Assembly: GCA_014360465.1 (NCBI GenBank)
Contig: JACIXQ010000010.1
Location: 1 to 45,854 of the forward strand
Origin: a bacterium
GTDB taxonomy: Bacteria > Armatimonadota > JACIXR01
Reading direction: 5' to 3'
DNA: 45,854 nucleotides
Below the pieces are notes generated by a model that did not search any database, had not been told where the DNA came from, and saw only the letters and a list, made by a program, of their open reading frames with translations. Shown one piece after another: positions 1 through 45,854 of the stretch (positions within the stretch are counted from its first letter, which is position 1; each line of letters begins with the position of its first letter). Position numbers and translations under genes: made by a program.

Positions 1-382
1 GTCTATCTATTGTAGCGGGACTTATTTTCAGTAGTTTCTCCTTTATCTCCTCCGATACGGACACTAATTCAGGATGGGAGAATAACTTATCGCTGTTTGC
101 AGAAATGTAAACCCTTAAGTGCTTATGAGGAGATGTATCCCGCTACTCTCCATATCTTCAAAAGATAAGAGACTATCTACTTTTATCCAAAAGTAGCAGC
201 GTCTTCTCTTTCTTTGTTGCTTGTCTATACCTCTTAGCATTCGCTTTTATTATTGCCCGTTTGCTCTCAAGAGAGTATACTTCTGAAAAGGCTTGATATA
301 GAAATAAATTGTTGGAGAGGCTAGGCTCTTGTGCGTCATTATTATAGAGGAAGAGCGCTTCGTTGATTAAGGAACTTTTCAT
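1..382 (-). pseudogene. Decayed IS transposase (N-terminal part), runs off left edge
   Basis: Read on the minus strand from 382, this gap encodes pieces of a DDE/integrase-core transposase of the type whose N-terminus reads roughly 'RYRKAxKKEKxxILDEF' and later 'LLxISPATIDR'. Visible pieces are KRYRQATKKEK in the first frame (a 69-codon open frame, 382-173), then LKIWRVAGYISS near 150-115, then, in another frame, HPELVSVSEEIKEK followed by ISPATIDR up to the left edge. The pieces are in the right order but broken by frameshifts, stops and a large internal deletion. Block 118-335 recurs in opposite orientation at 6885-7090 with the same internal deletion, and part recurs at 25405-25510. I call it a dead insertion-sequence fragment. 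The family assignment is from memory of motifs, not from a search. Confidence 0.7.
260..279. repeat. Core of dispersed relic repeat, copy 1
   Basis: A 20-bp core here is identical, reverse-complemented, to 6921-6940, inside about 80 bp of roughly 80% identity. The core contains the palindrome CTCTCTTGAGAG. It lies within the transposase relic and is the easiest anchor for finding other copies. Confidence 0.8.
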
Positions 383-391
383 AGGTATAAT
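363..391 (+). promoter_or_regulatory. Promoter of lptG-like gene, leaderless layout
   Basis: TTGATT (363-368), a 17-bp spacer, then TATAAT (386-391). The GTG start at 398 follows after only 6 bases, exactly where transcription should begin, and there is no Shine-Dalgarno sequence. This predicts a leaderless mRNA. The promoter lies at the outer (5') end of the transposase relic. Confidence 0.65.
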
Positions 392-397
392 TCATAT

Positions 398-1483
398 GTG
401 TTGAAGCTATATCAGAGGTATACACTGAGCGAGATGACGCTTCCTTTCATTGGGGGAGTGGGCATATTTGCTGTCATACTTGTGGGAAATCTCATATTCT
501 TTCTCATCAATCCTCTTGCCCAGAGAATAATAACACTCTCGGATTTGTGGAAACTCATCCTCTTTAAGCTTCCTTCTTTTCTTACTCTTTCCCTACCCCC
601 GGCGATGCTCTTCGGGACCTCTCTCGCTACTGCACGCCTGGGCAGGGAAGGGGAAACGACCGCTATGCGGATGGCGGGATTGCCACTCAGAAAGATTTTC
701 TCCTCTTTCCTAATAGCGGGATTTTTGACCAGTGCTTTTTCATTTTTACTTAGCGAGGAACTCGTCCCGCAAGGCAATAGGAAAGCTCAAAGAATACTCC
801 AGACTGTTTGGTTTGGTCAAGCTACACCTGTTCCCCTTGAACGGGTCTTTTTCCAAAGTGATAAATATACTTTTTATATAGACAGGGTGGAGAAATTTGG
901 GAACGAAGTGAAGCTCTACAATGTCCTTGTAATGGAGATGAAAGGCGGTTCTTTTCCTAATCTATATACAGCCTCCTGGGGTGCCTGTGATAGAGATAGT
1001 AAGATATGGAAACTCTATGACGGTATCCTTCACATACTTGATGATAGGGGATATGTGAGACAAGAAGTAAAATTCACCCATGCAGAATTGTCCCTTGAGC
1101 GTCCCTTCCAAGATATTTGGCTGACCCATAGAACCCCCGAGGAGATGAGTGCAAAAGAGCTGTGGAAAGAGATAAAGACCTGGAAGAAAAGCGGGGTAAG
1201 AAGCGTTGAAATTATGTTGATGGAATTCCATTGCAAATTCGCTATTCCTTTTGCCTGTCTGATCCTTGCTATGATTGCACCTCCTTTTGCCCATCGTTTC
1301 GCCAGAAAGGGAGGAAGTATAGGAGGTTTTCTCGTTGCAATCCTTCTCTTTTTCGTATATTATAATGCCTACCTACTTTTCAGAATGTTGGGAACGAACC
1401 ATCTCCTGCCTCCTTTTTTAGCTGCTTGGGCGCCCAACATAATCTTTGGAGCTTTTGGTTTGTATATATTCTTCAAGGAATAA
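398..1483 (+). CDS. LptF/LptG family LPS-export permease
   Basis: 361 aa, the usual size of YjgP/YjgQ (LptF/LptG) permeases. These are the transmembrane subunits that, with the LptB ATPase, extract lipopolysaccharide from the inner membrane for transport to the outer membrane. Three hydrophobic segments lie in the first ~120 residues, a soluble beta-rich domain follows (about 130-260), and three more segments end the protein, the family plan. The N-terminal part contains the typical PPAMLFGTSLATARLGREGE region. No second permease or lptB lies beside it, so LptF versus LptG cannot be decided here. The GTG start is supported by a promoter whose -10 ends 6 bases upstream. The next gene starts 12 bp after the stop with a good ribosome binding site, so they may be co-transcribed. 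The gene implies a diderm envelope. Confidence 0.88.
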   Translation: MLKLYQRYTLSEMTLPFIGGVGIFAVILVGNLIFFLINPLAQRIITLSDLWKLILFKLPSFLTLSLPPAMLFGTSLATARLGREGETTAMRMAGLPLRKIFSSFLIAGFLTSAFSFLLSEELVPQGNRKAQRILQTVWFGQATPVPLERVFFQSDKYTFYIDRVEKFGNEVKLYNVLVMEMKGGSFPNLYTASWGACDRDSKIWKLYDGILHILDDRGYVRQEVKFTHAELSLERPFQDIWLTHRTPEEMSAKELWKEIKTWKKSGVRSVEIMLMEFHCKFAIPFACLILAMIAPPFAHRFARKGGSIGGFLVAILLFFVYYNAYLLFRMLGTNHLLPPFLAAWAPNIIFGAFGLYIFFKE

Positions 1484-1495
1484 TAAGGAGGAAAA

Positions 1496-2674
1496 ATGAT
1501 GAAAAGACTTTCGACAGTTTTTTTGTTATTTTTAGCGCTGTTCCTTCCGGGTTGTAGTATATGGGATATTCTCGGTCTTGGTGGTAGTAGTGGGCAGGTG
1601 AGTGGAGAGAGAATTTGGACGGTTATGGTCTATATTGCTGCAGCGAACGATATGGAATCTGTAGCAAAGATGAACATCAACCAAATGGAAAAGGTTGGCT
1701 CGACCGCAAATGTAACGATATTGGTTCAGTTAGATACGAAGACGGCTTGCTACCGATACCTTATCCAGAGGGATAATGATGAGAGCAACATCAATTCCCC
1801 TATTTTGGGGAAGATGCCTCACCAGAATTCAGGAGACCCCGCCGTTCTCGCGGATTTCATAAAGTGGGGTGTTAAAGATTTCCCTGCTAAGCATTACGCG
1901 CTTGTCCTATGGAATCATGGCTCGGGCTGGAAGCCAACATATTCAAGAACCTTACCGCGTGCGATTTGCTTTGATTTCGTCAGTAATGATGCGCTTGATA
2001 CTGACGAGCTGAGGGAAGCATTTGAGAGTGCAAACATCAGGTTTGATTTCCTTGGTTTGGATGCCTGTCTGATGCAGATGACGGAAGTTTCTACAGAAGT
2101 GAAGGATTGGACGCGTGTGGTTTGCGGCTCGCAGGAAGATGAACCCTGGGATGGTTGGCCCTACGACCTTTTTCTTGGACCCCTGGTTCAAAATCCCAAT
2201 ATGGATGCCGTTCAGCTGGGGCAAGTTGCAGTCTCTGCATACCAGTCCTATTACAAGAATTCCGGATTGAGCGCTACTCTTTCCGCGGTGAGCACTTCCC
2301 CTATCCCCGATTTGGTAAGAGCGATAGACAACCTTGGAAGTAAACTCGCTTCCCTTTATCCCTCGTCATCTATAGATTCCGTTATCAATTCAACCCAGAA
2401 ATTTGCCGATGATAGCTATAAGGATATCTTCCATTTTGCTCAGCTCATCAGCCAGAATATTCCAGAGGCGCGTGCGGAAGCAAACGCTGTGCTTACTCTC
2501 AAAAGCCAGCTCATCATCGCTAATTGGCAAACCTACAGAGAGAACGCTCAAGGACTCTCTATCTACCTACCCACCTCTGGTTATTCTGAGTACGAGGCAT
2601 CATACAGTTCCCTTATTTTCGGTAAGCTCGCACCCAATTGGATTGTATTTATCAAAAAAATAAATGGTTTATAA
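1496..2674 (+). CDS. Clostripain-like (peptidase C11) lipoprotein
   Basis: 392 aa. The N-terminus is a lipoprotein signal peptide with the lipobox LPGC, predicting lipidation at Cys20 and anchoring in the envelope. The rest matches peptidase family C11 (clostripain-like cysteine proteases): an early WTVMVYIAAANDME strand, the histidine motif LWNHGSGW (His141) and the catalytic cysteine motif GLDACLMQM (Cys191), with the acidic residue before the cysteine typical of clan CD. Both members of the catalytic dyad are present, so it should be active, cleaving after basic residues if it behaves like relatives. The start is ATG after AAGGAGG. It lies between the permease and a secreted glycosidase with gaps of only 12 bp on each side, so an operon is plausible, though no functional link is obvious. 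Confidence 0.88.
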   Translation: MMKRLSTVFLLFLALFLPGCSIWDILGLGGSSGQVSGERIWTVMVYIAAANDMESVAKMNINQMEKVGSTANVTILVQLDTKTACYRYLIQRDNDESNINSPILGKMPHQNSGDPAVLADFIKWGVKDFPAKHYALVLWNHGSGWKPTYSRTLPRAICFDFVSNDALDTDELREAFESANIRFDFLGLDACLMQMTEVSTEVKDWTRVVCGSQEDEPWDGWPYDLFLGPLVQNPNMDAVQLGQVAVSAYQSYYKNSGLSATLSAVSTSPIPDLVRAIDNLGSKLASLYPSSSIDSVINSTQKFADDSYKDIFHFAQLISQNIPEARAEANAVLTLKSQLIIANWQTYRENAQGLSIYLPTSGYSEYEASYSSLIFGKLAPNWIVFIKKINGL

Positions 2675-2686
2675 GGAGGTGCCGAC

Positions 2687-3886
2687 TTGAGAACCTTCTT
2701 TTTTATTAGCTTTCTACTCTTTCCCATCTTATTTGCCTTCCCGGAAGGGCAGATGAATTTTCTTAAACGTGTGGGGAGCGACATATATTTGAATGGCAGG
2801 CCTTTTCGCTGCGTGGCAGTGAACAAATTCAATCTTTTCCTCAGCTTTCTCAAAGGTGGAGAGGATAAAGAGCAGGCTATCAAAGCAATTGAGGAGGCAA
2901 GCAAGCAGGGATTCAAAGTCATCCGTTTTTCGGGCGTGGGCTACTACCCTGTTGATATGCGTCATTGGGCAAGGGAGGAAATCTATTGGAAGGCTTTCGA
3001 CGAACTTGTTGATGTAGCAAAGAAAAATGATGTGTATTTAATTCCTACTCTTTATTGGAATATTTTCCTCTTTCCCGATATGGCTGGCGAATGTGTGCAG
3101 GATATCCTCCACAATCCTGATTCTCGTTCCCGCCAATATCTTTGGTTATACACATATCAAATTGTATCGCGCTACAAGGAGGAACCTACCATTCTCTTTT
3201 GGGAGCTCACTAATGAGATGAACCTCTTAGCTGACCTCGCCTTTATGCACCCTTATGGGTTCAGCAACGGGAACTGGATAGAACTTGGTACTTCCTATAT
3301 GCGCCTTCGGAGGGACCATTTCACCTCGGATGAGATGATTCCTTTCATCAAGGAATGGGCGAGTTTTATAAAGAGCATAGACAAAAACCACCTCATCGGA
3401 AGCGGTTTTTCCATACCTCGGGCAGCTGCCCAGCATCTCCGCCGTGCAAAAGGTAAAGGAGATTGGACGGAGGATACACTTGAGGAATTCAAGATATATA
3501 TTCGCGATGTTCATCCCGACCCTGTAGATTTGATAAGCATTCATTTCTATCCTCGGGACGGCAATCTTCGTTTCGGTAATAAAGACGAAAATTCCGCTGT
3601 TGTCTTAGAGAAGATAAAGAAGGTGGCTGACGAAATCGGAAAACCAATCTACATAGGTGAAACGGGTGATGATTACTCAAATAACCCCGATTCTCTCTTC
3701 CTTAGAAATGTTTTCAGTGAGGTGGTAAAACTCGATATACCGATAACCTTGATTTGGAATTGGATGAGTCCGAATGACGCCTACGATGTCAATCCAGAGC
3801 GCACACCCCGAGTTGTTGAGATGATGAAACAAGCTAATGAGGCGTTCAGCAAGAAGCTCCTCCAGGGGGGAAAGGAATATCACTAA
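2687..3886 (+). CDS. Secreted GH5-like glycoside hydrolase (mannanase/cellulase clan)
   Basis: 399 aa with an N-terminal signal peptide (hydrophobic residues about 3-18). The body looks like a clan GH-A TIM barrel of the GH5 type: an N-terminal 'NGRPFRCVAVNKF' strand, WELTNEMN with the acid/base at Glu177, SIHFYPRD around His286/Tyr288, and the nucleophile in IGETGDD at Glu325. Beta-mannanases and related endo-glycanases have this layout, but the substrate cannot be read from sequence. The start is TTG at 2687, 7 bases after AAGGAGG. It follows the clostripain-like gene by 12 bp. It is one of several secreted carbohydrate-active enzymes in the window. Confidence 0.85.
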   Translation: MRTFFFISFLLFPILFAFPEGQMNFLKRVGSDIYLNGRPFRCVAVNKFNLFLSFLKGGEDKEQAIKAIEEASKQGFKVIRFSGVGYYPVDMRHWAREEIYWKAFDELVDVAKKNDVYLIPTLYWNIFLFPDMAGECVQDILHNPDSRSRQYLWLYTYQIVSRYKEEPTILFWELTNEMNLLADLAFMHPYGFSNGNWIELGTSYMRLRRDHFTSDEMIPFIKEWASFIKSIDKNHLIGSGFSIPRAAAQHLRRAKGKGDWTEDTLEEFKIYIRDVHPDPVDLISIHFYPRDGNLRFGNKDENSAVVLEKIKKVADEIGKPIYIGETGDDYSNNPDSLFLRNVFSEVVKLDIPITLIWNWMSPNDAYDVNPERTPRVVEMMKQANEAFSKKLLQGGKEYH

Positions 3887-4105
3887 TCTGAAGAGACAAA
3901 CCAGGAATGCAATAGCTGATTCACCTTTTGCTGAGGCATTTTCTTTTGGTTTTATGCCGGGATACTTCCCTGTTTTCCTCATCCGCTATTCATTCTTCTT
4001 TGCTCGTTTCTCCAACCTTAAGAACTCCCTAAAATAATGATTGTTATCATTAAATGTGAACTTTTTTGCTTTTAATTCGTCAATATTATTGGAGGTGAAT
4101 GTTTT
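3887..4105. other. Intergenic gap with palindromic operator candidate
   Basis: No convincing gene. The only clear structure is the inverted repeat at 4035-4052, described separately, followed by the ribosome binding site GGAGGTGA of the next gene. A short open frame at 3837-4037 is not supported by codon pattern or start signals. Confidence 0.5.
4035..4052. promoter_or_regulatory. Perfect inverted repeat, possible metal-type operator
   Basis: TAATGAT, a 4-base spacer, ATCATTA: a perfect 7+7 palindrome in AT-rich DNA, 54 bp upstream of the Spy-like gene. It resembles Fur-superfamily boxes in composition but with a wider spacer. No T-run follows, so it is not a terminator. The regulator is unknown. 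Confidence 0.45.
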
Positions 4106-4630
4106 ATGAACAAGTGGTTTTATGTGATTCTTGGTGTTTTCGTGTTGTTCCTGTTTGTGGCTGTGCCCCTTCTTTCCCAGCAGGCTCCTCGTGGGCAGGG
4201 GCGTTTTCAGCCGGGGACAGGTTTTCAGCAATCACTTCAGAATCTTGAGAAGGTGCTGGATAACCTTGGATTGACCTCTAATCAGAAGGACTTGGCGATG
4301 AAGATAATAAGGGAAAGAGCAGATGCCTTCACCAAATTTATGGCTGCACAGGCGAACCTAGCACGGTTAGCGAGAGAAATAAGGGCGGGGCGGAATGTTT
4401 CGGATAGCGATGCGAAAAAAGCGCTCTCTGACTACTATAAGGAGCAAGCCGCCTATTTCTCCACTATACAACGCACAGAGAAATTGCTTCGCACCTTACC
4501 GGTCAAAGCACAGGTTGTCATTCTTGCCCCCGGTTTTATGGGTGGAAGAGCTCCTGCCGGTGCAGGAAGGCAGGGACCTATGGGCAAGGGACCGATGAGC
4601 AAGGGACCGATGGGTAAGGGTCCAATGTAA
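4106..4630 (+). CDS. Spy/CpxP-like exported protein with KGPM repeat tail
   Basis: 174 aa. It has a signal peptide (residues 1-25), a Gln/Gly-rich linker, then a helical region with the motif LGLTSNQ, which fits the LTxxQ signature of the Spy/CpxP family of small periplasmic chaperones and metal-stress sensors. The C-terminus (about 145-174) is low-complexity: GAGRQGPMGKGPM then repeats of (S/G)KGPM, a flexible, positively charged, Met-rich tail that could bind metal or surfaces. The start is ATG after GGAGGTGA. A perfect palindrome lies 54 bp upstream, suggesting dedicated regulation. The helical domain is typical of the family; the tail is not. It converges with yvcK, whose stop is 5 bp away. 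Assignment to Spy/CpxP is moderate because the sequence is short and divergent. Confidence 0.65.
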   Translation: MNKWFYVILGVFVLFLFVAVPLLSQQAPRGQGRFQPGTGFQQSLQNLEKVLDNLGLTSNQKDLAMKIIRERADAFTKFMAAQANLARLAREIRAGRNVSDSDAKKALSDYYKEQAAYFSTIQRTEKLLRTLPVKAQVVILAPGFMGGRAPAGAGRQGPMGKGPMSKGPMGKGPM

Positions 4631-4634
4631 AATT

Positions 4635-5963
4635 TCAGCGGCAGAGGGAAATCAGAAGGCGCGCGAGTTTTTTGTGGTCGTGGCGAAGAGGTAAGAGCTG
4701 ACGGAGGAGAGGTTGAGCGATAACCCTCAACCTCATCCTCCGCAGTTCGTCTATATCGGGTTCAACGAAATCGGCTTCTTCCTCATAATATTTCTCAAGG
4801 ATTTCAGGGCGTGGGCGGGCGTTGTTTACGATAACATATTGGAAGGGGATTTTACCAATCTGCTCCTTTATCGCTTTTATGTGGTCGGAAGCCTTGAATC
4901 CCTGCGTTTCTCCTTTTTCGGTCATTAGGTTGCAAATATAAACTTTTTTAGCCTTGCTCTTTTCCAGTGCTTCCACCATGCCTTCAACTAAAAGTGCGGC
5001 AAGTACGCTCGTGTAGAGACTTCCGGGACCTATGATTATAAGGTCAGCTTCTTTTATTGCTTCCCTTGCTTCAGGAAGGAGGGAAGCGCGAGGCTCTATG
5101 GAAAGATGTTTTATTCTTTTCCCATAAGAGTTTATGTTTGTTTCCCCTTTAACTATTTTACCATCTTCCATTTCTGCCGTGAGGATAACTTTTTCTGAGG
5201 TAGAAGGAAGAACTTTTCCCCTCACAGCAAGGATTTCGCTAATCCGTTGAATTCCCTTTTGGAAATCGCCGGTCATTTGGGTCATCGCGGTTATCAGTAG
5301 GTTTCCTAAGGAATGCCCCTTCAACCCCTTCCCATTTGGGAATCTGAATTGAAAAAGGTTTTGCATAAAAGGTTCAGTTTCCGCGAGGGCAACGAGGCAG
5401 TTCCTAATGTCTCCTGGGGGTGGAATATCGAACTCCTCTCGCAACCTTCCCGAGGAACCACCATCATCGGTAACCGTCACTATAGCAGTTATGTTAGAGG
5501 TGTACTCTTTCAATCCCCTGAGGATTGTGGATAAACCGGTTCCACCTCCGATTGTGACTATTTTGGGTCCTGTAGACAGATAGCGTTTAGTAAAGATTAC
5601 ATCTGATATTGATTTGTCACTTGGCAATCTGACATTAACGAGAATGCCTTTTATAGCTCGCTGAATGGCAAAAACCATCAAGGCAGTTCCAATTACAATC
5701 AATCCTGTTCCTGTCCAAGGAGTGGGAAGCAATTTACCTGTGAAGAGATAGAATTGCTTTATCACCCACCCTATGGCGTCAACTAATCTCAGCTCTAATG
5801 TGAGAATTAGTCCACCTGCGATGATAAGAGCGCCAATTAGGCTGAGAAATATCCATCGCTTTACTCCCATTCCCGGATAAAGCCATCTAATCTTTTGTTT
5901 GAACTTTAGAAGGGTCCTTTTCCCTCCTATTAAGCGATAAAATTTCCTAATCAGTTTTTTCAT
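4635..5963 (-). CDS. yvcK: YvcK/CofD-like gluconeogenesis factor with membrane anchor
   Basis: 442 aa, about 110-120 residues longer than YvcK of Bacillus. The C-terminal two thirds carry the family signature: IGGGTGLSTILRGLK (GGGTG at 139-143), VTDDGGSSGRLR (about 163-174), GDIRNCL, KGHSLGNL and IIGPGSLYTSV. YvcK binds UDP-sugars and is needed for cell-wall homeostasis and growth on gluconeogenic carbon sources. The extra N-terminus has two hydrophobic segments (about 36-57 and 84-103), so the protein should be membrane-attached with the YvcK domain in the cytoplasm. It overlaps the end of rapZ by 17 bp, so translation is probably coupled. Many genomes place whiA next; here the run ends convergently with the Spy-like gene. 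Confidence 0.9.
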   Translation of the reverse strand: MKKLIRKFYRLIGGKRTLLKFKQKIRWLYPGMGVKRWIFLSLIGALIIAGGLILTLELRLVDAIGWVIKQFYLFTGKLLPTPWTGTGLIVIGTALMVFAIQRAIKGILVNVRLPSDKSISDVIFTKRYLSTGPKIVTIGGGTGLSTILRGLKEYTSNITAIVTVTDDGGSSGRLREEFDIPPPGDIRNCLVALAETEPFMQNLFQFRFPNGKGLKGHSLGNLLITAMTQMTGDFQKGIQRISEILAVRGKVLPSTSEKVILTAEMEDGKIVKGETNINSYGKRIKHLSIEPRASLLPEAREAIKEADLIIIGPGSLYTSVLAALLVEGMVEALEKSKAKKVYICNLMTEKGETQGFKASDHIKAIKEQIGKIPFQYVIVNNARPRPEILEKYYEEEADFVEPDIDELRRMRLRVIAQPLLRQLLPLRHDHKKLARLLISLCR

Positions 5964-6831
5964 TTTCTACACCACCATCTATATCACGATGGAAAACGAC
6001 CACTTTATAACCTTCATTCCTCAAAGTTCGCCCCAACTCCTCGCTGATTACGACTGACCTATGCCTTCCTCCTGTGCAGCCGATTCCAATCGTAAGATGC
6101 GCTTTTCCTTCTTTAGTATACAAGGGCAAAGTGAAGTGGAGGAAATCGCTAACATATTTAAGAAAGTTTTGCGTTATCTCGTTTCTCAGAACGAAGAGTT
6201 TAACCCTTTCATCCTTGCCATTGAGGTCTTTCAGTTCCGCTTCGTAATAGGGATTTGGTAAGAAGCGGACATCAAGAAGGAGGTCGGCTTCAAGAGGTAT
6301 TCCTCGCTGGTAACCGAAGGAGATTATGGTTATGGTAAGGGGGGCAAGCCCCTCACGGAAGTATTCTATGAGGCGTTCCTTGAGCTGGGCGGGACGAAGT
6401 TGTGAGGTATCTATTACCAAATCAGCGGCTTGTTTTATGTTTTCCAATCTCTTCCGCTCCTCTCTAATCGCCTGCGAAATGGTGTTGCCTTGTTGGAGAA
6501 GGGGATGCTTCCGTCTCGTCTCTTTGAAACGGTTTATAAGCACCCAGTCGCTCGCATCCAAAAATATGAGTGTGACATCCACTCCCTTGTTTTTTTCCTT
6601 TTGTATAGTATCAAGGAGCTCTCCAAGGAACTCTCCCCCTCTTGCATCAACCACCGCTGCAACTTTTTCAAAACCTCCAGCTGAGTGGCACATCCGGAGG
6701 AGTGCGGGCAAAAGGGTCGGTGGGATGTTATCAGCACAGAAATAGCCCATATCCTCCAGGAAATGCATACACTGGGTTTTTCCAGCTCCAGAGAGACCTG
6801 TTATTATGATTAGTTGCATCCCTTTGTCCAT
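5947..6831 (-). CDS. rapZ: RapZ family RNase adapter / nucleotide-binding protein
   Basis: 294 aa, full length for the RapZ (YvcJ/YhbJ) family. The N-terminal P-loop is TGLSGAGKT (12-19), followed by the characteristic ALEDxGYFCxDNxP-type segment (HFLEDMGYFCADNIPP). The C-terminal domain ends with IGIGCTGGRHRSVVISEEL, its signature. In E. coli RapZ binds small RNAs and directs RNase E cleavage to control glucosamine-6-phosphate synthesis; in Gram-positives the homologue YvcJ is a GTPase/ATPase linked to competence. It is followed by overlapping yvcK, the conserved pair. The ATG lies 7 bases below the -10 box with no Shine-Dalgarno, so the mRNA is probably leaderless. Confidence 0.93.
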   Translation of the reverse strand: MDKGMQLIIITGLSGAGKTQCMHFLEDMGYFCADNIPPTLLPALLRMCHSAGGFEKVAAVVDARGGEFLGELLDTIQKEKNKGVDVTLIFLDASDWVLINRFKETRRKHPLLQQGNTISQAIREERKRLENIKQAADLVIDTSQLRPAQLKERLIEYFREGLAPLTITIISFGYQRGIPLEADLLLDVRFLPNPYYEAELKDLNGKDERVKLFVLRNEITQNFLKYVSDFLHFTLPLYTKEGKAHLTIGIGCTGGRHRSVVISEELGRTLRNEGYKVVVFHRDIDGGVENEKTD

Positions 6832-6837
6832 TTTTTA

Positions 6838-6865
6838 ATTTTACCTTTTGTGGGTATTTGGTCAA
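6838..6865 (-). promoter_or_regulatory. rapZ promoter, leaderless layout
   Basis: On the minus strand: TTGACC (6865-6860), a 16-bp spacer, TAAAAT (6843-6838), then six bases to the ATG at 6831. The expected transcription start coincides with the start codon and no ribosome binding site is visible. Confidence 0.65.
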
Positions 6866-6869
6866 GCAA

Positions 6870-7300
6870 CCGTTTTCCCCAAAATTAATAATTTATTCCT
6901 ATATCAAGGGTTTTAAGAGATATACTCTCTTGAGAGCAAAGGGGCAATTTTATAGAGGCAAATGCTAGCCGTAATGAGTTAAGTGTAATTCTACATTTGT
7001 TATGCTCTTATATCGCAAAGATCTTGGATAAGGGAAACAGCCCCTTATCTATAGGAGATTGCGGAGTAGCGGAATACATCTCCTTTGAAAATGGGTATAG
7101 AATTTAGGCGTTACTACATCTATTAGGGTGTTAGGACTTTCCGATGTGAATGAATATACAGAACAAGCTTTCAAAACGATTTATCTTTGATGACTTTACT
7201 GGAAAAGATGAAAGCGTTTGTTGGGTCCATTAATGCATATTTTTGCTCAAGGGTTTTAGAATTTGCCTCGCTTCTACTCCATTCTTATAATACTATTTTG
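6870..7300 (+). pseudogene. Decayed IS transposase relic between divergent rapZ and pstB
   Basis: No intact gene in this 474-bp gap. From 6885 the plus strand carries NNLFLYQGF, stop, EIYSLESK, the same peptide series as the minus strand at 1-382 but with in-frame stops, then KILDK and a VAEYIS segment near 7060 corresponding to VAGYIS of copy 1. The same internal deletion is present in both copies, suggesting that a deletion derivative multiplied. The right part (about 7160-7300) resembles 23790-23910. The relic is flanked by the rapZ promoter on the left and contains the pstB promoter at its right end. Confidence 0.6.
7263..7291 (+). promoter_or_regulatory. pstB promoter at end of dispersed repeat
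   Basis: TTGCCT (7263-7268), 17-bp spacer, TATAAT (7286-7291), with the ATG of pstB at 7306. The 5' leader would be only about 7 bases and no Shine-Dalgarno is seen. The same layout, with similar upstream sequence, occurs at 23881-23909. Confidence 0.65.
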
Positions 7301-7305
7301 GAACT

Positions 7306-8070
7306 ATGAACGAAACCATCAAAATGGAAACTCAAAATGTCAACTTTTACTATGGCGATAATCAGGTTTTGAAGAATATCACGATAAAAATACCTGCCAA
7401 CCGGATTACCGCCATAATTGGTCCTTCTGGCTGTGGAAAATCCACATTCCTCAGGCTATTCAATAGGATGAACGATATCCTTGAGGGGGCTAGGTTGGAG
7501 GGGAAGGTTCTTATAGATGGAGTGGATATTTACGACGATAAGGCTATAGATGTGGCAATGTTACGTAGGAGGGTAGGGATGGTTTTTCAGAGGCCCAATC
7601 CATTTCCGATGTCCATATTTGACAATGTCGCATACGGACCGCGAATCCATGGTTTGCACAAAAAGAAGAATTTGAAGGAAATAGTGGAGAATGCTCTCCG
7701 TCAAGCTGCTCTTTGGGACGAGGTCAAGGACAAATTGTATAATTCGGCTATGGAATTATCTGGAGGACAGCAACAGAGATTGTGCATAGCACGATGTCTT
7801 GCTGTTGAGCCCGAGGTTATCCTGATGGATGAGCCAGCTTCCGCCCTTGACCCGATTTCTACTTTAAGGATAGAGGAATTGATGCAGGAATTGAAAGAAA
7901 AGTATACAATTGTAATTGTGACGCATAATATGCAGGAAGCTGCGAGGGTATCGGATTACACAGGATTCATTTATAGGGGTGAACTCATAGAGTTTGCTCC
8001 TACTGTTGATATCTTCGAGCATCCTCAAAACAAATTGACCGAGGAGTATATAACGGGAAGATTTGGATAG
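7306..8070 (+). CDS. pstB: Phosphate ABC transporter ATP-binding protein PstB
   Basis: 254 aa, normal length. Walker A is GPSGCGKS (39-46), followed by the PstB-typical [21 protein letters not shown] carries the Q-loop; the ABC signature is LSGGQQQR (151-158) and Walker B is [13 protein letters not shown]. The '[21 protein letters not shown]' segment is specific to PstB among ABC ATPases. It should energise high-affinity phosphate uptake with PstS, PstC and PstA, but none of those genes is upstream here; only phoU follows, 14 bp downstream. The membrane subunits must lie elsewhere, unless pstB-phoU here serves mainly signalling. The short leader predicts near-leaderless translation. Confidence 0.95.
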
Positions 8071-8084
8071 AAAGGAAGAGAGAT

Positions 8085-8768
8085 ATGGAGATAAGGCGTT
8101 CTTTTGAGACACAATTGCAAAGTTTAAAGGAAAACTTAATGGAGATGGGGCAATTTGTCAGGCGGATGCTTCAGAAAGCGATGCAGGCGCTTGTGGAACA
8201 GGATATTCCCCTTGCTCAGGAAGTTATTTCTGATGACGATGTTGCAGATGCGATGGATATAAACATTGAGACCAAATGTATCCGCCTTATTGCCCTTCAG
8301 CAACCTATGGCTGGAGACTTACGGGTTATTGGGACTGTTATCAAAGTAATAGCTGACCTTGAAAGAGTAGGAGATTATTCTGTTGATATAGCTAAAACCG
8401 CCATCAGGTTAGCTGGGGAGAAATATTTTAAGCCTCTGGAGCTTATTTCAAAAATGGCGAATATAGTTGACGATATGATTGGTAAGGCACTCACAGCTTT
8501 CTTGGAGAAAGACCTTCAGCTTGCCCAAGAGGTCTGTAATGAGGATGACGAGATAGACCACATCTATAAAAATCTCTTTGACGAGCTTCTTGATTATATG
8601 CGTAAGGACCCCAATCTCATCTATCAGGCTACCTACTTCCTTTTTGTTGCTCGCTACCTTGAACGCTGTGCTGACCATATTGTAAATGTGGCTGAAAGAG
8701 TAAATTATATGGTCACTGGTCAACTACTCCAACTTGCTCCCAGCCATCGTTCCACCGCGGAGGAATGA
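8085..8768 (+). CDS. phoU: Phosphate regulator PhoU
   Basis: 227 aa, two copies of the three-helix PhoU domain. The metal-binding type motifs are recognisable: DDDVADAMDINIETKCI in the first repeat and NEDDEIDHIYKNL in the second, along with LERVGDYSVDIA and LERCADHIVNVAE, the paired E-x-x-x-D signatures that coordinate iron/manganese clusters in PhoU structures. PhoU links the Pst transporter to the PhoR sensor kinase and represses phosphate uptake when phosphate is plentiful. It follows pstB and its last four bases overlap the start of yggS (ATGA), so translation is coupled. Confidence 0.94.
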   Translation: MEIRRSFETQLQSLKENLMEMGQFVRRMLQKAMQALVEQDIPLAQEVISDDDVADAMDINIETKCIRLIALQQPMAGDLRVIGTVIKVIADLERVGDYSVDIAKTAIRLAGEKYFKPLELISKMANIVDDMIGKALTAFLEKDLQLAQEVCNEDDEIDHIYKNLFDELLDYMRKDPNLIYQATYFLFVARYLERCADHIVNVAERVNYMVTGQLLQLAPSHRSTAEE

Positions 8769-9463
8769 CGATAGCGGAAAGGATTGCCAGTATAATGGAA
8801 ACTATAGAGAAATCCGCCCGAAAAAGTGGGCGAAAAAAGGAGGATATCATTCTTCTCGCAGCCTGTAAGGGAGTGGATAACGGGAGGGTAGCCGAGGCTA
8901 TAAGGGCGGGTATAACTGTTATTGGAGACAACTATGTACAGGAGGCAGTGAAAAGGAGAGAAGAGCTGAAGGAACTTGCAAACTTGGTCGAATGGCATTT
9001 TATTGGGCATCTCCAATCGAATAAGGCGAGAAAAGCGGTTGAGTTATTCCAGGTGATTCAGACAATTGATTCCCTGTCCCTGGCAAAGGAATTAGACAGG
9101 AGAGCGAAGCAGTTGAGCAAAATTTTACCGGTTTTAGTTGAGGTAAATATCGGGGAGGAAGAAAGCAAATTCGGTGTGAAGCCCAGTGAGCTATTCTCCT
9201 TTCTTGAACAATTGACGAATTTCAAAAATCTTAAGATTATGGGTTTGATGACTATGGGTCCGCCCTTGGAGAAGGAGAAGATGCGTCCTTTCTTCGCCAA
9301 GATGCGAGAACTGTTAGAGAAGGCTAAGGAAGAGTTCTCATCTGTGGACAACTTTCAGTTGTCGCTCCTTTCAATGGGTATGTCAGCCGATTACGATGTA
9401 GCCATTGAGGAGGGTGCCAACCTTGTCCGGTTAGGCACCGCGATATTTGGGCAAAGGAGGTGA
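8765..9463 (+). CDS. yggS: YggS family pyridoxal-phosphate homeostasis protein
   Basis: 232 aa, full length. A single-domain PLP-binding TIM barrel of the YggS/YlmE/PROSC family. Seen: LLAACKGV (the PLP lysine, normally AVSKT/K), GDNYVQEAVKRRE, WHFIGHLQSNKARKAV, QTIDSLSLAKEL, LVEVNIGEEESKFGV, MGLMTMGPP, and LSMGMSADYDVAIEEGANLVRLGTAIFGQR. It has no known enzyme activity and buffers free PLP and amino-acid balance. It overlaps phoU by 4 bp and precedes sepF by 6 bp; the ylmE-sepF pairing is conserved in Firmicutes, Actinobacteria and Cyanobacteria next to division genes. Confidence 0.94.
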   Translation: MTIAERIASIMETIEKSARKSGRKKEDIILLAACKGVDNGRVAEAIRAGITVIGDNYVQEAVKRREELKELANLVEWHFIGHLQSNKARKAVELFQVIQTIDSLSLAKELDRRAKQLSKILPVLVEVNIGEEESKFGVKPSELFSFLEQLTNFKNLKIMGLMTMGPPLEKEKMRPFFAKMRELLEKAKEEFSSVDNFQLSLLSMGMSADYDVAIEEGANLVRLGTAIFGQRR

Positions 9464-9469
9464 AAGTTA

Positions 9470-9853
9470 ATGCAAGAACATCAGGAGAAGGGAGGCTTAT
9501 TCGCTAAAATAAAGAATTTCTTCACGGTTGATAGGTTTGAAGAGGAGGAGCCTCAGCAGGAAGAAATAGAGGAATTTAATCCCCCGAAGAGCAGATGGTC
9601 ATTGCGACTCTATTCCAGGAAGGATGTCCCTGTCTATAGGAGGGAGGTTAAAGGTTTTGAAGAAGTTGAGGAACCAGCCCTCAGATTAAGACAAGGGTTC
9701 ATAGTCATAGTCAACCTTGAAAATGCAAGCGAAGAAGCGAGAAGACGGTCAGTTGATTTCCTTATGGGTGTCACTTTTGGAATTCGTGGTAGCTTTGAAA
9801 AAGTCGGGGATAAAGTTTACCTTTTCGCGCCACCCGGTTACACCATATCTTAA
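9470..9853 (+). CDS. sepF: Cell division protein SepF
   Basis: 127 aa. The N-terminus is an acidic, flexible linker (EEEEPQQEEIEEF) after a short amphipathic start; the C-terminal half is the SepF core: LRQGFIVIVNLENASEEARRRSVDFLMGV, then GSFEKVGDKVYLFAPPGYTIS, which closely matches the family pattern. SepF anchors FtsZ to the membrane through its N-terminal helix and polymerises at the septum; it replaces or supplements FtsA and is characteristic of Gram-positives and Cyanobacteria. The start is ATG after AAAGGAGGTG. It follows yggS by 6 bp. Confidence 0.93.
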   Translation: MQEHQEKGGLFAKIKNFFTVDRFEEEEPQQEEIEEFNPPKSRWSLRLYSRKDVPVYRREVKGFEEVEEPALRLRQGFIVIVNLENASEEARRRSVDFLMGVTFGIRGSFEKVGDKVYLFAPPGYTIS

Positions 9854-9887
9854 ATTTTTTAAAAAATAAGGAGGTTTCCTACTTAGA

Positions 9888-9935
9888 ATGAACAAAGCAA
9901 AAGTGATTGTTCTTGGGGAGTTGATTAATTTATGA
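9888..9935 (+). CDS. Possible 15-aa leader peptide coupled to remA
   Basis: ATG at 9888 opens MNKAKVIVLGELINL and its TGA overlaps the remA start (ATGA at 9932-9935). A strong ribosome binding site AAGGAGG sits at 9868-9874, 13 bases upstream, which is a long spacing, whereas remA itself has only a weak site. This could be a translated leader that delivers ribosomes to remA. It could equally be chance; the peptide has no recognisable domain. Confidence 0.35.
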   Translation: MNKAKVIVLGELINL

Positions 9936-10231
9936 AGTTATTTTTGCCCCTAAACATTGGAGCAGGAAATTTTGTCATCGCACAAAAGGTGGTTGCAATA
10001 GTAGACCCATATTCATCGCCTGTGAAGCAGTTGATTCAGGAAGCGAGAAAGAAAGGATTGCTTCTTAATGCAACGAAGGGTAGGAAAACGAGGACCGCCA
10101 TTTTGATGGACAATGGCACGGTTATTCTTTCTACGCTATCTCCTCAAGTTATAGCTCGTAGGTTAGAAGAACTGCAGAGAACTTACGAAAAAAAACTGCA
10201 GGAATTGGGAAAGGAGAAGAGCGAGGAATAA
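9932..10231 (+). CDS. remA: RemA-like (DUF370) extracellular matrix regulator
   Basis: 99 aa. RemA/DUF370 proteins are ring-forming DNA-binding proteins that activate biofilm matrix and osmoprotection genes in Bacillus. Family residues are clear: LNIGAGNFVIAQKVVAIVDPYSSPVKQLIQEAR and the basic GRKTRTAILMDNGTVILSTLSPQVIARRL. The N-terminus (KLFLPLNIG) is a few residues longer than the usual KLINIG. It directly precedes gmk (GTG begins at the base after the remA stop), the conserved remA-gmk order of Firmicutes and relatives. The start is supported by the ATGA overlap with an upstream leader reading frame. Confidence 0.9.
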   Translation: MKLFLPLNIGAGNFVIAQKVVAIVDPYSSPVKQLIQEARKKGLLLNATKGRKTRTAILMDNGTVILSTLSPQVIARRLEELQRTYEKKLQELGKEKSEE

Positions 10232-10843
10232 GTGGTAGAGAAAGCTGTTTCGGATTCTCAAGCCCTACTCTTCGTTCTTTCCGGACCATCTGGTGTTGGT
10301 AAGGATACAATTCTCAGTGAATTACTCAAGACCGATTTAAAGATAAGAAAATGTGTAACTTATACTACCCGTTCACCGCGCCCCACAGAAATCGACGGTG
10401 TTGATTATAAATTCATAACTTTGGAGGAATTCAACAGGTTGAAGGAGGAAGGAGCTTTTCTTGAATGGGCAGAGGTGGGAGGTAATTTCTATGCAACTCC
10501 AAAGGATTTCGTGGAGGAGAAGCTAAAAAATGGAGAGGATGTCATACTCAAGATAGATGTGCAGGGTGCTATGCGGGTAAAGGAACTTTTCCCCAACGCA
10601 ATCCTTATATTCATTGCTCCCCCTTCTCTTGAAGAGCTAAGACAAAGGATGGAAAAAAGGGGTACACCTCCCGAGGAAATAGAACGAAGGTTGAAAATAG
10701 CGGAGCGGGAGATGGATATGGCGAAGCACTATCAATTTCTGATAGTAAACAACGAATTACTGGAAACGGTAGAAAAGGTATATAGAATCATTAAGGAGGC
10801 ACAAAATAAAAGAGATGCAGGACGAGAGAGCGCTGCAAAGTAG
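10232..10843 (+). CDS. gmk: Guanylate kinase
   Basis: 203 aa. Guanylate kinase converts GMP to GDP with ATP. P-loop GPSGVGKDT (18-26), the GMP-binding YTTRSPRPTEIDGVDYKF segment, FLEWAEVGGNFYATP and VILKIDVQGAMRVK, then the lid region EELRQRMEKRGTPPEEIERRLKIAEREM. All match the enzyme family. The start is GTG immediately after the remA stop; translation is likely coupled. Its 3' end overlaps coaBC by 29 bp. The rpoZ gene that often sits between gmk and coaBC is absent here. Confidence 0.96.
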   Translation: MVEKAVSDSQALLFVLSGPSGVGKDTILSELLKTDLKIRKCVTYTTRSPRPTEIDGVDYKFITLEEFNRLKEEGAFLEWAEVGGNFYATPKDFVEEKLKNGEDVILKIDVQGAMRVKELFPNAILIFIAPPSLEELRQRMEKRGTPPEEIERRLKIAEREMDMAKHYQFLIVNNELLETVEKVYRIIKEAQNKRDAGRESAAK

Positions 10844-12044
10844 AAGGATCGTTCTTGGTGTTAGTGGAGGAATAGCGGCTTACAAAGCAGTGGAACTTCT
10901 CAGGCTTCTCCAGAAAGAAGGAGCAGAAGTAAGGGTGGTTATGACAAAATCGGCTACAAAATTTGTTTCGCCTCTTACTTTCAGCACTTTATCTCATTAT
11001 CCTGTCCTTTATCAGATGTTTACTTCACCTCAAAAATACGAGATTGAGCACATTTCCTTAGCGGAATTCGCCGAGCTTCTTCTTATTGCTCCGGCTACGG
11101 CTAACATCATTGGCAAGATAGCATCTGGTATTGCCGATGACCTATTAACAACGACAGTTATGTCGGTTAGTTGTCCTATTGTCATCGCACCAGCTATGCA
11201 TAGCCAGATGTGGAATAGCCCTATAGTACAGGAAAATATCAAGAAACTTCTCAATTATGGCTTCCATATAATTGAACCGGAAGAGGGAGAATTAGCCTCC
11301 GGGGGAGTAGGTAAGGGACGCTTGGCTTCGCTGGATGTGATAGTTGATTATGTGAAAGATATCTTCTGCCAGAAAAACACCTTGAAGGGCGTTAGAATCC
11401 TCATAACCGCTGGTCCCACGAGGGAATATATTGACCCTGTAAGATTCATATCTAACCCTTCCACCGGTTTAATGGGCTTCACCCTTGCTGAGGAAGCTCT
11501 AAAGAGAGGAGCGGAGGTAATTCTTGTTTCTGGACCGACCTATTTATCTCCCCCGAAAGGGTGTGAATTCGTCCCCGTTTGCTCTGCTGAGGAGATGCTT
11601 ACTGCGGTGATGAAACATTTTGACAGGGTCGATTGCGTCATCGCAACGGCCGCAGTTTCCGACTTTGCTCCTGAAAAAAAGGAAGGGGAAAAGATAAAGA
11701 AGAGTGGTAAAGAGCTTGTCCTCCGTCTTATCCCTACTCCCGACATTTTGGAAGAGCTCGGTAGAATAAAGGGGGAAAAGATTCTTGTAGGTTTTTCTGC
11801 CGAGACAGGGAATGTCATTGAAAATGCTTTGAAAAAGATGGAAAGAAAGAACCTTGATTTAATCGTGGCGAATCAGGTTTCCCGCGAGGGTTTTGGTTTT
11901 GGTTCGGGAAAACTTTTTGCTTCTCTCATAAGAAGAGGCGAGACACCACCTCCATTGTCTTCTATATCAAAACAGGAACTTGCTAAGTTGATTTTGGAAG
12001 AAATTAAAAAGCTTTTAGATAGAAGGGAGAAGGGGGCAAATTAA
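10815..12044 (+). CDS. coaBC: Bifunctional phosphopantothenoylcysteine decarboxylase/synthetase
   Basis: 409 aa, full-length Dfp/CoaBC. The N-terminal CoaC flavoprotein domain shows VLGVSGGIAAYKAVELLRLL, ISLAEFAELLLIAPATANIIGKIASGIADDLL, and APAMHSQMWNSP with the catalytic histidine/asparagine region. The C-terminal CoaB domain shows VRILITAGPTREYIDPVRFISNPSTGLMG, a cytidylate-binding region and AAVSDFAPE, then GFSAETGN. Together they convert 4'-phosphopantothenate and cysteine to 4'-phosphopantetheine for coenzyme A synthesis. It starts inside gmk (29-bp overlap) and lies in the gmk-coaBC-priA order widespread in bacteria. Confidence 0.95.
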   Translation: MQDERALQSRRIVLGVSGGIAAYKAVELLRLLQKEGAEVRVVMTKSATKFVSPLTFSTLSHYPVLYQMFTSPQKYEIEHISLAEFAELLLIAPATANIIGKIASGIADDLLTTTVMSVSCPIVIAPAMHSQMWNSPIVQENIKKLLNYGFHIIEPEEGELASGGVGKGRLASLDVIVDYVKDIFCQKNTLKGVRILITAGPTREYIDPVRFISNPSTGLMGFTLAEEALKRGAEVILVSGPTYLSPPKGCEFVPVCSAEEMLTAVMKHFDRVDCVIATAAVSDFAPEKKEGEKIKKSGKELVLRLIPTPDILEELGRIKGEKILVGFSAETGNVIENALKKMERKNLDLIVANQVSREGFGFGSGKLFASLIRRGETPPPLSSISKQELAKLILEEIKKLLDRREKGAN

Positions 12045-12098
12045 AAGGGTAGGGAAAGTGGTGAGCTTTTATGAAAGAAATCTATCATAAACCATTTT

Positions 12099-14138
12099 AT
12101 GGAAGAAGCCGGAAGAAGCGTCACTGTGGTTATAGGGAAAAGAGGGGATAGCATTGAGGAACCCCTCGTTTTCTTTCTTCCCGATTATATAAAAGACATC
12201 ACCCTTGGGAGTTTCGTCGTTGTTGAGATAGCGGGTAGATTGAGAATAGGCTGTGTTGTTGGCAAAGGGCGTGGAAAAGCACGAGAGCCAGTTCTTGCTG
12301 TTTTGCCTGTACCTCCTTTACCTTCATCTCTCCTTGCTTTGGCTCATTGGTTGGAGGAGGAATGTCTTGCCAGTTTACAGGATGCCCTTCAATCAATGGT
12401 TCCCGAGATTTTAAACGCGATTCCTTCCCTTTATCTCTACCCGAATGTTGATTATAGAAAAGTTAGGGGAAAGGTTAGGAGAGAAATCGTGAGAGAGGCA
12501 TCGGAAGGTGCGTCTTATGCAACGCTTCGGTCTTTACCTGCTACAGCTGTCCGAAAACGGATTCTCGCTCTCCTGAATGCTAAAATTTTAACTCCACGAG
12601 TGGAGCTCTCCTTTAGAGAAAGCAAGGAAGATGAAAAGGAAGGAAATCTACTTCCACCAGTACCAAAGCTTTTGCACTCGCCTTCTTCCATTGCCCATCA
12701 TCCTGTGATGGTTTTGTGGGGAGGAAATAGGCTTAGAAGGTTGGGATATTATCTCGCCAATATCCTTGAAGTTATAAAGGGTGGTGGTAATGTTATTCTT
12801 GTGGCTCCTGATGTCCTGACCGCTGAATGGATTGGAAATACATTCTCGCAATTCATAAAGAGGACCATAATATACCATCGCCAGTTGCCTTTATCGCAGA
12901 GGTTCACGCTCTGGGTCCAACTTGCTTCAAGCTATCATTCAACTTTGGTCGTTGGTAATAGGTCAGCCCTTTTTCTTCCCCTTCCAAATGTGAGGTTGAT
13001 AGTAGTTGAAGGAGATGGCGAATCTTCACTTTTTCATCAAGAACCTCCCTATTACGAAGCTGGCAATGTCGCAATGCAAAGGGCAATTCAAGAAGGGGGG
13101 AGGGTTATCTTTGGTTCGGATTTGCCATCTATTGCTCGTTTCTCCTTGGTACGGAAAAGGAAGTTGCATTTGATAAGGCTACCATTTCAATCGGGCGAGG
13201 TAGAGATAAAGGATATAAGGGAGGAGAAGAAAATTATACCATCGTCAACAAAAGAAGAGATAGAAAGGGTTCTAAATGAGGGTGGCAGAGTGGTTATGAT
13301 TGTTAACAGGAGAGGACTTTTTTACCTTGTTTGCCGGGATTGTGGGAACAGTTTTCTTTGCCCTTCTTGCAATGTTCCCCTTATCGTCTATGAGGGAAAG
13401 GAAAAATCAAAGCGTTCCCTTTTTTGTCATCTTTGTGGGACATTCAGCGAGGCACCGGAAATTTGTCCCCAGTGTGGTAGTTATAGGATATCCGTCTGGG
13501 GTATTGGCATCCAAAGGTTAGTTTCGGCGATTAGGAGATTGTTCCCCACTGCCAAGATAAGCAGTTTCTCAAGCGAAACTCCTCGTGAGGCTTTTTGGGA
13601 AGCTGATATAGTAGTGGCTACCAAATCAATTGTCCAATGGTTGGAGATTTTGAGTCCTTCTCTTACTTGTGTGTTTGATATAGATTCCCAGCTCAGCTTT
13701 CCGCACTTCGCCCAGACGGATAATGTTTATAGGATGCTCTTCACTATCAGGAAAGAGAGCAAGCGAGTGATAATTCATACCAAACAGCCAGATAATCCTA
13801 TTTTCACATCTCCTCCACTTGATTTTCTTGAGCGGGAATGCAGGTCAAGGGAGGAAAGGAAGTATCCGCCGTTCGGACATATCTTGACTTTTCTTTTCGA
13901 TGACCCTGACGAGAGCAAGGCTAAGGATAAGGCAGAACGATTATATGAATATATTTTGAGCAGGGGGTTCTCTTGTCTTCCTCCATTTCCTTCTCTTTAC
14001 CCTAAGAGGAAGGGTATGTTCAGATATCTTCTTGTGATATCTTGTTTGAACCTTCCTAAAGCAAGGAAGATTTTGAATTTAGCCCTGAAAGCCGATAAGA
14101 AATTGAAATGGTTCCTTGATGTTCAGGAGAGTTTATGA
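12099..14138 (+). CDS. priA: PriA-like primosomal protein without helicase motifs
   Basis: 679 aa, shorter than typical PriA (about 730-800). It sits in the conserved slot after coaBC. The eight zinc-binding cysteines are intact (412, 415, 421, 424, 443, 446, 456, 459) and flanking PriA hallmarks such as VNRRGLFYLVCRDCG and the C-terminal ERKYPPFGH are present. However, the expected Walker A (GxTGSGKT) is replaced by WGGNRLRRLG (about 207-216), the DEEH box by VVEGDGE (about 302-308), and the VAGRAGR motif VI region by NVYRMLFTIRKES. It should therefore not hydrolyse ATP or unwind DNA, as noted for the actinobacterial PriA proteins, and may act only as a loading platform for replication restart. 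The ATG at 12099 has a poor ribosome binding site, so the exact start is uncertain. Confidence 0.85.
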   Translation: MEEAGRSVTVVIGKRGDSIEEPLVFFLPDYIKDITLGSFVVVEIAGRLRIGCVVGKGRGKAREPVLAVLPVPPLPSSLLALAHWLEEECLASLQDALQSMVPEILNAIPSLYLYPNVDYRKVRGKVRREIVREASEGASYATLRSLPATAVRKRILALLNAKILTPRVELSFRESKEDEKEGNLLPPVPKLLHSPSSIAHHPVMVLWGGNRLRRLGYYLANILEVIKGGGNVILVAPDVLTAEWIGNTFSQFIKRTIIYHRQLPLSQRFTLWVQLASSYHSTLVVGNRSALFLPLPNVRLIVVEGDGESSLFHQEPPYYEAGNVAMQRAIQEGGRVIFGSDLPSIARFSLVRKRKLHLIRLPFQSGEVEIKDIREEKKIIPSSTKEEIERVLNEGGRVVMIVNRRGLFYLVCRDCGNSFLCPSCNVPLIVYEGKEKSKRSLFCHLCGTFSEAPEICPQCGSYRISVWGIGIQRLVSAIRRLFPTAKISSFSSETPREAFWEADIVVATKSIVQWLEILSPSLTCVFDIDSQLSFPHFAQTDNVYRMLFTIRKESKRVIIHTKQPDNPIFTSPPLDFLERECRSREERKYPPFGHILTFLFDDPDESKAKDKAERLYEYILSRGFSCLPPFPSLYPKRKGMFRYLLVISCLNLPKARKILNLALKADKKLKWFLDVQESL

Positions 14139-14365
14139 TTTATTATTAGATTTAGTCAAAATATTTTTAAGCAATCGTTTTTTTCCCTTGCTTTCAACAA
14201 GTTAATCTCCAAGATCACAATAGGGTTAGTTCCCTTTACTTACAGGTTAGTTCCACTTTTTGTCTTTGGACACTGAGTGGAGCGTTCAACCGCATCAATC
14301 TAAGCATACTTAATAAGTTCCTTTCGTTATCTTCAAATAGTTGGCTTTAAAAATGATCGTCTGAT
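14139..14365. other. Non-coding gap with tandem direct repeats
   Basis: No gene seen. It contains GGTTAGTTCC twice (14224-14233 and 14245-14254), a 21-bp period, about 110 bp upstream of the CBS-gene promoter. On the minus strand the region reads like the outer end of an insertion sequence (repeated GGAACTAACC near a TGTCCAAAG) but no transposase peptide could be followed. Confidence 0.45.
14224..14254. repeat. GGTTAGTTCC direct repeat, two copies
   Basis: Two exact 10-bp copies spaced by two helical turns (21 bp start to start). This suits a dimeric regulator or an insertion-sequence end. Confidence 0.5.
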
Positions 14366-14394
14366 TTGACAGGTTTTTCAATTTATTATAAAAT
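14366..14394 (+). promoter_or_regulatory. Promoter of CBS-domain gene
   Basis: TTGACA (14366-14371), a 17-bp spacer, TAAAAT (14389-14394). An alternative -10 is TATAAA at 14387. This places the transcription start near 14401 and rules out any translation start upstream of it. Confidence 0.65.
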
Positions 14395-14428
14395 TTCCAA
14401 AATCAATAAAAGAAAGGGGGTGAATACA

Positions 14429-14788
14429 TTGAAGACGGCGAAGGATATTATGACGACGAATGTTATCACTGTTAAGTCGTGCACGACGAGAGAGGAACTG
14501 GCGAAGATATTGGCAACGAACAAGATAAGTGGTGTGCCTGTTATGGACGATGAGGGTTGTTGCATCATAGGCATTGTCACGGAGGCTGACCTCCTCACGA
14601 AAAGCGGTGCGACGGTAGGGGAGATAATGACGAAGGAAGTCGTCTCCGTATGTGAGGACACGCCCATTGAGGAAATAGCGAAGATACTCGCTGAAAAAGG
14701 TATTAAGCGCGTTCCAGTTGTAAAGGAAGGAAAGCTTGTTGGGATAGTCAGCAGAGCGGATATCGTCAAGGCATTCGCGGGAGGATAG
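14429..14788 (+). CDS. Two-CBS-domain regulatory protein
   Basis: 119 aa from the TTG at 14429, chosen because AAAGGGGG lies 8 bases upstream and because the longer reading frame from 14366 would begin inside the promoter. Two CBS motifs fill the protein: TAKDIMTTNVITVKSC...ISGVPVMDDEGCCIIGIVTEADLL and VGEIMTKEVVSVCED...IKRVPVVKEGKLVGIVSRADIV. Paired CBS domains bind adenine nucleotides or related ligands and usually regulate another protein. It stands alone, with its own promoter, and is followed by a strong hairpin shared with the convergent ruvX. Its partner is unknown. Confidence 0.88.
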   Translation: MKTAKDIMTTNVITVKSCTTREELAKILATNKISGVPVMDDEGCCIIGIVTEADLLTKSGATVGEIMTKEVVSVCEDTPIEEIAKILAEKGIKRVPVVKEGKLVGIVSRADIVKAFAGG

Positions 14789-14796
14789 CATAATAT

Positions 14797-14829
14797 GTTG
14801 GCCGCAGGATGACGAACCCTGCGGCCAAC
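14797..14829. terminator. Strong hairpin between convergent CBS gene and ruvX
   Basis: Perfect 12-bp arms GTTGGCCGCAGG / CCTGCGGCCAAC with a 9-base loop. It begins 8 bp after the CBS stop and ends 11 bp before the ruvX stop. No clear T-run follows on either strand, so it may end or protect both transcripts without being a classic intrinsic terminator. Confidence 0.6.
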
Positions 14830-14840
14830 AAAATCTAAGG

Positions 14841-15239
14841 TTATATCCTTATTTGTCTCTCCAGCCAAGTTTGGAGGAGGAGAGATGCTGATATCTTATC
14901 TATTTTACCCCTTTTCTTCTTACTCTTTATGATTTTTCCAGCCTCTCTCGTGGTTAGGCGTTCGTCAATCTCTTCTACCCTAAATCCAGCCTCCCTGAGT
15001 TTATCGGCAACTCGCAGGGCTAATTCAGTGGAAGGGGTTATCTTCCCTCTGAGCGAATAAGGTATTCCAACGACTATCGTTTTTACCTCTTCCCTCCTTG
15101 ATATTTCAATTATTCTCTTCACCAGCTTTTCTTCGCTCTCTTCCTCTATCACTTCTAAGGGGAAGGCAAACTTACCTTTCTCGTCGCTTATTGCCAAACC
15201 TGTTCTTTTTTTGCCTACATCAACACCTAATATTTTCAT
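14841..15239 (-). CDS. ruvX: RuvX/YqgF family pre-16S rRNA nuclease
   Basis: 132 aa, normal length. An RNase H-fold nuclease that completes the 5' end of 16S rRNA in E. coli (YqgF). Motifs: ILGVDVGKKRTGLAISD (first catalytic Asp), VVGIPYSLRGKITPSTELA, and VEEIDERLTTREA with the later acidic residues; KIDKISASLLLQTWLE ends the fold. It is the last gene of the minus-strand run; its start overlaps the end of the upstream membrane-protein gene by 20 bp. The alaS-ruvX neighbourhood is common in Gram-positive bacteria. Confidence 0.94.
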   Translation of the reverse strand: MKILGVDVGKKRTGLAISDEKGKFAFPLEVIEEESEEKLVKRIIEISRREEVKTIVVGIPYSLRGKITPSTELALRVADKLREAGFRVEEIDERLTTREAGKIIKSKKKRGKIDKISASLLLQTWLERQIRI

Positions 15240-17247
15240 TTCCCTTTAACAAGAATATTGTGAGTAGATAAAGAAGGGCAAATAGTATGAGTATTGCTCC
15301 TGTATCGTTGAGGAAAAAGGCGAATATGACGCTTATAAATGTTGGTATGAAGAGAGATATCTCTTCTTTTGTCACTCTTAAACCTTTCATAATAGCGAGA
15401 AGAAAGAGTCCAGCTAAAACAAGCATCCCAGCTTTCCAGCCGGTTTCACTCGCTATACTTAGATTCATCATTAATTTATTGTAAAGGAGGTTTATGCTTT
15501 GCGTATTGTTTTTCATAATGAGGCGAAGGAAAGCGCCCAAATGGGAATTGCAAAAGTGAGATAAGGTCAAAATGCTAATAGCAAAGAAGACTGAGAGTGA
15601 AAAAGCTAATAGAAATTTATGTTTTCCCTTTCTGAAATAGAGAAGGAAAAGGAAGAGGGCAAAAAGAGAAATGGAAACACCCACATTTGCCCCAAAGAAT
15701 GGCAACCCCATAATCAGTGCTGATATAAATGTCCCAAGTAATAGAGCGAGCTCGCTTTTGGAAAGGTAAGAAATAGCGAATGGAAGGGTGGAGAGCAATA
15801 TTCCACCGTATTCATTACCTACTCCGTAAAATCTACATCCTCCCAGAGCATATATAGCTATAGGTGAGTTTTGAGAAAGTTTGCCTCCTAATAGCGTGTC
15901 AATGATTATCAGCAAAGAGATGGAAATAAAAGGTAGATAAGAAAGCGGGAAGCCAGTCAGCCTTGATAAGCCCCAAAGGAATATATAGAGCATAAGGTTG
16001 AGGAAGAAAACGATGAAAAGGAAGGACGATAAATTCCAAGGATGGAAGAGGGGAGCGAAATAGCAGGTAGAGGGAAATAAGAGTGAGAAAAGAAGTGGGG
16101 AGGAAATACCAGCATACAAGGCGAGGAAGAACCCAATGAGGTAGATAGATAGGAAGATGACAAGAATAAGAGGTTGGGCAACACCATTTAGGGTTGATAG
16201 CAGGGCAAGTCGGGAGAGTTCTACCCAGCTTCCATCGCAAGGTTTTATCGTTGTTCCGTAGGGAAATGTCTGAGAGGAAAGACGGTAATACCCCAGGATA
16301 GTGGCTGTTATATCGGGCAGATTTACTAAACCCTTAGTGTGGGTTGAAGAGGAGGTGAGTAGTTTCCCTTCTCCTTCATCAGATAGGATAGCAATGGGAG
16401 AAAGCCTATCTGGTTTATCCTTTTCTTTACCGATGAGGGAAAGGAAGATAAATAAATCCCCTTTCTGATAGATTCTAATTGTTTCTTGAAGTAGGGCGTC
16501 CACTCTTCGTATTGCATCTTCTCGCCAAACAAGCTTAGCAATTGGGGAAAGGTATGTTTCCATCTGGGTGTATCTACCCATTTCACCGCTATCCACTACT
16601 ATCAGCGAACAGGAAGCAACTTTAGATAGCTCGTTTCTGAACTTTTGCAGATCGATAACCTTACCTGCAACTGATAAGGGCTCGTTTTTCAATAATTCCT
16701 CTCCCACATTCCCTTTATCCACGATACCATTTTCGTCGCAGGCGATAAGAACTGCCAACCGGCGAGGCTGGTCAACATCTGAATTTCCCAGGACTGCGAC
16801 CTTATATCCATTTGCTCTTAATAGCGAACCTAAAAAACCTATATGTGCGCCTGTCTTTTCCTCCTTGTTTAAAGTCTTTATCGCCTCAATAGCGATCTGC
16901 ACGATGTTCTCACTGGAGGGCATAGCTCCTGTTCTCGTGAAAAGGATGTATTTAGCTTCTATTCCTCCCCATTTCTCTCTTGCATTGAAACCAAGGTATG
17001 CATCTGTCTTTCTGACAAGGGGATAGGCTCCGGCAGAAATTGCACCGATTATCTCCTCAAGTTTACTTCTCCTTGTGGAAACAAGTCCCCAATTAGCATG
17101 CTGTCTAATATAAGAGAAAGCGGGATAATTAAGGCGATCGATATCAGCGAGCTCGATATCCTCGGTCAAGAACAGTATAACTTTATTGGGAAAAACGAGC
17201 GATGAGAGGAGGCTAAGTAAGAGTATTTTCCAGTAGCTGGAGGGCAA
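15220..17247 (-). CDS. Exported phosphatase-like domain fused to polytopic membrane domain
   Basis: 675 aa from a TTG at 17247, chosen because GGAGGAGG sits 9 bases upstream; the longer open frame to 17385 would overlap alaS by 173 bp. Residues 1-20 form a signal sequence (ILLLSLLSSLVFPNKV). The next ~340 residues look extracytoplasmic and alkaline-phosphatase-like in layout (an early VILFLTEDIELADI strand, then SLIGKEKDKPDRLSPIAI). The second half has about ten hydrophobic segments and contains GCRFYGVGNEYGG, a motif I recall from uncharacterised proteins of Clostridia and relatives. Function is unknown; an envelope enzyme with a membrane channel or anchor is a reasonable guess. It lies between alaS and ruvX, overlapping both slightly. 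Confidence 0.75.
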   Translation of the reverse strand: MPSSYWKILLLSLLSSLVFPNKVILFLTEDIELADIDRLNYPAFSYIRQHANWGLVSTRRSKLEEIIGAISAGAYPLVRKTDAYLGFNAREKWGGIEAKYILFTRTGAMPSSENIVQIAIEAIKTLNKEEKTGAHIGFLGSLLRANGYKVAVLGNSDVDQPRRLAVLIACDENGIVDKGNVGEELLKNEPLSVAGKVIDLQKFRNELSKVASCSLIVVDSGEMGRYTQMETYLSPIAKLVWREDAIRRVDALLQETIRIYQKGDLFIFLSLIGKEKDKPDRLSPIAILSDEGEGKLLTSSSTHTKGLVNLPDITATILGYYRLSSQTFPYGTTIKPCDGSWVELSRLALLSTLNGVAQPLILVIFLSIYLIGFFLALYAGISSPLLFSLLFPSTCYFAPLFHPWNLSSFLFIVFFLNLMLYIFLWGLSRLTGFPLSYLPFISISLLIIIDTLLGGKLSQNSPIAIYALGGCRFYGVGNEYGGILLSTLPFAISYLSKSELALLLGTFISALIMGLPFFGANVGVSISLFALFLFLLYFRKGKHKFLLAFSLSVFFAISILTLSHFCNSHLGAFLRLIMKNNTQSINLLYNKLMMNLSIASETGWKAGMLVLAGLFLLAIMKGLRVTKEEISLFIPTFISVIFAFFLNDTGAILILFALLYLLTIFLLKGNENIRC

Positions 17248-19798
17248 AATCCAGTGCCTCCTCCAATTTCTCTGGGTTCTTACCTCCTGCTTGGGCGAAG
17301 AGGGGGCTACCACCACCTCCTCCGCCAACAAGCTTGGCAGTTTCTCTGACAAGTTTATCAGCTTGTATGCCTCGTTCCAAAACATCTGGAGTTATCTTGC
17401 AGACGAATATCACGCTATCCTGTGAAGCGGTAGTTCCAAGGAGGACAATGCCGTTCTTTAACTTTTCAATCAGTGAGTCGGCTAATTCCTTCAAGCCTTC
17501 CCTACTCATCCCCTCGACCTTCTCTGTTAAGACCTTGACTCCCTTGATTTCCTTGACTTTGGAAATAAGTGATTCCATATCCTTTAATGCAAGCTTTCTC
17601 TCCAGTTCCATCTTCTCTTCTTCAAGGGTTTTCAATCTTTCAAGGATGTTTTCCAGTCTCTGGGGAACTTCCCAGATACTACCCTGAAGTAACCAGGCAC
17701 TGTTTTTAAGCGTATCCTCCAGATTTCTAAGATAATTCAAAGCAGAGAACCCACAAACGCCCTCAATTCTCCTCAAGCCTGCTCCTATTGAGCTTTCTTC
17801 AAGGATTTTGAAAAGTCCAATTTCTCCTGTTGAAGAAGTATGGCAACCAGCACATAGCTCTATGCTGAAATCCCCTATCCTCACCACTCTTACTATCTCC
17901 CCATATTTCTCCCCGAAGAGGGCAACGGCACCCATCTCCAGCGCTTCCTTCAATGGATGAAAGGAGATTTCCACCTTTATATCTTCCATTATTTTGGCGT
18001 TGACGATTTCCTCAATCTTGAGTAGCTCTTCCTGGTTGAGCGCTCTTGTCCAGGAGAAATCAAATCTCAGCCTGTCTGGACCCACATATGAACCTGCCTG
18101 ATTGACGAATGGTCCGAGAACTCTTTTTAGAGCAGCGTGAAGAAGGTGAGTGGCGGTGTGATGCCTCTGGATTGCTTTCCTTCTTTCCTCATCTACGATA
18201 GCTTCTACCTTCATTCCGTTCTTCAATATTCCTTTTACTTCCGCTTTGTGGACTATGAGCGAGCCAACCATCTGCACATCCTTTATCAGGGCTTCGCCAT
18301 TAGGAAATCGGAGATGACCCTTATCAGCTACCTGTCCACCTTTCTCGGCATAAAAAGGCGTCCTATCCAGGAGTATTTCGCCTTCACCTTCCAGTTCTTC
18401 TACTTTTTCTCCTTCCTTTATAAGAGCGATAACCTCGGCTTCGCTTTTCAAATTGTCATAACCGATGAACTCGGACGATGGTAGGTTTTGGGCTAAAATG
18501 GAGTAGATTGGTGGTAATTTCTCTTGCTCAACAGCAAGACGTGCCCTTTCCCTCTGTTTTTCCAAAGCCTGCTTGAATCCCTCAATATCAACTTCGGCTC
18601 CTCTTTCCCGGGCAAGCTCGAGCGTAAGCTCAAGGGGGAAACCGTAAGTATCGTAGAGGCGGAAGACATCCTCGCCGTTGAGGAATTTGCTGGAAGAAAG
18701 CATATCTTCAAGAAGGGATAACCCTATGTTGAGGGTTTGTTGGAATCTCTCTTCTTCTCTTTTTATCTCTTCAAGGATAAAATCCTGATAATCAACGAGG
18801 TAAGGGTATCCGCCTTTCATAACCCTAACAACGACGGGCACAAGACGATGGAGAAAAAGTTGGGGAAGCCCCGATAAAATTCCTTGAACCTCAGCCCTTC
18901 GCAGTATTCTTCTGAGAACATAGCCTCTCCCCTCGTTGGAAGGGAGGACACCATCCGCTATCAAAAAGACGCCTGCCCTTATATGGTCTGCGATGATTCT
19001 CTTCCTTGGAACTGCTACTTCTTTCCCAGCCATTTCTTCCACATAATGGAGAATGGGTTGGAAGACATCTGCGTCAAAGCAGTTTTTTCCTCCCTGTACA
19101 GCAGCGGCAAGGCGTTCAAGCCCCATTCCTGTGTCTATATTTTTTCGTGGTAAGGGATGAAGTTCTCCGTTTTCATCTAAAAAGAACTCGGTGAACACAT
19201 GGTTCCAAAGTTCGATAAAGCGGTCGCAATCGCAGCCAGGTTTGCAATCAGGGGAGCCACAACCAACATCTTCCCCAAAATCGTAGTATATTTCTGAGGA
19301 AGGTCCGCAGGCACCTGTTGCTCCGACAGGACCCCAGAAATTATCCTCCTTGCCAAGAGAAACGAGGTGCTCCGGTGCTATCCCTATATCCTCAAGCCAA
19401 ATTTTGCGGGCTTCCTCGTCCTTCTCATAGACGGAGACCCAGAGTTTTTCCTTGGGCAGATGAAGCACATCCACGAGGAATTCCCAGCCCCAAGAAAGGC
19501 TTTCTTTTTTGTAATAATCGCCGAAGGAAAAGTTCCCGAGCATTTCGAAGAATGTGAGATGGCGGGAGGTCAAGCCAACTTTTTCTATATCGTTTGTGCG
19601 CACACAGCGTTGGCAGGTAGCAACCCTCTTGTAGGTCGCTCGTTCTCTTCCCTCAATGATTCCACGGAATGGAACGACCCCCGCACCCGTGAGGAGAAGG
19701 GAAGGGTCTGTGGGGACGAGGGATATACCTGGAAGTATCTTATGTCCCTTCTTCTCAAAGAAGCTCAAAAAGAGGGCACGAAGTTCATCGCTTTTCAT
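17213..19798 (-). CDS. alaS: Alanyl-tRNA synthetase
   Basis: 861 aa from the ATG at 19798. The open frame continues 39 codons upstream, but those would overlap pfkB and lack family similarity, whereas MKSDELRALFLSFFEKKGH is the canonical AlaS start. Domains in order: class II catalytic core (ATCQRCVRTNDIEKVG, FFEMLGNFSFGDYYK, DTGMGLERLAA), tRNA recognition, editing domain with zinc ligands in HHTATHLLHAALKRVL and CAGCHTSSTGEIG, then a coiled coil and the C-terminal domain with a glycine run (GGGGGGSPLFAQAGG). It charges tRNA-Ala and removes mischarged Ser/Gly. It starts 4 bp after the pfkB stop. Confidence 0.96.
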   Translation of the reverse strand: MKSDELRALFLSFFEKKGHKILPGISLVPTDPSLLLTGAGVVPFRGIIEGRERATYKRVATCQRCVRTNDIEKVGLTSRHLTFFEMLGNFSFGDYYKKESLSWGWEFLVDVLHLPKEKLWVSVYEKDEEARKIWLEDIGIAPEHLVSLGKEDNFWGPVGATGACGPSSEIYYDFGEDVGCGSPDCKPGCDCDRFIELWNHVFTEFFLDENGELHPLPRKNIDTGMGLERLAAAVQGGKNCFDADVFQPILHYVEEMAGKEVAVPRKRIIADHIRAGVFLIADGVLPSNEGRGYVLRRILRRAEVQGILSGLPQLFLHRLVPVVVRVMKGGYPYLVDYQDFILEEIKREEERFQQTLNIGLSLLEDMLSSSKFLNGEDVFRLYDTYGFPLELTLELARERGAEVDIEGFKQALEKQRERARLAVEQEKLPPIYSILAQNLPSSEFIGYDNLKSEAEVIALIKEGEKVEELEGEGEILLDRTPFYAEKGGQVADKGHLRFPNGEALIKDVQMVGSLIVHKAEVKGILKNGMKVEAIVDEERRKAIQRHHTATHLLHAALKRVLGPFVNQAGSYVGPDRLRFDFSWTRALNQEELLKIEEIVNAKIMEDIKVEISFHPLKEALEMGAVALFGEKYGEIVRVVRIGDFSIELCAGCHTSSTGEIGLFKILEESSIGAGLRRIEGVCGFSALNYLRNLEDTLKNSAWLLQGSIWEVPQRLENILERLKTLEEEKMELERKLALKDMESLISKVKEIKGVKVLTEKVEGMSREGLKELADSLIEKLKNGIVLLGTTASQDSVIFVCKITPDVLERGIQADKLVRETAKLVGGGGGGSPLFAQAGGKNPEKLEEALDFALQLLENTLT

Positions 19799-19802
19799 AC
19801 TA

Positions 19803-20762
19803 TCATCCCAGGTCAATGCTTTCCTTAGCGAGGGGGGTGGAGTGCATAAATTGCAATGTTTCCTGGAAGCTTCTGACACCCGTGGTTGCTCCAATAGCTG
19901 TGACGCAGAGCGCACCGACGGCGTTTGCGAATTTTGTTGTCATTTCCAAATCCCATCCTTTAAGTAATCCTGTAAGGAAGCCAGCCACGAAGGCGTCACC
20001 TGCTCCAACTGCGTCAATTGCCTTCACCTCAAAACGAGGCATATATATTTCCTCATCCTTTGTCCTTACATAGGAACCTTTGCTTCCCATTTTAAGGGCA
20101 ACCATTCCCACTCCTTTGTCCAGGAATACCTTTGCAATTTCCCTTGGTTTTTCCTTTCCGGTTATCATCTTCGCTTCTTCTATGGAGGGTATGATTAAAT
20201 CCAGGTGGGGAAGAACAGGTTCAATAAGGCTCATCCAGCGGCCTTGGGAATCCCAGACCGTATCAAGAGAGACAAATGCTCCCAAGTTTTTAGCTCTTTG
20301 CAAAAAACGCGCGCAAGGCTCGCCATCAAAGGAGGAGAGGACATAGAAACCAGCATAATGGACTATTCTTGTCCCTTCAAGGCATGTGTCATCTATATCT
20401 TCTTCTGTGAAGTTGGCATTCGCGCCAATGTAGTGAATGAAGGAGCGCTCTCCATCGGGATGGACGAAAACCTGGGTAGCGGATGTAAGTGCCTTATCAT
20501 CTCTTTTAATTCCTCGCGTATTAACCCCGTGCTTATTCAGACTATTTATGACGAAATCGCCGAAAGCATCTTTTCCGACTTTCCCTACGACTGCTGTATC
20601 CACGCCGATTTTAGCTAGGGAAACGCCTGTATTGGAAGCACAACCGCCAGTATGAAGCTCAATAGTATCAACGAGGACCAGTCTTCCCTTTTCCGGATAC
20701 CTCTCAACTGGTTGGGCAACTATATCGGCAACGAGAATACCGACACAGGTAACCTCGGGCAA
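19803..20762 (-). CDS. PfkB family carbohydrate/nucleoside kinase
   Basis: 319 aa, ribokinase/PfkB fold. Seen: GGCASNTGVSLAKIGVDTAVVGKVGKDAFGDF near the N-terminus (PfkB signature 1 region), and DAVGAGDAFVAGFLTGLLKG (signature 2, with the anion-hole GAGD and catalytic Asp). The family phosphorylates sugars such as ribose, fructose or 2-keto-3-deoxygluconate; the substrate cannot be assigned from sequence. The TTG start has GGAGGTGA 7 bases upstream. It sits between frr and alaS, an unusual intruder in a translation operon; the intervals of 33 and 4 bp suggest co-transcription. Confidence 0.9.
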   Translation of the reverse strand: MPEVTCVGILVADIVAQPVERYPEKGRLVLVDTIELHTGGCASNTGVSLAKIGVDTAVVGKVGKDAFGDFVINSLNKHGVNTRGIKRDDKALTSATQVFVHPDGERSFIHYIGANANFTEEDIDDTCLEGTRIVHYAGFYVLSSFDGEPCARFLQRAKNLGAFVSLDTVWDSQGRWMSLIEPVLPHLDLIIPSIEEAKMITGKEKPREIAKVFLDKGVGMVALKMGSKGSYVRTKDEEIYMPRFEVKAIDAVGAGDAFVAGFLTGLLKGWDLEMTTKFANAVGALCVTAIGATTGVRSFQETLQFMHSTPLAKESIDLG

Positions 20763-20795
20763 TTTAATTCACCTCCCTGAGGGGACATAAAAAGG

Positions 20796-21365
20796 TTAAC
20801 TTTCAAGGATTTCTTTCTCCTTAGCCTTTTGTGCTTCGTTCAGGAGTTCTATATATTTATCCGTGAGCTTTTGTACCCTCTCCTTGGCGCGGAAGACATC
20901 GTCTTCCGAAGCTTCTCCACTTTTCTCCAGCTTCTCTAATTCCTCGTTTGTTGAGCGTCTAATGTTCCTTATTGCTACCCTACCTTCTTCAATTCGTTTG
21001 GCTACTACCTTGAGGATGTCTTTTCGCCTATCTTCGCTTAGCGGTGGGAAGGGCAGTTTTATAACATTGCCGTCATTTGTAGGGGTTAAGCCAAGCGGGG
21101 ATTTAAGAATTGCCTTTTCAATAGCTGGGAGGGTGGATTTATCCCAGGGAGCGATGATAAGCAGGCGAGGTTCGGGAACAGTTATTGCTGCTAATTCCTG
21201 TATGGTGTATTTACCGCCGTATGCGTCTACTTCTATTTTTTCGACAAGTGCGGGACTTGCTCTACCTGTCCTTATCCCCGCCAGGTCGGAGAGGACCGCT
21301 TCCAAAGCTTTCTTCATCCTCTCCTCGCATTCTTTCTCTATCTTCTCTATCTTTTCCATAGGCAT
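20796..21365 (-). CDS. frr: Ribosome recycling factor
   Basis: 189 aa, full length. RRF dissociates post-termination ribosomes together with EF-G. Signature segments: LSDLAGIRTGRASPALVEKIEVDAYGG, LAAITVPEPRLLIIAPWDKSTLPAIEKAILKSPLGLTPTNDGNVIKLPFPPLSEDRRKDILK, and VAIRNIRRSTNEELEKLEK. Its first ~100 bases also encode, in another frame, the unusual tail of pyrH. There are two possible ATGs (21365 and 21359); both follow the GGAGGG site. It belongs to the rpsB-tsf-pyrH-frr operon. Confidence 0.96.
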   Translation of the reverse strand: MPMEKIEKIEKECEERMKKALEAVLSDLAGIRTGRASPALVEKIEVDAYGGKYTIQELAAITVPEPRLLIIAPWDKSTLPAIEKAILKSPLGLTPTNDGNVIKLPFPPLSEDRRKDILKVVAKRIEEGRVAIRNIRRSTNEELEKLEKSGEASEDDVFRAKERVQKLTDKYIELLNEAQKAKEKEILES

Positions 21366-22080
21366 TCCCTCCTACGAAAGTTCCGATTTCCTCACCAAGA
21401 GCAGCTTTGGTGATGTTGCCTTTCACTCTCATATTAAAAACGACAATCGGGATATTCACCTGCTGGCTCATCATAACCGCTGTATAATCCATTATTTTCA
21501 ATCCTCTTTTTACCATTTCTAAGTAATCTAATTCCTTGAAGAGGCGAGCTGTGGGCTTAATGCGTGGGTCATCCTCGTAGACGCCGTCAACATTTGTTGC
21601 TTTGAGGAGGACCTCAGCTTTAACCTCTGCTGCCCTTAGTGCCGCTGCGGTATCAGTAGAGAGGAAAGGGTTACCGGTTCCCGCAGCGAATATAACTACC
21701 CTTCCCTGTTCCATATGAGAGATAGCCCTCCGCCTAATGAATGGTTCTGCCACCTCCCGCATCTCTATCGCAGTTTGCACCCTTGTAGGGACGCCTATTT
21801 TCTCCAAAGCATCCTGAAGGGCAAGGGCGTTGATGACTGTGGCGAGCATTCCCATATAATCGCCCGTTGCCCTGTCCATACCGACTTTCTCAACTTCTGC
21901 TCCTCTCACGATATTCCCGCCACCGGTTATCACCGATATCTCCACTCCTTTTTCCCACACTTCCTTTATTTCCTGTGCTATTCTTTGTATTTCCTCAAGG
22001 TCGAGACCGAAACCCTTATTTCCAGCGAAGGCTTCGCCGGAAAGCTTCAGCAACACCCTTTTCCATTTTGGGCGTTTCAT
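21262..22080 (-). CDS. pyrH: UMP kinase with C-terminal tail overlapping frr
   Basis: 272 aa; the family is usually about 235-245. The catalytic fold is complete: LLKLSGEAFAGNKGFGLD, ISVITGGGNIVRG, DYMGMLATVINALALQDALE, VIFAAGTGNPFLSTDTAAALRA and LLKATNVDGVYEDDP. Bacterial UMP kinase phosphorylates UMP to UDP and is hexameric and allosteric. The normal end GEEIGTFV is followed by about 36 extra charged residues encoded over the start of frr in a different frame (overlap 104 bp). A TAG lies in another frame right at the expected stop, so a small deletion or sequencing slip that removed the stop is a likely explanation; see findings. Confidence 0.93.
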   Translation of the reverse strand: MKRPKWKRVLLKLSGEAFAGNKGFGLDLEEIQRIAQEIKEVWEKGVEISVITGGGNIVRGAEVEKVGMDRATGDYMGMLATVINALALQDALEKIGVPTRVQTAIEMREVAEPFIRRRAISHMEQGRVVIFAAGTGNPFLSTDTAAALRAAEVKAEVLLKATNVDGVYEDDPRIKPTARLFKELDYLEMVKRGLKIMDYTAVMMSQQVNIPIVVFNMRVKGNITKAALGEEIGTFVGGNAYGKDREDRERMRGEDEESFGSGPLRPGGDKDR

Positions 22081-22082
22081 CT

Positions 22083-22679
22083 TTATTCCTCGCCTATTGC
22101 GTAGCGAGTGAATCTGCCGACGGCTATCTTTTCACCTATCTTTCCCATAGCTTCTGCTATAACATCCTTTACTTTTTTCTCCTCGTCCTTTATGAAAGGT
22201 TGCTCCAGCAGGCAAACAGTGGAATAAAAGCTCTCTAATTTGCCTTCAACAATCTTTTCTACAGCTTGAGGAGGTTTGCCCTGGCTTTCCGCCCATTTGC
22301 TTAGCGCTTCTTTCTCCTTCTCAAGAACCTCGGTAGGAACATCCTCCTTGCTGATGTAGAGAGGCGCCATAGCTGCTACTTGCATAGCAAGGTCATGGGC
22401 AAGGGTTTTGAACTCCTCCGTACGCGCTACGAAGTCCGTTTCGCAATTGAGCTCTAAAAGGACACCAACCTTTCCGCTGTGATGGATATAGGAAACGATG
22501 ATTCCTTCTTTCGCCTCACGTGCTGCTCTCTTTGCTGCTACGGAAAGCCCCTTCTCTTTGAGGACGGTCATAGCTTTCTCTAAATCGCCTCCTGCTTTTT
22601 CCAGGGCTTTCTTGCAATCCATTAAAGGTGCACCTGTTAATCTCCTTAGCTCCTTAACTTGTTCAGCACTGATTGACAT
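22083..22679 (-). CDS. tsf: Elongation factor Ts (short form)
   Basis: 198 aa, the short form seen in Thermus and Cyanobacteria rather than the ~280-aa E. coli form. N-terminal UBA-like domain: QVKELRRLTGAPLMDCKKALEKAGGDLEKAMTVLKEKG, then the core with LLELNCETDFVART and a later PFIKDEEKKVKDVIAEAMGKIGEKI segment. EF-Ts exchanges GDP for GTP on EF-Tu. It is followed by pyrH with a 2-bp gap and preceded by rpsB, the universal order. Confidence 0.96.
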   Translation of the reverse strand: MSISAEQVKELRRLTGAPLMDCKKALEKAGGDLEKAMTVLKEKGLSVAAKRAAREAKEGIIVSYIHHSGKVGVLLELNCETDFVARTEEFKTLAHDLAMQVAAMAPLYISKEDVPTEVLEKEKEALSKWAESQGKPPQAVEKIVEGKLESFYSTVCLLEQPFIKDEEKKVKDVIAEAMGKIGEKIAVGRFTRYAIGEE

Positions 22680-22700
22680 TCAAGCTCACTCCTTTTCTAT

Positions 22701-23522
22701 TTATCTTAAATCTTCTTCCATTAATTCTTCCTTGCTGAAATCCCCTTCTTCAAGAACCCTTTCCAATAGTGCCCTTCTTTCTCCCTCTGTTTCTTCCACT
22801 CCCTTATCTCGTGTCTCGGTTACTAAGACGCCCTGTTCCTTTAGTTCTTTTGCTTCTAAAATGGCTTCTGCCAACTTATCAGTGATCAGTTTGATTGACC
22901 TAATGGCATCGTCGTTTCCGGGGATTGGATAATCTACGGGAGTGGGGTCGCAGTTTGTATCAACAAGGGCGATGACTGGAATATCCAAACGTTTCGCTTC
23001 CCTAAGAGCTGTCTCTTCCTTGCGAAGGTCGACTATGTAAACCGCCCCTGGTAATTCTTTCATATTCCGTATGCCACCCAAATTCTTACGTGCTTTTTCC
23101 AATTGTTTTCTAAGCATCTTTGCTTCCCGCTTTGGAAGCAGGTCGAATTCCCCCGCTTTCTCCATCCTTTCTAGTTCCTCAAGTCGTTTAACACCACTCA
23201 TAATCGTGATAAAGTTTGTAAGGGTGCCTCCCATCCATCTTTCCACGACATAGGGCATACCGCAGCGTTCTGCGGCTTCTTTTATCGCTTCTTGAGCTTG
23301 TTTTTTCGTGCCCACGAAGAGGATATCTTTTCCGGAAAGGACCACTTCTTTGGCAAATTGACAAGCTTTCTCCAGAAGCTCAATAGTTTGCTGGAGGTCT
23401 ATAATGTGGATGCCGTTCTTGCCGGCATAGATGTATTTCTCCATCTTGGGGTGCCATCTGCTTGTCTGATGTCCGAAATGCACCCCAGCTTCAAGCAGTT
23501 CCTTCATAGTTACAACAGCCAA
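22701..23522 (-). CDS. rpsB: 30S ribosomal protein S2
   Basis: 273 aa. Typical S2: [38 protein letters not shown] at the start, [38 protein letters not shown], then [53 protein letters not shown]. The C-terminal ~30 residues are an acidic, divergent tail. The start is TTG at 23522, 8 bases after AAAGGAGG. It opens the rpsB-tsf-pyrH-frr operon; its promoter (23642-23669) is separated from the gene by a leader of about 110 bases with a terminator-like hairpin, suggesting attenuation. Confidence 0.97.
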
Positions 23523-23579
23523 AAATATCTACCTCCTTTTTAGGGTTTTATGTCCTCCTCTCCTTCGGTACCTCAAAAA

Positions 23580-23602
23580 CCTTCCCCCATTAAGGGGGAA
23601 GG
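23580..23602 (-). terminator. Terminator-like hairpin in rpsB leader
   Basis: On the minus strand: CCTTCCCCC, loop TTAAT, GGGGGAAGG, then five Ts. It has the form of an intrinsic terminator and lies between the rpsB promoter and the rpsB start, 58 bp before the gene. An outer pairing is also possible (GGAGAG at 23618-23623 with CTCTCC at 23558-23563). It may attenuate rpsB, or end transcripts from the deacetylase gene further upstream. Confidence 0.7.
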
Positions 23603-23641
23603 CACCCAGAGGAATCCGGAGAGTGCGTAATTACATTTTTT

Positions 23642-23669
23642 ATTTTAACAGAAATAGAAAGAATGTCAA
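23642..23669 (-). promoter_or_regulatory. rpsB operon promoter
   Basis: On the minus strand: TTGACA (23669-23664), 16-bp spacer, TAAAAT (23647-23642). A perfect -35 and near-perfect -10 fit a strongly expressed ribosomal-protein operon. The predicted leader is about 110 bases. Confidence 0.7.
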
Positions 23670-23891
23670 AATTTCCCTCCCTCAAAAAATAATTTACTCT
23701 AAAAAGAGAAAACGCTTGAATATAACACAAGCTTCGGTAGGTCAACTGTTAAGGCTTTTGATGATGTTTTCTAACGGATTGAGATGTTGGAAAGCGAATA
23801 AAGAAAGCTTTCAAAGCAATTCATTTTTGAGTAAAGACGAATTTTGTAGAATTCCATATTCTTCTCCAAGGGTTTCTGATTTGCTTCTCTG
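23670..23891. repeat. Dispersed repeat related to 7160-7300
   Basis: No gene in 23523-23891. The segment from about 23790 matches 7160-7300 in the same orientation: AGCTTTCAAA, then a CAAGGGTTT block, then a -35/-10-like pair. A short open frame (23623-23967) crosses it but has no ribosome binding site and is judged spurious. Confidence 0.5.
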
Positions 23892-23909
23892 CTATGCTGG
23901 TTTTATAGA
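23881..23909 (+). promoter_or_regulatory. Promoter-like sequence at repeat end, no gene downstream
   Basis: TTGCTT, 17-bp spacer, TATAGA on the plus strand. It reads into the 3' end of the convergent deacetylase gene. It mirrors the pstB promoter at the corresponding place in the other copy of the repeat. Confidence 0.4.
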
Positions 23910-25262
23910 CCAGAATTGCAACTTTGCTAATTTTATAATTTTTTCACCCTTAAAGCCAGGTGGATAGAGCCAAGTGCCTTCATAATTGGGAAGCGGCAAT
24001 TCTTCCGCTATGGCGGGATAAGATTCTGCTTTCCCAATTTGAATATTTGCCCTTTTAATTCCGTCCTTCAAAGCGAGTAGGCATACTGCCATAGATTTTA
24101 AAAAGCTTCCGATACCTATCTTCACTCCACCTATCTCCACATAAGAAGGGAGCCTGTTCTTTTGCACTATAAAATCGTTCGCTTCTTTACATCCTTTTAG
24201 AAAATCTCCCAAGGAAACCTCCAGTTCTTTCTCAATAGTGGGAATCTCCGAGGTTGGACCGATTGTCCTTCGTGCTGGAATCTTCTCCGGCAGGTGGTTA
24301 TTTACAGCAAAATGTTTTAGTGCCCAGACGAAAAGTGAGAATATCTCAGATGCCGAAAAGCTTTGACCATCAAGAACCGCATAATCTATCTTTTCCAATA
24401 TTTTCTCTGCAAGTTTGAAGAGGATGTCCGTATCCACCCATTTTGTTGTTTGTCTGTATCTATCATATACTTCTCGGTAGGTTATGAACTCAATATCAGC
24501 TTTTACTTTTAGCCATTTTACAAACGCGGTTATATCCCTCATAAGTTCCTGAACAAAATGGTCTGGATAGAGGGGAGCAGGTTTATAATTTTCTGGTGGT
24601 GTATTTTGCCCTTTTGAAAAATTGACATTATCCCAGAACTCGCTTGTGACGAGCCTACAGGGATGAGTGCCGAGAACGACTATCTCGTGTTTCTCACACA
24701 GCTTTTGGAAATCGCTTTTCATCGCCTCAAAACGGTTTTCGCAGAAGAAGTAGCTCTCAAAAGAGAAGTCCCAAGTTAGCCCATTGAGCGAATTGCAATA
24801 CCAGACGAGATTGCCGTCAGGAAGCCTATGCAGAAAGCTTGCCTCAATCACCGGCATATCAAGGAGGAACATAGCATAGAAAACCTGAGGAGTGCCGCTG
24901 TTGCCTGGTTGCATAAAGCCGATTGGTGATTGTCCGAAAATTTCCTTCACATCGTTGAGCCCCTTTATCTCTCTCTTTATTACTTCCCTAACACCTTCCT
25001 CCCACTCCAGCTCCTCCAGATATTCGGGAAAAGTCGGATGAAGGGAGTGATAATCGGAGTGATAATTGATTTCGTGGAATTTTAATAGTTCTATGATATC
25101 CTCTCTCCCTCTTTCTCGCAAAACTCTTGCCCTTTCAGCCACGAGATTGAAGCTCCCTCTTATGTTGTTTTCTTTGAGCACCCTCGCCCAGAACTCAACT
25201 CCCTCATCGGCCCTGGGAGTGATGAAATCCTCTTCATCAAGGGAAAAAAGCACTTTTGTCAT
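23892..25262 (-). CDS. NodB-like polysaccharide deacetylase family protein
   Basis: 456 aa, no signal peptide. The N-terminal half resembles the NodB/CE4 barrel: an initial LFSLDEEDF strand carrying candidate catalytic/metal Asp, ENNIRGSFNLVAERA, and a histidine cluster YHSDYHSLHP (His68, His72, His75), with GTHPCRL further on. CE4-like enzymes remove acetyl groups from polysaccharides using a divalent metal. The C-terminal part (about 280-430) includes RLPSYVEIGGVKIGIGSFLKSMA, which resembles the pseudomurein-binding (PMBR-like) repeats, here in a cytoplasmic-looking protein. The start is ATG after AGAGGT. It is divergent from the GH16/GH97 gene, with an insertion-sequence relic between them. 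Substrate unknown. Confidence 0.72.
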   Translation of the reverse strand: MTKVLFSLDEEDFITPRADEGVEFWARVLKENNIRGSFNLVAERARVLRERGREDIIELLKFHEINYHSDYHSLHPTFPEYLEELEWEEGVREVIKREIKGLNDVKEIFGQSPIGFMQPGNSGTPQVFYAMFLLDMPVIEASFLHRLPDGNLVWYCNSLNGLTWDFSFESYFFCENRFEAMKSDFQKLCEKHEIVVLGTHPCRLVTSEFWDNVNFSKGQNTPPENYKPAPLYPDHFVQELMRDITAFVKWLKVKADIEFITYREVYDRYRQTTKWVDTDILFKLAEKILEKIDYAVLDGQSFSASEIFSLFVWALKHFAVNNHLPEKIPARRTIGPTSEIPTIEKELEVSLGDFLKGCKEANDFIVQKNRLPSYVEIGGVKIGIGSFLKSMAVCLLALKDGIKRANIQIGKAESYPAIAEELPLPNYEGTWLYPPGFKGEKIIKLAKLQFWSIKPA

Positions 25263-25319
25263 ATGATATACCTCTCTTCTTGATTTTTTATTGGTTATAT
25301 CTTTTTAGCCTAATTTAAT

Positions 25320-25544
25320 ATGCTTTGTCAAATATTCTTCAGACATCTCAGTTCAATTGGATGGTTTAACCAAGCTTTTTGAAAATCCTTGATGATGCTT
25401 TTCAGGGTCTATACACTCCACCTGCGGACGATAATTCGGGTTGGGGGAATAGCTACTCCTTGTTCCCCGAAATGTAAACTAACAGGTATGTAATCGCTTT
25501 CATTATTGCAAGTTCGCCATTGAAAAGATATCCTATAGTTATAA
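25320..25544 (-). pseudogene. Third decayed transposase fragment
   Basis: Within this 282-bp gap, the minus strand from about 25484 reads YISGNKE, stop, LFPQPELSS, matching YISANSDKLFSHPELVS of the relic at 1-382, and 25490-25510 matches the IIKAN segment of that relic. The deletion between them differs from the other two copies. No intact gene is present; a 68-codon minus-strand frame here is spurious. Confidence 0.6.
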
Positions 25545-28500
25545 ATGACGAAAGCAAGGTGTGAAGATGTGATGATTTTATTGTTCTTGTTTATCCTTCT
25601 ATTGTGTTCCTTCACGCAAGCGAAGCCGATTTATCATCTTGTGGTTAATTGCGGCGGAGAGGCTGTTCAGAAAGCATTGAGCGATAAGGAGTTTTCCAAG
25701 GGGAGCTGGGGATTTATAAAGGGAGGTTCTTTCAGCATTAGTGCAGAAGAGAAAATCATCCCCGATTTTGGCTATCCGTCTGCTATGAAATCGGCGAGAT
25801 GCGATGCTAAGAAGCCTGGTGTTCCTTTCAGATATTTATTCACACTACCAAACGGCGATTATACTGTAAAGCTCTATTTCGCAGAGCTTAGCTATGATAA
25901 AGCCGGGAAAAGAAGATTTGATGTTAGAATTCAGGGAAAGATAGTTCTTGAAAACTACGATATTTTTCTCCGAAGTAGTGGAAAGAATAAAGGTAAAGTG
26001 GAAATTTTCCCTGGTGTAAAAGTTGAAGATGGTATTTTGCAAATAGATTTCATCTCCAAGGTAGACAGAGCGATGGTTAACATCATAGAGATTCAGAGCG
26101 AGGAACAGGTCCCTGAACCTGCTGAAGTCGCAGGATATACGGAACTTTGTTTCTACGACGATTTCAACTCCCCCGAAACAATAGACCTAAAAGCGACGGG
26201 TAAGCCAGGATACAAATGGTATGTTGACCTACCTTGGGGTTTCCCTCCAACTTCTCCCGACGATATAGAGGTTAAGGATTCTGTTCTAAAAATATCTGCT
26301 GGTCCGATGAACTGGGGGATTTCCACTTATAGTGTTAAGGGGAAAACAGGAAGAGCTTTTCGTTTTGGCTATTTTGAAGCAAAGATTCGTTTTGACCCTT
26401 CTTTGGGAGAGAAAAGCTCTGGCTGGCCTTCTTTTTGGAGCATTGCCCTTGAGCATGCCCTTGGAGACCCTAATCACTGGAACGAGTTGGATTTCTTTGA
26501 AGCTTATACAGGTGGGCATCGTAAATACGATGGAGCATTTTATGGTACTCTTCACGATTGGGCAGAGGATTCAAAAGTCCACTTTCAGAATGTCAATAAC
26601 CGGATTGAAGTGGCGGGTATAGATTGGAACCAGTGGCATATAATCGGATGCCTCTGGCAACCTGGCTCAGTCACTTGGTATCTGGATGGTAATGCGCTAC
26701 TCACCCAGCGTTATTCTCCTACTTCATTCCCTGAGCCACTGATTATTACTGGAACGAGTTCGGAGGTGCCTTTGGGAACCTTCAGTATCCTTGACAAACA
26801 AAAGAATATAGTTATCCTTGGTTCAGGAAAAAACTGGCCTCTTTTTGTGGACTGGGTCAGAATCTATCAAACAGGAAAGGAGGAAAGCACAATGGAACCC
26901 AATTCCAAAGAAATTGAAATAAGATCACCTAATGGAGGGATAGTTTTCAAGCTGAGGATAGGTGATGAGGGAAGCCTTTTTTACAGCGTGGAGAAGGATG
27001 GGAGGCAAATATTTGAGGATTCACCGCTCGGTATTTTTACCAGCGTTGCCGATTTCACGAAGGACCTCAAAATCCTTTCCCTTTCTCGCCGTGTGATAGA
27101 CGAGAAATACTCATTAATCGGTAGAAAAAAGGAGATTAATGAGAATTTTTGCAACGAGCTCCTCCTCAAATTGGGTAAGGAGCTTCATTTAATGTATCTG
27201 ATAATACGCGTCTATGATGATGGAGTAGCCTATCGTTACTTTATACCCGGTGAAGGACCGATCACAATCAGCTTTGAGACCAGTGCCTTCCGCATACCGA
27301 AATCGGCAATTGGTTGGGCGATGGAATTCGTCCCCAATTATGAGGGATTCTATATCAAGCGCAATTATGATGAACTTTTGAAGGGCTATGATTTCGGGAT
27401 GCCTGTTCTATTGAACATAGGCGAGGACTGGGTTTTAATCTCCGAGGCATCAGTTTACGGTGATTATTGTGGTTGCCATATCAAAGGGGAGCCAGAAACA
27501 GGACTTCTAAGGGTTGTTTTCGCTCCCGACCAGAAGAATGCTGTGATGAGCAAGCGTCCCTTTTATTCTCCCTGGAGGGTGGCGATAATCGGCGAGCTTA
27601 AGGACATCGTTGAGTCCACGATAATTGAAAACCTTAGTCCAGATTGTGAGTTAGCTGATACTTCATGGATTAAGCCGGGTCGTTCTGCATGGTCCTGGTG
27701 GTCAGGGGACAGCACTGAGGATTATGCTACCCAAGTCAAGTATGTTGATTTCGCCGAGAGGATGGGCTGGGAATACTATCTCTGCGATGCTGGCTGGAAA
27801 CCTGAATGGCTTCCCCAGCTTGTTGAATATGCGAAAAAGAAGAACATCGGTATCTTCGTCTGGTATCACTATAAGGAGGTTGAAACGGATGAGGAAATAA
27901 ATAAGAAGTTTTCCTGGCTCTCCGATATAGGTGTGAAAGGGGTTAAAGTTGATTTCTTTGACAGTGATTGCCAGGAAAGGATTCAAATGTACGACAAAGT
28001 CGCTCTAACGGCGCTAAGATATCGTTTGTTGGTTGTCTATCATGGAGCTACCAAGCCAGCTGGAGAAAGGAGAAGGTGGCCTCATATCCTAACAAGGGAG
28101 GGTGTTTTGGGAGCAGAATATTATAAATGGTCAGAAGGACCAACTGCAGAGCATAACTGCACGCTTCCCTTCACCCGCAATGCTCTCGGTCCGATGGATT
28201 ATACGCCCGTGACCTTTTCGGAATATAGAGATCAAACCACGCATGCTCACCAGCTTGCCCTTGCGGTTATCTTTGAATCAAATATCCAGCACCTTGCAGA
28301 TAAACCCGAATCATATGAGAGCATCGGTCCCGCTTTGGAGTTCCTCAAGGAATGCCCTGCTACTTGGGATGACACTAAGCTCATAGAGGGTTATCCCGGT
28401 AGGTTCGTGACGATTGCCCGTAGATATGGAGATAAATGGTTTATAGGGGCGATTTGCGGAGGTGGAATATCAAGGGAATCGATTATTCCTCTGGATTTTC

Positions 28501-28658
28501 TTAAAGAGGGCGTGAATTACATCGCAAGGATATATAAGGACTCTGAAAATCCAAAGCAAATAGCCTGTGAAAGCAAACAGGTCAAAAGAGGGGATGTTTT
28601 GAAGATTCCCATAGCGAAAAATGGAGGATGTGCAATTGAGATAAAGCCAATGAACTAA
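25545..28658 (+). CDS. Secreted malectin-GH16-GH97 multidomain glycosidase
   Basis: 1037 aa. A signal peptide (about 1-26) is followed by a malectin-like carbohydrate-binding domain (about 28-180, beginning YHLVVNCGG), a GH16-type laminarinase/agarase-like jelly roll (about 190-440) with the catalytic ELDFFE (Glu314, Asp316, Glu319), and a full GH97 domain (about 448-1037) with SWWSGD, YYLCDAGW, the VKVDFFDSD strand (Asp803) and the C-terminal sandwich. GH97 enzymes are alpha-glucosidases or alpha-galactosidases; the aspartate at 803 favours the retaining galactosidase type, but I cannot prove it. GH16 (endo-beta) plus GH97 (exo-alpha) in one chain is unusual and suggests one complex polysaccharide such as a red-algal or galactose-containing glycan. 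The ATG at 25545 has no ribosome binding site but a TATAGT lies 5 bases upstream; ATG 25572 is the alternative. Confidence 0.85.
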   Translation: MTKARCEDVMILLFLFILLLCSFTQAKPIYHLVVNCGGEAVQKALSDKEFSKGSWGFIKGGSFSISAEEKIIPDFGYPSAMKSARCDAKKPGVPFRYLFTLPNGDYTVKLYFAELSYDKAGKRRFDVRIQGKIVLENYDIFLRSSGKNKGKVEIFPGVKVEDGILQIDFISKVDRAMVNIIEIQSEEQVPEPAEVAGYTELCFYDDFNSPETIDLKATGKPGYKWYVDLPWGFPPTSPDDIEVKDSVLKISAGPMNWGISTYSVKGKTGRAFRFGYFEAKIRFDPSLGEKSSGWPSFWSIALEHALGDPNHWNELDFFEAYTGGHRKYDGAFYGTLHDWAEDSKVHFQNVNNRIEVAGIDWNQWHIIGCLWQPGSVTWYLDGNALLTQRYSPTSFPEPLIITGTSSEVPLGTFSILDKQKNIVILGSGKNWPLFVDWVRIYQTGKEESTMEPNSKEIEIRSPNGGIVFKLRIGDEGSLFYSVEKDGRQIFEDSPLGIFTSVADFTKDLKILSLSRRVIDEKYSLIGRKKEINENFCNELLLKLGKELHLMYLIIRVYDDGVAYRYFIPGEGPITISFETSAFRIPKSAIGWAMEFVPNYEGFYIKRNYDELLKGYDFGMPVLLNIGEDWVLISEASVYGDYCGCHIKGEPETGLLRVVFAPDQKNAVMSKRPFYSPWRVAIIGELKDIVESTIIENLSPDCELADTSWIKPGRSAWSWWSGDSTEDYATQVKYVDFAERMGWEYYLCDAGWKPEWLPQLVEYAKKKNIGIFVWYHYKEVETDEEINKKFSWLSDIGVKGVKVDFFDSDCQERIQMYDKVALTALRYRLLVVYHGATKPAGERRRWPHILTREGVLGAEYYKWSEGPTAEHNCTLPFTRNALGPMDYTPVTFSEYRDQTTHAHQLALAVIFESNIQHLADKPESYESIGPALEFLKECPATWDDTKLIEGYPGRFVTIARRYGDKWFIGAICGGGISRESIIPLDFLKEGVNYIARIYKDSENPKQIACESKQVKRGDVLKIPIAKNGGCAIEIKPMN

Positions 28659-28671
28659 AAAGGAGTACTAT

Positions 28672-30033
28672 TTGGAGATTAATAGGTTTTGCCTATTAGC
28701 GCCCCAAGCTGATGAGCAATCTACAAATACTTGTAACCCTCTTCCCAAGCCGAGCAAGGCTCAGCTTGCCTTTCAGGATTTGGAGCTCGGACTTTTCATT
28801 CATTACGGTATGACTACTTACACCCGCTACTCTGAGCCTGGGCGTCATAGCCCCGAGAAATTTAGACCCACAGCCCTGGACTGCGATAATTGGATGGAAG
28901 TGGCACGAGCAATGGGCGCGAAATTCGCTGTTCTGACGGTCAGACATCAGGAGGGCTTTTGCTTGTGGCCAACCAAAAGCACGGAATATTCCGTGAAAAA
29001 TTCCCCCTACAAGGGTGATGTAGTGCGCCAGTTCGTGGAGAGTTGCCACAGATATGGGATAAAGCCCTGCTTCTATCACTGTTCCCTGATGGATGCCCAT
29101 CACCTTTTTCAACCGGGTGACCCTTATGAATGGCACGAGGAATGGTTTGAAACGACGAACAGGAGGCTTTCCGAACCCGGCGCATTTGAGCGATTTCTCG
29201 CCATTCAGAAACAGCAAATAAGGGAACTGCTTACTGAATACGGGGAGATAACTTATCTCTGGCTGGACCATATCACAGAAACACAGGGAATACTCATCCC
29301 CGATTTGGTCGAGAGATTTTGGTGCGAGATAGTGAGTGAGGCTCGTAGGCTCCAGCCCAAATGCCTTCTTTTGAAATGTGATGTATTTCTTACAAGGGAT
29401 AGGGATGCAAAAACGGGTGTTCATGGAGGAAGGGCGGCATACCCGCTATGGTACAGGTGCCGGAGGGAGGATACAAACGAGGGATTGCAGGACCCCATTC
29501 CCGACCCGATAAATGGAGACCAGTTCATCGTCTGGGAGTCAAATACCATCTTCAGCGGTGATTGGTTCTGGAATGGCGATTATGTAAAACCTGTTGAGGA
29601 AATGGTGGAGCATTACTACTTCACGATAGGAAGGGGCTCGACCTTTCTTCCGAACTTTGCTCCCGCTCCCAGTGGCAAGATGACAGATAAGGTTCTGGAA
29701 CATGCGAAAGCGTTTGGAGATAGGATAAGGGCTATCTATGCCAATCCAATAGCTGTTGTGGAAGAAGCAGGGGAGGAAATAGAGGTGGCGATTAATAATG
29801 AGCCTTTCACTCATATAGAAATAATGGAGGACTTAAGGGAGGGGCAGAAGGTAGCTGGTTATACGATAGAGATTTTGAAGAACGGTATTTGGAGCAGGTT
29901 GGCGGGAGGTGAGAGCATAGGGCACAAGCGTCTTCATCGCTTTGAGCCTGTCGTAGCGGAGGCTGTTAGATTTAAGAGAGAGAAGACTTTCTGGGAAAAT
30001 CCCCGTATCCGCAGGTTCGCAATTTATAAATGA
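28672..30033 (+). CDS. GH29-like alpha-L-fucosidase
   Basis: 453 aa, no signal peptide, so probably cytoplasmic. GH29 features: GLFIHYGMTTYT near the start (family G-L-F-x-H-W/Y-G), AMGAKFAVLTVRHQEGFCLWPTKST (His92 region), YGIKPCFYHCSLMD, and YLWLDHI with the likely nucleophile Asp199 (WFD in classic members). A beta-sandwich C-terminal domain follows (about 370-453). It would remove alpha-L-fucose, or another 6-deoxy sugar, from oligosaccharides. The TTG start has AAGGAG 9 bases upstream. It is 13 bp after the GH16/GH97 gene and 13 bp before the next, a three-gene carbohydrate operon. Confidence 0.83.
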   Translation: MEINRFCLLAPQADEQSTNTCNPLPKPSKAQLAFQDLELGLFIHYGMTTYTRYSEPGRHSPEKFRPTALDCDNWMEVARAMGAKFAVLTVRHQEGFCLWPTKSTEYSVKNSPYKGDVVRQFVESCHRYGIKPCFYHCSLMDAHHLFQPGDPYEWHEEWFETTNRRLSEPGAFERFLAIQKQQIRELLTEYGEITYLWLDHITETQGILIPDLVERFWCEIVSEARRLQPKCLLLKCDVFLTRDRDAKTGVHGGRAAYPLWYRCRREDTNEGLQDPIPDPINGDQFIVWESNTIFSGDWFWNGDYVKPVEEMVEHYYFTIGRGSTFLPNFAPAPSGKMTDKVLEHAKAFGDRIRAIYANPIAVVEEAGEEIEVAINNEPFTHIEIMEDLREGQKVAGYTIEILKNGIWSRLAGGESIGHKRLHRFEPVVAEAVRFKREKTFWENPRIRRFAIYK

Positions 30034-30046
30034 GGAGGGTGTTAGT

Positions 30047-31195
30047 ATGAGGGAGGATACAAGGCTAATCCTTGAGGAATCATACGAGAGATTGAAAGGG
30101 TATCTTCTGGAATGTGCCCAAAGGGCTAAGGCAGAATTGCCAGGTGGCATAATTACTATTGCTTCAAGTGAGGGACACTACTATGGTCTCTGGCCAGACG
30201 ATTTCCTCTTTCCTCATATAGTTTGTCCTGAGTTGGCAAACAAGGAAAAATTAGCGAGGATTCTGGAATTCCTAACCGATAGTGTCATTGATTTAGAAAG
30301 GGTTCCCGATAGGGTTGAGCCAAGTGGGCTTCCCATAATGGTGCCTGGTTGGTATGATGGTCCGATAGGGGAAAAGATGCCTGCCCATTTGCCATCTGCC
30401 TGGGTGAGGCTTTTGAGCTATTTTGATCAATGGGGAGTTCATATACCAAGAAGGGAAGGATGGGCGAGGGTGATAAGGAGAAGTTATGAACAGTTATCAT
30501 TCAGCTGTGGGCTTGTCTACATTGACCCCCAAAGACCATATGTAGGCTTTGGCTATCAAGATAACATCGCTATAACTGGTTTCTCCTTAATGAGTAGTTT
30601 GGTGACTTATAGGGGATTGCTAAGGGCTGTGGAGCTTTTCAAAGGATATCTTGAAAGAGAGACATTGAACTATTGGCAAATGTTGGCGGAGGGAATCAAG
30701 GAGAATCTCTGGCGATTATACGATGAGGAAGTAGGTGGATTCGTTGCGGGAAGCTTTGATTGCCGCCAATTTGATGTCTGGGGAAATGGGCTTGCTTATG
30801 GACTTGTGGAGGATAAGGGAATGAGAAGGCGAATTGAGGATTTCTATCTGCGGAATAAAGAAAGGATAATAAAATTCGGCTTCACTCGGCAAATAGCGGA
30901 GGAGAAAGGTTGGCAGAGGCTTCTTGTTTCTGCTGAGGTGGGAAAGTATATGAATGGTGGATATTGGCCCACGGGGACAGGTTATATCCTGCCCGTTATA
31001 TTTGCCGCTGATGAGGAGCTTGGGAAGGAGATAGTTAAGGAGCTTCTTGAAAACCTCCCTCGCTTCCATTTCGCTGAATGGGTCGATGCGGAAGGAGATG
31101 AATCAAACGCTAAGTATTTCCTTATGGGCATAGCGATTCCGATGCTCGCCATAAAATCCCTGCTTGAAGCCAAGCCCCTGATAGATTTTTTCTAA
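30047..31195 (+). CDS. Six-hairpin (alpha/alpha)6-barrel glycosidase-like protein
   Basis: 382 aa, no signal peptide. The helix-loop pattern is that of (alpha/alpha)6 barrel glycosidases: HYYGLWPDDFLFPH early, then GYQDNIAITGFSLMSSLVTYRG, GGFVAGSFDCRQFDVWGNGLA, MNGGYWPTGTGYILPV and WVDAEGDESNAKYF. Acidic residues at the centre of such loops (WPDDF, GYQDN, DVWGN, EWVDAEGD) are candidate catalytic residues. Relatives include amylo-1,6-glucosidase and GH116-type enzymes; I cannot name the family. ATG follows GGAGGG. It ends the GH97-GH29 operon, and its stop codon lies inside the left copy of the 31-bp direct repeat. Confidence 0.7.
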   Translation: MREDTRLILEESYERLKGYLLECAQRAKAELPGGIITIASSEGHYYGLWPDDFLFPHIVCPELANKEKLARILEFLTDSVIDLERVPDRVEPSGLPIMVPGWYDGPIGEKMPAHLPSAWVRLLSYFDQWGVHIPRREGWARVIRRSYEQLSFSCGLVYIDPQRPYVGFGYQDNIAITGFSLMSSLVTYRGLLRAVELFKGYLERETLNYWQMLAEGIKENLWRLYDEEVGGFVAGSFDCRQFDVWGNGLAYGLVEDKGMRRRIEDFYLRNKERIIKFGFTRQIAEEKGWQRLLVSAEVGKYMNGGYWPTGTGYILPVIFAADEELGKEIVKELLENLPRFHFAEWVDAEGDESNAKYFLMGIAIPMLAIKSLLEAKPLIDFF

Positions 31196-31216
31196 TTTTT
31201 TCTTGATTTTTCCCTG
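31186..31216. repeat. Left direct repeat bounding the 3.6 kb island
   Basis: 31 bp of T-rich sequence ending CTTGATTTTTCCCTG, overlapping the stop codon of the six-hairpin gene. Identical to 34774-34805 except for one extra T there. Confidence 0.85.
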
Positions 31217-31313
31217 CAGAGCCCGCTTGATAGGGATTTATTTTAGCAATCCTTATTTTAAGTATCCCCCATCTGTAGTAATATTTTATATGCTCATTAG
31301 TTTATCCCGATTT

Positions 31314-32621
31314 TTAAAATTCGATGACAAAAGCGGTATCTCTTTCAACGCAATTAAAACAATCAATACAACAATTTTTATTTGAAAAAATTACTTTCTT
31401 TTGTTCGAAAGTGCAGAATATCTCTTTTGAAGCCCGCACAATCTGATTTCGCACTTTTAGTTTTGGCAATTTAGCGCGTTTGAAAGGATATACTAATGAT
31501 ATCTCTGGGGATAACCAGTCATAGAGTTCGTTTCTACTCAACTCTAATTGCAAAAGCCCAAAAGGACAACAAAAGGGGATGGGTGGAATGTGGCCTCTCG
31601 ATAGCTCCCTTATTATGTAATAATGCCAATCTTCCCACAGACGGAGCCAGGGATGAGGAAAGCTCAGCCAGAAGTCCCGAAAATAGCAACTTTTAGTTAA
31701 GGTAAAGATAGCATTAAAATAATCTTCTGGGTCGTAGTATATTTCGCTACCATGATGGGGCACTTTAAGGATGCGATTCCTGATTAGCTGGGGATATTTG
31801 GCAAGGACAATAGACCAGTTTGTTAAATCACCTGGAAAGAGAAACTGTCTGGTTACTTCCTTATACTGATATGTTATGCTTACCACTATGCTAATATCGT
31901 TAAACAAACTTCGGGCTTTGTCATAGAATTTATCAATTTTTTTCCAGTAACCTGGGTCATAATCATCGTTTTCAAATGTTCTTCTTTCTTTTTTAATTTC
32001 CTCAATTTGTGGTATCTCTACCTCAAATTTTTCGATTACCTGGGAAAAAATTTCCTCTTCGCTTTCAATTTGCCTTTTTTCCACCGATACCTTTTCAAGA
32101 AGCCTTTTAAGATAATTAATATAATTTTTAATCGTCTGCCCCTTCGGAGAATTCAGTATTCTTTTTATGTTTTCTGGTTTTCTTAGATAATGATGAAGAT
32201 AGGGGGGTGGAGATAACACTTTTAGATGAAACGGACCTATTTGGATTTCATAGCCGTCATAAACAGCTACTTTTCTTTTTACTGCTCGGCCAGCGGTAAC
32301 TAATGAAGTCATGTAGAGACAAAATAACATATAGGGAGAACCGGTTTCTTTGAATGATTCAATAAGTGGTTTAATATCAGTAACCCATAGTTCTTTTACT
32401 TCAATTTCATCAGCGATTCTCGATAGACCCCCAATATGATCCTCATCCAGGTGGGATGCGATAAGGAGGTCTATGGATTTTATCCCTAGCTTCTGGATGT
32501 AATCAATACAAGCGTTTTTCTTGTAACCGCCATCTATGAGGATGTTTATTTCCTTATCCTTCTCGCAGAACCTCAAGAGCGTTGCGTCACCTGCCGCAGG
32601 GATCATATGTAGTTGAAGCAC
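31314..32621 (-). CDS. Standalone ComEC-like metallo-beta-lactamase-fold protein
   Basis: 435 aa, soluble. The metallo-beta-lactamase fold of the ComEC/Rec2 hydrolase type: ILIDGGY, SHLDEDHIGGL (His57, Asp59, Asp61, His62), LFPGDL and VPHHGSE. A charged insertion of about 100 residues separates the two halves (about 155-255). The last ~35 residues are cysteine-rich (C, then CC..C..C in NKNCCIDCFNC), maybe a zinc site. It lacks the ComEC membrane channel. Standalone proteins of this kind occur in bacterial conflict systems. The GTG start has AAGGAGG 8 bases upstream. It lies about 150 bp downstream of the PIN gene on the same strand within the island. Function unknown; a metal-dependent nuclease or phosphodiesterase is likely. 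Confidence 0.8.
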   Translation of the reverse strand: MLQLHMIPAAGDATLLRFCEKDKEINILIDGGYKKNACIDYIQKLGIKSIDLLIASHLDEDHIGGLSRIADEIEVKELWVTDIKPLIESFKETGSPYMLFCLYMTSLVTAGRAVKRKVAVYDGYEIQIGPFHLKVLSPPPYLHHYLRKPENIKRILNSPKGQTIKNYINYLKRLLEKVSVEKRQIESEEEIFSQVIEKFEVEIPQIEEIKKERRTFENDDYDPGYWKKIDKFYDKARSLFNDISIVVSITYQYKEVTRQFLFPGDLTNWSIVLAKYPQLIRNRILKVPHHGSEIYYDPEDYFNAIFTLTKSCYFRDFWLSFPHPWLRLWEDWHYYIIRELSRGHIPPIPFCCPFGLLQLELSRNELYDWLSPEISLVYPFKRAKLPKLKVRNQIVRASKEIFCTFEQKKVIFSNKNCCIDCFNCVERDTAFVIEF

Positions 32622-32773
32622 GTCCTCAACCTCCTTAGAATTTTTTATGCAATAGACTCATCGCTAAACAAGTTTACCATAGGGTTTCCTTTTGGCAAGC
32701 CAATTTCGTTATAATTATTAACTCTTTTTTTCCCGTTATTTTGTTGTAGGAATCAAAAATCGTTATTCTTTCC

Positions 32774-33250
32774 TTACTCGCCGATTACCTCAACACTGAT
32801 GCTCTCCCTTATTTCTTCTTTTCTTTCCAGTATTTCTTTATCCATTGTAAGAAAGTATCCGACAAGTCCCTTTTCTGCTAATATTTTTGCGTAGGCTATA
32901 TGAAGCATATCTCCTGATTTCAATTTAACTTTCGGGGATATTTGGGTTGCTTCGAAAAATATGTGGAATAGATATAAACCTTTTAATTTTCCTAATTTGC
33001 GCTCATCTGGTATAACTTCGATATCAAGTTTCCGGAGTAGATAGGGCGCCAAAGCACTCCTTTTAATTCCGGGAGGCAATATAAAACAACCTATCCTATA
33101 CGCAATGCTATAAAGTTCAACAAGTGTGAAAGGTGATGTGCAGAATTTTCCCAGATGTTTATTCCTCTCAATGAGAGCGCGAGCTTTTTCATGGTTAGGG
33201 TCTCTTTCTATCCCATATGAAAGGATTATGTTAGTATCCAGATAAACCAT
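32774..33250 (-). CDS. PIN-domain ribonuclease (VapC-like)
   Basis: 158 aa. PIN-fold nuclease with its acidic residues in place: MVYLDTN (Asp5), LVELY (Glu45), KSGDMLHIAYAK (Asp114) and LTMDKE (Asp137). VapC-type PIN toxins cut tRNA or rRNA with magnesium or manganese. The length is slightly more than a classic VapC (about 130-140), and the middle (about 55-105) is longer than usual, resembling archaeal/thermophile PIN proteins. No small VapB antitoxin precedes it; instead it is 17 bp downstream of two unrecognised genes. It could be a toxin of an unusual module or an RNA-processing enzyme. Confidence 0.85.
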   Translation of the reverse strand: MVYLDTNIILSYGIERDPNHEKARALIERNKHLGKFCTSPFTLVELYSIAYRIGCFILPPGIKRSALAPYLLRKLDIEVIPDERKLGKLKGLYLFHIFFEATQISPKVKLKSGDMLHIAYAKILAEKGLVGYFLTMDKEILERKEEIRESISVEVIGE

Positions 33251-33267
33251 AACCCTTTAAAAATGGT

Positions 33268-33804
33268 TTATCTTTCCCGTTGCTCCTGAACGATTCTAAC
33301 CGCGTCAAATCCGGGAAGGGCTACTGGACCGACACCAGATTCTAACATTATTTCTACCATATAATCTATTTGTTTATCTTCGGGTATGTCCTCTTCTCCT
33401 CGCCATTCCACCGTCACAAAAACATTAAGATTACTACGTTTTAATTGTTTAACAAGTTTTTTCCAGAGTTCTAAGGCTTCTTTAGCGGATAGCTCCGTCG
33501 TAACTTTAACAATTAGACCGAAGTGTTTATCAAAATAAGATTCTACATAATGGGTTTTCCCTTTGGCTAGAGTGTTAGCCAAGCTAAAAACTTCTCGCTC
33601 TAGCTCTATCTGTTTTTCAATTTCCGACATTTCGGAGGGTTTAGTAATGGCCGAGTTAGAAGCAATAGGCCATTCATAGATATAAGAAAGTGAAGACGGC
33701 CTTGCCTCTTTTTGAGAAGAAGACTGTTGTGAAGATACCCATGGGAAAGGTGTTCCCACAGTACTTTTAACTTCAGAGGGGTAACTTAAAACCATATTAT
33801 TCAC
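33268..33804 (-). CDS. Unrecognised protein in PIN operon (178 aa)
   Basis: 178 aa, not recognised. The first ~60 residues are Ser/Pro-rich and probably disordered. The rest (about 60-178) looks like a compact alpha/beta domain: a charged helix EIEKQIELEREVFSLANTLAK, a strand LIVKVTTE, a helix KEALELWKKLVKQLKRS, a strand NVFVTVEW, then a helix and a C-terminal VRIVQEQRER. No catalytic signature is evident. It overlaps the start of the upstream 214-aa gene's end by 4 bp (ATGA), so the two are translationally coupled. By position it could be a partner or inhibitor of the PIN protein. Confidence 0.8.
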   Translation of the reverse strand: MNNMVLSYPSEVKSTVGTPFPWVSSQQSSSQKEARPSSLSYIYEWPIASNSAITKPSEMSEIEKQIELEREVFSLANTLAKGKTHYVESYFDKHFGLIVKVTTELSAKEALELWKKLVKQLKRSNLNVFVTVEWRGEEDIPEDKQIDYMVEIMLESGVGPVALPGFDAVRIVQEQRER

Positions 33805-34445
33805 ACCTTGTCAATTAGTTTTTTTAGTATATCTTCCAAGTGTTCTAAGAAATTCAAAAGCTTAGATTTCTCATCGCGATAAGTTATTGTAAGCCGATGA
33901 GGGTTCTTCTTCTCCTCAGGCTTATATGCACCCCAGAGGGGAAAAATCTCCATATGAAACCACTTATTCGAGCTTGGATCCCCTTTGTCCATAATAAAGG
34001 ATGTTTTCGCTAATCTTAAATTAAAACCTAATATATCCTCAAAGAGATATACATTATCTTCAAACTTCGGCTTAAGAAATTCTTCTGCTATGACAATTAC
34101 CTCATAAGGTATGAGTGCCTTTTGCTTTAGATCTATGCCTATTTCTTTAAGAATATCCTCAACCTCATTTACTGCCTTGATAACCTCTTCAGGGATTGGA
34201 CTTTCAATACCTAAAGCTCTTCTTACCAGGTTATAATCTATTTTTATATTTCCCTTTCCTGCAATAACTCCTGCAGGAGCTCCAGCAATAACACTTGGTG
34301 GTTCGATAAAACCTATATCTACACCTTCAAGGGTTGGTCTAACACGGGGGGTAATGTAGCCCTTCTCTCCAAGCTTCCTGATAAACAAGTGGAGAGCAGG
34401 GTCAAGCATAAAAACAGTAGCGATACGAACTTGTAGGATTTCCAT
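33801..34445 (-). CDS. Unrecognised protein, first gene of PIN operon (214 aa)
   Basis: 214 aa, not recognised. Predicted soluble alpha/beta protein with no signal peptide. The N-terminal half contains a Gly/Ala-rich segment SVIAGAPAGVIAGKGNIKIDY, the C-terminal half is strand-rich and ends in a charged helix (LNFLEHLEDILKKLIDKV). No catalytic motif is apparent. It follows a clear promoter (34508-34536) and a good ribosome binding site (GTGAGG, 9 bases before the ATG), and its last bases overlap the next gene. The set 214-aa, 178-aa, PIN behaves as one transcription unit and is the least explained part of the window. Confidence 0.8.
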   Translation of the reverse strand: MEILQVRIATVFMLDPALHLFIRKLGEKGYITPRVRPTLEGVDIGFIEPPSVIAGAPAGVIAGKGNIKIDYNLVRRALGIESPIPEEVIKAVNEVEDILKEIGIDLKQKALIPYEVIVIAEEFLKPKFEDNVYLFEDILGFNLRLAKTSFIMDKGDPSSNKWFHMEIFPLWGAYKPEEKKNPHRLTITYRDEKSKLLNFLEHLEDILKKLIDKV

Positions 34446-34773
34446 AAACTATACCTCACTTTTTTATTATGAAGTATTTATTGATAGAAAAAAGCATTTC
34501 ATTTTTAAATTTAGCTTATTTGTATTCTTCTGTCAACAAATTATTACTGTATACAAACAACACAATATTAAAAATTAATATTATTCCAAGAAATACTCTT
34601 GCTAATTCAATCCAACACCAAGACATAAGTAGATTCTACAAGCTTCTACGCTAAATGATACTATAAAAGAAAGGGCGTTTTATATCTTTAGACTACCTAT
34701 TCCATTTCTTTGCCATAATCCTCTCTCAGCCATCTCGCGGTCAAAGACTGAAAATTCTCCATTACAGGTACTT
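34446..34773. other. AT-rich gap at right end of island
   Basis: No gene seen. It holds the minus-strand promoter of the PIN operon and otherwise AT-rich sequence up to the right direct repeat. A 61-codon frame at 34469-34654 overlaps the promoter and looks spurious. Confidence 0.5.
34508..34536 (-). promoter_or_regulatory. Promoter of PIN operon
   Basis: On the minus strand: TTGACA (34536-34531), 17-bp spacer, TAAATT (34513-34508). The start codon of the first gene is 63 bp downstream. The island therefore brings its own promoter. Confidence 0.6.
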
Positions 34774-34805
34774 TTTTTTCTAATTTTTTCTTGATTTTTT
34801 CCCTG
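34774..34805. repeat. Right direct repeat bounding the island
   Basis: 32 bp, the same as 31186-31216 with one extra T. It supplies the TTGATT -35 box of the comM promoter. Confidence 0.85.
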
Positions 34806-34818
34806 TCCGATTTATAAT
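34791..34818 (+). promoter_or_regulatory. comM/yifB promoter
   Basis: TTGATT (34791-34796), 16-bp spacer, TATAAT (34813-34818). The ATG is at 34857 after GGGAGAG. Confidence 0.65.
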
Positions 34819-34856
34819 AAAGCAACTTTGATAACTCTTCTCAGGGAGAGTGAAAG

Positions 34857-36383
34857 ATGTTTGCAAGAACTTATAGCGGAGTAATCGTCGGAGTGGATGC
34901 CCATCTCGTTGAGGTGGAAGCTGACACTTCGCTTGGCTTGCCACATTTCAATGTAGTTGGCTTACCTGATGCGTCTGTCCAGGAGGCGAGAGAGCGCGTC
35001 CGTTCCGCAATCAAGAATAGCGGATTCGATTTTCCCTACAACAAGCGCCTAACAGTAAACCTCGCTCCAGCCGATATCCGCAAGGAAGGTTCATTCTTCG
35101 ATTTAAGCATAGCGGTGGGACTTTTAGCAGCTACTGACCAAATTAATACAAAAAATCTCGGCGATTTCGTCATAGTGGGTGAGCTGGCCCTTGAAGGGAC
35201 GGTTAGAGAAGTATCGGGCATCTTGCCCATTGCCCTTATGGCAAGGAGAGAAGGCAAGAAGCTCATTATCCCGAAACAGAACGCCGAGGAGGTCTCTTTC
35301 GTTGATGGTGTATTGGCTTATCCGGTCTCCAATCTTGCTGAAGCTGTTGCTTTTCTGAATGGGGACACAGACATTCCACCCGTTCTCTTTCGTGAGATGC
35401 CCAAGGGTGATGAAGTGAGCTACGAAGTTGATTTCAGCGATGTCAAAGGACAAGAGCACGCGAAAAGGGCACTGGAAGTAGCGGCAGCGGGCGGTCATAA
35501 TGTGATTCTCATTGGTCCTCCTGGCTCTGGCAAGACGATGCTCGCTAAACGGCTTCCCACTATATTACCGCCACTTGATTTGGAGGAAGCGCTTGAGACT
35601 ACCAAGGTTTACAGCGTAGCGGGAATGCTCTCCCATAATACACCGATAATCCTCCAGCGTCCCTTTAGAAGTCCTCATCACACAATTTCCACAGCGGGGT
35701 TGGCGGGAGGAGGCACAGTGCCCCGCCCCGGGGAGATTTCACTTGCCCATAACGGTGTATTGTTCCTTGACGAGTTTCCCGAGTTCAGGAGGGATAGCTT
35801 GGAAGTCCTCCGTCAACCATTGGAGGAAGGCTATGTCTCCATATCACGAGCTAAGTTGACCATATCATATCCCGCACGATTTACCCTTGTTGCGGCAATG
35901 AACCCTTGCCCTTGTGGATATTTTGGAGATGCCACAAAAGCTTGCACCTGCACACCTGCTCAGATTCAAAAATATCTTGCCAAGATATCTGGACCGCTTT
36001 TGGATAGGATAGATATTCATATAGAGGTTCCAAGGCTTCCACAGGAGAAGTTGTTGCAGGAAGTTCAAGGGGAAAGTTCGGAGAAGATAAGGGAGCGGGT
36101 GATGAGGGCGAGGGAGATACAGGGAAGGAGGTTTAAGGGAACTAACATCTTTTTCAATGCCCATATGAATTCTCGCCAGATAAGGGAATTCTGTCCCCTT
36201 TCCGCCGAGGTTAAGGATATTTTGCGTTCTGCAATAAGCAAGCTTGACCTATCTGCTCGTGCTTATGATAGGATAATCAAGGTGGCAAGGACAATCGCTG
36301 ATTTGGAGGGTAGCGAGAATATAGAGGTTCACCACATAGCGGAGGCTATACAATATCGTGCTCTTGACAGAAAGTTTTGGTAA
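34857..36383 (+). CDS. comM: YifB/ComM family Mg-chelatase-like AAA+ protein
   Basis: 508 aa, full length. An N-terminal Lon-protease-like fold (GLPHFNVVGLPDASVQEARERVRSAI, NLAPADIRKEGSFFDL) precedes an AAA+ chelatase module with Walker A IGPPGSGKT (220-227), FRSPHHTISTAGLAGGG, Walker B VLFLDEFPEF, then AAMNPCPCGYFGD and GPLLDRIDIHIEVPRL, and a C-terminal helical part. ComM is a hexameric helicase that widens branch migration during natural transformation. dprA further downstream is a second transformation gene. The start is ATG after GGGAGAG with the promoter 40 bp upstream; that promoter overlaps the right direct repeat of the island. Confidence 0.93.
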   Translation: MFARTYSGVIVGVDAHLVEVEADTSLGLPHFNVVGLPDASVQEARERVRSAIKNSGFDFPYNKRLTVNLAPADIRKEGSFFDLSIAVGLLAATDQINTKNLGDFVIVGELALEGTVREVSGILPIALMARREGKKLIIPKQNAEEVSFVDGVLAYPVSNLAEAVAFLNGDTDIPPVLFREMPKGDEVSYEVDFSDVKGQEHAKRALEVAAAGGHNVILIGPPGSGKTMLAKRLPTILPPLDLEEALETTKVYSVAGMLSHNTPIILQRPFRSPHHTISTAGLAGGGTVPRPGEISLAHNGVLFLDEFPEFRRDSLEVLRQPLEEGYVSISRAKLTISYPARFTLVAAMNPCPCGYFGDATKACTCTPAQIQKYLAKISGPLLDRIDIHIEVPRLPQEKLLQEVQGESSEKIRERVMRAREIQGRRFKGTNIFFNAHMNSRQIREFCPLSAEVKDILRSAISKLDLSARAYDRIIKVARTIADLEGSENIEVHHIAEAIQYRALDRKFW

Positions 36384-36623
36384 GGTTCAAGAGTTAAGGT
36401 AAAAATAATCTTATACTCTAAAAGGGCTTCAGCTTCAAGCCAGAAATTCCAAAAAAGCACACTATATGCGATTGGGTGCGAATTGAAATGCACAATTGTG
36501 AGTAAAAAGCACCAGAGTGGAAGTATAATTAAGATGATAAAGGAGCTCAAACTATATGGGGAGAGTAGAGGGCTTTAAACGGATTCAACAAATTTAAAAA
36601 ATAAGTTAAAATTAAGCGAAAGT
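36384..36623. other. Non-coding gap
   Basis: No convincing gene. A 13-codon open frame (36556-36597) follows AAAGGAG and may be a relic or chance. A TAAAAT at 36607-36612 could be the -10 of the next gene. Confidence 0.4.
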
Positions 36624-38147
36624 ATGGTTATATGCGTAACTCATAGAAAAATTGACTTGGAAGCGGCGAGCTGTCTTTGGTTCCTCCAGAAAAGAGGACT
36701 AATAGATGATTATGTCTTTGGGGAGGATAGCTGGAGAACGCTTGAAGGAAAGACAAGTATGCTTATCTTCGTAGATTGTCATCCAGAAGAGGATATATCC
36801 GACCTGGATGTTGAGGTTTACGACCATCACTTTATTGAGAAAATCTTTCAGGGCAGGGAAATGATAGAACTCACTTCTTTTGACTTGCTTATCTCATCTA
36901 AAGGAATTGGTGATTTGGATGAAGAGAAGCTAACGAATTGGGCAAGGGTTGTTTTTCTATCTGATTATCGGGTAGATACAGGAGATATGGATTTGAAAAG
37001 GGCGCTGAGCAGAATAACCCAATATTCAGAGATGACTGATGGGGAAGTTTACGAGGAATGGTTCATGCCCCTTGTGGATAGTTTCTTCCAAAACGAAAAA
37101 AATGTAGAAAGGGGACAAAAAATACTGAGTGATGCCATTTCCAGCTTTCTTGAAAGATATCCCGAAACTCCAGCGAGAAAAAATTTGGAAGCCTGGCTGG
37201 AAAAATTAAGGGCTCCTGAAAAGCTGGATGGCAAAAGAAATATACTACATTTTCTCAGCTATATGGAAGAAGCAGAAGCCCGGAAATGGCTCTCGCCTGT
37301 TTTTGATTCCCTCCATAAGGAACAATCGGTTTTCAGGGAAGTCCTTGGTAATCTCGAGGAAAGATTTGAAAAGGAGGTTAAAGTTGATTTCGGCGGGCGG
37401 TTTTTAATCCTTTCGTATATAACATCTAAGAGAGCTTTTCAAAACGCTTTAAGATACCTTTTATCAAATAGAGCCCCTTTCCTACCATATATTATCAAAG
37501 AATATTTCGCCCAATTGCCTAAACCATATATCGTCTTGCAAGTAAATCCGGAGAATCTTAACTTTCAAATTTTAACTGGTGGGGTTTGGGAAAAACAGGA
37601 TGGTAAATCTATTGCTTATGTTAAAAGTCAGCTATCGGAGATAGCGAGGGAGTTAGTGAAGGCACTACGAGGAGAAATCCTTGTAAAAAGGGGGATAAAA
37701 ATGGACGATTGGCGAGAGGAAGTAATCGTAAATATAGGGAAAGAGATAGAGTTGTTGGATATATTTGCAGATATGATAGAAAATCAGAAGCCCAAAATTG
37801 CAGACGAGCTGAAGGAAGTAGCGATGAAACTTCGGGCAAGTTTGAAAAATATTGGGATTAAATGGATGCTTTCGTTGCCCTGCGATGTTGTGGGGACGAG
37901 ACCACTATTCTACAATAAGAAAGAATTTCCCCAGATTCTGTGGGGAAGTGCAACCCACGAGGCACCGCCGGCGGATATATTTGGCAAGGATGCCGAGGAA
38001 ATCAGGAGAAATCTTGTAGAAAATATCAAACTTGTCATTGATAAGGAAGATTTTCCTCCCTATTGCGACCCTGGGAATTGCTTAGGTTGCCCAATGGAGT
38101 TTTGGTATCTGGATAAGTGCGAGAATAAGAAAAGGGGAAATGGCTGA
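36624..38147 (+). CDS. DHH-superfamily-like protein with C-terminal cysteine cluster
   Basis: 507 aa, no signal peptide. The N-terminus shows a DHH phosphoesterase-like pattern: THRKIDLEAAS (His7, Asp11), IFVDCHP (Asp51) and VYDHH (67-69), the three metal-binding motifs of RecJ/exopolyphosphatase relatives, but closely packed. The middle (about 130-400) is helical and unrecognised. The C-terminus has CDPGNCLGCP then DKC (Cys481, 486, 489, 499), a possible zinc or iron-sulfur site. I do not know this family. The start at ATG 36624 lacks a strong ribosome binding site. It sits alone after comM with its own gap on each side. A nucleic-acid or nucleotide phosphodiesterase is a guess from the motifs. 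Confidence 0.7.
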   Translation: MVICVTHRKIDLEAASCLWFLQKRGLIDDYVFGEDSWRTLEGKTSMLIFVDCHPEEDISDLDVEVYDHHFIEKIFQGREMIELTSFDLLISSKGIGDLDEEKLTNWARVVFLSDYRVDTGDMDLKRALSRITQYSEMTDGEVYEEWFMPLVDSFFQNEKNVERGQKILSDAISSFLERYPETPARKNLEAWLEKLRAPEKLDGKRNILHFLSYMEEAEARKWLSPVFDSLHKEQSVFREVLGNLEERFEKEVKVDFGGRFLILSYITSKRAFQNALRYLLSNRAPFLPYIIKEYFAQLPKPYIVLQVNPENLNFQILTGGVWEKQDGKSIAYVKSQLSEIARELVKALRGEILVKRGIKMDDWREEVIVNIGKEIELLDIFADMIENQKPKIADELKEVAMKLRASLKNIGIKWMLSLPCDVVGTRPLFYNKKEFPQILWGSATHEAPPADIFGKDAEEIRRNLVENIKLVIDKEDFPPYCDPGNCLGCPMEFWYLDKCENKKRGNG

Positions 38148-38427
38148 AATCTCTCAATAATTCTCTAGGCAATCACTCATAAATTTAAGCAAGGCTTTAA
38201 CTAATCTTGGAGATTTACAGTTAAATAATCAGCTCTTTTTCAAATCATTTTCACTTTCACAATCGTTTTTCTTTTTAAGGGCAAGCATCTAAAAATGCTT
38301 TCTCTTTGATTTTTAAGGGTTATATCCACATAATTTACTTCATCTTTTTTATTCTAAAAAGTATTGACCTTTTTAATTCTATAGATTAAAAATAACGAAA
38401 CTATTTTTTGAAAGGAGGATTTTCCAA
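38148..38427. other. Non-coding gap upstream of dehydrogenase pair
   Basis: No gene seen. It shares a short CAATCGTTTTT element with 14180 and holds a probable promoter at 38364-38392. The sequence is AT-rich and T-run-rich like the other relic gaps, but no transposase peptide could be followed. Confidence 0.45.
38364..38392 (+). promoter_or_regulatory. Probable promoter of dehydrogenase pair
   Basis: TTGACC (38364-38369), 17-bp spacer, TAAAAA (38387-38392). The -10 is weak. AAAGGAGG follows, about 10 bases before the ATG at 38428. Confidence 0.5.
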
Positions 38428-39486
38428 ATGCCAAAGAAAAAGTTGAAAATAGGAATAATCGGTGTTGGTGGTATCGCCCAGGCTCATATGCAAGGTTATG
38501 CCAAGGTCAGCGATAAAGCTGAACTTGTCGCCTTCTGCGATACCATCGAGGAAAGAGCCGAGAAGGGAGCAAAGGAGTTCGGCTCTCCCAATGCCAAGGT
38601 ATTCACAGATTATCGGAAGATGTTGGAGATGGAGGACCTCGACGCAGTTGATATCTGTACACCGAATAAGTTCCATGCTCCAATAGCGATTGATGCCTTA
38701 AAAGCTGGCAAACATGTCTACTGCGAAAAGCCTATGGCGATGAACACAGAGGAAGCAGAAGCTATGGTCAGAACCGCTAAGGAAACAGGGAAGAAATTAA
38801 GCGTAGGGTATCCTTCCCGCTATTCAGACGATGCGCAACTTTTGAAGAAAATGATTTCTGCTGGCGAATTTGGGGATATTTACTTCGCTGAGGCAGCTGC
38901 TGTGAGGAGAAGAGGAGTTCCAACTTGGGGAGTTTTCCTCTCCAAGGAATTGCAAGGTGGTGGACCACTCATTGATATCGCTACCCATATCTTGGACCTC
39001 ATCCTCTGGTTGATGGGAGATTACTCTCAGCCCGTCGCTGTTCTCGGGACCTCATATAAGAAAATAGCCCCACTGGGTGGCTACAACATCTGGGGACCCT
39101 GGGACCCAGAGAAATTTGAAGTTGAGGATTCTGCCTTTGGAATGGTTAGGTTGGAAAGCGGGGCTACTGTAATAGTTAAATCTTCTTGGGCATTGAACAC
39201 GGAAGAGCCACATACTTCCTATCTTTGTGGAACCAAGGGAGGAGCGGTATTAGGAGCTGGCTCGACGAAAATCTTCACCGAAGCTCACAACAGGCTCATT
39301 GACCTTGTTCCCGTTCCTACCCACAGTCAGGGTAGCCTAATAGATAGGGAAATCGCCGATTGGGTTGATTGCCTCATAAAGGATAGAGAACCTTTGGTAA
39401 AGGCTGAGGAAGCGGCCCAAGTTACTCGCATTCTCGACCTCATCTACAAGTCAGCCGATGCGGGTAAGGCAATTAACTTGATTTAA
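38428..39486 (+). CDS. Gfo/Idh/MocA family oxidoreductase (first of pair)
   Basis: 352 aa. NAD(P)-dependent sugar dehydrogenase family. The Rossmann start is IGIIGVGGIAQAHMQGYAK, followed by AVDICTPNKFHAPIAIDALKAGKHVYCEKPMAM (EKP with the catalytic lysine) and GYPSRYS. The C-terminal alpha/beta domain includes GGGPLIDIATHILDL with the conserved histidine and GTSYKKIAPLGGYNIWGPWDPE. The substrate (a sugar, inositol or uronate derivative) cannot be read. ATG after AAAGGAGG. It is 8 bp upstream of a second, divergent member of the same family, so they probably act in successive steps or form a heteromer. Confidence 0.9.
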   Translation: MPKKKLKIGIIGVGGIAQAHMQGYAKVSDKAELVAFCDTIEERAEKGAKEFGSPNAKVFTDYRKMLEMEDLDAVDICTPNKFHAPIAIDALKAGKHVYCEKPMAMNTEEAEAMVRTAKETGKKLSVGYPSRYSDDAQLLKKMISAGEFGDIYFAEAAAVRRRGVPTWGVFLSKELQGGGPLIDIATHILDLILWLMGDYSQPVAVLGTSYKKIAPLGGYNIWGPWDPEKFEVEDSAFGMVRLESGATVIVKSSWALNTEEPHTSYLCGTKGGAVLGAGSTKIFTEAHNRLIDLVPVPTHSQGSLIDREIADWVDCLIKDREPLVKAEEAAQVTRILDLIYKSADAGKAINLI

Positions 39487-39503
39487 TAAAAGGGGTGAGA
39501 AAG

Positions 39504-40514
39504 ATGGTAGGTATTGCGATGCTTAGTTTTGCTCATGTCCATGCGGAGGGTTATGCAAGGCAAGTCCTTGAACAACCCGATGCTAAATTGGTTGTTATCT
39601 GGGATGAGGAAGAGGAAAGGGGAAGGGCTGCTGCAGAAAAATTCGGCGTTCCTTTTGAGCCTGATTTAGATAAGGTGCTCTCAATGCCCGAGGTGGATGC
39701 CGTAGTAGTAGATGCCCCAACATCAATGCATCCTGAGGTGATAATCCGCAGCTGTCAGGCGAAAAAGCATGTTTTCACGGAGAAGGCGCTGGCTATTACC
39801 GTGAAAGAGGCAGATAGAATTGTTGAAGCTGTAAAGTCATCCGGGGTCAAATTTATGATATCACTTCCTAACAGGTGTAGACCGGAGTTCCTCTTTGCCA
39901 AGAAGGTCATTGAAGAAAAGATAATAGGGGAAATAACGCTGGCAAGGTTAAGGGTAGCCCATTCAGCTGCTCTTGATTACTGGTGGGCACCGGGCAACTG
40001 GTTCAGGGATCCTGTTAGGGCGGGAGGAGGAGCTTTTATAGACTTGGGTTGCCATACTCTTGACCTTTCTCTCTGGTTTTTGGGTAAACCCGCGAGTGTT
40101 GTTGCCAAATTGACGAATTTCCTTGGCAATTATGAGGTGGATGATAATTCTGTTGCCTTGGTGGAGTTTCAGAACAAAGCACTCTGTGTCCTTGATGTAT
40201 CCTGGGTGCATCGTCGGGGAAGCAATCCAGTTGAGCTCTACGGAACAGAAGGTTCTTTAGTAATAAACTCTGTCAATCAGCGGATTGCCTTGACGACAAC
40301 GAAGCTCAATCCCTATGGGATAGATGGTTGGGTAGAGCCGACGAAGCTCCCTGAGCCTTTACCAAGTCCTATGAGGCAGTGGTTAGATGCGATAACGAAG
40401 GGAACACCCACACATATAACGATTGAGGATGGGCGTAATCTGACGGAACTAATAGAGGCGAGCACGATATCGTCAAGGGAAGGGAGGGTAGTTGAATTTC
40501 CCTTAATTTATTGA
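39504..40514 (+). CDS. Gfo/Idh/MocA family oxidoreductase (second of pair)
   Basis: 336 aa from the ATG at 39504, chosen because AAAGGGG lies 9 bases upstream, whereas a GTG at 39495 directly abuts it. The Rossmann domain lacks the classic GxGxxG at the start (VGIAMLSFAHVHAEGYAR), keeping a GxxxxxHxxG pattern, with VVVDAPTSMHPEVIIRSCQAKKHVFTEKALA and the EKA replacing EKP, the catalytic lysine retained. GGAFIDLGCHTLDLSLWFLG matches the C-terminal domain. It follows the first dehydrogenase closely and ends just before a strong hairpin, so the two form an operon with a clear end. Confidence 0.87.
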   Translation: MVGIAMLSFAHVHAEGYARQVLEQPDAKLVVIWDEEEERGRAAAEKFGVPFEPDLDKVLSMPEVDAVVVDAPTSMHPEVIIRSCQAKKHVFTEKALAITVKEADRIVEAVKSSGVKFMISLPNRCRPEFLFAKKVIEEKIIGEITLARLRVAHSAALDYWWAPGNWFRDPVRAGGGAFIDLGCHTLDLSLWFLGKPASVVAKLTNFLGNYEVDDNSVALVEFQNKALCVLDVSWVHRRGSNPVELYGTEGSLVINSVNQRIALTTTKLNPYGIDGWVEPTKLPEPLPSPMRQWLDAITKGTPTHITIEDGRNLTELIEASTISSREGRVVEFPLIY

Positions 40515-40520
40515 ATCTTT

Positions 40521-40551
40521 TATGGGGCGGAACCGCAGGTTCCGCCCCATA
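40521..40551 (+). terminator. Strong hairpin after dehydrogenase pair
   Basis: Perfect 14-bp arms TATGGGGCGGAACC / GGTTCCGCCCCATA with a 3-base loop, starting 7 bp after the stop. TTTTTT follows 15 bp later (40565-40570). It acts as a likely terminator; the exact termination point is unclear because the T-run is not adjacent. Confidence 0.65.
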
Positions 40552-40589
40552 GAATCTAAAAGAATTTTTTCACTATTTTTAGAAAATAT

Positions 40590-40618
40590 TTGACCAAACT
40601 CTAAATTTATCATATAAT
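40590..40618 (+). promoter_or_regulatory. Promoter of PQQ-propeller gene
   Basis: TTGACC (40590-40595), 17-bp spacer, TATAAT (40613-40618). The ATG at 40653 follows GGGGGTG. Confidence 0.7.
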
Positions 40619-40652
40619 GCTTTAAAACCCGAATTTAAGGGGGTGTACTTTT

Positions 40653-42200
40653 ATGAAATTAAAAAAGATTATCGTTATTTACTTGATTGTTTTCGCCGTT
40701 TCTTTGCTCGCCCAGGAGACGGCGAAACCGCCTTTTGCCCTCTTATGGAAATATTCCACAACTTTCCTCCAGGGAAGCATCGTTCAACCCTTAATGGATG
40801 GCGATACGCTCTACTTCTCTGCAGGCAACGAGGTCAGTGCCATTGATGTCAATACTGGTGAGACAAAATGGAAGTTCACCCTTCCTACGGGAACTACAGT
40901 CAGAGTTACCCCCTTGCTTCATAAGGATTCCATCATCGTGCCCGCCAGCGATGGGAAGCTTTACATCATCAATAAACAGGGACATCAGGAGCGTCTTCTG
41001 GATTTTGGTGCTGGTGGAGCGGTTACCGCCACTCCAATATGGGTTGAAGATATGCTCGTCTTCCCTTGCCTTGATAACACCCTTTACGCTATCAATCCCG
41101 ATGCGGAGGACCCCAAAGACATAGTCAAGTGGAGATTCCGAGCAGGTGATAATATACCACGAAGCCCTGTCTATGGTAAAGGACTGATATTCTTCGAAAG
41201 CGCCGATATTTACCTCTACGCTTTAACTCCTAATGGGGAAGTCAGATGGAAAGTTCCTCTTCCCTCTACTATAATCTCCTCAGCTCCCATTTTGGGGCAG
41301 AAATATGTTTATGCTACTGCAGGGAGAAGCATCCAGTTCGTCAATCCTCTCTCTGGGAAAGTCGTAAGACAGGTAGATTTACCAGATGTTATAACTGCTA
41401 CTCCATTGCTCGTCGGCAATATCATCTATGCGGGATGCAAGGATGGCAAGCTATATGCCATTGACGCAACAACGGGAGGAAGAGTGAAGAACTTCACTCC
41501 TTATGATGCTGGCGTTTCTATAACGACATCTCCTGCTCTTTATGGTGATTACATCTATTTCGGCACTGCTAACGGTCTTCTTGTAGCTATTGATAAAAGT
41601 GGTAAACTCCGCTGGCAATACCGAATGATTTCCCAGGCTACGCCTGTGTATCCTTCACCCTTTATGCCTGCCACCGCAGCCGCCCAGCTTACAAGCCAAC
41701 AGTTTGCTATCTATGCTACTCCTTTCTGGGCTAATGGTTATCTCTTCGCTTTGAGCGATGATGGAACCCTTCATTGCTTTACTCCTCAAAATGTTGATGT
41801 GGCTCCTCCTATAGTTAGCGATATCTGGCCAGAAGGTGGACCAATGTCGGGGCTTCCCGTGCCCTTGAAAATCAGCGCCAAGATTACGGATGAAGGTTCT
41901 GGTGTGGACTCTATGAGTATAGTAGTAAAGGTGGATGGTAAGATAATCTCTGGAGGGACAATTGGTGGCAAGGTAGTTTCCCTGTACAAGTTTGACCCCA
42001 ATACGGGAACGCTTGAGTGCAATTACAATCCTGGTGGGGCGCCGGGGACACCCATTCCTGCTGGAGAGCACACGGTTACCGTGCAGGTTGCCGATTGGTT
42101 TGGCAATGTCGCTCAGAAAGAATGGAAGTTCACTATAGATAACACGCTACCGCCAGGTGCTGGTAGGGGTACTACCCCTACTATCTATTATTTCAGATAA
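40653..42200 (+). CDS. Exported PQQ-type beta-propeller protein with Ig-like C-terminus
   Basis: 515 aa. Signal peptide 1-21. Residues about 27-380 form a PQQ-like/BamB-type propeller with repeated blades of the form 'lYAIDaxTGxxxWxf' (for example EVSAIDVNTGETKWKF, GKLYAIDATTGGRVKNF, GLLVAIDKSGKLRWQY). No quinone-enzyme active site is evident, so it is probably a binding or scaffold protein, as in BamB, rather than a dehydrogenase. The C-terminal part (about 390-510) looks like an Ig-like or cadherin-like beta-sandwich (DEGSGVDSMSIVVKVDG, GEHTVTVQVADWFGNVAQ) followed by a short Gly-rich end. ATG after GGGGGTG. It has its own promoter and is followed by a small membrane-protein gene 11 bp on. 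Confidence 0.83.
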   Translation: MKLKKIIVIYLIVFAVSLLAQETAKPPFALLWKYSTTFLQGSIVQPLMDGDTLYFSAGNEVSAIDVNTGETKWKFTLPTGTTVRVTPLLHKDSIIVPASDGKLYIINKQGHQERLLDFGAGGAVTATPIWVEDMLVFPCLDNTLYAINPDAEDPKDIVKWRFRAGDNIPRSPVYGKGLIFFESADIYLYALTPNGEVRWKVPLPSTIISSAPILGQKYVYATAGRSIQFVNPLSGKVVRQVDLPDVITATPLLVGNIIYAGCKDGKLYAIDATTGGRVKNFTPYDAGVSITTSPALYGDYIYFGTANGLLVAIDKSGKLRWQYRMISQATPVYPSPFMPATAAAQLTSQQFAIYATPFWANGYLFALSDDGTLHCFTPQNVDVAPPIVSDIWPEGGPMSGLPVPLKISAKITDEGSGVDSMSIVVKVDGKIISGGTIGGKVVSLYKFDPNTGTLECNYNPGGAPGTPIPAGEHTVTVQVADWFGNVAQKEWKFTIDNTLPPGAGRGTTPTIYYFR

Positions 42201-42211
42201 GGAGGGAAAAA

Positions 42212-42577
42212 GTGTATATTTGGGCTATCCTCGTTGCGTTGTTGTTTACATTTGCAATGTGTTGGTTGGCATTGCTTAATCAGACACTTATTGAAATAGT
42301 TCTACCACCGGGAAGCCGTACCCTGGGAGTCTATGTATGGGAACTCATACTCTCCACAGCTGCTGCAACGGCTATTTTCATCGGGATTATAGCCTTATTT
42401 AAAGGAGCGAGTCGGCGAAGATGGGAGAAGGAAGTTGATAAACGAATTGAGGATATCAAGACGAAATTGGAGGGTTTGGCTGGAAAGTTGGAGGATATAG
42501 AGATGAAGATAAGCCTTCCCAGTGAAAAGGAAGAAGAGGTTGTAGCGGAAGAAGTACCAACCGAGGGAAAGGGATAA
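42212..42577 (+). CDS. Small membrane protein with coiled-coil tail
   Basis: 121 aa, GTG start after AAGGAGGGA. Two hydrophobic segments (about 4-26 and 44-68) enclose a short loop LLNQTLIEIVLPPGSRTLG, then a basic stretch RRRWEKEVDKR leads into a charged coiled coil (EDIKTKLEGLAGKLEDIEMKI) and an acidic tail. This resembles LapA/DUF1049-like small envelope proteins. Function unknown. It lies 11 bp after the propeller gene and 2 bp before dprA, so it is probably co-transcribed with both. Confidence 0.75.
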   Translation: MYIWAILVALLFTFAMCWLALLNQTLIEIVLPPGSRTLGVYVWELILSTAAATAIFIGIIALFKGASRRRWEKEVDKRIEDIKTKLEGLAGKLEDIEMKISLPSEKEEEVVAEEVPTEGKG

Positions 42578-42579
42578 AC

Positions 42580-43668
42580 TTGCAGGAGCTTGATGCTTGG
42601 ATTCTTTTGAGTAAATTGGAGATAAGCCCTCGTAAGAGGCTTGCTCTTCTCCAAGCTTTCAATTCCCCTCAGGAGATATTCCAGGCTACCAGGGAAGCGC
42701 TATTGGAGGTGCAGGGAATAACTGAGCAGAATGTGGAGAAGATCTTCGCTTTAGCGCGGGAAGGTGGAGATAAGGAGAAAATGATTATGGAGAAAGTCGG
42801 AGCTAAAATCATCACCATCCTTGACCCTAAATATCCTCCCAACCTCAAGGAGATATATGACCCGCCAATCGTCCTCTATGTTAGGGGGGAGATAAAAGAG
42901 GAGGATAAGTTCGCTGTAGCAATTGTGGGGACAAGGCGTCCCACGCAGTATGGGCGAAGCGTCGCCTACAAGCTGGCGAGCGAGCTCGTCCAGAGGGGGT
43001 TCACGGTAGTCTCAGGGCTTGCAAGGGGCATCGATGCTTCTGCTCATAGAGGAGCGCTTGAAGGAGGAGGAAGGACAATAGCTGTTTTGGGATGCGGAAT
43101 AGATATAGCCTATCCAATGGAAAATAAGGAGCTTATGGACGAGATTGCCCGAAAGGGAGCGATTGTGAGTGAATTCGCTCCGGGAACGCCTCCCCAGCCC
43201 TGGCATTTTCCCGTTCGCAACAGGATAATAAGCGGGTTATCTCTGGGAACGGTGATGGTGCAGGCGCCAGAAGGCTCGGGAGCATTGATAACAGCTGACC
43301 TTGCCCTTGAACAAGGTAGGGAAGTTTTTGCTGTTCCGGGAAATATAGAGGACCCTCGCTCCAAAGGACCCCACCAGCTCATCAAGGAAGGAGCGAAGCT
43401 TGTAGAATTCGTTGAGGATATAATAACGGAACTTGGCATCCCTTCTCAGATTTCTCATCCTGCTCCTGCAGTCTCTACTCCCAATCTTTTTCTGCCACCT
43501 GAGGAGGAACAGCTACTCAAATTGTTGTCTTATGAGGAACGATACATTGGTGATATATCAAGGGATGCTGGACTACCTCCTTCCCGTGTTGCTTCAATCC
43601 TGACAATGCTCGAGTTGAAAGGATTGGTAAAGAGGCTACCGGGCGACCATTTCGTCCTTGCAGGTTAA
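42580..43668 (+). CDS. dprA: DNA processing protein DprA
   Basis: 362 aa, full length. DprA binds incoming single-stranded DNA and loads RecA during natural transformation. The Rossmann core shows AIVGTRRPTQYGRSVAYKLASELVQRGFTVVSGLARGIDASAHRGAL, the TIAVLGCGIDIAYP segment, PWHFPVRNRIISGLSLGTVMVQAPEGSGALITADLALEQGREVFAVPGN, and a C-terminal winged-helix domain (EERYIGDISRDAGLPPSRVASILTMLELKGLVKRL). An N-terminal helical region (SPRKRLALLQAF..) fits the SAM/helix-hairpin part. The TTG start follows GAGGGAAAGGGA. It is the last gene of the propeller run. With comM it suggests natural competence. Confidence 0.95.
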   Translation: MQELDAWILLSKLEISPRKRLALLQAFNSPQEIFQATREALLEVQGITEQNVEKIFALAREGGDKEKMIMEKVGAKIITILDPKYPPNLKEIYDPPIVLYVRGEIKEEDKFAVAIVGTRRPTQYGRSVAYKLASELVQRGFTVVSGLARGIDASAHRGALEGGGRTIAVLGCGIDIAYPMENKELMDEIARKGAIVSEFAPGTPPQPWHFPVRNRIISGLSLGTVMVQAPEGSGALITADLALEQGREVFAVPGNIEDPRSKGPHQLIKEGAKLVEFVEDIITELGIPSQISHPAPAVSTPNLFLPPEEEQLLKLLSYEERYIGDISRDAGLPPSRVASILTMLELKGLVKRLPGDHFVLAG

Positions 43669-43876
43669 GAAGTTGTAATTCGGAAAGAGTTTTCCCCTTT
43701 AAAAGAAAAAAATATCATTTCCCCTCTTCTTAAACTTTCGCTACTTTTAGCATAATATGGAAGAAAATCTAAAAAGTAGTTTTAGTGGATGAATAAAATT
43801 TGTTGATTGTTTCCTGTTTTAAGGCGAATTATAATTGGTAAAAAATTCCATTTTAAAAAGGAAGGCGAGCGGAAAT
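43669..43876. other. Non-coding gap before terminal glycosidase
   Basis: AT-rich, no gene seen. Contains a TATAAT (43830-43835). A GGAAA/TTTCC pairing soon after the dprA stop is too weak to call a terminator. Confidence 0.4.
43830..43835 (+). promoter_or_regulatory. Possible -10 box of the terminal glycosidase gene
   Basis: TATAAT 41 bp before the ATG. A TTGATT lies upstream but the spacing (about 21 bp) is too long, so the -35 is unresolved. Confidence 0.4.
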
Positions 43877-45854
43877 ATGAAGAAAGCGGAAATATTCACT
43901 TTGATATGGATGCTGTTTATCATTGCAATGAGTGGATATTGCGGCTTGGCAAAGCAAGTTGTGTGGGTTTGGTGGGAGGGTGAGGATTCTATTGCCACTA
44001 ATTTCCCACCACCTTCGCAAAATCCTTTCGCACCTGCTAATCCCGATGAAGCTTCTGTGCTTTCCAATGGTCAGTGGATAGGAATCTCGGGAAATTATGG
44101 AGGAAAAACTATTTTCGCGGAGTATTTAATCAAAGTTAACCAGACATCTGATTATCATTTTTACATCCGAAAGTTCTGGAAGCATGGACCTTTTCGCTGG
44201 CGCTTTGATGAAGGTGAATGGCACTATATCGGAAGGGATGTTTCTCTGCTTGATGAGGAGCAACTAAGGCTTTTCGTTGTAGCCAACTGGATTTATGCTG
44301 GACAAGTCCATTTGACAGCCGGTGAGCACAAGTTGAGAATAGAGTTGACGGAAAATGAAGGAGCAGCTTGCTTTGATTGCTTTCTTCTGATTTCCCAACT
44401 ATGGTTTCCCCAAGGAAAACTTAAGCCCGACGAAACCCCTCCATCGGCTGACGAGCCCGAATGGTTCGCTTTCTCCCCTTCTATGGATGACTTCAAAAGA
44501 TCTCCTATTGACCTTCGCTTCCTCAACGAAAAATTTGCCGGTGAGAAAGGCTTCATAAAGGTAAAAGGAGATAGCTTCATACACAGCAAGACGGGGGAAA
44601 TCGTGAGGTTCTGGGGGGTGAACGCTGGACCAGACATAGTGAGATTGCCCAAGCCCTATGTTGATTATCTTGCTCGTTACTTGGCTAAATATGGGGTAAA
44701 TATGGTGAGGGTCCATGGCTCTATTTGGAAGGAAGACGATTTCCGCCAGGTTGACCGAGACTACCTTGACAAACTTTGCTATTTCATCTATGCGATGAAA
44801 AAGGAAGGCATCTATACTGAAATTTCCCTCTATTTTCCTCTTTGGCTTCGCCTCACGGAGAAGGATGGCTTTCCTGGATACAACGGTCAAAATCCTTTCG
44901 CTTTGCTCTTTTTCAATCCCGATTTCCAGAAAATCTATCGGAACTGGCTTAAAACACTTCTCACCACTGTTAACCCTTATACGAAAATTCCCCTTAAGGA
45001 CGAGCCAGCTTTAGCCTTCCTTGAACTCGTTAACGAGGATTCATTTTTATTTTGGACATTCAATTACGATAATATCCCAGCTCCCCAGATGTCAATTTTG
45101 GAGAGGGAGTTTGCCGAATGGGTGGAGAAGAAATATGGTTCACTTGATAAAGCGATGCAAGCTTGGAATGGAAGAAAACACGAGAGGGACAATCTCACTG
45201 AGAAACGTCTCGGTTTTCTCCATCTTTGGAATATATTCAACGAGCGCGATCAGAGATCTCAGGATACCGCTACATTTCTGACCTTGCGCCAACGACGGTT
45301 CTTTGAGGAAACGGTGAATTTTGTTAAAAAGGAAATCGGTTACAAGGGGCTTGTTATTTGTTCTAATTGGATTACGGCTGACGAATCTCGACTTGGTCCT
45401 TTGGATAAGTGGAGCAATACCGTGGGGGACATTATGGATAGACATGGATATTTCAGCGGTCCCCATGAGGGAGAAGGAGCGGGATGGTCAATAAGGAATG
45501 GTCATCGTTACGATGACCTTTGTGCCCTTCTCGTTCCCCAGCAAAACGACTTCTCTTTACCATTGATGGACATAACCTATGATAATAAGCCCTCAATAAT
45601 AAGCGAAGTCAATTGGACACCTCCTAATCGTTTCCGCGCCGATTTCCCCCTCCTTTTTTCCTTCTACGAGAGCCTTCAAGGAGGAGATGGCATATTCTTC
45701 TTCGCTCTTAGTGGTCCTTCCTGGTCTCGTTCCCTCACCAAGTTCGCCATCCAGACCCCAGCTGTTTTCGGACAATTTCCTTCTGCTTCCTTGATCTATC
45801 GCAAAGCACTATTGAAAACAGCTCCAGTCGTAGTGGAAGTGAAAAGGAAACTTT
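43877..45854 (+). CDS. Secreted glycosidase, clan GH-A type (3' end missing)
   Basis: At least 659 codons, open to the right edge with no stop. ATG at 43877 follows AAGGAAGGCGAG. Signal peptide 1-25. An N-terminal beta-rich domain (about 28-190, VVWVWWEGEDSIATNF...) may bind carbohydrate; the barrel begins near 220 with GEIVRFWGVNAG, as in cellulase-type enzymes. The likely acid/base is Glu387 in FLELVNEDSF and the nucleophile Glu577 in IISEVNW, spaced as in GH5/GH-A enzymes. Substrate unknown. The gene is the largest exported glycosidase here apart from GH16/GH97 and has a separate -10 candidate. Confidence 0.78.
   Translation, partial: MKKAEIFTLIWMLFIIAMSGYCGLAKQVVWVWWEGEDSIATNFPPPSQNPFAPANPDEASVLSNGQWIGISGNYGGKTIFAEYLIKVNQTSDYHFYIRKFWKHGPFRWRFDEGEWHYIGRDVSLLDEEQLRLFVVANWIYAGQVHLTAGEHKLRIELTENEGAACFDCFLLISQLWFPQGKLKPDETPPSADEPEWFAFSPSMDDFKRSPIDLRFLNEKFAGEKGFIKVKGDSFIHSKTGEIVRFWGVNAGPDIVRLPKPYVDYLARYLAKYGVNMVRVHGSIWKEDDFRQVDRDYLDKLCYFIYAMKKEGIYTEISLYFPLWLRLTEKDGFPGYNGQNPFALLFFNPDFQKIYRNWLKTLLTTVNPYTKIPLKDEPALAFLELVNEDSFLFWTFNYDNIPAPQMSILEREFAEWVEKKYGSLDKAMQAWNGRKHERDNLTEKRLGFLHLWNIFNERDQRSQDTATFLTLRQRRFFEETVNFVKKEIGYKGLVICSNWITADESRLGPLDKWSNTVGDIMDRHGYFSGPHEGEGAGWSIRNGHRYDDLCALLVPQQNDFSLPLMDITYDNKPSIISEVNWTPPNRFRADFPLLFSFYESLQGGDGIFFFALSGPSWSRSLTKFAIQTPAVFGQFPSASLIYRKALLKTAPVVVEVKRKL

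Follow-up and report, generated by a model that had tools for sequence, protein, structure and literature searches.

A small block of DNA lying between a glycosidase-like gene and comM in the genome of this armatimonadotal bacterium is well supported as an insertion that left both neighbours undamaged. This conclusion rests on the lack of the block in two genomes of the same genus, a unique repeat, exact borders, a foreign composition, and the absence of three of its four genes from 291 genomes of the phylum. It agrees with a first-pass annotation of the sequence, which had proposed an integration or recombination event. The block amounts to a small genomic islet that carries candidate defence genes, and is notable for its exact ends, its lack of a recombinase and its two orphan proteins. 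The features of the islet are given below in coordinates of the window, by which we mean the whole stretch of 45,854 nucleotides that was analysed.

31186–31216, plus strand: left direct-repeat copy, 31 nt, holding the last codons of the upstream gene and its TAA stop (31193–31195)
31217–34773, no strand: inserted block between the repeat copies, 36.7% GC, absent in both same-genus genomes
31314–32621, minus strand: MBL-fold protein, 435 aa, ComEC/LmuA-like, predicted nuclease, with a long insertion at about residues 139–240
32774–33250, minus strand: PIN-domain protein, 158 aa, predicted RNase (VapC-like); PF01850, 50.6 bits, E=3.8e-13
33268–33804, minus strand: g3, 178 aa, orphan, with a disordered-looking N-terminus and a core partly modelled as helix-strand-strand-helix-strand
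33801–34445, minus strand: g4, 214 aa, orphan, first gene of the putative operon, overlapping g3
34508–34536, minus strand: promoter-like site for g4-g3-PIN (TTGACA, 17 bp, TAAATT; consensus match only)
34774–34805, plus strand: right direct-repeat copy, 32 nt, including TTGATT, a possible -35 box of comM

The duplication of 31/32 bp at the ends of the block is real, unique and sharp-edged. The two copies differ by one T, the right copy having an extra T within a T-run, and they align locally with a score of 28, a value that did not exceed 14 when both ends were dinucleotide-shuffled 2,000 times. Near-identical direct repeats bounding the block, one of them overlapping the stop of the upstream gene, had been described in the first-pass annotation, and both observations hold. 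The exact core of the repeat is 26 bp (shuffling the region 300 times yielded no more than 16 bp), and outside the repeat the identity of the flanks falls at once to 0–25% on both sides. In 736 kb of genome sampled, this core is the longest non-CRISPR direct repeat with a spacing of 300–20,000 bp. The annotation had also suggested looking for the repeat elsewhere. The whole genome (2.69 Mb in 161 contigs) contains the core, with up to 2 mismatches allowed, at the two ends of the block and nowhere else, which means that it is not a common promoter motif. As a separate observation, a 30-bp CRISPR repeat occurs in two identical copies, 870 bp apart, on contig C32 of the same genome (locus L202, positions 2887–3785); the intervening DNA is not of array type, which may reflect an insertion in the array, the loss of part of it or an assembly join.

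The composition of the block is equally distinctive. It had been described as visibly AT-rich, and its GC content is exceeded in every one of 2,188 windows (3.5 kb each) from a 736-kb sample of the genome. The islet genes have 37.3–39.5% GC compared to 45.1 ± 3.0% for 158 other ORFs, and at third codon positions the corresponding values are 31–36% and 45.7 ± 5.4%. The four ORFs between the repeat copies are all on the minus strand, and ORF analysis and family searches bear out the original description of an MBL-fold protein, a PIN protein and two unrecognised proteins.

Two genomes of the same genus, referred to as G001 and G002, were available for comparison, their aligned DNA being about 70–79% identical. 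In G001, a GH97-like gene is followed by comM 132 bp further on, and a 453-aa gene, the gene starting at 30047 and the islet are all missing. In G002, a homologue of the 30047 gene is separated from comM by an 892-bp interval in which no ORF reaches 100 aa, and a search of this interval for remnants of the islet genes found no similarity. The repeat is absent from both genomes, the sole trace being one match with 3 mismatches elsewhere in G002. The first-pass annotation had suggested comparing related genomes for an empty site with a single repeat copy. Both genomes lack the block, but neither G001 nor G002 shows a single-copy site, because they are distant at this level of DNA identity and the repeat is missing from them entirely. 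A gain in this genome best accounts for the block. In the 291 genomes of the phylum, PIN, g3 and g4 have no relative (the best match to g4 reaches only E=0.004 over 48 residues), and the MBL protein finds partial matches only, almost all to its N-terminal domain.

When the flanks are joined in silico via one repeat copy, the intact end of the upstream gene is followed by the region upstream of comM, such that the event harmed neither neighbour. The upstream gene (30047–31195) is glycosidase-like, and its original name, six-hairpin glycosidase, is backed by neither Pfam nor NCBIfam. The right copy had further been credited with the -35 box of a complete comM promoter. A candidate promoter is indeed found by consensus match (TTGATT in the right copy, a 16-bp spacer and TATAAT), but only TATAA and the bases ahead of the comM ATG are kept in both relatives, whereas the TTGATT -35 box is not. 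The surroundings of comM vary in other ways. Ahead of it, the 453-aa gene, the 30047 gene and the islet differ among the three genomes of the genus (28659–34856 in the window). Behind it (36384–38403), a 507-aa gene without a family is found here (36624–38147), a 315-aa gene in G001 and a reverse gyrase gene in G002, and comM may thus lie in a spot of high gene turnover. The reverse gyrase, directly behind comM in G002 (contig C11, L014:11771–15382; TIGR01054, 1154 bits), suggests that the genus is heat-loving. Further upstream in the window (25545–28658), a 1037-aa protein has a carbohydrate-binding/glucanase-like front half seemingly fused to a retaining alpha-galactosidase-like half.

As for the mechanism, site-specific integration by an enzyme acting in trans or since lost fits best, and another mechanism duplicating 31 bp is also possible. 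On this reading, a block of approximately 3.56 kb was inserted between the glycosidase-like gene and comM and 31 bp were duplicated in the process; the left copy keeps the stop codon of the upstream gene and the right copy the upstream region of comM. The enzyme, absent from the block, would have been supplied from elsewhere or lost. The four proteins of the block match no recombinase or transposase family, in line with the first report of no recombinase inside. A genome-wide search aimed at tyrosine recombinases alone found only two, both Xer-like, and these are probably XerC and XerD, since each has a counterpart in both relatives. Two candidate structures were rejected. A transposon with terminal inverted repeats does not fit, the best inverted end match being 9, compared to a mean of 8 and a maximum of 12 in shuffles, and there being no transposase among the proteins. 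Xer/dif (pdif) sites are 28 bp with two 11-bp partly palindromic arms; the repeat matches at most 3 of 11 arm bases and has no palindromic arms.

One possible, though on balance doubtful, alternative is that the block is a worn remnant or satellite of an integrase-bearing mobile element, the copies being attL and attR and the integrase having been deleted or provided by a helper or by resident Xer, in which case the cargo need not be defence. The repeat restores the 3´ end of a gene in the manner of an attachment site, the block is unrelated to its host, and with two tyrosine recombinases only, the genome has no resident dedicated integrase. However, family searches found no phage or plasmid gene among the proteins of the block, no tRNA or known RNA family was found near the site, the repeat is not dif-like, and it had no match in viral contigs. 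A comparison of the islet DNA with plasmids gave no match, and neither did a comparison with the CRISPR spacers of the genus (n=72), for which the best identity was 62% compared to 64% in a reversed-spacer control.

Far less probable is an ancient presence of the genes followed by loss in both relatives, the repeat having arisen later or by chance: the interval from the GH97-like gene to comM is variable within the genus and loss is conceivable, but the repeat is far from what chance would produce and sits precisely at the borders, the 892-bp interval in G002 bears no trace of the genes, and the composition is foreign. An assembly error joining the block to the chromosome via the shared 31 bp is similarly remote. 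In its favour are the draft state of the genome (161 contigs), the foreign composition and the coincidence of the junctions with a repeat. Against it, the block could be placed between the two copies only if it came from a circle carrying these 31 bp, itself a mobile element able to integrate here, and at usual assembly k-mer lengths a stretch of 31 bp is rather short to cause a false join.

Turning from the insertion to its cargo, the MBL protein matches Pfam PF00753 (Lactamase_B; 32.5 bits) and the PADLOC profiles LmuA (67 bits), RTasMBL and Avs1a, its profile scores being far under the curated NCBIfam cut-offs. Alignment with six proteins shows that the ComEC-type metal residues H57, D59, D61, H62, D265, H289 and H290 are all kept. 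The distance from HxDxDH to HHGS is 233 residues, compared to 110–135 in short ComEC-like relatives and 180–229 in a long group, with positions taken from the sequence only. Relatives with a long insertion adjoin caspases (loci L048 and L120), an arrangement known as Canu (PMC12799240), where the MBL proteins are pro-nucleases that are kept off by their insertions and opened by a protease (PMC12799240). The best full-length relative, from Rhizobium giardinii, has 28% identity, has a C-terminal Cys-rich stretch in common with the islet protein and is found near a druD gene (482 bits). Together, the profile matches, the metal residues, the insertion of the kind seen beside caspases and the relative near druD support an antiphage-type nuclease as the predicted identity of the MBL protein. 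No recognisable protease (trypsin-like or caspase) was found by family matching among PIN, g3 and g4, which counts against a gated nuclease, since those characterised depend on one; as orphans, g3 and g4 might conceivably include a protease of an unrecognised kind. A search for PIN, g3 and g4 beside relatives of the MBL protein gave nothing convincing. The neighbourhoods of these relatives are of interest in themselves. In R. giardinii (L053:1563–8193), a 784-aa MBL gene is divergent from genes for a 970-aa familyless protein and a druD homologue in a Druantia-like gene set, and a similar layout is found on a Sinorhizobium plasmid (L047). At four other loci (L049, L050, L084 and L019), long-insert MBL genes adjoin, by eye, a gene for a small putative membrane protein rather than a protease.

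The remaining three genes are operon-like, with the MBL gene beside them: g4 overlaps g3, the end of g3 is 17 bp from PIN, and the MBL gene, 150 bp from PIN, may have its own promoter. Four acidic residues (D5, E45, D114 and D137) are retained in the PIN protein, which is probably an RNase; its assignment to the VapC toxin family derives from a weak NCBIfam match. No known family, antitoxin families included, was matched by g3 or g4, and no relatives of either were found in viral contigs, plasmids or phages. For g4, a pattern search of 84,980 species genomes, which detects close relatives only, likewise found none, and its identification as a TIGR04255 protein was rejected (probability of 0.5% in a profile comparison with members). 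Structure prediction without an alignment was poor for both proteins, and a fold search with the low-confidence model of g3 gave no match at E ≤ 0.001.

The first-pass annotation took the block as a candidate for an undescribed defence or conflict module. This is plausible in view of the MBL evidence, but PIN suggests a toxin and g3 and g4 are neutral. A defence or toxin-antitoxin role for the cargo is plausible, with only the MBL protein pointing to defence, and a defence role of the block is a reasonable hypothesis. In the model that we favour, g4, g3 and PIN would form one operon, with g3 and/or g4 keeping the PIN RNase in check or directing it, and the adjoining antiphage ComEC/LmuA-type MBL nuclease would be blocked by its long insertion until infection triggers it, the module conferring defence or addiction. 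We consider the chances about even that the block was inserted with a 31-bp duplication and that its cargo is such a small conflict module of a PIN RNase under g3/g4 and a gated MBL nuclease. A search for this set of four in other genomes found none, which counts against the putative joint function. The same finding, together with the 150-bp gap ahead of the MBL gene and the weak match of PIN to the VapC toxin family, is consistent with the tentative reading that the cargo is two unrelated things, namely a PIN toxin that persists by addiction together with its antitoxin (g3 or g4), and an MBL hydrolase that serves some unrelated purpose and is not a defence nuclease. Against this, the MBL protein has the long insertion of defence-type MBLs and its best profile matches are to these, and its closest full-length relative is near druD. 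A more far-reaching reading, in which the block is a tiny mobile cassette that has no recombinase, inserts with a 31-bp duplication and brings a new antiphage system of an MBL DNA nuclease triggered without a partner protease, a PIN RNase and two new regulators, is improbable.

If real, the islet would be a minimal case, with four genes and exact ends, of candidate defence genes entering a chromosome without a recombinase of their own, and a clean site for seeking excision. An antiphage-type MBL protein without a protease would test whether these nucleases can be switched on in any way other than the proteolytic activation known from Hachiman, AVAST and Canu.

Several known systems resemble the islet in part. 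Xer-dependent pdif modules and IMEX have small cargo without a recombinase, bounding sites of approximately 30 bp and often toxin-antitoxin genes. The block is similarly small, recombinase-free and bounded by sites of this length, but its repeat lacks the 11-bp palindromic arms of pdif modules and is in direct orientation. Integrase-bearing islands and proviruses with attL/attR (e.g. PMC4158269) have end repeats of tens of bp, keep the end of the upstream gene and carry mostly unknown cargo, as the block does; in contrast to these, it has no integrase or tRNA target and is only 3.6 kb. The PIN gene is reminiscent of VapBC toxin-antitoxin systems, in that a small PIN protein with four acidic residues is encoded directly behind another small gene. 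Here, however, the gene ahead (g3) encodes 178 aa and belongs to no antitoxin family, and there is an additional orphan, g4, in the putative operon. Finally, the islet differs from the gated MBL pro-nucleases (HamM, Avs1a, the MBLs of Lamassu and DRT, and CanC; PMC12799240) in having no trypsin-like protease or caspase, and its MBL protein has an extra C-terminal Cys-rich region and at most 27% identity to those compared. What it has in common with them (PMC12799240) is a ComEC-type domain with all metal residues, a long insertion before HHGS, and the matches to the LmuA, RTasMBL and Avs1a profiles.
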